DNA from: Isoptericola luteus
GTDB lineage: Bacteria; Actinomycetota; Actinomycetes; Actinomycetales; Cellulomonadaceae
Assembly (NCBI RefSeq): GCF_020297055.1
Contig: NZ_JAIXCQ010000018.1
Location: 1 to 45,495, forward strand
Length of the DNA stretch: 45,495 nt
Reading direction: 5' to 3'
The notes beneath the pieces were generated by a model. That model was not told the DNA's origin. It did no database searches and saw only the letters and a list, made by a program, of their open reading frames with translations. Positions 1-45,495 of the stretch are shown one piece after another. The position numbers were made by a program, and so were the translations under genes. Numbering within the stretch: position 1 is the stretch's first letter; each line of letters opens with the position of its first letter.

Positions 1-294
1 GGCCTGCACCCGCTCCAACGCGGACGCATAATCCACCAACGCGCTCCCGGTGGCCTCATACCGCGCATACGCCCGCCGGATCTGGGAGACCGTGTCCTCC
101 TTGGTCTCCATCAACGCATCCACCGCCCGGGAGACCGACCCCGCCACATCCAGACGCGACATCGCCCCCGCCGCACCATCGATCTACTCAGCGACCTCCA
201 GATAGTCCTGCCCCCCGGCAAGCACCAGCACCGGATCCCCCGGCGTCGGATCCGCATCCAACCCCACCGGCGACCAGTCAGCAGGCCTCACCAT
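1..294 (-). pseudogene. T7SS-type secreted / polymorphic toxin N-terminus, amber-interrupted and cut by window edge
   Basis: Read from the ATG at 294, the minus strand gives a typical start (MVRPADWSPVGLDADPTPGD...) of the actinobacterial 'putative T7SS-secreted protein' family. These are large multidomain proteins with an N-terminal helical WXG-like region and a variable C-terminal toxin. Codon 37 (184-186) is TAG. The same frame then continues without further stops to the window edge, with a helical, family-like sequence (IDGAAGAMSRLDVAGSVSRA and on). A single TCG-to-TAG change would explain the stop. Re-initiation at the internal ATG eight codons after the stop is possible. Third codon positions are less GC-rich than in neighbouring genes. 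The family assignment is from memory of the motif, so it is moderate; the interruption is seen directly. Confidence 0.6.
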
Positions 295-389
295 GGTGCC
301 TCTCCCCTCCTCGGCTCCCCCGGAGGTCAGCCAGCGAAATTCCCGTCCTCGTCCGCACGAGAGTACTCAGCCTCGGCCGGTGCCGCCCA

Positions 390-403
390 GGGGAGAGCTC
401 CCC
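390..403. terminator. Candidate hairpin terminator after hemD
   Basis: A perfect 6-bp inverted repeat with a 2-nt spacer (GGGGAG at 390-395, CTCCCC at 398-403) lies 11 nt beyond the hemD stop. There is no T-tract, which is common in high-GC actinobacteria. The stem is short, so this is only a candidate. Confidence 0.35.
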
Positions 404-414
404 ATCAGCCCTGG

Positions 415-1551
415 TCAGATGCTGTGCGCGAGCTCCAGGCGGTAGCCGCGCTTGACGACCGTCTTGACCAGGTCCCGCCGCCCCGCCGCCTCGCGCAGCC
501 GCGCGACGGCGACCTCGACCGCGTGCGGGTCGCGCGAGGAACCCGGCAGCACGTCCAGGACCCGCTCGCGCGGCACGACGTCGCCCCCGGCGGACGCGAG
601 CAGCCGCAGCACCGAGACCCCGGTGGGCGACAGCGGCAGCACCTGACCGTCGAGCACCGCGACGCGCGCCCGGATCACCAACGGCCCGGCCACGGTGGAC
701 AGCGCCACGGACTCCAGGTGCTCGTAGTGCCCCACGAGCGTGCGCACGAGCGCCCCGAGGCGACCGCGGTCGGGCTGCAGGGTCGGCGCCCCGCGCGACT
801 CCAGGGGCCGGGCGGTCACCGAGCCGACGGCGGCGGCCACCATCGAGCCGTCGGCGAACCGGGCCACGACCTGGTCCAGCAGCCCCTGGTCCTCGACCGC
901 ACGCATCCACGCCTCCGCCCCCGGGGCCGAGGTGAACGCGACCGCGTCGATCTCCCCGGCGGCGGCGGCGCGCACGGACGCCTCGACGGCCGCCGGGTCC
1001 GGCGGCGGCCCCCACCGGTAGACGACGAGCGCCGACACCCGGGCGCCCGCCTTGGCGAACACCACGTCCAGGCCGTCCGCCCCCGCGCCGTGGTGCTGGA
1101 TCGCGACGTGCAGCCCGGAGACCCCCTCGCTGAGCAGCACCTCGGCGACCTCCGCCGACGTCTCGGACTCCGCGACCCAGTCGGCCTGCAGCCCCGCCGC
1201 CTGGATCGCGCCGCGCGCCTTCGGCCCCCGCGCCACGAGCCGCGCCCGGCCCAGGGCGGCGAGCAGGTCGTCCGCGAGGCCGTGCGCGTCGGCGGCCTCG
1301 ACCCAGGCGCGGAACCCGACCCCGGTGGTGACGACGACGACGTCGGGCGCGTCGTCGAGCAGCGCGCGCGTCGCGGAGATCAGGGTGTCGTCGTCGACGT
1401 GGGAGACCATGCTCAGCGCCGGGGCGTGGCGCACCGAGGCGCCGCGGCGCTCGAGCGCCGCGGCGAGCTCGCCGGACCGCCGGTCCGCCGTCACCAGCAC
1501 CGTGCAGCCCGCCATGACCTGCCCGAGCACCGGGCGGGTCGGCTCAGCCAC
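415..1551 (-). CDS. hemD: Uroporphyrinogen-III synthase fused to OmpR-type winged-helix domain
   Basis: About 378 aa. Residues from about 14 to 270 resemble HemD, which closes and inverts ring D of hydroxymethylbilane to give uroporphyrinogen III: an LVTADRRSGELAAALERRGA start, a VVTTGVGF segment and a [12 protein letters not shown] segment. The last ~95 residues, with LSPTGVSVLRLLASAGGDVV and VAVARLRE...VKTVVKRGYRLE, form a winged helix like the DNA-binding domain of OmpR regulators. Such HemD-wHTH fusions are known in actinobacteria near nitrite reductase genes, so this protein may also regulate the cluster (inference). I chose the GTG at 1551 because a GGGAGGGG ribosome site precedes it and it overlaps the end of cobA by 8 nt. 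An ATG at 1515 is the alternative. It is the last gene of the nirBD-cobA-hemD operon. Confidence 0.85.
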   Translation of the reverse strand: MAEPTRPVLGQVMAGCTVLVTADRRSGELAAALERRGASVRHAPALSMVSHVDDDTLISATRALLDDAPDVVVVTTGVGFRAWVEAADAHGLADDLLAALGRARLVARGPKARGAIQAAGLQADWVAESETSAEVAEVLLSEGVSGLHVAIQHHGAGADGLDVVFAKAGARVSALVVYRWGPPPDPAAVEASVRAAAAGEIDAVAFTSAPGAEAWMRAVEDQGLLDQVVARFADGSMVAAAVGSVTARPLESRGAPTLQPDRGRLGALVRTLVGHYEHLESVALSTVAGPLVIRARVAVLDGQVLPLSPTGVSVLRLLASAGGDVVPRERVLDVLPGSSRDPHAVEVAVARLREAAGRRDLVKTVVKRGYRLELAHSI

Positions 1552-2377
1552 CGGCCCCTCCCACGGCTCGGGCGCGGCGGTCGCCGGCCCCGCCGGGCGC
1601 CCGGCCTCCTCCTGCGACACGCACAGCCTCCAGAAGTCCCTCGTCCGCCACGGCCCCCACCACGACCACGGCGGGAGACCGCACGCCGACCTCCTCGGCA
1701 CGCTTGGCCGCCAGGTCGAGGGCGGCGCGCGTGACGCGCTGGTCGGGCAGGGAGCCCCGTTCCACGATCGCCACGGGGGTACCGGGGTCTGCACCGGCGT
1801 CGAGCAGGTGGGCCACGATCGCGGGCAGGGCGGAGACCCCCATGAGGATGACCAGGGTAGCGGCGCGCTGCGTGACGCAGGACACGGAGACCGCATCGAG
1901 GACAGGACCGTGCCCCGCCTCCCCCTCGCGGGTGTGCCCGGTGACGACGTGGAACGCGGTGGTCGTCCCGCGGTGCGTGAGCGGGATGCCGGCCAGCGCC
2001 GGGGCCGCGAGCGCCGACGAGACACCGGGCACCACCTCGACCTCGACGCCCGCCGCACGGCACGCCGCGACCTCCTCCCCGCCGCGGCCGAAGACGAACG
2101 GGTCGCCGCCCTTGAGCCGCACGACCCGCTGGCCGGCCTGCGCGCGGGCCACGATCAGCGCGTCGATCTCGTGCTGCGGCAGCGTGTGCCGCCCGGGCGT
2201 CTTGCCGACGTCGACGACCTCGACCCCCGGCCCCAGGTCGTCCAGCACCTCGGTAGGCACGAGCCGGTCGGTGACGACCACGTCCGCCGTCGTCAGGGCC
2301 CGCCACGCACGGTAGGTGAGCAGGTCGGCCGCGCCCGGCCCGGCGCCGACCAGCGTCACCCGCCCGAAGGAGGTCAT
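1544..2377 (-). CDS. cobA: Uroporphyrinogen-III C-methyltransferase (SUMT)
   Basis: 277 aa. Transfers two methyl groups from SAM to uroporphyrinogen III at C2 and C7 to make precorrin-2, the entry point to siroheme, which NirB needs. Family signatures are visible: VTLVGAGPGAADLLT at the N-terminus, VVRLKGGDPFVFGRGGEE in the middle, and VVPGVSSALAAPALAGIPLTHR (SAM/substrate region). Length is close to the usual 250-280 aa of single-domain SUMT. It lacks the CysG dehydrogenase/chelatase domain, so the later siroheme steps must be encoded elsewhere. The ATG overlaps the nirD stop (ATGA), which indicates translational coupling. Confidence 0.93.
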   Translation of the reverse strand: MTSFGRVTLVGAGPGAADLLTYRAWRALTTADVVVTDRLVPTEVLDDLGPGVEVVDVGKTPGRHTLPQHEIDALIVARAQAGQRVVRLKGGDPFVFGRGGEEVAACRAAGVEVEVVPGVSSALAAPALAGIPLTHRGTTTAFHVVTGHTREGEAGHGPVLDAVSVSCVTQRAATLVILMGVSALPAIVAHLLDAGADPGTPVAIVERGSLPDQRVTRAALDLAAKRAEEVGVRSPAVVVVGAVADEGLLEAVRVAGGGRAPGGAGDRRARAVGGAGG

Positions 2378-2790
2378 CCGAGCCCCACGTGGACGACGCC
2401 GTCCGCCACGACGACGGGGTACGACGCCAGGTCGCCGGACAGCCCCTCGCGCGGCTCCTTGCCGGCGGCCTCGAGGCACCGTCCGGAGGAGAGCTCGAAC
2501 ACCTGCTTGTACACGGGGGCGGCGACGGTGGGCGTGCCGCGCCGCGTCCCCACGATGCCGCGCGACATGACGTTCGCCCCGGCGTACGGGTCGAGCTGCT
2601 GGACGGCGTGCACCGTGCCGTCCACGAGCCGGAACAGCGCGACCTGCACCTCCTCGCCGTCGGACCCGGTGACCAGCGCCGCCACCCCCCGCTCGGGGAC
2701 GAGCGCGTCCAGCGGGCAGACGGCGGTCCAGCAGGGGCCGGCGACGACCGGCGGGGCGGAGGTCGGCGGGGTCGGGGCGAGGGTGCTCAT
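2374..2790 (-). CDS. nirD: Nitrite reductase (NADH) small subunit
   Basis: 138 aa. Small subunit of the cytoplasmic assimilatory NADH-nitrite reductase. It has the Rieske-like fold sequence of NirD (WTAVCPLDALVPERGVAALV; VHAVQQLDPYAGANVMSRGIVG; VAAPVYKQVFELSSGRCLE). As usual for NirD, the Cys/His ligand pairs of true Rieske proteins are not present, so no cluster is expected. It is coupled by ATGA overlaps on both sides (nirB stop at 2787-2789, cobA start at 2377). Confidence 0.93.
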   Translation of the reverse strand: MSTLAPTPPTSAPPVVAGPCWTAVCPLDALVPERGVAALVTGSDGEEVQVALFRLVDGTVHAVQQLDPYAGANVMSRGIVGTRRGTPTVAAPVYKQVFELSSGRCLEAAGKEPREGLSGDLASYPVVVADGVVHVGLG

Positions 2791-5486
2791 GCGCGAACCT
2801 CCAGGGTGGGACCGGCCACGAGGACCGGAGCGTCGACGACGGGGACCAGGTCGGGGTCGAAGGCGCCGGCGGCGACCTCGTCGGGCGTGGCGGGCCGCTT
2901 CTGCCCGCGCTCGGGGACGTACGCGAGCGCCGGGTCCGGCGTCGTCGGCGCGTTGACGAACGAGCCGAACCGGGCGAGCTTCTCGGGGTCCGCGAGGACG
3001 GCCTTCCACTCGTCCTCGTACGCCTCGACGTGTGCCGCCATCGCGGCGTCCAGGTCGGCGCAGATGCCGAGCGAGTCGTCCAGGACGACCGCGCGCACGC
3101 CGTCGAGCCCCCCGGAGACGTCGTCCAGCCACGGGGCGGTGCGCTGCAGGCGGTCGGCCGTGCGGATGTAGTACATGAGGAAGCGGTCGATGGTGCGGAT
3201 CAGGGCCGCGTCGTCCAGGTCCTCGGCGAGGAGCTGCGCGTGGCGCGGTGTCTGGCCGCCGTTGCCGCCGACGTAGACGTTCCATCCCTTGTCGGTGGCG
3301 ATGACGCCGACGTCCTTGCCGCGGGCCTCCGCGCACTCGCGCGCGCAGCCCGAGACGCCGAGCTTCAGCTTGTGCGGCGAGCGCAGCCCCCGGTAGCGCA
3401 GCTCGAGGTGCACCGCCATGCCCACGGAGTCCTGCACGCCGTAGCGGCACCACGTGGAGCCGACGCACGACTTCACCGTGCGCAGCGACTTGCCGTACGC
3501 GTGGCCGGACTCGAACCCGGCGTCCACGAGCCGCGCCCAGATCTGCGGGAGCTGCTCGACCCGCGCGCCGAACATGTCGATGCGCTGGCCGCCGGTGATC
3601 TTCGTGTACAGGCCGAAGTCCTTGGCGACCTGGCCGACGACGATCAGGCCTTCGGGGGTGACCTCCCCGCCGGGCATGCGCGGGACGACGGAGTACGTGC
3701 CGTCCTTCTGCATGTTGGCGAGCATGTGGTCGTTCGTGTCCTGCAGCGCCGCCTGCTCGCCGGCGAGGATGTGCCCGTTGCCCAGGCTCGCCAGGACCGA
3801 CGCCACCACCGGCTTGCAGACGTCGCAGCCGCGACCGGCGTCGGTGGTCCCGTCGGGCACCCGGCCGAAGCGGGCGATGATCTCCGAGAACGTGTGCAGG
3901 TCGGCCCCGCGGACGGCGTCGAACAGCTCCGCGCGGGACAGCTCGAAGTGCTCGCACAGCGCGTTGCTCACCTCGACGCCCGCCTTGGTGAGCTCCGTCT
4001 TGACGAGCTTGGTCACCAGGGGCACGCACGCCCCGCACGTGGTGCCGGCCCGGGTGCAGGCCTTGACCCCCGCGACGTCGGTGCACCCGTGCTCCGTGAC
4101 CGCCCCGCGGACGGCGCCCGCGGAGACGTTGTTGCACGAGCACACCTGCGCCTCGTCCGGCAGCTCCAGCGCCGGCGCCCCGCCGCCCTCCGGCAGCAGG
4201 AACGCGGCCGGGTCGCCGGGGAGCTCGGCGCCGAGCATCGGCCGCAGCGACGCGTACGGCGCCGCGTCGCCGACGAAGACGCCGCCCAGCAGCGTGCGGG
4301 CGTCGTCCGACATCACGAGCTTCTTGTAGACGCCCGCCAGCGGGTCGGCCCACACGATCTCGACCGACTTCTCGGTGCGGCCGTGCGCGTCGCCGAAGCT
4401 GGCCACGTCGACGCCGGAGAGCTTGAGCTTGGTGGCCGTGTCCGCGCCCGGGAACACCGCCTCGCCGCCGAGCAGCCGGTCGACCACGACCTCCGCCATC
4501 GTGTTGCCGGGCGCCACCAGCCCGAGGCAGCGCCCCTCGATGCAGGCGACCTCGCCGATCGCCCAGACGTGCGGGTCGGCCGTGCGGCACGTGAGGTCGA
4601 CGACGGCGCCGCCGCGCTCGCCGGTCTCCAGCCCCGCCGCACGGGCGAGCTCGTCGCGAGGGCGCACCCCCGTGGCCAGGACCACGACGTCGACGTCGAG
4701 CCGGCCGCCGTCGGCGAAGTCCATGCGCCCCACGTGGCCGGTGCGCCGGTGCGGCCGGATCTCCTTGGTCGCGGTCTCGGCGCGCACCGAGATGCCCTTG
4801 TCGTTGATGAGCCGCTTGAGCGCCTGCCCGCCGCCGAGGTCGATCTGCACGCCCATGAGGTGGGTGCCGAACTCGATCACCGTGGCCTGCGCGCCGAGCG
4901 CCTTGAGCGCGCCCGCCGCCTCCAGGCCGAGCAGGCCGCCACCCACGACGGCGCCGCGCACCGGCTTCTCGACCACGCCGCCGCGCGTCTCCACACGCCC
5001 CGCCTCCCGCTTGGCCTCGACCCAGCCGCGCAGGGCCGCGACGTCGTCGATGGTGCGGTAGACGAACACGCCGGGCAGGTCGTTGCCCGGGATCGGCGGC
5101 ACGGCGGCGTTCGAGCCGGTGGCGAGCACGAGCTCGTCGTAGGCGTGCACCCGCCCGAGCCGGTCGGTGACGGTGCGCGCCTCGCGGTCGATCGCGGAGA
5201 CCTTGCAGTCGCGGTGCAGCTCGACCAGCGGGTCGTCCCACAGGGCCGGGTCGCCCAGGGTGAGCTCGTCGGCGTCGCGCACCTCGAAGTAGCGGGTGAG
5301 CCCCACGCGGTCGTACGGCTTGCGGGGCTCCTCGGCGAAGACGCTGACACGCCACGCGCCGTCCGTGTCGCGGGACCGCAGGGCCTCGACGAAACGCTGG
5401 GCGACCATGCCGCCGCCGATGACGACCACGTGCCGCCGCGTGTCGCCGGGGCCGTCGACGCTGGTGGTGGGGGGCTCGCTGCTCAT
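2787..5486 (-). CDS. nirB: Nitrite reductase (NADH) large subunit
   Basis: 899 aa. Reduces nitrite to ammonium with NADH in the cytoplasm. Domains in order: a pyridine-nucleotide disulfide-oxidoreductase module with an FAD site near residues 18-35 (VVVIGGGMVAQRFVEAL) and an NAD site (AVVGGGLLGLEAAGAL); a BFD-like [2Fe-2S] region (VCSCNNVSAG ... CTRAGTTCGACVP); then ferredoxin-like and siroheme/[4Fe-4S] domains with the Cys pairs CVGSTWC and GCARECAEARGKD. Length is a little above the ~850 aa norm. The gene appears leaderless: TAGCGT at 5493-5498 is 6 nt from the ATG. It heads nirB-nirD-cobA-hemD, which pairs the enzyme with its siroheme supply. Confidence 0.97.
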   Translation of the reverse strand: MSSEPPTTSVDGPGDTRRHVVVIGGGMVAQRFVEALRSRDTDGAWRVSVFAEEPRKPYDRVGLTRYFEVRDADELTLGDPALWDDPLVELHRDCKVSAIDREARTVTDRLGRVHAYDELVLATGSNAAVPPIPGNDLPGVFVYRTIDDVAALRGWVEAKREAGRVETRGGVVEKPVRGAVVGGGLLGLEAAGALKALGAQATVIEFGTHLMGVQIDLGGGQALKRLINDKGISVRAETATKEIRPHRRTGHVGRMDFADGGRLDVDVVVLATGVRPRDELARAAGLETGERGGAVVDLTCRTADPHVWAIGEVACIEGRCLGLVAPGNTMAEVVVDRLLGGEAVFPGADTATKLKLSGVDVASFGDAHGRTEKSVEIVWADPLAGVYKKLVMSDDARTLLGGVFVGDAAPYASLRPMLGAELPGDPAAFLLPEGGGAPALELPDEAQVCSCNNVSAGAVRGAVTEHGCTDVAGVKACTRAGTTCGACVPLVTKLVKTELTKAGVEVSNALCEHFELSRAELFDAVRGADLHTFSEIIARFGRVPDGTTDAGRGCDVCKPVVASVLASLGNGHILAGEQAALQDTNDHMLANMQKDGTYSVVPRMPGGEVTPEGLIVVGQVAKDFGLYTKITGGQRIDMFGARVEQLPQIWARLVDAGFESGHAYGKSLRTVKSCVGSTWCRYGVQDSVGMAVHLELRYRGLRSPHKLKLGVSGCARECAEARGKDVGVIATDKGWNVYVGGNGGQTPRHAQLLAEDLDDAALIRTIDRFLMYYIRTADRLQRTAPWLDDVSGGLDGVRAVVLDDSLGICADLDAAMAAHVEAYEDEWKAVLADPEKLARFGSFVNAPTTPDPALAYVPERGQKRPATPDEVAAGAFDPDLVPVVDAPVLVAGPTLEVRA

Positions 5487-5492
5487 GCCCCG

Positions 5493-5513
5493 ACGCTAGG
5501 AAACCGCCGTTTC
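5493..5513 (-). promoter_or_regulatory. nirB promoter: leaderless -10 and adjoining palindrome
   Basis: On the minus strand TAGCGT (5498-5493) lies 6 nt before the nirB ATG, as expected for a leaderless -10. A perfect inverted repeat GAAAC-CGCC-GTTTC (5500-5513) abuts and slightly overlaps its upstream side, where a regulator would block or position RNA polymerase. The protein that binds is unknown. GlnR-like boxes also contain GAAAC, but the spacing here is not the GlnR consensus. Confidence 0.5.
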
Positions 5514-5600
5514 ACCCGGGTGCGCCGGTCGTTACCCGGCGGGAACATCTGCCTCACGCGCGAAACAATCCGGGCGAGAGGAGTCCGTCGCGCGCGGAGG

Positions 5601-6071
5601 TCAGCCGCCGGGGACGACCTCGAGCGGGCCCTCGTCGGGGGTCGGCACCTGGAACCCGTCGTAGTACGCGGCGGCGACGTCGGGAGCCAGCAGCACGTCG
5701 TGCGCATGGGCGCCGGTGCGCGCGGCCACCCGCGCCAGCGCGACCTCCCGCGGCGTCGACACGAACACCACCTGCGCGACCACGCCGCGCTCCGCGCCGA
5801 GCCGGCGGTACTCGTCGCGGGACGCCCGGGACCAGAACGAGCTGTCGACGACGACGTCCCGCCCCTCGTCGAGCAGCGCGGCGACCCGCTCGCGCAGGTC
5901 GGCCGCGACCCGCTGCGCGACGTCGTCGGGCAACGGGTGCGCGGTGAACCCCTCGGCGAAGGCCAGGTCGTCGACGGACACGCGCACCCAGCCGGCGGCC
6001 TCGAGGCGACGGGCGTGCGTCGACTTCCCGGACCCTGCCGGGCCGCACATGAGGACCAGGTGTGCCGTCAT
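5601..6071 (-). CDS. Small P-loop kinase (AAA / zeta-toxin-like ATPase fold)
   Basis: 156 aa. A Walker A motif GPAGSGKST sits at about residues 10-18. It is followed by a conserved aspartate pair in VSVDDLAFAEG, a lid-like arginine region, and a strand VVFVSTPREVALARVAARTG typical of nucleotide/polynucleotide-kinase-like P-loop phosphotransferases. The substrate cannot be told from the sequence. It has its own candidate leaderless promoter (TAGGGT at 6080-6085, 8 nt from the ATG). It lies between the nitrate reductase operon and nirB in the same orientation, behind a large hairpin. Whether it serves nitrate metabolism or is a passenger is unknown. Confidence 0.75.
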   Translation of the reverse strand: MTAHLVLMCGPAGSGKSTHARRLEAAGWVRVSVDDLAFAEGFTAHPLPDDVAQRVAADLRERVAALLDEGRDVVVDSSFWSRASRDEYRRLGAERGVVAQVVFVSTPREVALARVAARTGAHAHDVLLAPDVAAAYYDGFQVPTPDEGPLEVVPGG

Positions 6072-6138
6072 GGCCGACGACCCTACCTACGTGCGCTGCG
6101 TCCGGGAGGGCCACGTGCTGGGGGAAGTGAGGGGACCC

Positions 6139-6217
6139 GACCGCGAGGTAGTGCTTCCCGTACCGCGGTAGTGCCCGGCGGGCACTACTCGGGTACGGGA
6201 AGCACTACCTCGCGGTC
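6139..6217. repeat. 79-nt nested hairpin, overlaps stop of the nitrate reductase FAD subunit
   Basis: Two perfect 26-nt complementary arms (6139-6164 and 6192-6217) enclose a second inverted repeat (GTAGTGCCC at 6168-6176, GGGCACTAC at 6180-6188). The TAG stop of the upstream gene (6205-6207) lies inside the right arm. It probably terminates or insulates the nas operon from the kinase and nirB genes. The arm shares the GTAGTGC core with the inner repeat, so the element looks composite, like a repetitive extragenic palindrome. Confidence 0.85.
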
Positions 6218-7881
6218 ACGGGCGTCGGGGTCTCTCGGCCCGCCGCCCCCAGCCACTCCACCAGCCCGCACACGGCCTCGGTGCAGCTTCCGCAGCCGGT
6301 CGTGGCACGGGTCGCGCGGGCGACGTCCTCGGTGCTGGTCGCGCCGTCGGCCACGCAGGCCGCGATGTCGTGCTTGGTCACGCCGTTGCAGCGGCACACG
6401 GTCGCGTCGTCGGGCATGCGCTCGGGGCTCGACGTGGTCTCCGCGGCCGGCATGACGGCGGTGAGCAGCAGGAAGGCCGGGTCCACGGGCACCGGGACAC
6501 GGCGGGTGTACGCGGCGGTGAGGTCGGCCGCCACCCGGGCGTCCCCGACGCACGTCGCGCCCACCAGCACGCCGTCGGCCACCACGGCCTCGACGTACCT
6601 GCCCGCCGCCGGGTCGACGAGGCGCAGGGCGCGCTCGCCGGGCACCGCCACCCGCCCGGCCCCGGAGCGCCCCATCGACACGACGCTCAGCGTGCCCGCC
6701 TTGACCTTGACGACGTCGGTGCCGCGCGTGTCCACGCCACGGTCCGACGGCGCCCGGCTCGTCAGGAGCGTGCCGAGCCGCACCGCCATCGTGGGCCGCT
6801 CGCCGTCGTGCGGCAGGCGCAGGTGCTCGGACGGTCCGCGCCGCACGGGCACGGGGGCAGGCGGGGCGGCGGCGAGCGTCACCAGCCGCTCGGCCAGCCG
6901 CCGTGCCTGGTCCCAGCCCTCCGCGACCAGGCCGCGCGAGCCCTCCGGCGGTTGCGCGCAGTCCCCGACGGCGTAGACCCGCGGGTCGCTCACGCTCGCC
7001 AGGTCCGGACCGACCACGACCCCGCGGTCGACGGCCAGCCCCGCCCGCCGGGCGAGCGCGGTGGCGGGGACGGTACCGCACGCGAGCACGACGAGCCCGG
7101 CGCCGATCACCTCGCCCGCCGACGCCCTGCCTGTCTCACCGTCACCCTCGCCCCCGACCCGGACGCCCACGGCGCGGCCGCCCACGACCAGCACCTCGGC
7201 GAGCGGGGCGCCCAGGTGCACCGAGACTCCGGCGTCGCGCAGGCTCGCGCGCAGCACGCCCGCCGCGTCGTCGTCGAGCTGGCGTTCCATGAGCGAGCGC
7301 CCCGGGTGCACGAGCGCGACCTGCAGGCCGCGCCTCGCCAGCCCGGTCGCCACCTCCACACCGAGCACTCCCCCGCCCACCACGACGGCCCGGGGCGCGT
7401 TGACGGTCGCGGCGACGATCTCGCGCGCGTCGTCCAGCGTGCGCAGCGCGTGCACGCCGGCGGGCAACGCGCCGTCCGACCCGGTGCCCTGCCCAGGAAC
7501 CGCGGCCAGCCCCGGCACCTCGGGGACGCGGGCGACGGCCCCGGTGGCGATCACGAGGTGGTCGTACGGGTGGCGCGTGCCGTCGTCGGCGAGGACCTCG
7601 CGCGCCGTGCGGTCGACCGCGACGGCCGCGACCTCGCGCCGCACGGCGACCCGCTCGCCGCCCGGCAACGGCATCACGATCGCGGCGACGTCCGTGCGGC
7701 CCGCGACGACGTCGCTCAGCAGCACCCGGTTGTACGGCTCGTAGGGCTCGGCCCCGAGCACGGTGACGTCGAGGGCGCCGTCCGTGTCTCGGCGCGCCAG
7801 CTCGTCGGCGAGCCGGGCGCCGACCATGCCGAGGCCGACCACGATGACGCGCTGCGGCACGCGGAGCGGGGGCAGGGTCAT
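6205..7881 (-). CDS. FAD/[2Fe-2S] electron-transfer subunit of assimilatory nitrate reductase (NasB/NasC-like)
   Basis: 558 aa. An FAD-dependent pyridine-nucleotide oxidoreductase related to the N-terminal half of NirB: FAD site VIVVGLGMVGARLADEL near residue 12, NAD site AVVVGGGVLGVEVATGL, and CGTVPATALARRAGL. A C-terminal BFD-like [2Fe-2S] domain carries the Cys set VCRCNGVTKHDI ... TTGCGSCTEAVC. It probably passes electrons from NAD(P)H to NasA. The ATG at 7881 follows a strong AGGAGG 7 nt upstream and overlaps the nasA stop (ATGA). The last codons and the stop are contributed by the palindrome at 6139-6217. Confidence 0.85.
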   Translation of the reverse strand: MTLPPLRVPQRVIVVGLGMVGARLADELARRDTDGALDVTVLGAEPYEPYNRVLLSDVVAGRTDVAAIVMPLPGGERVAVRREVAAVAVDRTAREVLADDGTRHPYDHLVIATGAVARVPEVPGLAAVPGQGTGSDGALPAGVHALRTLDDAREIVAATVNAPRAVVVGGGVLGVEVATGLARRGLQVALVHPGRSLMERQLDDDAAGVLRASLRDAGVSVHLGAPLAEVLVVGGRAVGVRVGGEGDGETGRASAGEVIGAGLVVLACGTVPATALARRAGLAVDRGVVVGPDLASVSDPRVYAVGDCAQPPEGSRGLVAEGWDQARRLAERLVTLAAAPPAPVPVRRGPSEHLRLPHDGERPTMAVRLGTLLTSRAPSDRGVDTRGTDVVKVKAGTLSVVSMGRSGAGRVAVPGERALRLVDPAAGRYVEAVVADGVLVGATCVGDARVAADLTAAYTRRVPVPVDPAFLLLTAVMPAAETTSSPERMPDDATVCRCNGVTKHDIAACVADGATSTEDVARATRATTGCGSCTEAVCGLVEWLGAAGRETPTPVTAR

Positions 7882-10313
7882 ACGGGTACCTCCTGGGTGG
7901 GCACTGCCGAGTCGTCGTCGGTGGGCACTGCCGAGTCGTCGTCGGTGGGCGCAGCGGCCGGGAGCGGCTCGGGCGACTCGGCGGGGGCGACCGACACCGC
8001 GCACACCTTGAACTCGGGCATCGCGGAGACGGGGTCGACGGCGTCGGTCGTGACCCGGTTGACGCTGCCCGGACCACCCCAGTGGAACGGCATGAACACG
8101 GTGTCGGGACGCACGGCGTCCGTCCAGCGGGCGGTCGCCACGACGTCCCCGCGCGCGGACGTGAGCCGCACCCGGCCGCCGTCGGGCACGCCGACACGCT
8201 GGCCGAGGTGCGGGTGCAGCTCGGCGTACGGCTCGGGCACGAGCCGCTCGAGCTCCGGCACCCGGTGGGTCTGCGCCCCGGACTGGTAGTGCTGCAGCAC
8301 GCGTCCCGTGACGAGGTAGACGGGGGCGTCGGGGCGGACGTCGTCGCTGGGGCCGACGTGGTCGACGACGACGGCGCGGGCCCGGCCGTCGGGCGTCGCG
8401 AACCGCTCGAGGAACACGCGCGGCGTGCCGGGGTGCTGCCCCCGCCAGTTGTCAGGACCAGGTGCACCTATACCTGCACGTGGTCCTGACAACTCGCGGG
8501 CTCTCGAGTTGTCAGGACCAGGTGCACGTTCCAGTGGTCCTGGTCCTGACAACTCGCGGGCGGGCCCGGTGGCCGGGCAGGGCCAGAACAGGCCGGGCCC
8601 GCCGGCGGCCTCGTCGGCGTCGAGGCGCGCGTGCGAGAGGCCCGAGTAGTCCGCGGGCCCGCCCGCCGACGCCCGGGCGAGCTCGTCGAAGACCACCGCG
8701 GGGTCGTCCGGGAAGTCCACGGGCGACCCGAGACGGCGGGCGAGCTCGGCCAGGATCCACAGCTCGGAGCGCACGTGCCCCGGCGCGTCGACGGCCCGCC
8801 GCCGGCGGATCACCCGGCCCTCGAGGTTGGTCATCGTGCCCTCCTCCTCCGCCCACTGGGTGACGGGCAGGACGACGTCCGCCAGCAGCGCGGTCTCCGA
8901 CGGCACGGTGTCGCAGACGACGAGCAGGTCGAGCGCGCCCAGCCGCTCGCGCACCCGGTCCGCGTTCGGCGCGGAGACGACGAGGTTGGAGCCGTGCACG
9001 AACAGGGCACGCGGCCCGCCGTCCGTGCCGAGGGACGCGAGCAGCGCGACCGCGGGGCGACCCGGTCCGGGCAGCGTCGCGGGGTCCACGCCCCACACGG
9101 CCGCGACGTGCGCGCGGGCCGCGGGGTCGTCGATGCGCCGGTAGCCGGGGAGCTGGTCGGCCTTCTGACCGTGCTCGCGCCCACCCTGCCCGTTGCCCTG
9201 CCCGGTGAGGCAGCCGTACCCCGAGCCCGCCCGGCCCGGCAGCCCGAGGGCGAGCGCCAGGTTGATCGCCGCGGTGACGGTCGCGGTGCCCTGCGTCGAC
9301 TGCTCGACGCCGCGCCCGGTGAGCAGGTACGCACCGCGCCCGCCCCGTGACGGGGACGCCGCCGCGAGGAGCCGGGCCACCCGGCGCAGCTCGTCGGCGG
9401 GGACGCCGCAGACCGCCTCCGCGCGCTCGGGCCACCACGCCACGACCGACCGCGCGACGTCGTCGAACCCGGAGGTGCGCGCGGCCAGGTAGTCACGGTC
9501 GGCCAGGCCCTCGGCGAGCACCACGTGCAGCAGGGCGAGCAGCACGACCAGGTCGGTGCCCGGCACCGGCTGCAGGTGCACGCCGCCGCGGCCCGCACGG
9601 GGTGCGCCACCCTGCGGGTCGTCGACCAGCCGGGCCGTGGCGGAGCGCCGGGGGTCGACCACGACGAGCCCACCGGCCGCGCGGGCCCTCGCCAGGTGCT
9701 GCACGAACGGCGGCATCGTCTCGGCCACGTTGGAGCCGAGCAGCACGACGACGTCGGCGCCCGCCAGGTCCGTGACGGGGAACGGCATGCCCCGGTCGAG
9801 GCCGAACGCCCTGTTCCCGGCCGCCGCGGCCGACGCCATGCAGAACCGGCCGTTGTAGTCGATGTGCGGGGTGCGCAGCACGGTCCGGGCGAACTTCCCG
9901 AGCGTATACGCCTTCTCGTTCGTCAGCCCGCCCCCGCCGAAGACGGCGACGCCGCCCGGCCCGTGCTCGGCCTGGATCGCGGCGACCCTCGTGGCGATCA
10001 GGTCCAGGGCGGTGTCCCACGTCGCGGGCGCCAGCGCGCCGTCGACGCCGCGCAGCAGCGGCGTCGTCACCCGGTCGGGGGCCCGCAGCACGCTCGCGCT
10101 GGTCCAGCCCTTCTGGCACAGCCCGCCACGGTTGGTGGGGAAGTCCCGCGGCGACACGGTGACGGGCACCGCGGCGCTGGCCACCGGAGCGCTGGTCACC
10201 GGAGCGCCGCCGGCGGCGGCCGGCGTCAGGTCCATGCCGCACTGCAGCGCGCAGTAGGGGCAGTGCGTCGCCGTCGGCCGGGCCGGCGTCGGGCGAGCGA
10301 CCGCCGCGGTCAT
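7878..10313 (-). CDS. nasA: Assimilatory nitrate reductase catalytic subunit (Mo-bis-MGD)
   Basis: 811 aa. Cytoplasmic molybdopterin enzyme reducing nitrate to nitrite. The [4Fe-4S] ligands are at the N-terminus (C18-x2-C21-x3-C25 and GGLCQKG). Molybdopterin oxidoreductase blocks follow (VAVFGGGGLTNEKAYTLGKF, DYNGRFCMASAAAAGNRAFG, VVLLGSNVAETMPP, TMTNLEGRVIRR), then the C-terminal dinucleotide-binding domain (YLVTGRVLQHYQSGAQTHR, HWGGPGSVNRVT). Residues ~583-623, between the catalytic and C-terminal parts, do not fit the family: they are the translation of an in-frame tandem palindromic element. The C-terminus ends in a duplicated PTDDDSAV. The start overlaps the transporter stop (ATGA). Electrons likely come from the downstream FAD subunit. 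Confidence 0.93.
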   Translation of the reverse strand: MTAAVARPTPARPTATHCPYCALQCGMDLTPAAAGGAPVTSAPVASAAVPVTVSPRDFPTNRGGLCQKGWTSASVLRAPDRVTTPLLRGVDGALAPATWDTALDLIATRVAAIQAEHGPGGVAVFGGGGLTNEKAYTLGKFARTVLRTPHIDYNGRFCMASAAAAGNRAFGLDRGMPFPVTDLAGADVVVLLGSNVAETMPPFVQHLARARAAGGLVVVDPRRSATARLVDDPQGGAPRAGRGGVHLQPVPGTDLVVLLALLHVVLAEGLADRDYLAARTSGFDDVARSVVAWWPERAEAVCGVPADELRRVARLLAAASPSRGGRGAYLLTGRGVEQSTQGTATVTAAINLALALGLPGRAGSGYGCLTGQGNGQGGREHGQKADQLPGYRRIDDPAARAHVAAVWGVDPATLPGPGRPAVALLASLGTDGGPRALFVHGSNLVVSAPNADRVRERLGALDLLVVCDTVPSETALLADVVLPVTQWAEEEGTMTNLEGRVIRRRRAVDAPGHVRSELWILAELARRLGSPVDFPDDPAVVFDELARASAGGPADYSGLSHARLDADEAAGGPGLFWPCPATGPARELSGPGPLERAPGPDNSRARELSGPRAGIGAPGPDNWRGQHPGTPRVFLERFATPDGRARAVVVDHVGPSDDVRPDAPVYLVTGRVLQHYQSGAQTHRVPELERLVPEPYAELHPHLGQRVGVPDGGRVRLTSARGDVVATARWTDAVRPDTVFMPFHWGGPGSVNRVTTDAVDPVSAMPEFKVCAVSVAPAESPEPLPAAAPTDDDSAVPTDDDSAVPTQEVPV
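7897..7944. repeat. 24-nt tandem duplication at the nasA 3' end
   Basis: Two identical, adjacent 24-nt units (7897-7920 and 7921-7944) encode the duplicated PTDDDSAV near the NasA C-terminus. The 24-nt length preserves the frame. This is a recent-looking slippage duplication in a probably disordered tail. Confidence 0.9.
8447..8566. repeat. Tandem palindromic element inside nasA
   Basis: Two ~60-nt units lie head to tail. Unit 1: a 20-nt arm at 8447-8466 pairs with 8475-8494 with one mismatch and an 8-nt loop. Unit 2: a perfect 16-nt stem, 8507-8522 with 8539-8554. Both contain the same AGTTGTCAGGACCAGG arm and are followed by the same AACTCGCGGG segment (8491-8500, 8551-8560). The element is read in frame by nasA and encodes about 40 Pro/Gly/Arg-rich residues (ARELSGPGP..., ARELSGPRA...). 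Confidence 0.92.
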
Positions 10314-11677
10314 ACGCGCGCCGCCCGCATCGCCGTGCCGCGGCGGCCATAGACCGCCCACGTCACGGCCGCCATCACGACGTACGCCCCGACGAACACC
10401 CACAGGGCCGCGGCCAGCGACCCGGTGGCCGCCGTCGACATCGCGAACCCGCGCGGGACGAGGAACCCGCCGAAGGCCCCGACAGCTCCGGCGATGCCGA
10501 TGCACCCGGCGGCGGCACGCGCCGTCGCCGCCCCGCCGCCCGCGGCACCGGCGACCCGGAACGCCACCGGGATCATGCGGTAGACCGCCCCGTTCCCGAC
10601 GCCCGTGGCGACGAACAGCAGCAGGAAGGAGCCGAAGAACAGTGGGAAGCTGCGGCTGCCGAGGGCGATCACCGCGCTGGTCGCGCCGACCGCCATGACG
10701 CCGTAGCAGGCGATCGTCAGGAGGGCGCCGCCCCACCGGTCGGCCAGCACCCCGCCCAGCGGTCGGGTCACCGACCCCACCAGGGCGCCCAGGAAGGCGA
10801 GCGAGAGGGCCACCTCGGGGAACTGCCCGGCGAGCAGGGTCGGGAACACCCCGGAGAACCCGATGAAGGAGCCGAAGGTGCCGATGTAGAGGAACGAGAT
10901 GATCCACGTGTGCGGCTCGCGCAGCGCCACGACGAACGACCGCGGGTCGGACCGGGCCGTGGCCAGGTTGTCCATGTACCGCCAGGCCAGCACCGCAGCG
11001 AGCAGGACGAACGGCACGAGCATCAGCCCCGCCCGCTCGAGCGCGACCCCCGCACCCGTGACGATGACGAGCGGCACGGCGAGCTGCACCGCGGCGGTTC
11101 CGAGGTTGCCGCCCGCGGCGTTCCAGCCGAGGGCCGCACCCTTGGCCCGCTCGGGGAAGAAGAACGAGATGTTCGCCATCGAGGAGGCGAAGTTGCCCCC
11201 GCCGAAGCCCGCGAGCGCCGCGACCGCCAGCATGACGCCGAAGGAGGTGTCGGGCCGCTGCACCGCCCACACCATCGCGAGCACCGGGACCAGCAGCAGG
11301 GACGCCGAGACGACCGTCCACGTGCGGCCGCCGAAGACCGGCACCGCCAGCGTGTAGGGGATGCGCAGGGTGGCCCCGACGAGGGCGGGCACCGCGATCA
11401 GCCAGAACATCTGGTCGGCGCTGTACGCGAACCCGGCGGCCGGGAGCTGCGGCACGACGATGGACCACAGCGCCCACACGCAGAACCCGAGGAACTCGGC
11501 GAACACCGACAGGACGAGGTTGCGACGGGCCACCCTGCGCCCGCCGCCCGCCCAGAAGCCCGGGTCCTCGGGGTCCCAGTCCTCGATCCAGCGGCCGCGC
11601 CGGCCGGGCCGGCCGGGGGCCTGAGGCGGGGCGGTGCGGGTGCGGTCCGGCGTGGTCACGGCGGGCGGAGCGGCCAT
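10310..11677 (-). CDS. Nitrate/nitrite transporter, MFS (NarK/NasA-type)
   Basis: 455 aa. A twelve-helix major-facilitator protein of the nitrate/nitrite porter family. The cytoplasmic N-terminus carries the WIEDWDPEDPGFWAGGGRRVARRNL signature common in actinobacterial NarK proteins. Nitrate-signature-like glycine stretches are visible (AALAGFGGGNFASSMANISFFFPE; GATLRIPYT). It probably imports nitrate for the assimilatory enzyme encoded just downstream; its stop overlaps the nasA ATG. The ATG at 11677 has an AGGAGG 7 nt upstream. It is the first gene of the nas operon, with a ~100-nt structured leader in front. Confidence 0.92.
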   Translation of the reverse strand: MAAPPAVTTPDRTRTAPPQAPGRPGRRGRWIEDWDPEDPGFWAGGGRRVARRNLVLSVFAEFLGFCVWALWSIVVPQLPAAGFAYSADQMFWLIAVPALVGATLRIPYTLAVPVFGGRTWTVVSASLLLVPVLAMVWAVQRPDTSFGVMLAVAALAGFGGGNFASSMANISFFFPERAKGAALGWNAAGGNLGTAAVQLAVPLVIVTGAGVALERAGLMLVPFVLLAAVLAWRYMDNLATARSDPRSFVVALREPHTWIISFLYIGTFGSFIGFSGVFPTLLAGQFPEVALSLAFLGALVGSVTRPLGGVLADRWGGALLTIACYGVMAVGATSAVIALGSRSFPLFFGSFLLLFVATGVGNGAVYRMIPVAFRVAGAAGGGAATARAAAGCIGIAGAVGAFGGFLVPRGFAMSTAATGSLAAALWVFVGAYVVMAAVTWAVYGRRGTAMRAARV

Positions 11678-11698
11678 CGCGTGTCCTCCTGGGCGCGA

Positions 11699-11715
11699 GC
11701 CCGACGTCGTCGGGC
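11699..11715 (-). promoter_or_regulatory. Leader hairpin just upstream of the nas ribosome site
   Basis: GCCCGAC (11699-11705) and GTCGGGC (11709-11715) form a perfect 7-bp stem with a 3-nt loop, ~10 nt before the AGGAGG of the transporter gene. More paired segments (around 11718-11760) lie upstream in the same presumed leader. I see no ANTAR-type hexaloop pair, so any control mechanism is unknown. Confidence 0.4.
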
Positions 11716-11783
11716 GGTCGGACGGCCCGGAGTGCTCCGGTGCCGTGGTGTGCCGACCGGCTCGACGTCGGGCCGGTGCCCTG

Positions 11784-11828
11784 ACGCTATGGAGGCGGTG
11801 TTTCGACGCCGGGCGCGCCGGCGTGAAA
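11784..11828 (-). promoter_or_regulatory. Candidate nas operon promoter and operator
   Basis: On the minus strand a TAGCGT -10 (11789-11784) is preceded 11 nt upstream by an imperfect palindrome (11801-11828) with outer TTTC/GAAA and inner ACGCCGG/CCGGCGT halves. The palindrome covers the -35 position. The implied transcript would carry a ~100-nt leader. The regulator is not identified. Confidence 0.4.
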
Positions 11829-11885
11829 TACGCGTGTGCGGGGACTCACAGTGGACTTCTCGCGACTGTGAGGTCGCTCCGGCAC

Positions 11886-12956
11886 TCAGGCGGGGGCGCT
11901 CACCGCCTCGGTGCCGGAACGCCTGCCGACCACGAGCCGGCGGAGCATCCCGACGAAGGTCGGCAGCCACGCCGCCAGGGCGAGCGCGAGGACGAGCGGA
12001 GCCACCCAGCCGAGCGGCTCGAGGTCGATCGCGTCGCGCATCCGGATGGTCGCGACGCCGTACATGCCGATGGGGAACACCATCGACCAGTTTGCCGGGT
12101 GGTACCGCAGCGGAAGGCGGCGCACCAGGTGACGCCACACGGAGATCGCGATCATCAGCGGGAACCAGAACGTGCTGGTGCCCCACGCCATGATGACGAT
12201 CCCCTCGAGGAACGGCAGCAGCCCGGCGATCCGGGACGAGCCGTCGGCGGCGAGCATGAGGTTCGACCCGGCGAGCACGGTGATGGCGAGCGCGCCCGCC
12301 GCGATCCAGACGGGCGGGTCGGCCTCGTCGGGGGTGAGCCGCAGGAACGTCCACCGCAGGAACACCATCGTCATGACGATGACGTAGAGCAGGACCCCGA
12401 GCATGAACACCGCGACCGCACCGAAGGCGAGCATGTCGCTGTGCTCCCCCGCCCGGCCGAGGAGGAGCGCCATGAGCACCGCGAGAGACTGCGTGCTCAC
12501 GGTCAGGAGGAACCACGTGCCGTTGATGCCGCGCTCGAGGCCCGGCTTGGTCTGGCCCACGATGGTGGCCACCAGGACGACGTAGACGAGCACGAACCAC
12601 AGCACCGTGCCGACGACGCCGAACGCGGCGGTGACGCCCCACCGCCCGTACAGGAGGCCGATGCCGTCCGCGAGCACCCCCGTGCCGGCGACGATCGTGA
12701 GGAAGGCGAAGCCGCGCGCGTGGCTGGTGAGGTCCTTCCACAGCTCGCGGGGGCGCGTCACGGCGCGCGCCACGACGAGCACCGTCAGCACGACGTACAT
12801 GACGGCCGCGATCCCGTGCAGGCCGAGCGCGAGCCAGCGCAGTCCCAGGAGGCCGGCACCGATGGCGATGATCCCGGTGGCCATCACCATCGCGAAGATG
12901 CCCGGGAAGAGCGTGCGCACGAGGGCCGCCGACCATCGCTCGGCTCCGCGCGACAT
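11886..12956 (-). CDS. TDT-family (TehA/SLAC1-like) anion transporter
   Basis: 356 aa with about ten hydrophobic helices. The start (LVRTLFPGIFAMVMATGIIAIGAGLLG) and later segments (GTWFLLTVSTQSLAVL; WGTSTFWFPLMIAISVWRHL; YHPANWSMVFPIGMYGVATI) match the tellurite-resistance/dicarboxylate transporter family, which includes plant SLAC1 nitrate/chloride channels and bacterial TehA. It is divergent from narGHJI across 198 nt. An AGAGGAA ribosome site precedes the ATG at 12956. Substrate is uncertain: context suggests nitrate or nitrite, while the family also covers sulfite, malate and tellurite phenotypes. Confidence 0.85.
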   Translation of the reverse strand: MSRGAERWSAALVRTLFPGIFAMVMATGIIAIGAGLLGLRWLALGLHGIAAVMYVVLTVLVVARAVTRPRELWKDLTSHARGFAFLTIVAGTGVLADGIGLLYGRWGVTAAFGVVGTVLWFVLVYVVLVATIVGQTKPGLERGINGTWFLLTVSTQSLAVLMALLLGRAGEHSDMLAFGAVAVFMLGVLLYVIVMTMVFLRWTFLRLTPDEADPPVWIAAGALAITVLAGSNLMLAADGSSRIAGLLPFLEGIVIMAWGTSTFWFPLMIAISVWRHLVRRLPLRYHPANWSMVFPIGMYGVATIRMRDAIDLEPLGWVAPLVLALALAAWLPTFVGMLRRLVVGRRSGTEAVSAPA

Positions 12957-13039
12957 GGCCCGTTCCTCTCCGTCGCCGACCGGCCACGGACGGCCGGGAC
13001 ACCTGCCGCATCGTACCGGGCGACGAGATGACGGCCGCT

Positions 13040-13055
13040 CGTGATCGTTTTCACA
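13040..13055. promoter_or_regulatory. CRP/FNR-family box between the TDT gene and narG
   Basis: CGTGA-N6-TCACA matches the CRP/GlxR consensus TGTGA-N6-TCACA at nine of ten positions. It lies in the divergent intergenic region, 84 nt from the TDT start and 99 nt from narG. A CRP-like regulator acting on nar and/or the anion transporter is plausible but not shown. Confidence 0.5.
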
Positions 13056-13154
13056 AGCCGTGCCCTTGCCGAACGGCGCGCCGACGTGCGGCAATGCTTC
13101 CGGCACTCGATGATGCGATGAGTACCTTCTCGGACCCCCAGCCCTGGAGTACGG

Positions 13155-16100
13155 ATGTCCACGACACGCCCACCCGTCACCGCTGACGCCGGGGCAGCCC
13201 CCCCGACCGGGGCCGCCGAGTCCCTCCTCAAGCTCGGCAAGCACCTGCGCAAGGGCGAGGTGTCCGCCGACCTGCGCCAGCTCTTCCTCACCGGCGGCCG
13301 CGACGGCGACGTCTTCTACCGGGACCGCTGGTCGCACGACAAGGTGGTGCGCTCCACCCACGGCGTCAACTGCACGGGCTCGTGCTCGTGGAAGGTGTAC
13401 GTCAAGGACGGGATCATCACGTGGGAGACGCAGCAGACGGACTACCCGTCGGTGGGCCCGGACTCCCCCGAGTACGAGCCGCGTGGCTGTCCCCGCGGCG
13501 CTGCCTTCTCCTGGTACACCTACTCTCCGACGCGCGTGCGCTACCCGTACGTGCGCGGCGTCCTGCTGAACGCCTACCGGGAGGCCAAGGCTGCCGTCGG
13601 TGGCGACCCCGTGCTCGCGTGGCAGCGCGTCACGAGCGACCCCGACACCGCCCGCGCGTACAAGAGCGCCCGGGGCAAGGGCGGCCTGGTCCGCGCCACG
13701 TGGGACGAGGCGGCGGAGATCGTCGCCGCGGCGCACGTGCACACGATCGCCGAGCACGGGCCGGACCGCGTCGCGGGCTTCTCGCCCATCCCGGCGATGT
13801 CGATGGTCTCGCACGGCGTCGGCGCACGGTTCGTGCAGATGCTGGGCGGCACGATGCTGTCGTTCTACGACTGGTACGCGGACCTGCCCGTCGCGTCCCC
13901 GCAGGTGTTCGGCGACCAGACGGACGTGCCCGAGTCCGCGGACTGGTGGAACTCCTCGTACCTCATCATGTGGGGCTCGAACATCCCGGTGACCCGCACC
14001 CCCGACGCGCACTTCATGACGGAGGCGCGCTACCGCGGCACCAAGGTCGTGTCCGTCTCCCCCGACTACGCGGACAACACGAAGTTCGCCGACCAGTGGC
14101 TCGCGCCGCAGCCCGGCACCGACGGCGCCCTGGCGATCGCCATGGGCCACGTGATCATGCGCGAGTTCCTCGTGGACCGCCGCACCGCGCCGTTCGCCGA
14201 CTACCTCAAGCGGTTCGCCGACGCGCCGTTCCTCGTGCGCCTCGACGAGCACCCCGGGACGGCGGCCGCCGGCGCACCGGCGTACACCCCGGGCAAGTTC
14301 CTCACGGCCGCGGACCTCGACGACGCCACCCTGCCCGGGGCCTCGGCGATGGCCAACGCCCACTTCAAGACGATCCTGCTGGACGCCGACGGCACGCCCG
14401 TCGCCCCCAACGGCACGCTCGGCCACCGCTACGGCGAGGCCGACGAGGGCACCTGGAACCTCGACCTCGGTGACGTCGACCCGCTGCTGTCGGTGGCCGA
14501 CGCCACCTCGCTCCCCGCGGGGGCCGGGACCGGCGTGCCGGTCCTGCTCCCGCGGTTCGACATCGTGCCCGGGACCGACGGCGCCGGTGCCGACGGGCAG
14601 GCGTCCGACGACGAGGCGCACCTGGGCGGCAAGGGCGTGGTCACCCGCGGCGTGCCGACCCGGCGCGTCGGCGGCCACCTCGTCACGACCGTCCTCGACC
14701 TGCTGCTGGCGCAGTACGGCGTCGAGCGCCACGAGCTCGACCTCCCGGGCGAGTGGCCCACCGGCTACGACGACCCGACCGCCCCCGGCACGCCCGCCTG
14801 GTCCGAGGAGATCACCGGCGTGCCGGCCGACACCGCGGCACAGATCGGGCGCGAGTTCGCCCGCAACGCCGAGGAGTCCGGCGGCCGGTCCATGATCATC
14901 ATGGGCGCCGGCGCGAACCACTGGTTCCACTCGGACACCATCTACCGCGCCTTCCTCACCCTCACGACGATCACCGGCTGCCAGGGCGTCAACGGCGGCG
15001 GCTGGGCGCACTACGTCGGCCAGGAGAAGTGCCGTCCGATCACCGGGTGGGCGCAGTACGCCGGCGGTCTGGACTGGGTGCGCCCGCCGCGGCAGATGAT
15101 CGGCACCGGGTTCTTCTACCTGGCCACCGACCAGTGGCGCTACGACGGGATGCCGGCCGACGCGCTCGCGTCGCCGCTCGCCCCGGGCCACCTGTCCGGG
15201 CGCACGACGGCGGACTCCCTCGTCGAGTCCGCGCAGCGCGGCTGGATGCCGAGCTACCCGACGTTCGACCGCAACCCCCTCGACCTGGTCGACGAGGCGC
15301 GTGCCGCCGGCAAGGAGCCCGAGCAGCACGTCGTCGACGAGCTCAAGGCGGGCCGCCTGCGGTTCGCCTGCGAGGACCCGGACGACCCGGCGAACTTCCC
15401 CCGCGTGCTCACCGTGTGGCGGGCGAACATCCTGGGCTCGTCGGGCAAGGGCAACGAGTACTTCCTCAAGCACCTGCTCGGCACCGACGCCGCGGTGCTC
15501 GCCGACGAGGCGGGCCCCGACCGTCGTCCGAAGTCCATGACGTGGCGCGACGAGGCCCCCCGCGGCAAGCTCGACCTGCTCGTCACCCTCGACTTCCGCA
15601 TGACGAGCACCACCCTGTTCTCCGACGTCGTGCTGCCGGCGGCCACCTGGTACGAGAAGCACGACCTGTCGAGCACCGACATGCACCCGTTCGTGCACTC
15701 GTTCAACCCCGCGATCAGCCCGCCGTGGCAGACCCGCACGGACTTCGACACGTTCCACACGCTGGCCGGGCTCGTGTCCCAGATGTCCGAGAAGCACCTG
15801 GGCGTGCGCGAGGACCTGGTGGCCACGGCGCTCGCGCACGACACCCCGGACGAGCTCGCGGTGCCGCACGGCACGCTCACGGACGCCGGGCAGCCGATCA
15901 CCGAGCGCGAGCTGGTCCCCGGCGTCACCATGCCGCGGCTGCAGGTCGTCACCCGCGACTACCCGGCGTTCGCCGCGCGGATGGCGGCGCTCGGGCCGCT
16001 CACCGACTCCAAGGGCATGGTCACCAAGGGAGTCGCGTTCATGCCCGACCAGGAGGTGCGCAAGCTCGGCGACGTCAACGGGCGCGTGACGTCCGGCCCG

Positions 16101-17021
16101 GCGGCAGGACGCCCGCGCCTGGACCGCGACACGCACGCCTGCGAGATGATCCTGGCCCTGTCGGGCACCACGAACGGCCGCCTGGCGGTGCAGGGCTTCG
16201 AGCACCTGGAGAAGCGCACCGGGCAGCAGCTCGCCGACCTGGCCCGCGACGAGGAGGCCAAGCGCGTCACCTTCCCCGACGTCCAGTCCCGCCCCACGAC
16301 GGTGATCACCTCACCGGAGTGGTCCGGCTCGGAGCACGGCGGACGGCGGTACACGGCGTTCGCGGTCAACGTGGAGCGGCTCAAGCCGTGGCACACCGTC
16401 ACGGGGCGTCAGCACTTCTACCTCGACCACGACTGGATGATCGAGCTGGGTGAGCAGCTGCCGGTGTACCGGCCGCCGCTGGACCTGCACCACCTGTTCG
16501 GCGACTCGCCGCGGCCGGGAGACACCGACGACGGCACGTCCGAGGGCGGCAGCGGGCACGCCACGGTCGCCGTGCGCTACCTGACGCCGCACTCCAAGTG
16601 GTCGATCCACTCGGAGTACCAGGACAACCTGTTCATGCTGTCCCTGTCCCGCGGCGGCCCGAACGTCTGGATGAGTCCCGCCGACGCCGCCAAGATCGGC
16701 GTCCGGGACAACGAGTGGATCGAGGCGGTGAACCGCAACGGCGTCGTCGTCGCCCGCGCGGTGGTCTCGCACCGGATGCCGGAGGGCACCGTCTACATGC
16801 ACCACGCCACGGACCGCACGGTCGACGTGCCGCTGTCGGAGACCTCCGGGCTGCGCGGCGGCATCCACAACTCGCTCACGCGCATCCTGCTCAAGCCCAC
16901 CCACCTGGCCGGCGGGTACGGCCAGCTCACCTACGCATTCAACTACCTCGGCCCCACCGGCAACCAGCGGGACGAGATCACGGTCATCCGACGTCGTAGC
17001 CAGGAGGTGCGTTACCAGTGA
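13155..17021 (+). CDS. narG: Respiratory nitrate reductase alpha subunit
   Basis: 1288 aa. Catalytic Mo-bis-MGD subunit of the membrane-bound, quinol-dependent nitrate reductase; its active site faces the cytoplasm. The FS0 [4Fe-4S] ligand pattern H69-x3-C73-x3-C77 ... C112 (THGVNCTGSC, RGCPRG) is typical of NarG. The molybdenum ligand region MLSFYDWYADLPVASPQ carries the expected aspartate. Other blocks include MGAGANHWFHSDTIYRAFL and NGGGWAHYVGQEKCRP. The N-terminus has no Tat RR motif, as usual. It is first in narGHJI, with a GGAG ribosome site before the ATG. Length is slightly above the usual ~1230 aa, with Gly/Asp-rich inserts near 475-495 and 1117-1137. Confidence 0.97.
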   Translation: MSTTRPPVTADAGAAPPTGAAESLLKLGKHLRKGEVSADLRQLFLTGGRDGDVFYRDRWSHDKVVRSTHGVNCTGSCSWKVYVKDGIITWETQQTDYPSVGPDSPEYEPRGCPRGAAFSWYTYSPTRVRYPYVRGVLLNAYREAKAAVGGDPVLAWQRVTSDPDTARAYKSARGKGGLVRATWDEAAEIVAAAHVHTIAEHGPDRVAGFSPIPAMSMVSHGVGARFVQMLGGTMLSFYDWYADLPVASPQVFGDQTDVPESADWWNSSYLIMWGSNIPVTRTPDAHFMTEARYRGTKVVSVSPDYADNTKFADQWLAPQPGTDGALAIAMGHVIMREFLVDRRTAPFADYLKRFADAPFLVRLDEHPGTAAAGAPAYTPGKFLTAADLDDATLPGASAMANAHFKTILLDADGTPVAPNGTLGHRYGEADEGTWNLDLGDVDPLLSVADATSLPAGAGTGVPVLLPRFDIVPGTDGAGADGQASDDEAHLGGKGVVTRGVPTRRVGGHLVTTVLDLLLAQYGVERHELDLPGEWPTGYDDPTAPGTPAWSEEITGVPADTAAQIGREFARNAEESGGRSMIIMGAGANHWFHSDTIYRAFLTLTTITGCQGVNGGGWAHYVGQEKCRPITGWAQYAGGLDWVRPPRQMIGTGFFYLATDQWRYDGMPADALASPLAPGHLSGRTTADSLVESAQRGWMPSYPTFDRNPLDLVDEARAAGKEPEQHVVDELKAGRLRFACEDPDDPANFPRVLTVWRANILGSSGKGNEYFLKHLLGTDAAVLADEAGPDRRPKSMTWRDEAPRGKLDLLVTLDFRMTSTTLFSDVVLPAATWYEKHDLSSTDMHPFVHSFNPAISPPWQTRTDFDTFHTLAGLVSQMSEKHLGVREDLVATALAHDTPDELAVPHGTLTDAGQPITERELVPGVTMPRLQVVTRDYPAFAARMAALGPLTDSKGMVTKGVAFMPDQEVRKLGDVNGRVTSGPAAGRPRLDRDTHACEMILALSGTTNGRLAVQGFEHLEKRTGQQLADLARDEEAKRVTFPDVQSRPTTVITSPEWSGSEHGGRRYTAFAVNVERLKPWHTVTGRQHFYLDHDWMIELGEQLPVYRPPLDLHHLFGDSPRPGDTDDGTSEGGSGHATVAVRYLTPHSKWSIHSEYQDNLFMLSLSRGGPNVWMSPADAAKIGVRDNEWIEAVNRNGVVVARAVVSHRMPEGTVYMHHATDRTVDVPLSETSGLRGGIHNSLTRILLKPTHLAGGYGQLTYAFNYLGPTGNQRDEITVIRRRSQEVRYQ

Positions 17022-17073
17022 CCGAGCGGCGACGTGGAGTGCGAGGAACGAGCACGGAAGGGAGCGCGGCCGC

Positions 17074-18828
17074 ATGAAGGTCATGGCGCAGATGTCGATG
17101 GTCATGAACCTCGACAAGTGCATCGGGTGCCACACCTGCTCGGTGACGTGCAAGCAGGCGTGGACGAACCGCACCGGCATGGAGTACGTGTGGTTCAACA
17201 ACGTCGAGACCCGCCCCGGCCTCGGCTACCCCCGCACCTACGAGGACCAGGAGACGTGGCAGGGCGGCTGGGAGCGCACCAAGCGGGGCAAGCTCAAGCT
17301 CCGCGCGGGCGGACGGGCGAAGAAGCTCGCCTCGATCTTCCACAACCCGAAGCTGCCGTCCATCCAGGACTACTACGAGCCGTGGACGTACGAGTACGAC
17401 ATGCTGCTCAGCTCCCCGCAGGGGCAGCACACGCCGGTGGCGAAGCCGAAGTCGCTGCTCACCGGTGACGACATGTCCATCCAGTGGTCGGCCAACTGGG
17501 ACGACAACCTCGGCGGGTCGACCGAGACCATGCAGGACGACCCGATCCTCAAGCACATGAGCGAGCACGTCGCCGAGGAGCTCGAGCAGACGTTCATGTT
17601 CTACCTGCCGCGCATCTGCGAGCACTGCCTCAACCCGTCCTGCGTGGCGTCGTGCCCCTCGGGCGCGATGTACAAGCGGGTCGAGGACGGCATCGTCCTG
17701 GTGGACCAGGACCAGTGCCGCGGCTGGCGCATGTGCGTCACCGGCTGCCCGTACAAGAAGGTCTACTTCAACCACAAGACCGGCAAGGCCGAGAAGTGCA
17801 CGCTGTGCTACCCGCGCCTCGAGGTGGGGCTGCCCACGGTGTGCTCGGAGACCTGCGTCGGCCGGCTGCGCTACCTCGGCCTCGTGCTGTACGACGCCGA
17901 CAAGGTCGGCGCCGCCGCGGCGACCGAGGACGAGCACGACCTCCTCGCCGCGCAGCGCTCGGTGTTCCTCGACCCGAACGACCCCGAGGTCGTCGCGGCC
18001 GCCCGCCGCGAGGGCATCCCGGACGACTGGATCACCGCCGCCCAGCGCTCCCCGATCTGGAAGCTCATCCACGAGTACGAGGTCGCCCTGCCGCTGCACC
18101 CCGAGTACCGCACCCTGCCGATGGTCTGGTACATCCCGCCGCTGTCGCCCGTCGTCGACGTGGTGGCCAGCTCCGGCAGCGACGGCGAGGACGGCCGCAC
18201 GCTGTTCGCCGCGATCTCGCAGCTGCGCATCCCGCTCGAGTACCTGGCCGGCCTGTTCACCGCCGGCGACACCGGCCCGGTCGAGCGCGTGCTGCGCCGG
18301 CTGGCCGCGATGCGCTCCGGCATGCGGGAGGTCAACCTGGGCCGCGAGTTCCCGGAGGAGCACGCGGCCGCCGTCGGGATGACCGGCGACGCGGTCCAGG
18401 AGATGTACCGCCTGCTCGCCATCGCCAAGTACGAGGACCGGTACGTCATCCCGACCGCGCACTCCGAGGTGGCGCGCGAGCTGGAGGAGATGGCCTGCTC
18501 CCTCGACTTCGAGGGCGGGCCAGGCATGGGCGGGGCGGGGCCCTTCGGCTCGTCGTCCGGGACGCCGGTGCCGGTGGCGGTGGAGAACTTCCACGCGCTT
18601 TCCTCCCGGCAGACGGCGGACTCCCCCTACGGCCCGTCCACGCCGGGGCGCGTCAACCTGCTCAACTGGGACGGCAACGGCAAGCCGACCGGGCTCTTCC
18701 CGCCGGACGAGCCCCAGACTCCCGCGCAGCCGGGCGGCACCGCCCCGGGCGACCCTGGCAGCCTGCCCGGCGGTCGGCAGGACGCCGCACCCGACTCGCC
18801 CGACGGCTTCGACGGGAGCGCGCGATGA
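17074..18828 (+). CDS. narH: Respiratory nitrate reductase beta subunit
   Basis: 584 aa. Iron-sulfur subunit carrying electrons from NarI to NarG. Four ferredoxin-type Cys motifs are visible: CIGCHTCSVTCKQ near residue 16, CEHCLNPSCVASCPSG, CRGWRMCVTGCPYK (the C-x2-W-x3-C variant that holds the [3Fe-4S] cluster), and CTLCYPRL ... CSETCVGR. The last ~60 residues are a Pro/Gly/Asp-rich extension beyond the usual ~500-aa family length. It starts 52 nt after narG and overlaps narJ by ATGA. Confidence 0.97.
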   Translation: MKVMAQMSMVMNLDKCIGCHTCSVTCKQAWTNRTGMEYVWFNNVETRPGLGYPRTYEDQETWQGGWERTKRGKLKLRAGGRAKKLASIFHNPKLPSIQDYYEPWTYEYDMLLSSPQGQHTPVAKPKSLLTGDDMSIQWSANWDDNLGGSTETMQDDPILKHMSEHVAEELEQTFMFYLPRICEHCLNPSCVASCPSGAMYKRVEDGIVLVDQDQCRGWRMCVTGCPYKKVYFNHKTGKAEKCTLCYPRLEVGLPTVCSETCVGRLRYLGLVLYDADKVGAAAATEDEHDLLAAQRSVFLDPNDPEVVAAARREGIPDDWITAAQRSPIWKLIHEYEVALPLHPEYRTLPMVWYIPPLSPVVDVVASSGSDGEDGRTLFAAISQLRIPLEYLAGLFTAGDTGPVERVLRRLAAMRSGMREVNLGREFPEEHAAAVGMTGDAVQEMYRLLAIAKYEDRYVIPTAHSEVARELEEMACSLDFEGGPGMGGAGPFGSSSGTPVPVAVENFHALSSRQTADSPYGPSTPGRVNLLNWDGNGKPTGLFPPDEPQTPAQPGGTAPGDPGSLPGGRQDAAPDSPDGFDGSAR

Positions 18829-19526
18829 GCCGGCTCGCCTTCCTCCCGCGCCCCGGCGTCCGCGCGAAGCAGCTCGACCCGCTGGCGCCGGTGCCGCTCG
18901 ACGACGGCGGGCGCGCCGTCGCCCACATGGCGGCGTCGCTGCTGCTCGCCTACCCGGACGACGACACCCTCGCCGCCGCACCGACGGTCCGGGACGCCGT
19001 CGCCGGGCTCCCGGTGCCGGTCCGCGACCGGCTGGCCGGGCTCGCCACCACCCTGCTCGAGGGCGACCCGGTCGCGCTGCGGGCCGACTACGTCGCGACG
19101 TTCGACCTCAAGCGGCGCTGCGCGATGTACCTGTCGTACTACGCCGCCGGGGACACCCGGCGCCGCGGGCACGCCCTCGTCCGGTTCGTGGAGGCCTACC
19201 GGGCCGCCGGGTTCGAGGCCACCGACGGGGAGCTGCCGGACTACCTGCCCACGGTGCTCGAGCTGTCCGCCCGCGGCGACGCGGACGGCGCCCGGATCGC
19301 CGGCACCCTGCTGGCCGCGCACCGCGACGGGATCGAGGTGCTGCGCTCGGCGCTCGCCTCCCTGGGCTCGCCGTGGACGGCGGCCGTCGAGGCCGTGTGC
19401 CTCACCCTGCCCCCGGTGGACGCCGCGACCGCGGCACGGGTGGCGGACCTGGTGACGGCCGGGCCCCCGGCCGAGCTGGTCGGACTGAGCGGGTACGGGA
19501 ACGGGGATGAGCTGCCGTGGGAATGA
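18825..19526 (+). CDS. narJ: Nitrate reductase molybdenum cofactor assembly chaperone
   Basis: 233 aa. A dedicated chaperone (TorD/NarJ family) that holds NarGH in the cytoplasm until cofactor insertion and attachment to NarI; it is not part of the final enzyme. Helical family segments are visible: AASLLLAYPDD, DYVATFDLKRRCAMYLSYYAAGDTRRRG and LPDYLPTVLELSA. It is coupled to narH (ATGA) and to narI. Confidence 0.94.
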   Translation: MSRLAFLPRPGVRAKQLDPLAPVPLDDGGRAVAHMAASLLLAYPDDDTLAAAPTVRDAVAGLPVPVRDRLAGLATTLLEGDPVALRADYVATFDLKRRCAMYLSYYAAGDTRRRGHALVRFVEAYRAAGFEATDGELPDYLPTVLELSARGDADGARIAGTLLAAHRDGIEVLRSALASLGSPWTAAVEAVCLTLPPVDAATAARVADLVTAGPPAELVGLSGYGNGDELPWE

Positions 19527-20275
19527 CGAACGCGACGATGGGCCAGGTCCTGCTGTGGGTGGTGCTGCCGTACGTGACCTTCGCCGTGCTGGTGGTGGGA
19601 TCGCTCTGGCGGTACCGCTACGACAAGTTCGGCTGGACCACCCGCTCCAGCGAGCTGTACGAGAAGCGCCTGCTGCGGTGGGGCTCCCCCATGTTCCACT
19701 TCGGGCTGCTGTTCGTGGTCCTCGGGCACGTCCTGGGGCTGGTGATCCCGAAGACGTGGACCGAGGCGGTGGGGGTCTCCGAGGGCTTCTACCACTTCAT
19801 CGCCACGTCCATGGGCACGGCCGCCGCGGTGGTCGCCGTGGCCGGCCTGGTCATCCTCATCTACCGGCGCCGCTCCACCGGTCCCGTGTTCCTCGCGACG
19901 ACGGCCATGGACAAGACCATGTACGTGTTCCTCGCGGCCTCGATCCTGTCGGGGGCCTGGGCGACCGTCCAGACGCAGATCCTCGCGGGCGGCCACGGGT
20001 ACGACTACCGCGAGACCATCTCGCCGTGGTTCCGGTCGCTGTGGTACCTGCAGCCGGAGCCCGCCCTGATGGCCGGCGTGCCCGTGGCGTTCCAGGTGCA
20101 CGTCGCCGCCGCGATGCTGCTGTTCGCCCTGTGGCCGTTCACCCGCCTGGTGCACGCGTTCTCGGCGCCCGTGCAGTACCCGTTCCGCCCGTACGTCGTC
20201 TACCGGTCCCGCGACGTGTCGGTCTCGTCCCGCGCCCCTCGGCCGGGATGGGACCCGACCGACCGGGCCCGCTGA
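19523..20275 (+). CDS. narI: Respiratory nitrate reductase gamma subunit (cytochrome b)
   Basis: About 250 aa. The membrane anchor oxidises quinol and passes electrons to NarH through two b hemes. Five hydrophobic helices are seen, with histidines in MFHFGLLFVVLGHVLG and in FQVHVAAAMLLFALWPFTRLVHAF that fit the heme-ligand positions. The ATG at 19523 overlaps the narJ stop (ATGA). A GTG two codons earlier (19517) is an equally possible start. Confidence 0.95.
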   Translation: MTNATMGQVLLWVVLPYVTFAVLVVGSLWRYRYDKFGWTTRSSELYEKRLLRWGSPMFHFGLLFVVLGHVLGLVIPKTWTEAVGVSEGFYHFIATSMGTAAAVVAVAGLVILIYRRRSTGPVFLATTAMDKTMYVFLAASILSGAWATVQTQILAGGHGYDYRETISPWFRSLWYLQPEPALMAGVPVAFQVHVAAAMLLFALWPFTRLVHAFSAPVQYPFRPYVVYRSRDVSVSSRAPRPGWDPTDRAR

Positions 20276-20366
20276 CCGGCCGACGAGCCACGCCCGCCAC
20301 CACGTTCGCCACCGCGCCCGCCCCCATGCAGCCCCGCTGCGCACGGCCCCTGCCCCAGGAGGAGAC

Positions 20367-21599
20367 ATGACCTCGGCACCGCCCCCCGGCCCGGCCGGCA
20401 CGACGGCGGCCCCCGTCGCCGTCACCGGCAACCCCACGCAGCTCGCGCTCGCGACCCTCGGGTTCGCGATCTGCTTCTGGGCATGGGCCCTGCTGGGCCC
20501 GCTGGGCAACACGTACGGCCAGCTGTACGCGCTGTCCGACTTCGAGGTGTCGGTCCTCGTGGCCGTGCCGGTGATCGTGGGCTCGCTCGGGCGCATCCCG
20601 ATCGGCGCGCTCACCGACCGCTTCGGCGCCAAGGTCATGTTCCCGCTGTGCAGCGCGCTGACGATCGTCCCGGTGCTGTTCGTGGGCTTCGTCGCGGACA
20701 GCCTCGTCTGGCTGCTCGTCGGCGGGTTCCTGCTGGGGCTGGGCGGCACGACGTTCGCCATCGGCGTCCCGTTCGTCAACAACTGGTACCCGCCGGCACG
20801 GCGCGGCACCGCCCTCGGCATCTTCGGCGCCGGCATGGGCGGCACCGCCGTCGCGGCCTTCTCCACGGTGCCGATCCGCGAGGCATGGGGAGAGGGGGCG
20901 CCGTTCGTCGTGGTCTCGGTGGCGCTGGCGATCTTCGCCGTGGCGTCGCGGGCCCTGCTGACGGACTCTCCCGCGTGGACCCCCGGCACCGGCGGCGGCA
21001 TGTGGGCCCGCACCTGGGCCACCCTGAAGCTCCCCGCGACGCTCCAGCTCTCGTGGCTGTACGCCATCGGCTTCGGCGGCTTCGTGGCCTTCTCCGTCTA
21101 CCTGCCCACGTTCCTGCAGAACGGCTACGACCTCAGTGCCACCGACGCGTCGCTCCGCACCGCCGGGTTCGTCGTGCTGGCGGTGGTGTGCCGGCCGATC
21201 GGCGGCACGCTGTCCGACAAGGTCGGCGCCATCCCGGTGTCCGTCGCGTGCTTCGTCGCGGTGACGGTCTTCGCGGGGATGATGCTGTTCGAGCCGCAGC
21301 TCCTGCCGGGCTCCACGATCGCGTTCCTCGGCCTGGCGGCGGCCCTGGGCGCCTCCTCGGGCGCCACGTTCGCGCTCGTGGCGAAGATGGCGCCGCCGGG
21401 GACGGTCGGCGCGGTCACCGGCGTCGTCGGGGCCGCAGGCGGCCTGGGCGGCTTCATCCCGCCGCTCATCATGGGCGCGGTGTACGCCGCGAACGGCGAC
21501 TACAACATCGGGTTCGGCCTGCTCTCGCTGACCGGCCTGCTCACGCTGCTGTTCACGCTGGGGCCGGTGCGCAAGCGGGTACGGGCGAACGCCGGATGA
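20367..21599 (+). CDS. narK: Nitrate/nitrite transporter, MFS
   Basis: 410 aa, twelve predicted helices. The nitrate/nitrite porter hallmarks are present: GRIPIGALTDRFGAK after helix 2, [38 protein letters not shown], and GAVTGVVGAAGGLGGFIPPLIMG. It probably supplies nitrate to, or exports nitrite from, the NarGHI system (nitrate/proton symport or nitrate/nitrite antiport). A strong AGGAGG lies just before the ATG, 91 nt after narI, so it is likely the fifth gene of the nar operon. It differs clearly from the longer porter of the nas operon. Confidence 0.94.
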   Translation: MTSAPPPGPAGTTAAPVAVTGNPTQLALATLGFAICFWAWALLGPLGNTYGQLYALSDFEVSVLVAVPVIVGSLGRIPIGALTDRFGAKVMFPLCSALTIVPVLFVGFVADSLVWLLVGGFLLGLGGTTFAIGVPFVNNWYPPARRGTALGIFGAGMGGTAVAAFSTVPIREAWGEGAPFVVVSVALAIFAVASRALLTDSPAWTPGTGGGMWARTWATLKLPATLQLSWLYAIGFGGFVAFSVYLPTFLQNGYDLSATDASLRTAGFVVLAVVCRPIGGTLSDKVGAIPVSVACFVAVTVFAGMMLFEPQLLPGSTIAFLGLAAALGASSGATFALVAKMAPPGTVGAVTGVVGAAGGLGGFIPPLIMGAVYAANGDYNIGFGLLSLTGLLTLLFTLGPVRKRVRANAG

Positions 21600-21612
21600 C
21601 CCGTCAGGTCAT

Positions 21613-21640
21613 CTCACCCCGCCGCACGCCCGGCGGTGAG
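21613..21640. terminator. Candidate terminator after narK
   Basis: An imperfect stem (CTCACC-CCGCCG against CGGCGG-TGAG) lies 13 nt after the narK stop and before the moeA promoter. No T-tract. Confidence 0.4.
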
Positions 21641-21672
21641 GTGCGTGCCGCACGCGCGTCACGCACCCGGCC

Positions 21673-21678
21673 TAGCGT
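21673..21678 (+). promoter_or_regulatory. Leaderless -10 (TAGCGT) of moeA
   Basis: TAGCGT is followed by 6 nt and the moeA ATG at 21685. The same hexamer and spacing are seen before nirB and, with 7 nt, before glgE. Confidence 0.55.
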
Positions 21679-21684
21679 GGCCCC

Positions 21685-23079
21685 ATGAGCACCGGCCGCA
21701 CGTCCCGAGGCGTCGAGGAGCACGTCGCGGCGGTGCTGGCGCACGTCGCTCCCCTGGTGGCCGTCGACGTCGGGCTCGCCGGGCTCGCGGTCGGCGAGCC
21801 GGGGCTGGTGCTCGCCGGCGACCTGCACGCCGAGGCGGCCGTGCCCCCGTTCGACGCGGCCGCCATGGACGGCTACGCCGTGCGTCTGGCGGACCTTCCG
21901 CCCGACGGCACGCCCGTCACCCTGCCCGTGGTCGGCGACTCCCGCCCCGGCTCCCCCGCCCACCGCTGTGAGCGGGCGATGGGCCCGGCTTCCGCCGGTG
22001 CGGAGGGCGCATCGCCCGCTCACAGCGTCACCGGGGTCGTGCGGATCATGACCGGCGCACCGGTGCCCGCCTGGGCGGACGCCGTCGTGCCGGTCGAGCG
22101 CACGTCCACCGGCCGGTTCGTCGCCGGCAGCCCGACGACGGAGCACGAGGTCACCCTCGCCCGCCAGCCCCGCGCCCACGTCCGTCGTCGCGCGGAGGAC
22201 GTCGCTCCCGGTGACCTGCTCGCCCGAGCGGGCTCCGCCGTCACGCCCGCCCTCGTCGCCGTCGCCGCGTCCGGCGGGCTGACGACCCTGCCCGTGCGAC
22301 GGCGGCCACGTGTGGCCGTGCTGTCCACGGGCTCGGAGCTGCTGCCCGCCGGAGCCGGGGCCGACACCACCGACAGCGGACGCATCCCGGACTCCAACTC
22401 CCTCCTGCTCGCCGCGCTGGTGCGCGCAGCCGGGGCCGACGCCGTGCGCACCGGCGCCGTGCCCGACGACGCCGACGCGCTGCGCGCCGCCCTCGACCAC
22501 GCTGTGAGCGGGCGATCGGCCCCCTCGGACGGAGTCGAGGGGGGCGCTAGGCCCCCCCCCGCGGCGCGGGAGGTCGACCTGGTCGTCACGACGGGCGGGG
22601 TCTCAGCCGGGGCCTCCGACGTCGTGCGCGCCGTCCTCGCGACGCCCGACGACCGCCTGAGGGCCGTCGAGGTCGCCGCCGTCGCGCTGCGTCCCGGGCA
22701 CCCGCAGGCCCTCGCGCGGTGGCGTGACGTCCCGTGGCTCGCGCTGCCCGGGAACCCGGTGAGCGCGTTCGTCTCGTTCGCGCTCTTCGTGCGGCCCGCG
22801 ATCGACGCCCTGGCCGGCCGCGCACCCGACGTCAGAACGCTCCGGCGGCGGTCGGCGTCCGCGTGGTCGAGCCCGCCGGGACGGGTCCACGTCGTGCCGG
22901 TGCGGACGCTCGCGTCCGGCGACGTCGAGCACGTGGTCGGACCGGCAGGGCACGCCTCCTCCGCCCTGCTCGGCGCCGACGCCCTGGCCGTCGTGCCCGC
23001 CGACGTCGAGAAGGTCGCCGTCGGTGACGAGCTCGACGTGCTGCCCCTCGACGGCGTCCCGCCCGGCAGGCACGCATGA
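21685..23079 (+). CDS. moeA: Molybdopterin molybdenumtransferase, with two repeat-encoded insertions
   Basis: 464 aa. Inserts molybdate into adenylylated molybdopterin in cofactor synthesis. MoeA blocks are clear: PPFDAAAMDGYAVRLADL, VRIMTGAPVPAWADAVVPVE, VAVLSTGSELLPAG, DLVVTTGGVSAGASD and LALPGNPVSAFVSFALFV. Two segments do not belong to the family: residues ~94-114, encoded by a perfect-armed palindrome, and ~274-292, encoded by a related palindrome ending in a run of nine C. Both fall in predicted loops between conserved blocks, which may explain why they are tolerated. The gene appears leaderless and starts the Moco operon moeA-mobA-DUF6457-moaA-moaD. Confidence 0.93.
   Translation: MSTGRTSRGVEEHVAAVLAHVAPLVAVDVGLAGLAVGEPGLVLAGDLHAEAAVPPFDAAAMDGYAVRLADLPPDGTPVTLPVVGDSRPGSPAHRCERAMGPASAGAEGASPAHSVTGVVRIMTGAPVPAWADAVVPVERTSTGRFVAGSPTTEHEVTLARQPRAHVRRRAEDVAPGDLLARAGSAVTPALVAVAASGGLTTLPVRRRPRVAVLSTGSELLPAGAGADTTDSGRIPDSNSLLLAALVRAAGADAVRTGAVPDDADALRAALDHAVSGRSAPSDGVEGGARPPPAAREVDLVVTTGGVSAGASDVVRAVLATPDDRLRAVEVAAVALRPGHPQALARWRDVPWLALPGNPVSAFVSFALFVRPAIDALAGRAPDVRTLRRRSASAWSSPPGRVHVVPVRTLASGDVEHVVGPAGHASSALLGADALAVVPADVEKVAVGDELDVLPLDGVPPGRHA
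21965..22026. repeat. Palindromic element, in frame within moeA (copy 1)
   Basis: Perfect 16-nt arms (21965-21980 and 22011-22026; core TGTGAGCGGGCGAT) with a 30-nt spacer. The core recurs at 22503 and at the window end (45475), so it is a dispersed repeat. Confidence 0.92.
22503..22561. repeat. Palindromic element, in frame within moeA (copy 2, half decayed)
   Basis: Starts with TGTGAGCGGGCGATCGGCCCC (22503-22523; the same 21 nt occur at 45475-45495). An inner stem CCCCCTCG / CGAGGGGG follows. The distal arm has degenerated into a G/C-rich stretch with nine consecutive C (22552-22560). Confidence 0.85.
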
Positions 23080-23822
23080 CGCCGCGCGACCTCGCCCGCC
23101 AGGACGACCGGTTCGACGCCGTCGTCCTCGCCGGCGGGCGTGCCCGCCGTCTCGGCGGGGTGCCCAAGCCCACCCTCGTCCTGCGGGGGACGACCCTGGA
23201 GCAGCATGCGCTCGCCGCCGCCGTCGGCGCGCGGCGCACCGTCGTCGTCGGCCCCGTGCCGACGACGCCCGCCCCCGGGCACCGGTGGCCGCCCGGTCGC
23301 GACGTCGTACGGACCCGGGAGGACCCCCCGTTCGGCGGGCCCGTGGCCGGCCTGGATGCCGGCCTGCAGGCCCTGCGCCGCCCCGCCGCCGCCGGCGGCG
23401 CGGACGACGCCGACGACGGCGACAGCGAGCACCCGCCGTGGGTGCTCCTGCTCGCCGTGGACGTGCCGCACGCCGCGGTCGCCGTCCCCCGGCTGCGCGC
23501 CGCGGCCGCGACGGCGGCGCCCGGCACCGACGGCGCCTACCTGGTGCACGACGGCCGGCCCCAGTGGCTCGTCGGCATGTACCGGCACGACGCGCTGCGG
23601 CGGGCGCTGGCGACGGTCTGCGGCCCGGACGGACCCGCGGGGATCCCGGTACGCCAGCTCCTCGCGCCGCTGCGTTGCCTCGAGGTACCCGACGACGAGG
23701 GGCTGAGCCAGGACGTCGACACCTGGGACGACGCCCGACGGCTTACGGTAGAGGCCCGACGACCCGTGGCCGGGCCCCCGGACGAACCACGCCCGCACAG
23801 CAGTCAGGAGGCACGCCGATGA
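23076..23822 (+). CDS. mobA: Molybdenum cofactor guanylyltransferase
   Basis: 248 aa. Attaches GMP to Mo-molybdopterin, leading to the bis-MGD form used by NarG and NasA. The nucleotidyltransferase signature VVLAGGRARRLGGVPKP is at residues ~16-32, with REDPPFGGPVAGLDAGL and LLAVDVPHA (metal-binding Asp) further on. The gene overlaps moeA by ATGA and the next gene likewise. The C-terminal ~30 residues are a charged extension. Confidence 0.88.
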   Translation: MTPRDLARQDDRFDAVVLAGGRARRLGGVPKPTLVLRGTTLEQHALAAAVGARRTVVVGPVPTTPAPGHRWPPGRDVVRTREDPPFGGPVAGLDAGLQALRRPAAAGGADDADDGDSEHPPWVLLLAVDVPHAAVAVPRLRAAAATAAPGTDGAYLVHDGRPQWLVGMYRHDALRRALATVCGPDGPAGIPVRQLLAPLRCLEVPDDEGLSQDVDTWDDARRLTVEARRPVAGPPDEPRPHSSQEARR

Positions 23823-24115
23823 CCGACCAGACGCCCACCCCGAGCGCCCCCGGAACCTCGGTGCTCGACCGGTGGGTCGCCGCGCTCGAGGCCGAGCTCT
23901 CGCTCCCGCCGGGGACCGTCGACATCGGCGCCGTCCTGGACCTCGCCCGTGACGCGGCGCACCAGGTGGCGCGCCCTGCGGCCCCGGTCAGCACGTACGT
24001 CGCGGGGTACGCCGCGGGCCTGGCGGCCGCCCGGGGCGAGTCCAGCGACGCCGTCGAGCGGGCCGCTGCCGCGGCGCTCGCCTGGCGCGACGCCGGCCCC
24101 GCCGGGCAGGCCTGA
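23819..24115 (+). CDS. DUF6457-like small protein in the Moco operon
   Basis: 98 aa, no membrane segment. The sequence (VLDRWVAALEAELSLPPG...DLARDAAHQVARPAAPVSTYVAGYAAGLAAARG) resembles a small actinobacterial family of unknown function that I recall as DUF6457. It is translationally coupled to mobA (ATGA) and sits 2 nt before moaA, so it is very likely expressed with Moco genes. An accessory role in cofactor maturation or delivery is inference only. Confidence 0.75.
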   Translation: MTDQTPTPSAPGTSVLDRWVAALEAELSLPPGTVDIGAVLDLARDAAHQVARPAAPVSTYVAGYAAGLAAARGESSDAVERAAAAALAWRDAGPAGQA

Positions 24116-24117
24116 CG

Positions 24118-25224
24118 ATGGCCGTCGTCACGTTGGGCATCCCCACGCCGCGCCCCGCCGCGCCGGCGGCGGGCCCGGTCGCGCTGCCGAGCGGGCGCCC
24201 GGACACCGGCGGGCTGGTGGACTCGTTCGGGCGCGTGGCCACGGACCTGCGCGTGTCGCTCACCGACCGCTGCAACCTGCGCTGCACGTACTGCATGCCC
24301 GCCGAGGGCCTGCCCGCGCTCCCCCGCGACGCGACCATGACGCGCGCGGAGATCGTGCGGCTCGTCGGCATCGCGACCCGCGACCTGGGCGTCCGGCAGG
24401 TCAGGTTCACCGGTGGGGAGCCGCTGCTGCGCCGCGACCTGCTCGACATCGTGCGCGACTGCGCCGCCCTGCCCCGCCGGCCGGAGCTGAGCCTCACGAC
24501 GAACGCCGTGGGGCTGGACTCCCGGGCGCGTGCGCTGCGCGACGCCGGGCTGGACCGGGTGAACGTCTCCCTGGACACGCTCGACCCCGACACGTTCGCG
24601 ACCCTCGCCCGCCGCCCGTTCCTGGAGCGCACGCTGGCGGGCATCGCGGCCGCGGCCGACGTCTTCGACGTGGTCAAGATCAACGCCGTGCTGGTGCGCG
24701 GGGTCAACCTCGACCACGCCGCCGACCTGCTGGCCTGGTGCCTGGAGCGCGGGTTCGAGCTGCGGTTCATCGAGCAGATGCCGCTGGACGCCGACCACGC
24801 GTGGGACCGCTCCGCGATGGTCACGGCCGCCGAGGTGCGCGACCTGCTCGGCGAGCGGTTCGCCCTGGAGCCGGACGTCGAGCCCCGCGACGGCGCCCCT
24901 GCGGAGCGTTTCGTCGTGCGGTCCCCGCAGGGGACGGGCGACCGGCTGGGGCGGGTCGGGATCATCGCGTCGGTGACGGAGCCGTTCTGCGGGGACTGCC
25001 GTCGCACCCGCCTGACCGCCGAGGGAGGGGTGCGCGACTGCCTGTTCGCGCACACGGAGACGGACCTGCTCGGCCCCCTGCGTGCCGGCGCCGACGACGC
25101 GGTGCTCGCCGACCTGTGGCGCACCGCGATGTGGGGCAAGCAGGCGGGACACGGCATGACCGACACGGGCTTCGGTGAAGGGTTCACGCAGCCCGAACGC
25201 ACCATGAGCGCCATCGGAGGATGA
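24118..25224 (+). CDS. moaA: GTP 3',8-cyclase (radical SAM)
   Basis: 368 aa. First step of molybdenum cofactor synthesis: with MoaC, converts GTP to cyclic pyranopterin phosphate. The radical-SAM cluster C52-x3-C56-x2-C59 (CNLRCTYC) and the C-terminal GTP-binding cluster (FCGDC ... VRDC) are intact. The essential C-terminal GG (AIGG) is present. The GGEP motif (RFTGGEPLLR) binds SAM. No moaC is seen in the window, so the partner is encoded elsewhere. Confidence 0.97.
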   Translation: MAVVTLGIPTPRPAAPAAGPVALPSGRPDTGGLVDSFGRVATDLRVSLTDRCNLRCTYCMPAEGLPALPRDATMTRAEIVRLVGIATRDLGVRQVRFTGGEPLLRRDLLDIVRDCAALPRRPELSLTTNAVGLDSRARALRDAGLDRVNVSLDTLDPDTFATLARRPFLERTLAGIAAAADVFDVVKINAVLVRGVNLDHAADLLAWCLERGFELRFIEQMPLDADHAWDRSAMVTAAEVRDLLGERFALEPDVEPRDGAPAERFVVRSPQGTGDRLGRVGIIASVTEPFCGDCRRTRLTAEGGVRDCLFAHTETDLLGPLRAGADDAVLADLWRTAMWGKQAGHGMTDTGFGEGFTQPERTMSAIGG

Positions 25225-25225
25225 G

Positions 25226-25498
25226 ATGACCCCCACCACGACCGTCGGCACGACCACCGTCGAGCTGCGCTACTTCGCCGCGGCGCGGGCCGCGCTGGGC
25301 CGGTCGGGCGAGGCGCTCACGGTGCCTCCCGGCACCACGGTCGGCGACGTCGTCGCGCGCCTGTCGGCCTCGACCCCTGCTGCTGCACCCGTACTCGCCC
25401 GGTGCAGCGTGCTGCTTGACGGGCGCCGGGCGGCACCGTCCGACGTCGTGCCCGACGGCGCGGGCCTCGACCTGCTGCCGCCCTTCGCGGGCGGCTGA
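25226..25498 (+). CDS. moaD: Molybdopterin synthase sulfur carrier subunit
   Basis: 90 aa, ubiquitin-like fold. The C-terminal PPFAGG is the site of thiocarboxylate formation; with MoaE it makes molybdopterin from cyclic pyranopterin phosphate. The sequence (VELRYFAAARAALGRSGEALTVPPGTTVGDVVARL) is typical of MoaD/ThiS. A GGAGG 5 nt upstream, at the end of moaA, drives translation. No moaE is seen here. The stop codon falls in the long hairpin at 25495-25590. Confidence 0.92.
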   Translation: MTPTTTVGTTTVELRYFAAARAALGRSGEALTVPPGTTVGDVVARLSASTPAAAPVLARCSVLLDGRRAAPSDVVPDGAGLDLLPPFAGG

Positions 25499-25590
25499 CC
25501 CGCCCCGCCAGAGCAACGAGCGTGCTGGTCTGATCCTCAGACGGGCCGTTTGAGGATCGAACCAGGACGCTCGTTGCTCCGGCGGGTCAG
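25495..25590. terminator. 96-nt palindrome, bidirectional terminator between moaD and etfA
   Basis: The two arms, read inward, share CTGACCCGCC, GAGCAACGAGCGT, CTGGT and GATCCTCA, with small mismatches and a 5-nt bulge. The centre (ACGGGCCGT) is itself palindromic. The moaD stop (25496-25498) and the etfA stop (25587-25589, minus strand) lie in the outer ends. The position between convergent genes suggests bidirectional termination. Confidence 0.85.
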
Positions 25591-26579
25591 GACTCGCGGT
25601 GCGCCCGGATCGCGGCCGCGGCCTGCGGCAGCACGTCCGCGAGCTGGCCCACGACGGCGAAGTCGCAGATCTCGAAGATCGGCGCCTCAGGGTCGGAGTT
25701 CACCGCGACGATCACCTGCGACGCCTGCATGCCGCCCCGATGGTGCGGCGCGCCCGAGATCCCCGCGCCGACGTACAGGCGCGGGGCCACGGTCACGCCC
25801 GTCTGCCCCACGTACCGGTCGAACCAGCCCTCGAAGACCGCGTCGCGCGTGGCGCCGACGGCAGCGCCGACGGCGTCCGCGAACTCCTCGACCGGGCCGA
25901 AGTCGCCCTCGGTGCCGCGCCCGCCGGCGACCACGACGGCAGCCTCCTCGAGCGTGGGGCGCCCGACCGGGCGGTCCTTGACGTCACGCGACTCGACGAC
26001 GACGCCACGGGTTCCGGGCAGCTCCACCGTGAGGCCCTCGACGTCGGTCGCGACGGCCGCCTGGGCCGGCTGGGGCACCACCGCGTTGGAGCGCACGGTC
26101 AGCACCGCGACGTCCGCGGTGACCGCGCAGCGGGTGTCCCACGCGCCGGCGAACACCCGCTTGCCCGTGACGATGCGGCCGTCGTCGTCCTCCCCGACGG
26201 CGGCCGCGTCGATGATCAGCCCCGCGCCGAGCGCGTGCGCGGCCAGGGCGGCTGCCTCCTTGGCACCGAACGTGGCGGGCGCGAGGACGACGTCCGCGTC
26301 CGTGCGTCGGACGGCGGTCGCGAGGGCAGCGGCGACGACGACGGGCAGGTGGCGGGCGGCCTCGCCGCCGACGGATCCCAGGGCGGCCGGGGCGATCTCG
26401 GCCTGGTGCACGGTCTCGACGCCGTAGGCGCCGAGCTGGGCGAGGACCTCGACGGTCGGGGACTCGACGGTCACGGCCTCCACGCGGCCGAGGCCGCGGC
26501 CGATGGTGAGCAGCTCCAGCACGCTGGAGCGCACCTCGGTGGCGGGGTCGACCAGGACGAGGACGGTGCGGTTGGTCAT
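25587..26579 (-). CDS. etfA: Electron transfer flavoprotein alpha subunit
   Basis: 330 aa. Large, FAD-binding subunit of ETF, which passes electrons from acyl-CoA and other dehydrogenases to the quinone pool via ETF-QO. The C-terminal FAD domain signature is present (LYVGAGISGAPHHRGGMQASQVIVAVNSDPEAPIFEICDFAVVG). The usual QH after GISGA-x reads HH. It starts 13 nt after etfB ends, in the same operon. Confidence 0.96.
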   Translation of the reverse strand: MTNRTVLVLVDPATEVRSSVLELLTIGRGLGRVEAVTVESPTVEVLAQLGAYGVETVHQAEIAPAALGSVGGEAARHLPVVVAAALATAVRRTDADVVLAPATFGAKEAAALAAHALGAGLIIDAAAVGEDDDGRIVTGKRVFAGAWDTRCAVTADVAVLTVRSNAVVPQPAQAAVATDVEGLTVELPGTRGVVVESRDVKDRPVGRPTLEEAAVVVAGGRGTEGDFGPVEEFADAVGAAVGATRDAVFEGWFDRYVGQTGVTVAPRLYVGAGISGAPHHRGGMQASQVIVAVNSDPEAPIFEICDFAVVGQLADVLPQAAAAIRAHRES

Positions 26580-26592
26580 GTCGGCAGCCCTC

Positions 26593-27408
26593 TCAGACCA
26601 GCTCGTTGCGGATGAGGAAGTCGGCGAGCGCGTTGCCGCCCTCGCCCTTGTCGACCACCAGCTCGACCTCGGCCCTTGCGGGGCGGGGCTCGGCGCTCAA
26701 CGCCTCGGTGCGGGCACCGGCGGTCCCGACGGCGGCGGCGTCGAGCCCGAGGTCGGCGGCGGTCCACTGCTCGATCTGCTTGGTGCGCGCCGCCATGATC
26801 AGCTTGAAGTCGGGGAACCGCGGCCGGTTCGCCGTGTCCGCGACGGACAGCACCGCGGGCAGCGGGGCCGAGAGCGTCTCGGTGGCCTCGTCCGTCTCGC
26901 GGGTGATCCGCAGGGTGGCGGCGTCGCCGGCGTGATCGAGCGCGATCTTCTTGGCCAGGGTGAGGACGGGGAGGTCCAGCTCCGCGCCGAGCAGCGCCGG
27001 CACCACCGAGCCGAGCCCGTCCAGGGCCGCCATGCCGGTCACCACCAGGTCCACCGGGGCCTCGGCCCCGAGCCGGCGGACGGCGGCGGCCAGCGCCGCG
27101 GCGGTGCCGAAGTAGTCCGACCCGGCCAGCGCGACGTCGCTCACCCGCACGGCACGGTGCACGCCCATCTGGAACGACTTGCGCAGCGCGACGTCGCCCT
27201 CGGCCGGCGCGACCGTGACGGCGACGACCTCGCTGCCCTCGCGCTCGTCGTCGGGCAGAGCCTCCACGAGGCGTAGCGCGGCCTCGATCGCGTTCTCGTC
27301 GAGCTCGTTGAGCGTGCCCACGTCGGGACTGCGGTCCACGCGAGCGTCGACGAACCGCCGCTCCGCGTTGATGTCCGGTACGTACTTCACGGCGACGACG
27401 ATGCGCAC
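26593..27408 (-). CDS. etfB: Electron transfer flavoprotein beta subunit
   Basis: 271 aa. Small, AMP-binding subunit of ETF. Family features: VRIVVAVKYVPD at the start, LNELDENAIEAALRL, and VTGMAALDGLGSVVPALLGAELDLPVLT. I chose the GTG at 27408: it begins the conserved strand and follows a GGAGG 9 nt upstream. A GTG seven codons earlier (27429) would add a non-conserved MSWRSPP. It is the first gene of etfBA. Confidence 0.95.
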   Translation of the reverse strand: MRIVVAVKYVPDINAERRFVDARVDRSPDVGTLNELDENAIEAALRLVEALPDDEREGSEVVAVTVAPAEGDVALRKSFQMGVHRAVRVSDVALAGSDYFGTAAALAAAVRRLGAEAPVDLVVTGMAALDGLGSVVPALLGAELDLPVLTLAKKIALDHAGDAATLRITRETDEATETLSAPLPAVLSVADTANRPRFPDFKLIMAARTKQIEQWTAADLGLDAAAVGTAGARTEALSAEPRPARAEVELVVDKGEGGNALADFLIRNELV

Positions 27409-27464
27409 GGGCGGCGACCTCCAGCTCACGGTGTGACGGCCGGCCGCAGGTCCACGGCCGACGA

Positions 27465-27482
27465 TGCCGAGCCTACTCGGCA
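27465..27482 (-). promoter_or_regulatory. Palindrome over the candidate etfB -10
   Basis: TGCCGAG-CCTA-CTCGGCA is a perfect 7-bp inverted repeat. On the minus strand it contains TAGGCT (27475-27470), a plausible -10 about 60 nt before the etfB start. It could be a repressor site; no regulator is assigned. Confidence 0.4.
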
Positions 27483-27518
27483 GACCTCCCGGAGCGGGCG
27501 GTGCGGGGGGACGTCACA

Positions 27519-27548
27519 GGGTGCTGTCATCAACCTGCGACAGCACCC
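27519..27548. terminator. Candidate terminator downstream of hicB
   Basis: Perfect 10-bp arms GGGTGCTGTC (27519-27528) and GACAGCACCC (27539-27548) with a 10-nt loop, 78 nt beyond the hicB stop and upstream of the etf promoter. Confidence 0.5.
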
Positions 27549-27625
27549 GCCAAGCGGCGACGCTAGAGGCGAGCGGTGCTGGACAGCTACCTGCCCCGGC
27601 CGGCGACGGGGGGCTTCGTGCTGTC

Positions 27626-27952
27626 TCAGGCTGAGAGCTTGTGGCTGACGAGGCGGTTCATCGAGATACCCTGCTCGGCAGCCTCCTCGGCGAGCCGGCG
27701 GTGCACAGCCGGCGGGATCCGTACCTGAAACTTGCCAGAGTAGTTGCGCTCGGAGATCGGCTCGGGAACCTGCTCGCCGGTGGCCAGCAGGTCGTTGACC
27801 ACCTCGGCCGCCAGTAGCTGGATGCCAGCGAACGCGGCGCCCGGCTCGGACTCAAGCCACGAGAGAGACGGCAGCTCGAGGACGGTACCGACAAACTCCT
27901 GATCCTCGGCGGACCAAGCCACGCGGTAGCTGTAGTGCTCGGCGGCGTTCAC
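27626..27952 (-). CDS. hicB: HicB-family antitoxin
   Basis: 108 aa. The N-terminal half is a HicB-like degenerate RNase-H fold (YSYRVAWSAEDQEFVGTVLELPSLSW). The C-terminus is a ribbon-helix-helix DNA-binding segment (GKFQVRIPPAVHRRLAEEAAEQGISMNRLVSHKLS). HicB neutralises HicA and represses its own promoter. Its start overlaps the hicA stop (ATGA), giving the toxin-first order usual for hicAB. Confidence 0.85.
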   Translation of the reverse strand: MNAAEHYSYRVAWSAEDQEFVGTVLELPSLSWLESEPGAAFAGIQLLAAEVVNDLLATGEQVPEPISERNYSGKFQVRIPPAVHRRLAEEAAEQGISMNRLVSHKLSA

Positions 27953-28227
27953 TTCTCCTCCTCCTTGGAGTCGTCCTCATCTTGCATGGTCTTGAGCTTG
28001 TCGATCGCGTCGAGGACCTGGCGGACCTGGTAGGCCTTGGCCATGCCGCCCTTGTTCTGGATGTTGACCCGGGGATCGCCCCGCCACGGTGTGGCGTAGA
28101 CCTGGTGGGAGGTCCCGCTCTGTCTCGGATCGCCGAAGAACTCCACGCACACGCGCTCAAGCTCCTCGAACCGGATGGACGTCGGGCTCTGTCTCATCTT
28201 GGCGAGAGCCTTGTCCGTCTTCGTCAC
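27949..28227 (-). CDS. hicA: HicA-family mRNA interferase toxin
   Basis: 92 aa. Double-stranded-RNA-binding-like toxin that cleaves mRNA. The catalytic histidine lies in SGTSHQVYATPWRGDPRVNIQ, and the typical C-terminal AKAYQVRQVLDAIDKL is present. The N-terminus is longer than in short HicA proteins, as in the subfamily starting KALxxMRxxP. The start is GTG at 28227. Codon GC is lower than in the neighbours, which fits a mobile toxin-antitoxin pair. Confidence 0.82.
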   Translation of the reverse strand: MTKTDKALAKMRQSPTSIRFEELERVCVEFFGDPRQSGTSHQVYATPWRGDPRVNIQNKGGMAKAYQVRQVLDAIDKLKTMQDEDDSKEEEK

Positions 28228-28235
28228 GCGACGAC

Positions 28236-28253
28236 GGTACCAATAGTGGTACC
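28236..28253. promoter_or_regulatory. hicAB operator palindrome
   Basis: GGTACCA-ATAG-TGGTACC, perfect 7-bp arms with a 4-nt spacer, begins 9 nt upstream of the hicA start. It is where the RHH domain of HicB would be expected to bind for autorepression. Confidence 0.6.
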
Positions 28254-28821
28254 GCTTTCGTCAAGCGACCTGTCAGCAGTTGATAGGTGGCGTGCGAGAA
28301 ACCACGAAGCTCTGACTCGATCTCGAGCCGGGGCCGGGGGGTGGCGTCTCAGACGGCGGCCGCGACGAGCGTCTCGCGGTGACGCTGCATGACGCGTCCC
28401 ACAGTGGCAGCCGGGACGTCGAGACGGGCAGGCCCTCGCCCTCGACGAGACAGATCACCTCGGCGTCACGACCGGGCGAGACGAGGGAGAGACACCGGCG
28501 CGCGGGAGCGGTACACAGAGACTGGCGCTGCCGTTGGCGATGGAGTACTTCAGCGGCACCGTCACGACGGCGAGGAACCACCGGGCGGGTGTTCCTGACG
28601 AGGCAGGAGCCGCCTCCTTGGAGCTCGTGTGCGTCGTCCACGGATTCACAGCCCGAGCCACGGCTACTACTAGGGATAGATCTCTACAGGAAGACCCAAC
28701 CACGGGGGGAACCCTCGCCAGAGGCGATATGACCGCAGGTCCGAGCACCATTCCTCGGCCCCTGCACCGAGATCCCGCGCCGAGAGACCGCCGGGTCGCG
28801 ACGTGCCGACCCACCCGCCGT
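28254..28821. other. 568 bases without a convincing gene
   Basis: Open frames exist on both strands, but none has a family signature, a good ribosome site or coherent codon use. One minus-strand frame ending at 28349-28351 reads PARLDVPAATVGRVMQRH, which looks like the tail of a helix-turn-helix protein, without a visible start. Around 28650-28700 the DNA is more AT-rich. It lies between hicA and the 3' end of the sortase gene and may hold remnants of decayed genes. Confidence 0.5.
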
Positions 28822-29451
28822 TCAGGTGCGTGCCGCGTGCACCACCAGGTTCTCCGCCGCGGCCCCGGTGCGGCCGGCGCGCTGCAGGCAGGTGATGATT
28901 ACGAGCCGGTCGGCGCCGTCGGGCCGCGGCGCCCAGATGTCCGCCGACTGCGCGGCCTCCGCCTTGGTGCGGACGTCGGTGCCCTCGACGGTGTACCTGA
29001 CACCGTCGAGCACCAGCTCGTCACCCGCGCGCACGGTCGGTGCCGGGTCGGCCGCGGCGTGCTCGAAGAAGGCGTTCCCCGGCGCACGTCCGTCGCGCAC
29101 CGCGTGGAGCGCGACGACGCGCGGGCGCACGCCCTCCGCCGTCTCGCCGTCGGGATCGCGCACCACGAACGCCTCGGTGAGAGTGGGCGGGTTCAGGACG
29201 CCGCCCGCGACCGACATCTCGACCAGCGGCACGTCCAGACCCTGGCTCGGAGCCTGGAACCGGCCGCCGGTCGGGCGCACGTCGGCGGCGCGGGTGTCGG
29301 GCACGGCGTCCAGGGCGACCCGGTGACCGTCGAGATCGGTGAGGACGTGGCCCCCCGGGTCGTCCCCGAGCGCCAGCCAGGTGAGCCCGGCCGCGCCCGT
29401 GAGCGCCGCCACGACGACGGCGCCCAGGGCGTTGCGGACCCACCTGCTCAC
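28822..29451 (-). CDS. Sortase (class E/F-like) of the SipW locus
   Basis: 209 aa. An N-terminal membrane anchor (residues ~8-28) is followed by a sortase domain. The catalytic residues can be placed: H116 in VVALHAVRD, C188 in LVIITCLQRAG, and an Arg at 191 or 194. GDELVLDGVRYTVEGTDV is the usual strand before the active-site Cys. The size and the TDVR element fit class E/F enzymes of actinobacteria. It starts at GTG 29451, overlapping the upstream surface-protein stop (GTGA). It probably anchors or polymerises that protein, whose C-terminus carries LPTAG plus a hydrophobic stretch and an RARR tail. Confidence 0.82.
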   Translation of the reverse strand: MSRWVRNALGAVVVAALTGAAGLTWLALGDDPGGHVLTDLDGHRVALDAVPDTRAADVRPTGGRFQAPSQGLDVPLVEMSVAGGVLNPPTLTEAFVVRDPDGETAEGVRPRVVALHAVRDGRAPGNAFFEHAAADPAPTVRAGDELVLDGVRYTVEGTDVRTKAEAAQSADIWAPRPDGADRLVIITCLQRAGRTGAAAENLVVHAART

Positions 29452-30260
29452 ACGTCCTCCTGCTCGGCCGGGACGCCGCGTCGTGCCCTCGCCGCGGCGA
29501 GCGCGAGGGTCAGGAGTCCACCCGCGAGGAAGAGCATCCACCCGGCGGTGGGCAGCGCCGCACCGCCGGTAGCGGCGGTGCTCCCCGCCCAGAGGCCCCC
29601 GCCGGTCGCCTTGTCGGCGACCTCCGCGAGGCGCAGGTCGCTCGTGTCGGTCGACCCGACATCGGCCCCGCCGGTTCCGCCCGGTGTCGCGGGCGCGGGG
29701 TCCGCGTCCCGCGTCGCGGACGGGTCGCCCGTGATCCGCAGCTGGACGTCGAAGGCGAACTTGCGCTCGCCGACCTCGGCCCGGTTGCCGCTGGTGGCCT
29801 CGAGCGGGAACTCGTAGGTCAGCGGCACCTCAGTGGTGGCGCCCTGGGCGAGCTCGACCTCGTGGATCACGTGGTCATCGCCGGCCAGGTCGGCTGCGGC
29901 GACGTCGTTGATCCGCAGGTCGCGGAAGAACTCGTCGTCGGCATCGGCGCCGCCGAAGCTCGCGTTGACGATGCTCGCGGTGAGGTTCCCGGAGCTCGGG
30001 CCCTCGTTGGTGACGCGCACGGTCGTGGCCCCCGCGTCACCGGGGACGACCGTCACGATCCCCAGGGCGTCGCCCTGGACCGTGAGGTGGCCGGCCTCGC
30101 CCGTCCATCGCATCGCGACGTCGTGCACGGCAGGCTCCGGCACGACCGGCGTGGCCGGCGTGACGGCCGCCTGCGCCGTGACCGCCGTGGTGGCCATGAG
30201 CGCGAGCACCGTCGCGAGGACGGCGAAGCCGCCGGACCGTCGTGACCTGAGTTTCGACAT
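29448..30260 (-). CDS. Secreted surface protein with LPTAG-type sorting signal
   Basis: 270 aa. It has a normal signal peptide (residues ~1-32, cleavage near AQA-A), then one beta-rich domain (TVVPGDAGATTVRVTNEGPSSGNLTASIVNASF; VPLTYEFPLEATSGNR; FDVQLRITGD), a Thr/Gly/Asp linker, and a C-terminal cell-wall sorting arrangement: LPTAG at 236-240, a ~19-residue hydrophobic helix, and a basic RARRG tail. The domain resembles fibre or TasA-like subunits in style, but I do not recognise a named family. AAGGAG precedes the ATG. It lies 4 nt after the signal peptidase gene and overlaps the sortase gene. Confidence 0.75.
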   Translation of the reverse strand: MSKLRSRRSGGFAVLATVLALMATTAVTAQAAVTPATPVVPEPAVHDVAMRWTGEAGHLTVQGDALGIVTVVPGDAGATTVRVTNEGPSSGNLTASIVNASFGGADADDEFFRDLRINDVAAADLAGDDHVIHEVELAQGATTEVPLTYEFPLEATSGNRAEVGERKFAFDVQLRITGDPSATRDADPAPATPGGTGGADVGSTDTSDLRLAEVADKATGGGLWAGSTAATGGAALPTAGWMLFLAGGLLTLALAAARARRGVPAEQEDV

Positions 30261-30264
30261 GAGC

Positions 30265-30858
30265 TCACTCCTTCCTGTTCCGGTCCGGGAAGACGAGCGT
30301 CCCGACCCCGTAGACGAGCAGGCACACCGCGCCGATCGTGGCGGCCGCCGGGCCCCAGCCCGCGTTGGTCACGTGCCCCACGAGGGGCACCGAGTAGACG
30401 ACGCGGCCCATGACCTGGTCCGCGACGATCGGGTCGTCGTCCGCGCCGTTGGCGTCGCCACGGGTGACGAAGCCGGTGACGCCGTCGGCGTCCCACTGGA
30501 GGCCGACCACGCGGTGCGTGATCAGCGTCGGGTCGTCGGAGACGGGCTGGAAGGTCACCAAGTCGCCGGCCTGGATCTCGTTCGGGTCCACCCGCTGGGT
30601 CACCACCAGGTCACCCGGCGAGAAGACGGGCTCCATGGAGCCCGACAGCACCGTCAGCGGTACCGCGCCGAGGAGGCGCGGGACCACCGCGACGGCCGCC
30701 GCGAGAACGACCAGCGCCACCATGACGACGGTCAGCAGGATCGACCCGACCCGGGCGGCGACCGGTCGAGGCGACCCACCGGGGCCGGCGGCCCCGGCCT
30801 GCACCGGAGCCTGTACAGCAGCGTCGGCCGTGGCCGAGCGCTGGTCCAGGTCGGTCAT
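30265..30858 (-). CDS. sipW: Signal peptidase I, SipW / ER type
   Basis: 197 aa. Two membrane segments (residues ~36-60 and ~168-190) flank an extracellular catalytic domain. The nucleophile is S74 in VLSGSMEP. The general base is H115 in LITHRVV rather than a lysine, which defines the ER/SipW type. The GDANG motif is present. SipW enzymes process TasA-like proteins with alternate signal peptides. It is coupled to the upstream cargo gene (ATGA) and is probably dedicated to the two cargo proteins encoded just before it. Confidence 0.9.
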   Translation of the reverse strand: MTDLDQRSATADAAVQAPVQAGAAGPGGSPRPVAARVGSILLTVVMVALVVLAAAVAVVPRLLGAVPLTVLSGSMEPVFSPGDLVVTQRVDPNEIQAGDLVTFQPVSDDPTLITHRVVGLQWDADGVTGFVTRGDANGADDDPIVADQVMGRVVYSVPLVGHVTNAGWGPAAATIGAVCLLVYGVGTLVFPDRNRKE

Positions 30859-32045
30859 CGGTCCGCCTCCTCGTCGCCGTCCTGCGTGTCGTCGTCGGAC
30901 TCGTCGTCCGACGTCTCGTCGTCGGCCTCGTCGGCCTCGTCGTCCTCGTCGTCCTCGTGCCTGACGTCGTCAGGCTCCCTGGCCGACTCGGCTCCGTCCG
31001 GCTCCACCGATTCCGTGGACGCGGCGTCGGCAGCGTCGCCAGCGTCGCCGGCGGGCTGGGCGTCCTCGGCGGACTCGTCCACCGCCTGGGCCTCGCCCGG
31101 CTCGAGCTCGTCGGCCTGGATCACGTCCGGTTCGACCGGGTCCGCGGACGGGGCGTCGGTAGCCGGCTCCTCCAGCTCGGGCAGGGCTTCCGTCGTCTCA
31201 GGAGCCACTGCCAGCTCCTCTGGCTCGGCGGCCGCCACCGACTCCTCGGTCTCGACAGCCTCCGGTTCCCCTGGCTCAGGCGCGAGGGCCTCCTTCTGCG
31301 CCGTCTCGGACTCTCCAGGAACAGGCTGGGCGACTCGTTCCTGAGAACCCCCCGTGATGACGCCATGGTCAACAGGCCCTCGGAGATCGCGGGCTGGACT
31401 GCTGACATTCTTGAGTCTGTGCACGATCTCGGGCACGGGAATAATCTCGTCGGCGACCTTAACAAAGCTCTGGCCGTCGAAGACACTGAGATCGACACTC
31501 AAGCCAGTTGCAGAACTGGCTTCATTGCCTCCCCCGCTCCTCCACACCTGAAGCAGGATCGTGACATCCTGGGCCGAATTCACCTCGGCGCGCAGATCGC
31601 CAAACTGGCCACCGACGTTCGCTCCCGGCGTGGTCAAGACAATGTCGAATGGCCGTCCAGGGTTGTCAGCGGAATGCCCAACTTCCTTCCCTTCCTGCAA
31701 GATCACAAACCGATACTCCGGCTTGTGAAAGCTCAGAAATTCCCATGTGTCAGGGAGCGCCATCGTCAAACGATAGGCGCCCTGCTCGGCAATGCCAGAG
31801 ACTTGAATTCCGGCGATTGACTTCGGGGAATCGTTCGTCTCGAGCGCAACCTTGTCTGGATACTCTTCGGGCGTAATCGTCGGAGCCTTGACTTCCGACC
31901 CGTCGACGATGGCGGGCAGCGCGAGCGATACATGGCTGCGCCAGAGCGCCGACGTCGTTCCGGCACCACTGGCGAGCGCTCCGGCCGACAGGACGCCGAC
32001 CAGTGCTGCTGCGGTGGTCAAGACCACCGCGCGGTTGCGAATCAT
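30855..32045 (-). CDS. SipW-dependent secreted protein with long acidic tail
   Basis: 396 aa. The N-terminus has the alternate signal-peptide pattern ending in an ALW motif (TTSALWRSHVSLALP, residues ~31-45). Residues ~45-215 form a globular beta-type domain of no named family. Residues ~235-396 are a Glu/Asp/Pro/Ala-rich tail ending in nearly pure acidic sequence. There is no sorting motif or C-terminal helix, so it is likely released or held non-covalently. DNA at about 31,320-31,890, coding for the globular domain, is much lower in GC than the tail or neighbours, suggesting a mosaic or transferred gene. AGAGGAGG precedes the ATG. Confidence 0.7.
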   Translation of the reverse strand: MIRNRAVVLTTAAALVGVLSAGALASGAGTTSALWRSHVSLALPAIVDGSEVKAPTITPEEYPDKVALETNDSPKSIAGIQVSGIAEQGAYRLTMALPDTWEFLSFHKPEYRFVILQEGKEVGHSADNPGRPFDIVLTTPGANVGGQFGDLRAEVNSAQDVTILLQVWRSGGGNEASSATGLSVDLSVFDGQSFVKVADEIIPVPEIVHRLKNVSSPARDLRGPVDHGVITGGSQERVAQPVPGESETAQKEALAPEPGEPEAVETEESVAAAEPEELAVAPETTEALPELEEPATDAPSADPVEPDVIQADELEPGEAQAVDESAEDAQPAGDAGDAADAASTESVEPDGAESAREPDDVRHEDDEDDEADEADDETSDDESDDDTQDGDEEADR

Positions 32046-32075
32046 GTCGCCTCCTCTGGCGGGGTGGGCCCGCCC

Positions 32076-32094
32076 CGGCTCCAGGAAGGAGCCG
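32076..32094. terminator. Hairpin between the two SipW cargo genes
   Basis: CGGCTCC-AGGAA-GGAGCCG, a perfect 7-bp stem, lies 24 nt after the first cargo gene's stop and 31 nt before the next start. It could act as a partial terminator, giving more of the first (major) product. Confidence 0.4.
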
Positions 32095-32118
32095 AGGCCG
32101 GGCTGGTGCTACGAGGTG

Positions 32119-32676
32119 TCACGGCTGGGGCAGCGTGCTGCTGGGCGGGAGCTGCTCGAGGGTGACCTCGATGTTCTCGGGACCCCAGGTCTTGTCCTTG
32201 ACGGTGGAGTACTTGCCGCCCTGCTCCTTCAGCTGGATCGCCACGCTGAGCTCCGTCGTGCCGGCGCTCGCCGGCGTGAGGGTGGTGGTCCAGCCCTCGC
32301 CGGCCTCGCTGCCCTCGAGCTGCCACGTGATGTCCAGCCATTCCGGCTGCGTCTCGACGCCGTCGATCTTGAGCTCTGCGGCGAGGTGGTCACCCGAGAG
32401 CTCCGTCGAGATCGTGGTCTTGCCCTTCAGCACAACGCCCGGAACGATCTTGAGAGTGGAGTCGCCACTGCCGTCCAGCTCCTTCCCTTCCCCCACCTCG
32501 TCGATCTCGTACTCGGCCCACGACATGGCGGGCGCCGTGAGCTTGAACGCACCCCCCGTGATCTCCGCCCTACCGATGGTGTCCGTGTCGGACCACAGCG
32601 CGAACGTCCCGGCCGTGCCGAGCAGCAGCGCTCCACCGGCGACACCGGCAACGAGTCCCTTGGTCTTCTTCTGCAT
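32119..32676 (-). CDS. Alternate-type (SipW) signal peptide protein, probable major surface subunit
   Basis: 185 aa. The first ~35 residues (KGLVAGVAGGALLLGTAGTFALWSDT) match the alternate signal peptide class processed by SipW (TIGR04089-like, from memory). The mature part is beta-rich with repeated strand patterns (ITGGAFKLTAPAMSW; STLKIVPGVVLKGKTTIS; WTTTLTPASAGTTELSVAIQL), as in TasA/camelysin-like fibre subunits. A strong GGAGGAAGCACC precedes the ATG. It is first in the secretion set, 205 nt after the kinase gene, and likely has its own promoter. Confidence 0.85.
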   Translation of the reverse strand: MQKKTKGLVAGVAGGALLLGTAGTFALWSDTDTIGRAEITGGAFKLTAPAMSWAEYEIDEVGEGKELDGSGDSTLKIVPGVVLKGKTTISTELSGDHLAAELKIDGVETQPEWLDITWQLEGSEAGEGWTTTLTPASAGTTELSVAIQLKEQGGKYSTVKDKTWGPENIEVTLEQLPPSSTLPQP

Positions 32677-32881
32677 GGTGCTTCCTCCGAGTCGACATGT
32701 CGCCGCGGCCCATTGGGGACCGGCGTCGCGGACGGCGCTTCTTCCTCCGCCCTCGCCCTGCTGGGCTTGCAAGAAGAATGGCGGGACGCACTCGCACGAA
32801 GACGGCAGTCATGAGGAAAACCCGCACCGACGTCCGTGGTAGTACGGAGGAGCTCGTCGAGCTCTCGCCGACGAGCCGGGT

Positions 32882-34078
32882 TCAGCGTCCCGGGCGCTCC
32901 GCCGCGGTGGTGTCGTCCTCGCGCCGGAAGGGCAGCGTGAAGTGCAGCCGGCCGCCGCCGTCGGGGTTGGTGGTGAGCTCCAGGACCCCGCCGCGGGACT
33001 CGATGCGGGAGCGGTGCCGGTCGAGGCCGTGGAACGGGGGGACCGGGTCCGGGGGCCCCGAGCCGTCGTCGTCGACCGTGACCTCGAAGACCCAGTGCCC
33101 CGGCTCCTGGCGTGGGTAGGCCTCCGCGCGCACGCGGACGGTGCGGGCGCGGCCGTGCTTGAGCGCGTTCGTCACCGCCTCTTCGACGGCGTACACGGCG
33201 ACGAGCCGTTCGGTCACCGGGAGGAGCGCGGCGCCCTGCTCCTCGGCGATGTGGCTGCGATACCTAGGTCCGAGCTCGACGGACGTCGCGATCGCCGTCG
33301 GCAGCCGGCGCAGCATGAGCTCGATCGCCTCGACGGCGCCGATCTCCAGGCCCGCGGGGAAGACGGCGTGGCTGAGCGAACGGACCTCGGTCTCGCGGAT
33401 CTCCTCGAGCGCCTCCGCCCAGCGGCGGATGTCCGCCACGGCGGTCTCCTTGCCCCCGGCGAGGTCGGACGCGAGCTGGTCGAGAGCGGCCGTGACGGTC
33501 ACGAGCCGGTACTGCAGCGTGCCGTGGAGCTGGTCGGACACCATGCGGCGGATCCGCATCTCCTCGGCCTGCAGCTCGTCGACGGCCCGTGCGGCGCGCG
33601 CCTGCTCCTCCTCGCGCCGCTGCGCCTCGGTGCGGGCCTGCTCGATGAGGTCGGCGGCGAACAGCGCCATGCCCACGGCGACGGTGCCGGCGGCGATGCC
33701 GACCGCCCCCTCGACGAGGCCGAACAGGGAGCCCGTCGGCGTCGTCCCGATCTCCAGGAGCGCCAGCACCCGCGGCATCGCGAACACCGCCGACAGCCCG
33801 GCGACGGCGACGAGCCGGGTCGCCCACGGGCGACTCAGCACCCGGAACAGGAACGCCCCGCCGATGACGAGGAGGCCGAAGACCAGGTTCACCGAGGTCA
33901 GCACCAGCCCCTCGGACACGACGCCGAGAACTCCTTTCGACTTCGCCGCCGCCAGCCCGCCCCACCCCATCCACTGCGACAGGTCGAGGATCGCGAACAG
34001 CGCCACGTTCACGACCGCGAAGACGAGCGCCACCCGGCCGTGCTCGGAGAGGCTGCGCTGCCGGATCAGCCCCGCCAC
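32882..34078 (-). CDS. Membrane sensor histidine kinase
   Basis: 398 aa. About four membrane helices (residues ~14-33, ~55-78, ~88-107, ~121-143), then a coiled coil and a dimerisation helix with H185 (MVSDQLHGTLQ), then a GHKL ATPase domain with N-box EEAVTNALKHG and G-box DDDGSGPP. There is no obvious extracellular sensor domain, so it may sense membrane or cell-wall state. It starts at GTG 34078, overlapping the response regulator stop by 13 nt, and forms a pair with it. Control of the downstream SipW/sortase genes is inferred from position. Confidence 0.85.
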   Translation of the reverse strand: MAGLIRQRSLSEHGRVALVFAVVNVALFAILDLSQWMGWGGLAAAKSKGVLGVVSEGLVLTSVNLVFGLLVIGGAFLFRVLSRPWATRLVAVAGLSAVFAMPRVLALLEIGTTPTGSLFGLVEGAVGIAAGTVAVGMALFAADLIEQARTEAQRREEEQARAARAVDELQAEEMRIRRMVSDQLHGTLQYRLVTVTAALDQLASDLAGGKETAVADIRRWAEALEEIRETEVRSLSHAVFPAGLEIGAVEAIELMLRRLPTAIATSVELGPRYRSHIAEEQGAALLPVTERLVAVYAVEEAVTNALKHGRARTVRVRAEAYPRQEPGHWVFEVTVDDDGSGPPDPVPPFHGLDRHRSRIESRGGVLELTTNPDGGGRLHFTLPFRREDDTTAAERPGR

Positions 34079-34731
34079 GAGCGCCCCGTCTGCTCGAGGA
34101 ACGCCAGCACCGCCGCGACGCGTCGGTTGTGGCCCTCGCCGCCGATCTGCAGGCGCTGGTAGATGGACTGGAGGTGGCTCTCCACCGACCGCTCGTTGAT
34201 GCCGAGCTGCTCGGCCACGCCCTGGTTCGACCAGCCCTCCGCGACGAGGCGCAGCACCTGGAACTGCGCGGGCGTCAGCTCGGCGACAGCCGTCTTCGCC
34301 CGCGGCGACGACCGCTGCACGAGGTACGGGTCGAGCACGACCTGGCCCTGCGCCGTCGCGGTGACGGCGCGCACCAGCACGTCGCGCGCGAAGCTCGACC
34401 GTTTGGACAGGTAGCTCCACGGCTTGCTGACCTGGTCCTGCACCGTGGTGAACAGGCCCATGACGTCCTCACTGGAGAGCAGCATGATCGCGAGCCGCGG
34501 GTCCGCGCGCTGGAGCTGCAGCCCGAGCGAGACGCCGTTGCCGTCGGGCAGGTTCACGTCGAGCACGGCCACGTCGCAGCTCCCCGGCGTGATCACCAGC
34601 CGGGCCTCCTGGACGCCGGGCACCGAGTGCACGACGCGGACGCCCTCGTGCGACGCCAACGCCTCCTCGAGCATGCCGCGCATCAGCGCCTCGTCCTCGA
34701 CGATGCTCACGCGCGTCACGGTGGTGACCAC
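34066..34731 (-). CDS. LuxR-type response regulator
   Basis: About 221 aa. Receiver domain with acidic pair E12-D13, phosphoacceptor D58 in VAVLDVNLPDG, and a later Ser/Lys switch region. A C-terminal LuxR helix-turn-helix (LTPAQFQVLRLVAEGWSNQGVAEQLGINERSVESHLQSIYQRL) binds DNA. Start choice: TAGCAT at 34739-34744 lies 7 nt from the GTG at 34731, which fits leaderless transcription. An ATG at 34749 would add six residues. Likely regulator of the SipW/sortase genes downstream. Confidence 0.85.
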   Translation of the reverse strand: MVTTVTRVSIVEDEALMRGMLEEALASHEGVRVVHSVPGVQEARLVITPGSCDVAVLDVNLPDGNGVSLGLQLQRADPRLAIMLLSSEDVMGLFTTVQDQVSKPWSYLSKRSSFARDVLVRAVTATAQGQVVLDPYLVQRSSPRAKTAVAELTPAQFQVLRLVAEGWSNQGVAEQLGINERSVESHLQSIYQRLQIGGEGHNRRVAAVLAFLEQTGRSWRG

Positions 34732-34828
34732 ACGCACGATGCTACGCATCGGTCACGATTCGGCACGGCGAGGCCGCCGCGCCGCGGGGCCGCGCGCGGC
34801 CTTGAGGTTCCACGGGCACCATGGCCCC

Positions 34829-37123
34829 ATGGAGTCGCGCCCCAAGGTCACACCGCTGGTCCGCCCCGCCGCCCGACGCAGCCACGTGCCGCCGCTGGGG
34901 GTGCACCCCACGCCGGACGGCGGCGTCGACGTCGCCGTCGCGGCGGCGCACGCGGACGGCGTGGAGCTGTGCCTCGTCGACGTCGTCGACCCCGACCGCG
35001 ACGCGCACGACCCGCAGCGGTACGCCGAGCGGCGTGTCGTCCTGGACGGTCCGACGTACGGCGTCTGGCACGCGCACGTGCCCGACGTCCGTCCCGGTCA
35101 GCGGTACGGGTTCCGCGTGCACGGCGCGTGGGACCCGGAGGCCGGCCAGCGTCACAACCCCGCGAAGCTCCTGGTCGACCCGTACGCGCGCGGCATCGTG
35201 GGCGACGTCGCGTACGGACCCGAGACGCTCGGCGCCGTCTCGACGCTCGTCGACGGCGACGGCGACGGCGAGGATCCCGGCCGCTGGGTCGCGGAGCGGT
35301 ACGGCGCGCCGGACGAGCGCGACTCGCTCGCCTTCGTGCCGCACTCCGTCGTCGTCGCGTCCCAGCCCGCCCCGCCGCCGCTGAGCCGTCCGCGCGTGCC
35401 GTGGGCCGACACCGTGGTCTACGAGGCGCACGTGCGCGGCCTGACGATGCAGCACCCCGACGTGCCGCCCGAGCTGCGCGGCACGTACGCGGGCGTCGCG
35501 CACCCGGCGACGATCGCCCACCTGCAGGACCTGGGCGTCACGACGCTGGAGCTGCTGCCCGTCCACGCGTCCACGAGCGAGCCCTGGCTCGCGGGGCGCG
35601 GGCTGACGAACTACTGGGGCTACTCGACGCTCGGCTTCTTCGCCCCCCACGCCCCGTACGCGACGCGCGCGGCGCAGGACGCCGGGGCGGCCGCCGTCCT
35701 GGACGAGGTCCGCGGCATGGTGCACCTGCTGCACGAGGCCGGGATCGAGGTGCTGCTCGACGTCGTCTACAACCACACGTGCGAGGGCGGCGACGACGGG
35801 CTCCACGTGGCCTGGCGCGGCCTCGACAACGCGGGCTACTACCTGCACGACGGCGCGTCCCCCGCGGCGCTCGCCGACGTGACCGGCACCGGCAACTCCC
35901 TCGACTTCCGCCGGCCGCGCGTGGTCCAGCTCGCCCTGGACTCCCTGCGCTACTGGGCCGAGGTGGTGGGCGTGGACGGGTTCCGCTTCGACCTGGCCGT
36001 GACGCTCGGCCGGGGCTCGCACGGCTTCTCGCCGGACCACCCGTTCCTCGTGGCTCTGCAGACCGACCCCGTGCTCAGCGGCCTGAAGCTGGTCGCGGAG
36101 CCGTGGGACGTCGGCCCCGGCGGGTGGCAGACCGGCCAGTTCCCGCCGCCGATGGCGGAGTGGAACGACCGGTTCCGCGACGCGGCCCGCGGGTTCTGGC
36201 TGGACGCCCCGCGACAGGGCTCCCACGGGCGCGACATGCACGGCCTGCGGGAGCTCACGACGCGCCTGGCCGGCTCGGCGGACCTGTTCGGCCACTCGGA
36301 CCCGCCCCTGATGCGCGGGCCGGTCGCGTCGGTCAACTACGTCACCGCCCACGACGGCTTCACGCTGGCCGACCTGGTCGCGTACGACCACAAGCACAAC
36401 GAGGCGAACGGCGAGGGCAACCGCGACGGGTCGGACCACAACCTGTCGTGGAACCACGGCGTCGAGGGCCACGCGCCCGACGGCGAGGGTGACCCCGACA
36501 CCACCACGGAACCGTGGTCCGCCGTCGTGCCCCTGCGGCGGGGCTCCCAGCGCAACCTGCTCGCCACGCTGCTGCTCTCCGCCGGGACGCCGATGCTCAC
36601 CGCGGGCGACGAGTCCGGCCGCACCCAGGGCGGCAACAACAACGCCTACACGCAGGACGACGCGACGACCTGGCTCGACTGGGGCTGGCGCACGTCCGAC
36701 GACACCGCCGCGGCCCGCGACCTGTACGCGACCACCCGCTTCCTGCTCGCGCTGCGGCGGGAGCACGCGGCGCTGCGGGCGGACTCGTTCTTCCTCGGCA
36801 CGCCCCGCCCCGGTGAGGACGTGCCCGACCTGCTGTGGTTCACCGCCGAGGGCACGCCGATGGACCGGGACGCCTGGAACGTGGCCGGTCGGCGCACCGT
36901 GCAGATGCTTCGCCACGGCCCGGGCGACGGGGACGCGCACGTGCTCCTCGTGCTCAACGGCGCGCTCGACGACGTCCCGGTCACCCTGGCGCCCGCCCCC
37001 GAAGGCACCGCGTGGGAGCGGGTGTGGAGCTCCACCTGGGACCGTCCTGAGCCGCCCGCCGACGACGAGCCGGAGGACGTCGTGCTGGAGTCGCTGAGCG
37101 TGGAGCTCTTCCTGGGGCGGTGA
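34829..37123 (+). CDS. glgX: Glycogen debranching enzyme
   Basis: 764 aa. A GH13 isoamylase-type enzyme that hydrolyses alpha-1,6 branches of glycogen-like glucans. An N-terminal CBM48-like domain (residues ~15-110) precedes the barrel. The catalytic residues are placed at D388 (FRFDLAV), E424 (LVAEPWD) and an Asp in YVTAHDGFTLADLV. GNRDGSDHNLSWN-type and GGNNNAY blocks are typical of GlgX. No strong ribosome site is present and the ATG may be leaderless. It is followed 52 nt later by an unrelated FAD dehydrogenase gene. Confidence 0.95.
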   Translation: MESRPKVTPLVRPAARRSHVPPLGVHPTPDGGVDVAVAAAHADGVELCLVDVVDPDRDAHDPQRYAERRVVLDGPTYGVWHAHVPDVRPGQRYGFRVHGAWDPEAGQRHNPAKLLVDPYARGIVGDVAYGPETLGAVSTLVDGDGDGEDPGRWVAERYGAPDERDSLAFVPHSVVVASQPAPPPLSRPRVPWADTVVYEAHVRGLTMQHPDVPPELRGTYAGVAHPATIAHLQDLGVTTLELLPVHASTSEPWLAGRGLTNYWGYSTLGFFAPHAPYATRAAQDAGAAAVLDEVRGMVHLLHEAGIEVLLDVVYNHTCEGGDDGLHVAWRGLDNAGYYLHDGASPAALADVTGTGNSLDFRRPRVVQLALDSLRYWAEVVGVDGFRFDLAVTLGRGSHGFSPDHPFLVALQTDPVLSGLKLVAEPWDVGPGGWQTGQFPPPMAEWNDRFRDAARGFWLDAPRQGSHGRDMHGLRELTTRLAGSADLFGHSDPPLMRGPVASVNYVTAHDGFTLADLVAYDHKHNEANGEGNRDGSDHNLSWNHGVEGHAPDGEGDPDTTTEPWSAVVPLRRGSQRNLLATLLLSAGTPMLTAGDESGRTQGGNNNAYTQDDATTWLDWGWRTSDDTAAARDLYATTRFLLALRREHAALRADSFFLGTPRPGEDVPDLLWFTAEGTPMDRDAWNVAGRRTVQMLRHGPGDGDAHVLLVLNGALDDVPVTLAPAPEGTAWERVWSSTWDRPEPPADDEPEDVVLESLSVELFLGR

Positions 37124-37163
37124 CGGCCGGACGTCACCCGTGTGCTGGACGTTGCTCCTCTGC

Positions 37164-37169
37164 CACACT
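37164..37169 (+). promoter_or_regulatory. Candidate leaderless -10 of the FAD dehydrogenase gene
   Basis: CACACT lies 6 nt before the ATG at 37176, the same spacing as the TAGCGT promoters in this window. Weak match to TAnnnT. Confidence 0.3.
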
Positions 37170-37175
37170 GCGGGC

Positions 37176-38936
37176 ATGAGCGCCGACGCTTCCCCCGCTG
37201 CCCAGCCCGCAGGACCGTCCGCCGAGGTGATCGTGGTGGGAGCGGGCCTCGCCGGCCTGGTCGCCGCCACGGAGCTCACCGCGGCCGGGAGACGGGTCGT
37301 GCTGCTCGACCAGGAGCCCGAGGCGTCGTTCGGCGGCCAGGCGTGGTGGTCGTTCGGCGGGCTGTTCCTCGTCGGGTCGCCGGAGCAGCGGGCGATGGGC
37401 GTGCACGACTCCCCCGAGCTGGCCTGGTCGGACTGGCTGGGGTCGGCGCAGTTCGCCCCCGGCGCGGAGCGGGGCGAAGGCCCGGACCGGCACGGGTACG
37501 CGTGGGCGCACCGCTTCGTCGAGTTCGCTGCCGGCGACCTGCGCTCCTGGCTGCACGCCAAGGGCGTGCGCTGGTTCCCCCTGGTGCAGTGGGCGGAGCG
37601 CGGCGGCTACACCGTGGGCCACGAGGGCGGCGCGCCGCTCGAGCACGGCAACACCGTGCCCCGCTTCCACGTCACGTGGGGCACCGGGCCGGGCATCCTG
37701 GCGCCGTTCGTGACGGCGGCCCGCGCGGCCCGCGACGCCGGCCTGCTCGACGTGCGCTTCCGCCGGCGGGTCACCGAGCTCGTCACCACCGACGGCCGGG
37801 TGACCGGGGTGCGGGCCGAGGTGCTCGCCGACGCGCCCCCGGACCCGGCGCACCCCTTCGCAGGTCGCGGCGCGCCGTCGAACCGCGACGTGGTGGGCAC
37901 GGAGGAGATCTCCGCGGGGGCCGTCGTCATCGCCACGGGCGGCATCGGGGCGAACCACGACCTGGCGCGCAAGCACTGGGACCCGGCGGCCGGGACGCTG
38001 CCGGAGCGGATGCTGTCCGGTGTGCCCGACTCGACCGACGGGCTGATGCTGGACGTCGCGGCCGACGCCGGGGCGGCGGTCGTCCATTCCGACCGCATGT
38101 GGCACTACCCCGAGGGCATCGCGAACCACTCTCCCGTGTGGACCGACCACGGCATCCGGATCCTGCCCGGGCCGAGCTCGCTGTGGCTCGACGCCGACGG
38201 GCACCGGCTGCCTGCGCCGCTGTTCCCGGGGTTCGACGCCCTCGGTGCGCTGCAGCACGTCACCGGGCGCGGTGACGACCACTCGTGGTTCGTGCTCAAC
38301 AAGGCGATCATGGAGTCGGAGTTCGCGCTGTCGGGGTCGGAGCAGAACCCGGACCTCACGGGGAAGAACCTCGGGCTGCTCGCACAGCGCGTGCTGCCCG
38401 GCGCCGTGGGCCCCGTGGCACGGTTCGCCGCCGAGTCCCCGGAGTTCCTGTGGGCGGACTCCCCCGCCGAGCTCGCGGGCAAGATGAACGCGCTCGTCGA
38501 CGCGACGCCCGGATCGACGGGGCACGTGGACCCGGCCGAGCTGGCCGCCGTGGTCGCGGCGCGCGACGCCCAGGTCGCCAGCGGGCTGGGCAAGGACCCT
38601 CAGGTGGTCGCCACCCGGGCCGCCCGCGACTACCGCGTGGACAAGCTCATCCGCGTGGCCAGGCCGCGTCCGCTCACGACGCCGAAGGACGGCCCGCTGC
38701 TCGCCGTGCGGCTGTCGGTGCTGACCCGCAAGACCCTCGGCGGCCTGTGGTGCGATCCCTCCGGGCGGGTGCTGCGGGCCGACGGCTCCGTGCTCAACGG
38801 GCTGTGGGCGGTGGGCGAGGCCTCCGGGTTCGGCGGCGGCGGCGTGCACGGCCACCGCGCGCTCGAGGGCACGTTCCTCGGCGGGTGCCTGCACACCGGC
38901 CGCGTCACGGGGCGAGCGCTGGCCGCCGACGCCTGA
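37176..38936 (+). CDS. FAD-binding dehydrogenase (fumarate reductase / ketosteroid dehydrogenase-like)
   Basis: 586 aa. N-terminal FAD site VIVVGAGLAGLVAATELTAAGRRVVLLDQE (residues ~19-48), a mid-protein segment AVVIATGGIGANHDLARKHWD, and the C-terminal FAD closure GLWAVGEASGFGGGGVHGHRALEGTFLGGCLHTG. This combination is typical of the FAD_binding_2 family, which includes KstD and fumarate reductase flavoproteins. The substrate cannot be deduced; the family is often annotated only as FAD-binding dehydrogenase. No partner gene is adjacent. Confidence 0.85.
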   Translation: MSADASPAAQPAGPSAEVIVVGAGLAGLVAATELTAAGRRVVLLDQEPEASFGGQAWWSFGGLFLVGSPEQRAMGVHDSPELAWSDWLGSAQFAPGAERGEGPDRHGYAWAHRFVEFAAGDLRSWLHAKGVRWFPLVQWAERGGYTVGHEGGAPLEHGNTVPRFHVTWGTGPGILAPFVTAARAARDAGLLDVRFRRRVTELVTTDGRVTGVRAEVLADAPPDPAHPFAGRGAPSNRDVVGTEEISAGAVVIATGGIGANHDLARKHWDPAAGTLPERMLSGVPDSTDGLMLDVAADAGAAVVHSDRMWHYPEGIANHSPVWTDHGIRILPGPSSLWLDADGHRLPAPLFPGFDALGALQHVTGRGDDHSWFVLNKAIMESEFALSGSEQNPDLTGKNLGLLAQRVLPGAVGPVARFAAESPEFLWADSPAELAGKMNALVDATPGSTGHVDPAELAAVVAARDAQVASGLGKDPQVVATRAARDYRVDKLIRVARPRPLTTPKDGPLLAVRLSVLTRKTLGGLWCDPSGRVLRADGSVLNGLWAVGEASGFGGGGVHGHRALEGTFLGGCLHTGRVTGRALAADA

Positions 38937-38971
38937 CGCCGGGGTAGCTCAGGGGCACCCCCGGGGGCACG

Positions 38972-39601
38972 TCAGGTGCCGCGCGTGGCCTCGAGGCTGC
39001 GCAGGTGGGTGTCGAGCACCTGCCGGCAGGTCTCGGCCGTGACGAGCTGCGGCTGCAGCACGGCCTGGGTCGCGACACCGTCGAGGAGCGCCCAGAGCCG
39101 GGCGGCCTCCACGGCGGGGTCGAGGCCGGGCCGCATCCCGTCGGTCGTGACGTAGCGCTCCGTCAGCCGCGCGACGAACCCGCGGGTGCCCGCGGCGGCC
39201 TTGCGCGCCGCTGCCGCGAGCGCCGGGTCGGTGCGCGCCGCCGCCGCGAACTCCACGAAGACGGCGACCTCGGCGTGCCGGTCCTCATCGAGCGGCAGCA
39301 GCTCCTCCAGGGCGGCCTGGACCGTCGCCCGGCGGGCCGCGAGCGGCCGGCGTTCCCAGTGGGCGGCGGCCTCGACGTGGCCGAGGAGCCTCGCGGAGAC
39401 CCGCTCGACCATCGACGTCATCGCGAAGAGGACGAGCTCGGTGTGCGAGGTGAAGTAGTGCCGTACCGAGCCGATGTTCAGCCCGGACTCGGCCGCGACG
39501 TTGCGCAGCGACGCCCCCGCGAACCCCTCGCGCGCCACCAGTCGCAGGACGGCGCGGACGATGTGCTCGCGACGTTCCACCGGGTCCACCAGCTTCGGCA
39601 T
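38972..39601 (-). CDS. TetR/AcrR-family transcriptional regulator
   Basis: 209 aa. N-terminal helix-turn-helix (RREHIVRAVLRLVAREGFAGASLRNVAAESGLNIGSVRHYFTSHTELV, residues ~10-57) and an all-helical ligand domain. The gene looks leaderless (TAGAAA at 39608-39613, 6 nt from the ATG). It is divergent from two small membrane-protein genes across 67 nt that hold two similar palindromes, so it most likely represses itself and them. The ligand is unknown. Confidence 0.93.
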   Translation of the reverse strand: MPKLVDPVERREHIVRAVLRLVAREGFAGASLRNVAAESGLNIGSVRHYFTSHTELVLFAMTSMVERVSARLLGHVEAAAHWERRPLAARRATVQAALEELLPLDEDRHAEVAVFVEFAAAARTDPALAAAARKAAAGTRGFVARLTERYVTTDGMRPGLDPAVEAARLWALLDGVATQAVLQPQLVTAETCRQVLDTHLRSLEATRGT

Positions 39602-39611
39602 GGGCTCTTTC

Positions 39612-39654
39612 TATCACCACTGTGATACGTTCTGGTTTTATCACAGTCGTGATA
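39612..39654. promoter_or_regulatory. Double TetR operator
   Basis: Two copies of TATCAC-N4-GTGATA lie at 39612-39627 and 39639-39654, 27 bp centre to centre. Copy 1 touches the TetR -10 (39608-39613). Copy 2 sits just before the ribosome site of the divergent genes. This is a strong sequence-level case for a shared operator. Confidence 0.8.
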
Positions 39655-39668
39655 CGAACGGAGACATC

Positions 39669-39968
39669 ATGGAAACCCTGTCGACCCTGCTCCTCGTGCG
39701 CTTCGGCCTCGTCGCGGGCGCCGTCGTGCTCGTGGCGGTCGCGGTCTTCGCCGCCGCCCTCGTGCTGCGCCGCCGCGGGCGGCTCGACGACGCACGCCGG
39801 CGGATGGAACCCGTCGTGCGCGCCGCGGCCCGCGCGGCCGTCGACCGGTACACCGGCACGCCGCGACCGCCCGGCGACCGGTACGCCGGCCCCGCCCGTC
39901 ACGACGCCGGCCGTCGCGCCGGCCGGGACACCGACGACGACGGCGCCGCGCCAGGGACCCGGCCGTGA
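39669..39968 (+). CDS. Small single-helix membrane protein, TetR-regulated
   Basis: 99 aa. One membrane helix near the N-terminus (LLLVRFGLVAGAVVLVAVAVFAAALVLRRRG, residues ~7-37), then a basic/amphipathic segment and a disordered Arg/Asp/Pro tail. GGAG precedes the ATG. No family recognised. It is coupled by a GTGA overlap to the next, similar small gene and faces the TetR gene. Confidence 0.65.
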   Translation: METLSTLLLVRFGLVAGAVVLVAVAVFAAALVLRRRGRLDDARRRMEPVVRAAARAAVDRYTGTPRPPGDRYAGPARHDAGRRAGRDTDDDGAAPGTRP

Positions 39969-40147
39969 CCGGCAGGCTCGCCGGGACCTCCGGCGACGAG
40001 ATCGTCCGGCTCCTGGTGCACGACGCGCTCGTCAAGGGCCTGATCCTCGTCGGCGCGGTCGTCGTGCTGATCGTCGCGGCGGCAGTGGTGTGGCGGCTGC
40101 TCGGCCGCCCGGAGCGTCACGACCGGCGTCCGCCGCCCCGCTCCTGA
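39965..40147 (+). CDS. Small single-helix membrane protein (second of pair)
   Basis: 60 aa, GTG start overlapping the previous stop. One membrane helix (VKGLILVGAVVVLIVAAAVVWRLLG) flanked by an N-terminal amphipathic stretch and a basic Arg/Pro tail. No family recognised. It probably acts with the upstream 99-aa protein. Confidence 0.6.
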   Translation: MTGRLAGTSGDEIVRLLVHDALVKGLILVGAVVVLIVAAAVVWRLLGRPERHDRRPPPRS

Positions 40148-40180
40148 GCGAGTGGACGCGCGGTCGGCAGGCGGGCTGGA

Positions 40181-40186
40181 TAGCGT
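40181..40186 (+). promoter_or_regulatory. Leaderless -10 (TAGCGT) of glgE
   Basis: TAGCGT lies 7 nt before the GTG at 40194, which decides that start codon over upstream in-frame options. Confidence 0.55.
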
Positions 40187-40193
40187 GGAGGCC

Positions 40194-42242
40194 GTGACGT
40201 CACCGCAGCCCACGCCGCCCGCGCCGATCGGGCGCATCCCCGTGCTCGAGGTCTCCCCCGTCGTGGAGGGAGGCCGGTGGCCCGCGAAGGCCGCGGTCGG
40301 CGAGGTCGTGCCCGTCGAGGCCACCGTGTTCCGCGAGGGGCACGACGCCGTCTCCGCCACCGCCGTCCTCGTGGCCCCCGACGGCACGGACCACTCCACC
40401 GCGCCCATGACCGACGTCGCGCCCGGCCTCGACCGGTTCCGCGGGTTCCTGCAGCCCGACGCCACCGGGGAGTGGTCCTTCCGCGTCGAGGCCTGGTCCG
40501 ACCCGTACGCGACCTGGGCCCACGACGCCGCCATCAAGTTCGAGGCCGGCCAGGACGTCGACCTCATGCTCGCCGAGGGCGAGCGGATCTTCGACCGCAT
40601 CGTCACGCCCGCGTCCCAGGCCGCCCGGACCCGCCAGGACGCCGACGTCCTGGCGGCCGCCGCCCGCGAGCTGGCCGACGACGCCCGGCCCCCGGAGGCC
40701 CGGTTCGCGATGGCGATGACGACGGCGGTCAAGGACGCCCTGCGCCGCTCCCCGCTGCGCGAGCTGGTGACCGCGAGCGCCACCTACCCCCTGCGCGTGA
40801 GCCGGCCGCTGGCGCTCGCCGGGAGCTGGTACGAGATGTTCCCCCGTTCCGAGGGAGCCACGCAGGAGCGCGGCGTGTGGCGCTCGGGCACGTTCCGCAC
40901 GGCGGCGAAGCGCCTGCCCGCCATCGCGGAGATGGGGTTCGACGTCGTCTACCTCACGCCGGTGCACCCCATCGGCACCACGTTCCGCAAGGGCCGCAAC
41001 AACACCCTCGACCCGCAGCCCGGCGATCCGGGCAGCCCGTACGCGATCGGTTCGCCGGACGGCGGGCACGACGCCGTCCACCCGGAGCTGGGCACCGAGC
41101 AGGACTTCCGCGACTTCGTCTCCGCCGCCCACGAGAACGACCTCGAGGTGGCGCTCGACCTCGCGCTGCAGTGCTCCCCCGACCACCCCTGGGTCACCGA
41201 GCACCCGGAGTGGTTCACGGTGCGCGCGGACGGCACGATCGCCTACGCCGAGAACCCGCCGAAGAAGTACCAGGACATCTACCCGCTAAGCTTCGACACC
41301 GACCCCGAGGGGCTGAGCGCCGAGATCCTGCGGATCGTGCTGCTGTGGATCGACCGGGGCGTCACCGCCTTCCGCGTCGACAACCCGCACACCAAGCCCC
41401 TGGACTTCTGGGAGTGGCTGCTCGCCCGCGTGCACGCCGAGCACCCCGACGTGATCTTCCTGTCCGAGGCGTTCACGCGGCCCGCGATGATGGCCACGCT
41501 CGCGCGGATCGGCTTCCACCAGTCGTACACGTACTTCACGTGGCGCAACACCAAGGCCGAGATCGAGGAGTACCTCACGGAGGTCTCCGGTCCTGCCGGC
41601 TCCGTGCTGCGCCCGTCCTTCTGGCCGACGACGCACGACATCCTCCCCCCGTACCTGCAGCACGGCGGCGTGGCGGGGTTCGCGGTGCGCGCCGTGCTGG
41701 CGGCCACCGGCAGCCCGACGTGGGGGATCTACTCCGGGTACGAGCTCGTGGAGAACGTGCCGCGCCCGGGCGTCGAGGAGCAGATCGACAACGAGAAGTA
41801 CGAGCTCAAGCCCCGGGACTGGTCGCAGGCCGAGGTGATCGGCATCTCGACGCTGCTGCGCCGGCTCAACGAGCTCCGCCGCGCCCACCCGGCCCTCCAG
41901 CAGCTCCGCGACCTCACCGTGCACCCGACGACGAACGACCAGGTCGTGGCGTTCTCCCGGCGCGTGCGGGCGGAGCACCTGCCGGCCACGGGGCACGCCG
42001 GCAGCCAGGACGACGTCGTGCTCGTCGTGCTCAACCTCGACCCGTGGGGCGTCCAGGAGGCCACGGTCCTGCTCGACCTGGAGGCCCTCGGCCTCGCACG
42101 GCCGGACGGCGTCGAGGACCAGCCCTTCTTCGTCGCGCACGACGAGCTGTCCGGTGCCACGTACCCCTGGGGCGCGCATCCCTACGTGCGGCTGGAACCC
42201 CGGGTCCAGGTGGCGCACCTGCTGCGGGTGGGCCTGGCATGA
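40194..42242 (+). CDS. glgE: Alpha-1,4-glucan:maltose-1-phosphate maltosyltransferase
   Basis: 682 aa. GH13_3 enzyme that extends alpha-1,4-glucans using maltose-1-phosphate. An N-terminal beta domain ([23 protein letters not shown]) is followed by the barrel. [12 protein letters not shown] and [14 protein letters not shown] are GlgE hallmarks. The nucleophile is D396 ([10 protein letters not shown]) and the acid/base E425 (FLSEAFTRP), at nearly the positions known in Streptomyces GlgE. The GTG start was chosen from the -10 spacing. It forms an operon with treS and mak, which make its donor sugar. A branching enzyme (glgB) is expected beyond the window. Confidence 0.97.
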
Positions 42243-42252
42243 GGGCGCGGTC

Positions 42253-44081
<1,829 letters not shown>

Positions 44082-44085
<4 letters not shown>

Positions 44086-45479
44086 CCGGCGTCTGGGTGC
44101 AGCCCGCGGGCGCGGAGCCCGACCCGACCGTCGGGGAGCTCCTCGCCGCATGGCTGCCCGGACGGCGCTGGTTCCCCGGCAGCGGCTCCGTGCACGCCGA
44201 GCCCTGGCTCGCGGTGACGTTCGACGACGCCGGACCCGGACCCGGACCCTGGGCCTCGGCGCCGGGGGCGGACGTCGTCGTCCTGCTCGTACGGCTGACC
44301 GGCGCGGGCCTGCCCGGCGGGACGGCCGTGGTGCAGGTGCCGCTGGTGCTCTCCTCCGCCGCCGAGCGCGGGCCCGGGTTCATCGCCGTGGTGACCACGG
44401 GGTCCGGCGACGTCGCCGTGCACGACGGCGCCGCGCACCCCGCCTTCTGGCTCGCCCTCCTGCACACGATGGGGCTGGACGACGCCGCGGACGACGCCCT
44501 CGTCGCCGGCGGCCGCGTGCTCGCCGGCGAGCAGTCGAACACGAGCGTGGTGCTGCCGGGGGTGCCGTCGCCGGCGGGCACCGGCGGGATGCTCAAGATC
44601 CTGCGCACCGTGGTGCCCGGCCCGCACCCGGACGTCGTGGTGCCGCAGGCCCTCACCCGCGCGGGATTCGCGGGCGTGCCGCGGTTCCTCGGCGCGCTGG
44701 AGGTGGAGACGCCGGTGGTCGGCGCGAGCACGACCGACGGCGCCCGGTGGCCCGGCGGCCCGACGGCGCTCGCGGTGCTGGCCGAGCTGGTGCCAGGCGC
44801 CCGCGACGGCTTCGAGCTCGCGTGCGAGCTCGCCGGCCGCGACGAGTCCTTCGCGCCCCGGGCGGCCGAGCTCGGCGGCGTCGTCGCGGAGCTGCACACC
44901 GTGCTGCGTCAGGCTTTGCCGCCGGGCCCCCGGCTGGTTCCGCACGACTTCGTCGAGGCGCTGCGTCGCCGCGCAGCGACGGCGGTGGCCGAGGCGCCCG
45001 CTCTCGCCGCGCGGTCGGCGGCGATCACCGCCCTGCTCGACGACCTCGAGCGACGGCTCCCGGCGCTGCGGCTGCAGGCGATCCACGGCGACCTGCACCT
45101 GGGGCAGGCGCTGTACGGCCCGTCGGGATGGAAGGTGCTCGACTTCGAGGGGGAGCCGCAGCGCCCCGCCGCGGAGCGCACCGCTCCCGACCTGCCGGCA
45201 CGCGACGTCGCCGGGATGCTGCGCTCGTTCGGGTACGCGGCGGCCGTGGGCGGCGCGTCCGCCCCGGTCGGTTGGTACTCCGAGGCGGGGCAGGCGTTCC
45301 TCGACGCGTACCGGGAGCGCGCCGACGCCCCGGAGGCGGACCCGCCGACGGCGGAGGTGGTGCTGCGGGCGCTCGTGCTGGACAAGGCGCTCTACGAGGT
45401 GGTGTACGAGACCCGGCAGCGGCCCGACTGGGTGCACATCCCCCTCACCGGCGTCGACCAGGCGCTGAACCTGTTGTGA
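44082..45479 (+). CDS. mak: Maltokinase
   Basis: 465 aa. ATP-dependent phosphorylation of maltose at C1 to maltose-1-phosphate, the GlgE donor. The N-terminal cap ([13 protein letters not shown]) is typical of actinobacterial maltokinases. The kinase-fold catalytic loop HGDLHLGQ begins at H335 (D337) and is followed by VLDFEGEP (metal-binding Asp). It is coupled to treS by ATGA. The TGA stop falls within a dispersed palindromic repeat (45475 onward). Confidence 0.95.
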
Positions 45480-45495
45480 GCGGGCGATCGGCCCC
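45475..45495. repeat. Dispersed palindromic repeat at the 3' end of mak (cut by window edge)
   Basis: TGTGAGCGGGCGATCGGCCCC is identical over 21 nt to the start of moeA copy 2 (22503-22523), and its first 14 nt match copy 1. It provides the mak stop codon (TGA at 45477-45479). Confidence 0.9.

Follow-up and report, generated by a model that had tools for sequence, protein, structure and literature searches.

A putative SipW-type surface assembly cassette with a divergent sortase in Isoptericola luteus

Introduction

The tapA-sipW-tasA genes of Bacillus subtilis are controlled by SinR and, to our knowledge, neither a sortase nor a sorting signal nor a two-component pair is part of them. According to the available excerpts of published accounts they form a three-gene operon (PMC9674648), TasA of this species carries an aromatic residue at P2' and a Ser-His rather than a Ser-Lys dyad is the rule for ER-type signal peptidases (PMC10269814). 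In Bacillus cereus, the matrix filament of TasA/CalY/CapP is described as sortase-independent in the part of the report available (PMC13082335). The corresponding excerpts on Clostridium perfringens (PMC7395162) present sipW-bsaABCRSD as an operon that includes a two-component pair and has srtB next to it, a sortase which is dispensable for polymer and pellicle, and a BsaA protein without predicted LPXTG-like motif.

In the present study a stretch of 45,495 nucleotides from Isoptericola luteus (contig NZ_JAIXCQ010000018.1), here called the window, was analyzed. An earlier note on this DNA had supposed that the combination of SipW, sortase and signalling pair may be undescribed. As a general statement this was too strong in view of C. 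perfringens as excerpted above (PMC7395162); for Actinobacteria it stands insofar as no study on a SipW/TIGR04089 system of this group was found among the matches listed from open-licence PubMed Central papers.

Results

The genes of interest lie in an inserted segment of about 7.3 kb (27480..34772, no strand assigned) in the etfB/treX interval, which comprises a hicB-like gene (tabulated as a hicB-like pair) and seven further genes. EtfA and TreX are spaced 8.2 kb apart here vs. about 1.0 kb in most (12 of 16) of the resolved genomes of the same genus, the flanks of the insertion are separated by only 34 bases in G010 (L273), and GC is 0.704 in the insertion vs. 0.746. All seven genes were found on the minus strand, in the order and at the place given by the earlier note. 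They are a conserved set: four closely related genomes possess all seven, and hence synteny is not broken in all relatives, which the note had named as refuting.

The gene at 30265..30858 (minus strand) encodes an ER-type, SipW-like signal peptidase, in agreement with the earlier claim: it reached 98.5 bits vs. a cut-off of 51.85 with TIGR02228, the model of archaeal/SipW-type signal peptidases, and the alignment displays the Ser-His dyad, both columns being conserved in 61 of 62 rows, the window's included. With the Bacillus SipW equivalog model NF046067 it scored 78.5 bits, below the cut-off of 190; judged by sequence, the peptidase probably works like SipW though outside the Bacillus equivalog. 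The same genome has a second SipW cluster, whose exported cargo is a 610-aa protein containing DUF285/PARCEL repeats.

For the 185-aa exported protein (32119..32676, minus strand), a candidate major subunit, the alternate SipW-type signal was confirmed by TIGR04089 (80.8 bits, cut-off 60) as well as TIGR04088 (26.3 bits, cut-off 19), and the signal reads FA-LW with an aromatic P2'. Its structure model (pLDDT 55) gave no significant fold match in the structure search; donor-strand pilins lead the weak matches, which include archaeal bundling pili and, at rank 14 (E 0.06), the TasA fibre. Within the 73-bp gap after this gene a hairpin is located (32068..32103, minus strand; z -2.71, 1 of 200 shuffles equally stable), which occurs at the same place in relatives, is missing from the terminator scan list and is a candidate read-through terminator or processing site.

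The second SipW-type exported protein, of 396 aa (30855..32045, minus strand), showed no meaningful family match in the profile search. Its alternate signal could be upheld in part: TIGR04088 (cut-off 19 bits) gave no match at E <= 1, but the signal can be read as SA-LW, and the assignment would rest on this A-L-W (A-x-aromatic) pattern and on equivalents in relatives (L165-L168, L174). The acidic tail comprises 168 residues with 63 D+E and 5 K+R.

The third exported protein, of 270 aa (29448..30260, minus strand), is putatively wall-anchored, without a family match above a cut-off, and displays an ordinary signal peptide (by eye), a C-terminal membrane segment, a basic tail and a beta domain (residues 43-181) resembling TasA. 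In the proposed comparison of structures with TasA, this domain had TasA as its best but weak match, and the 185-aa protein lacked a significant one. TasA/camelysin PF12389 found no match among the window proteins at E <= 1 and none in the whole genome, although the B. subtilis control matched. A C-terminal sorting signal was present as the earlier note had claimed, but TAATG (residues 228-232; 29565..29579, minus strand), whose T231 and G232 are invariant in nine aligned rows, is a likelier motif than LPTAG (236-240).

The last gene of the set encodes a divergent sortase (28822..29451, minus strand) with an N-terminal membrane segment. Its match to PF04203 reached 16.3 bits, the gathering score being 26.6; at E <= 0.01 this model was matched by nine of 22 members of its group, the sub-threshold match of the window's own member included (best 1.5e-10). 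Likeness to class F sortases is given by seven of the 22, which matched NF033748 (best 1.6e-14), whereas the window sortase had no match to that model at E <= 0.01 and has Asn at the Arg position. Throughout the aligned group (22/22) His116 and Cys188 are invariant and the Arg position is Asn201, vs. Arg in all 31 best-scoring PF04203 sortases read. The His/Cys/Arg set fails at Arg, and the protein is not claimed as a standard sortase. No study of Asn-type sortases was found among the matches listed from open-licence PubMed Central papers.

Upstream of the exported proteins a NarL/LuxR-type response regulator (34066..34731, minus strand; Response_reg PF00072 48.2 bits, GerE PF00196 46.3 bits) is followed by a membrane histidine kinase (32882..34102, minus strand; HATPase_c PF02518 29.7 bits, cut-off 26.4) with four hydrophobic membrane segments predicted from hydropathy. 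Receiver and HTH of the regulator and the HATPase domain of the membrane protein, all over their cut-offs, identify a two-component pair. An alternative start of the regulator gene is found at 34749. The start of the kinase is uncertain; as drawn, its gene shares 37 bp with that of the regulator. A gap of 205 bp separates the kinase gene from that of the first subunit, and inside this gap, immediately after the kinase stop, lies a hairpin (32850..32877, minus strand; folds 32787-32881 with z -2.12 and 32800-32900 with z -1.19), a candidate end of the kinase transcript that has no T run and is absent from the terminator scan list.

Discussion

A covalently anchored SipW-type assembly, as the earlier note had suggested, is still the best reading of these genes, TasA being the best, albeit weak, structural match of the anchored protein. 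The Ser-His signal peptidase would cut both alternate-signal proteins, whose aromatic P2' would be expected to prevent cleavage by the ordinary signal peptidase. The 185-aa protein would act as the major subunit and be produced in excess, since the hairpin behind its gene would damp the genes that follow, and the 396-aa protein with its acidic tail may serve as accessory or tip/nucleator subunit. The 270-aa protein would exit by its ordinary signal peptide, carrying the weakly shown TasA-like domain, and the dedicated Asn-type sortase would link it to the cell wall at TAATG, which would keep a fibre or coat attached there. The promoter of the first subunit gene is probably controlled by the kinase-regulator pair of the same insertion, the weakest step of this scheme. 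That the cassette was laterally acquired and forms a TasA-like fibre on the surface, the base of which is covalently anchored, is, in our judgement, evenly poised. Held only tentatively is the more detailed reading of a mobile cassette in this bacterial family, in which the TasA-fold base of a TasA-type fibre is fixed to peptidoglycan by the dedicated Asn-for-Arg sortase and the controlling sensor pair was exchanged during evolution. If true, SipW/TasA-type secretion and sortase anchoring, two Gram-positive routes of surface building usually treated apart, would be united, the Asn-for-Arg group would offer a direct test of the role of the catalytic Arg, and a cassette paired with different kinases a natural test of regulator swapping.

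The signalling pair could instead be a passenger that entered separately at the same insertion site, with the SipW genes not under its control but driven from a separate promoter within the 205-bp gap, an explanation which we consider a serious contender although somewhat doubtful. It is favoured by the kinase tree, which splits the SipW-linked kinases (three changes needed; a single clade had 0% support in 200 bootstrap trees), by the hairpin after the kinase stop, by longer spacers at this insertion site in four other genomes and by G235, whose five-gene module has no adjacent pair of this kind. Among 20 loci fetched for close relatives of the window's kinase, none showed a SipW gene, which points in the same direction and leaves the dependence on the regulator that the earlier note had raised without support. 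However, four closely related genomes have a pair of this kinase family inside the operon and a fifth has one next to the sortase, a pair of the family stands divergently near SipW in two loci (L068, L069), and in two others (L056, L057) SipC-SipW has a response regulator as its neighbour; this recurrent pairing argues for function. Against a passenger also stands PsipW of C. perfringens, which is under BsaRS control in the excerpts of that study (PMC7395162).

Rather unlikely, in our view, is a non-fibrous set of coat proteins or adhesins, in which two monomers, secreted or on the surface, leave by way of SipW, another protein is anchored by the sortase, and the genes travel together while nothing polymerises. 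The 185-aa protein without significant fold match would suit it, as would the 396-aa profile, which matched just two relatives across their first 73-82 residues, and the 610-aa cargo of the second cluster, by which SipW cargo is not always fibre-like; yet the anchored domain is best matched by TasA, the weak matches of the 185-aa protein are headed by donor-strand pilins, and the hairpin behind the first subunit gene speaks against it as well. Quite improbable is a sortase-like protein that no longer transpeptidates but acts as a hydrolase or binder, or is dead, with the 270-aa protein staying in the membrane. Asn in place of Arg throughout the group, the score under the PF04203 cut-off and the missing class F match are consistent with such a loss, but the invariant His and Cys would be needless in a dead enzyme, and neighbours have retained a TG(G) motif together with a membrane segment and a basic tail.

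Compared with described systems, the putative anchored assembly has in common with C. perfringens a SipW-type peptidase, further secreted proteins, a two-component pair as part of the operon and an adjacent sortase gene, as far as the excerpted account extends. A small secreted SipW-dependent polymer protein there has its counterpart in the 185-aa candidate subunit, and a predicted terminator with read-through follows the major subunit gene; but the sortase gene lies upstream of sipW there, whereas the conserved block of the present set includes both an Asn-type sortase and a putatively wall-anchored protein, and the likeness is one of gene content. With B. subtilis, on the available excerpts, the dedicated ER-type peptidase, two exported proteins and the aromatic P2' of TasA are shared. 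TasA also matched the 270-aa domain best, though weakly, in the structure search; the window genome has no PF12389 match. The B. cereus filament is comparable as a matrix structure made up of multiple TasA/CalY-type subunits in its excerpted description (PMC13082335), but is described there as independent of sortase.

Loci of the TIGR04089 type in Georgenia, Oceanitalea, Frigoribacterium, Ruania and Cellulomonas uda (L033-L039) share a 185-like protein, SipW, further SipC proteins and an LP270-like protein, with a TG sorting signal where the C terminus is complete. They differ in gene order, and the profiles found no relative of the window kinase or sortase in the fetched stretches. The sole regulator match in these loci, in L037, is a LuxR-type ATPase of 923 aa.

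The inserted cassette and its conservation

By reading of the window, the order and place claimed in the earlier note were confirmed for seven minus-strand genes, namely a response regulator (34066-34731), a kinase (32882-34102), a 185-aa protein (32119-32676), a 396-aa protein (30855-32045), a SipW-like signal peptidase (30265-30858), a 270-aa protein (29448-30260) and a sortase (28822-29451). Profile matches over the cut-off were obtained for the regulator, the kinase, the 185-aa protein and the signal peptidase, and none in the same search for the 396-aa, 270-aa and sortase genes individually. The signal peptidase carries the ER-type Ser-His pair, kept in 61 of 62 aligned rows. The 185-aa protein is a member of TIGR04089, a family present in 79 of the 221 genomes of the host's family (own included), so that this component by itself is common. 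In the 185-aa and 396-aa proteins A-L-W was read directly after the hydrophobic signal, and an aromatic P2' is kept in the second exported proteins of relatives (TA-LW in L165-L168, MA-YW in L174, AA-W in L042); such a residue contributes to the poor suitability of the TasA signal for an ordinary signal peptidase (PMC10269814).

Judged from its flanks, the cassette sits within an inserted segment (27480-34772) between etfB and treX. EtfA and TreX are 8249 bp apart in the window, while among 17 same-genus genomes (16 usable, as G006 was split over contigs) the distance was about 1.0 kb, room for etfB alone, in twelve and 1.8 to 3.8 kb in four; the sequences that flank the insert in the window (to 27479 and from 34773) are separated by 34 bases in G010. 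This sortase was absent from all 17 in a sortase search. GC of the insert is 0.704 versus 0.746 on either side, and no stretch of equal size to its left, sampled in 200-bp steps, has a value as low (minimum 0.713). Since spacers longer than etfB alone occur in four further genomes (G003, G004, G013, G014), the junction is possibly a hot spot for insertion; these spacers gave no BLASTN match to the window's insert, only the flanks aligning, and an esterase-like gene (G014) and a DUF389-like gene (G013) were named in them by eye. The same insert holds, at 27626-28227 and with a GC of 0.62-0.66, a hicB-like gene (59.4 bits to PF05534) together with a neighbour of 92 aa, which had no family match in the profile search and is hicA-like by position only.

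The sortase was matched in 17 of 221 family genomes (own included), at 22 places besides the window, 20 of which were fetched (those of G060 and G187 were not among them, and no sortase frame was seen in the stretch around 3368236 of G026). Across the wider order, matches came from 21 of 396 genomes, own included, the best other at 5.9e-22. SipW is the neighbour gene of the sortase in seven of the 20 loci (L165-L168, L171, L173, L174) and lies on the opposite strand, 2.5 kb away, in L172; kinase and regulator adjoin the sortase in five (L164-L168), and a relative of the 270-aa protein in six (L164-L168, L174). That the seven genes belong together, as the earlier note had proposed, was borne out by a conserved-synteny search, in which the whole set was recovered from four genomes of genus g41 that are close to one another (L165-L168), in an order different from the window's: 185-like, 396-like, SipW, sortase, kinase, regulator, 270-like. 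The window's order recurs in L174 (G235) with 185-like, a second SipW-type exported protein, SipW, 270-like and sortase, without this kinase-regulator pair adjoining; L164 (G177) shows 270-like, sortase, kinase and regulator before the contig ends. By these comparisons, the cassette is a conserved gene set. In L169, L170 and L175-L183, some of which are short contigs, SipW was not found by profile search; L169, L170 and L172 adjoin giant proteins with a C-terminal TGG sorting signal. One genome, G026 of genus g10, has nine SipW-query and eleven PF04203 matches (L042-L046), with two sortases less than 2 kb apart near SipW genes.

Sortase and candidate sorting motif

All 22 aligned sortases of this group keep His116 and Cys188, and have Asn201 at the position of the sortases' beta8 Arg. 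This Arg was present in all 31 PF04203 sortases read (18 by pattern, 13 by eye), which comprised the own genome's other sortase and 30 loci; these score best, and most represent a single canonical type. The two sortases of the L043 pair, which match PF04203 more weakly, fall in the Asn group. The beta8 Arg of Streptomyces SrtE1 binds the sorting signal (PMC5148588). PF04203 matched nine of the 22 at E <= 0.01 (counting the window's sub-threshold match), and the class F model matched seven, the window's not among them.

A neighbour with terminal TGG, membrane segment and basic tail adjoins 11 of the 22 sortases, and the adjacent 270-aa protein is likely to be the substrate. As T231 and G232 are invariant in nine aligned rows of LP270-like proteins (the 270-aa kind), a subset of 27 profile matches, TAATG (residues 228-232) appears a better candidate sorting motif than LPTAG (236-240) a few residues further on. 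Motifs of sortase-linked relatives are LAQTGG, VSRTGG, ASQTGG and similar.

Hairpin behind the first subunit gene

Folding of the 73-bp gap 3' of the 185-aa gene gave z -2.71, and of twelve gaps of this kind selected for comparison ten had z <= -2.7, the remaining two -0.97 and -1.66; L166 and L167 contain an 18-bp perfect stem. Among 16 control stretches, 32787-32881 of the window gave -2.12 and eleven lay between -0.74 and +2.13, while four 5' of g41 first subunit genes (L165:12195-12304, L166:4900-5013, L167:4825-4938, L168:12033-12146) formed strong hairpins (z -3.4 to -4.4), for which leader regulation is possible. When the fetched loci were tested by script, with a simple rule picking out the first genes and one row (z -2.2, its best label being the 396-aa gene) assigned to neither group, z <= -2 was found at 17 of 40 first genes versus 23 of 204 other gene ends (rank test p 1.9e-5, related sequences counted as independent), the latter figure including 8/24 LP270-type genes, 4/22 sortases and 3/62 SipW genes. 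In the C. perfringens sipW operon bsaA is followed by a predicted terminator that allows read-through (PMC7395162). We infer that the hairpin could be a device for excess production of the first subunit.

SipW phylogeny and kinase pairing

A tree built from 62 SipW genes placed the window's within a supported group of nine (98/96), of which eight adjoin this sortase; L043 carries a ninth SipW next to the sortase, which was placed elsewhere. Twenty of the kinase's closest relatives (about 39-55% identical) showed no SipW within the fetched stretches, a set from which three similarly ranked places were left out and in which some contigs end close to the kinase. In the kinase tree of 34 rows, with one linked gene (L082/L135) entered twice, SipW-linked kinases occupy three separate places (window; L164-L168; L068/L069), were united in one clade in none of 200 bootstrap trees (0%), and by the starred branches require at least two changes. 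Pairing with SipW thus recurs in this kinase family, the window's own pair falling outside the other linked ones. Recurrence supports a functional link; equally, the placement points to a recent origin of the link in the window, or to a swap. In L068 and L069 a divergent kinase and regulator adjoin a SipW gene together with small exported proteins whose signal is of a different, S-A-A-Q-L type. Another response-regulator gene adjoins pairs of SipW and exported protein at L056:6814-9744 and L057:7266-9422, in two other families of the order.

Comparison with known systems

Gene content, insertion, conservation of the set and invariant motifs were observed directly, and the predicted parts fit a SipW-type fibre with its base sorted to the wall. 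The two proteins with SipW-type signals would be cleaved by this SipW and polymerise, with the first subunit in excess; the 270-aa protein would be anchored, and the kinase-regulator pair would exert control. The nearest described system is the C. perfringens sipW-bsaABCRSD operon. There sipW transcription depends on BsaRS, and the sipW promoter is bound by BsaR (PMC7395162); however, the adjacent srtB was not required, and BsaA lacks a predicted LPXTG-like motif. B. cereus filaments are described as sortase-independent (PMC13082335). A second SipW cluster of the own genome, on contig 1 (L041:7221-10450), exports a 610-aa protein with DUF285/PARCEL repeats.
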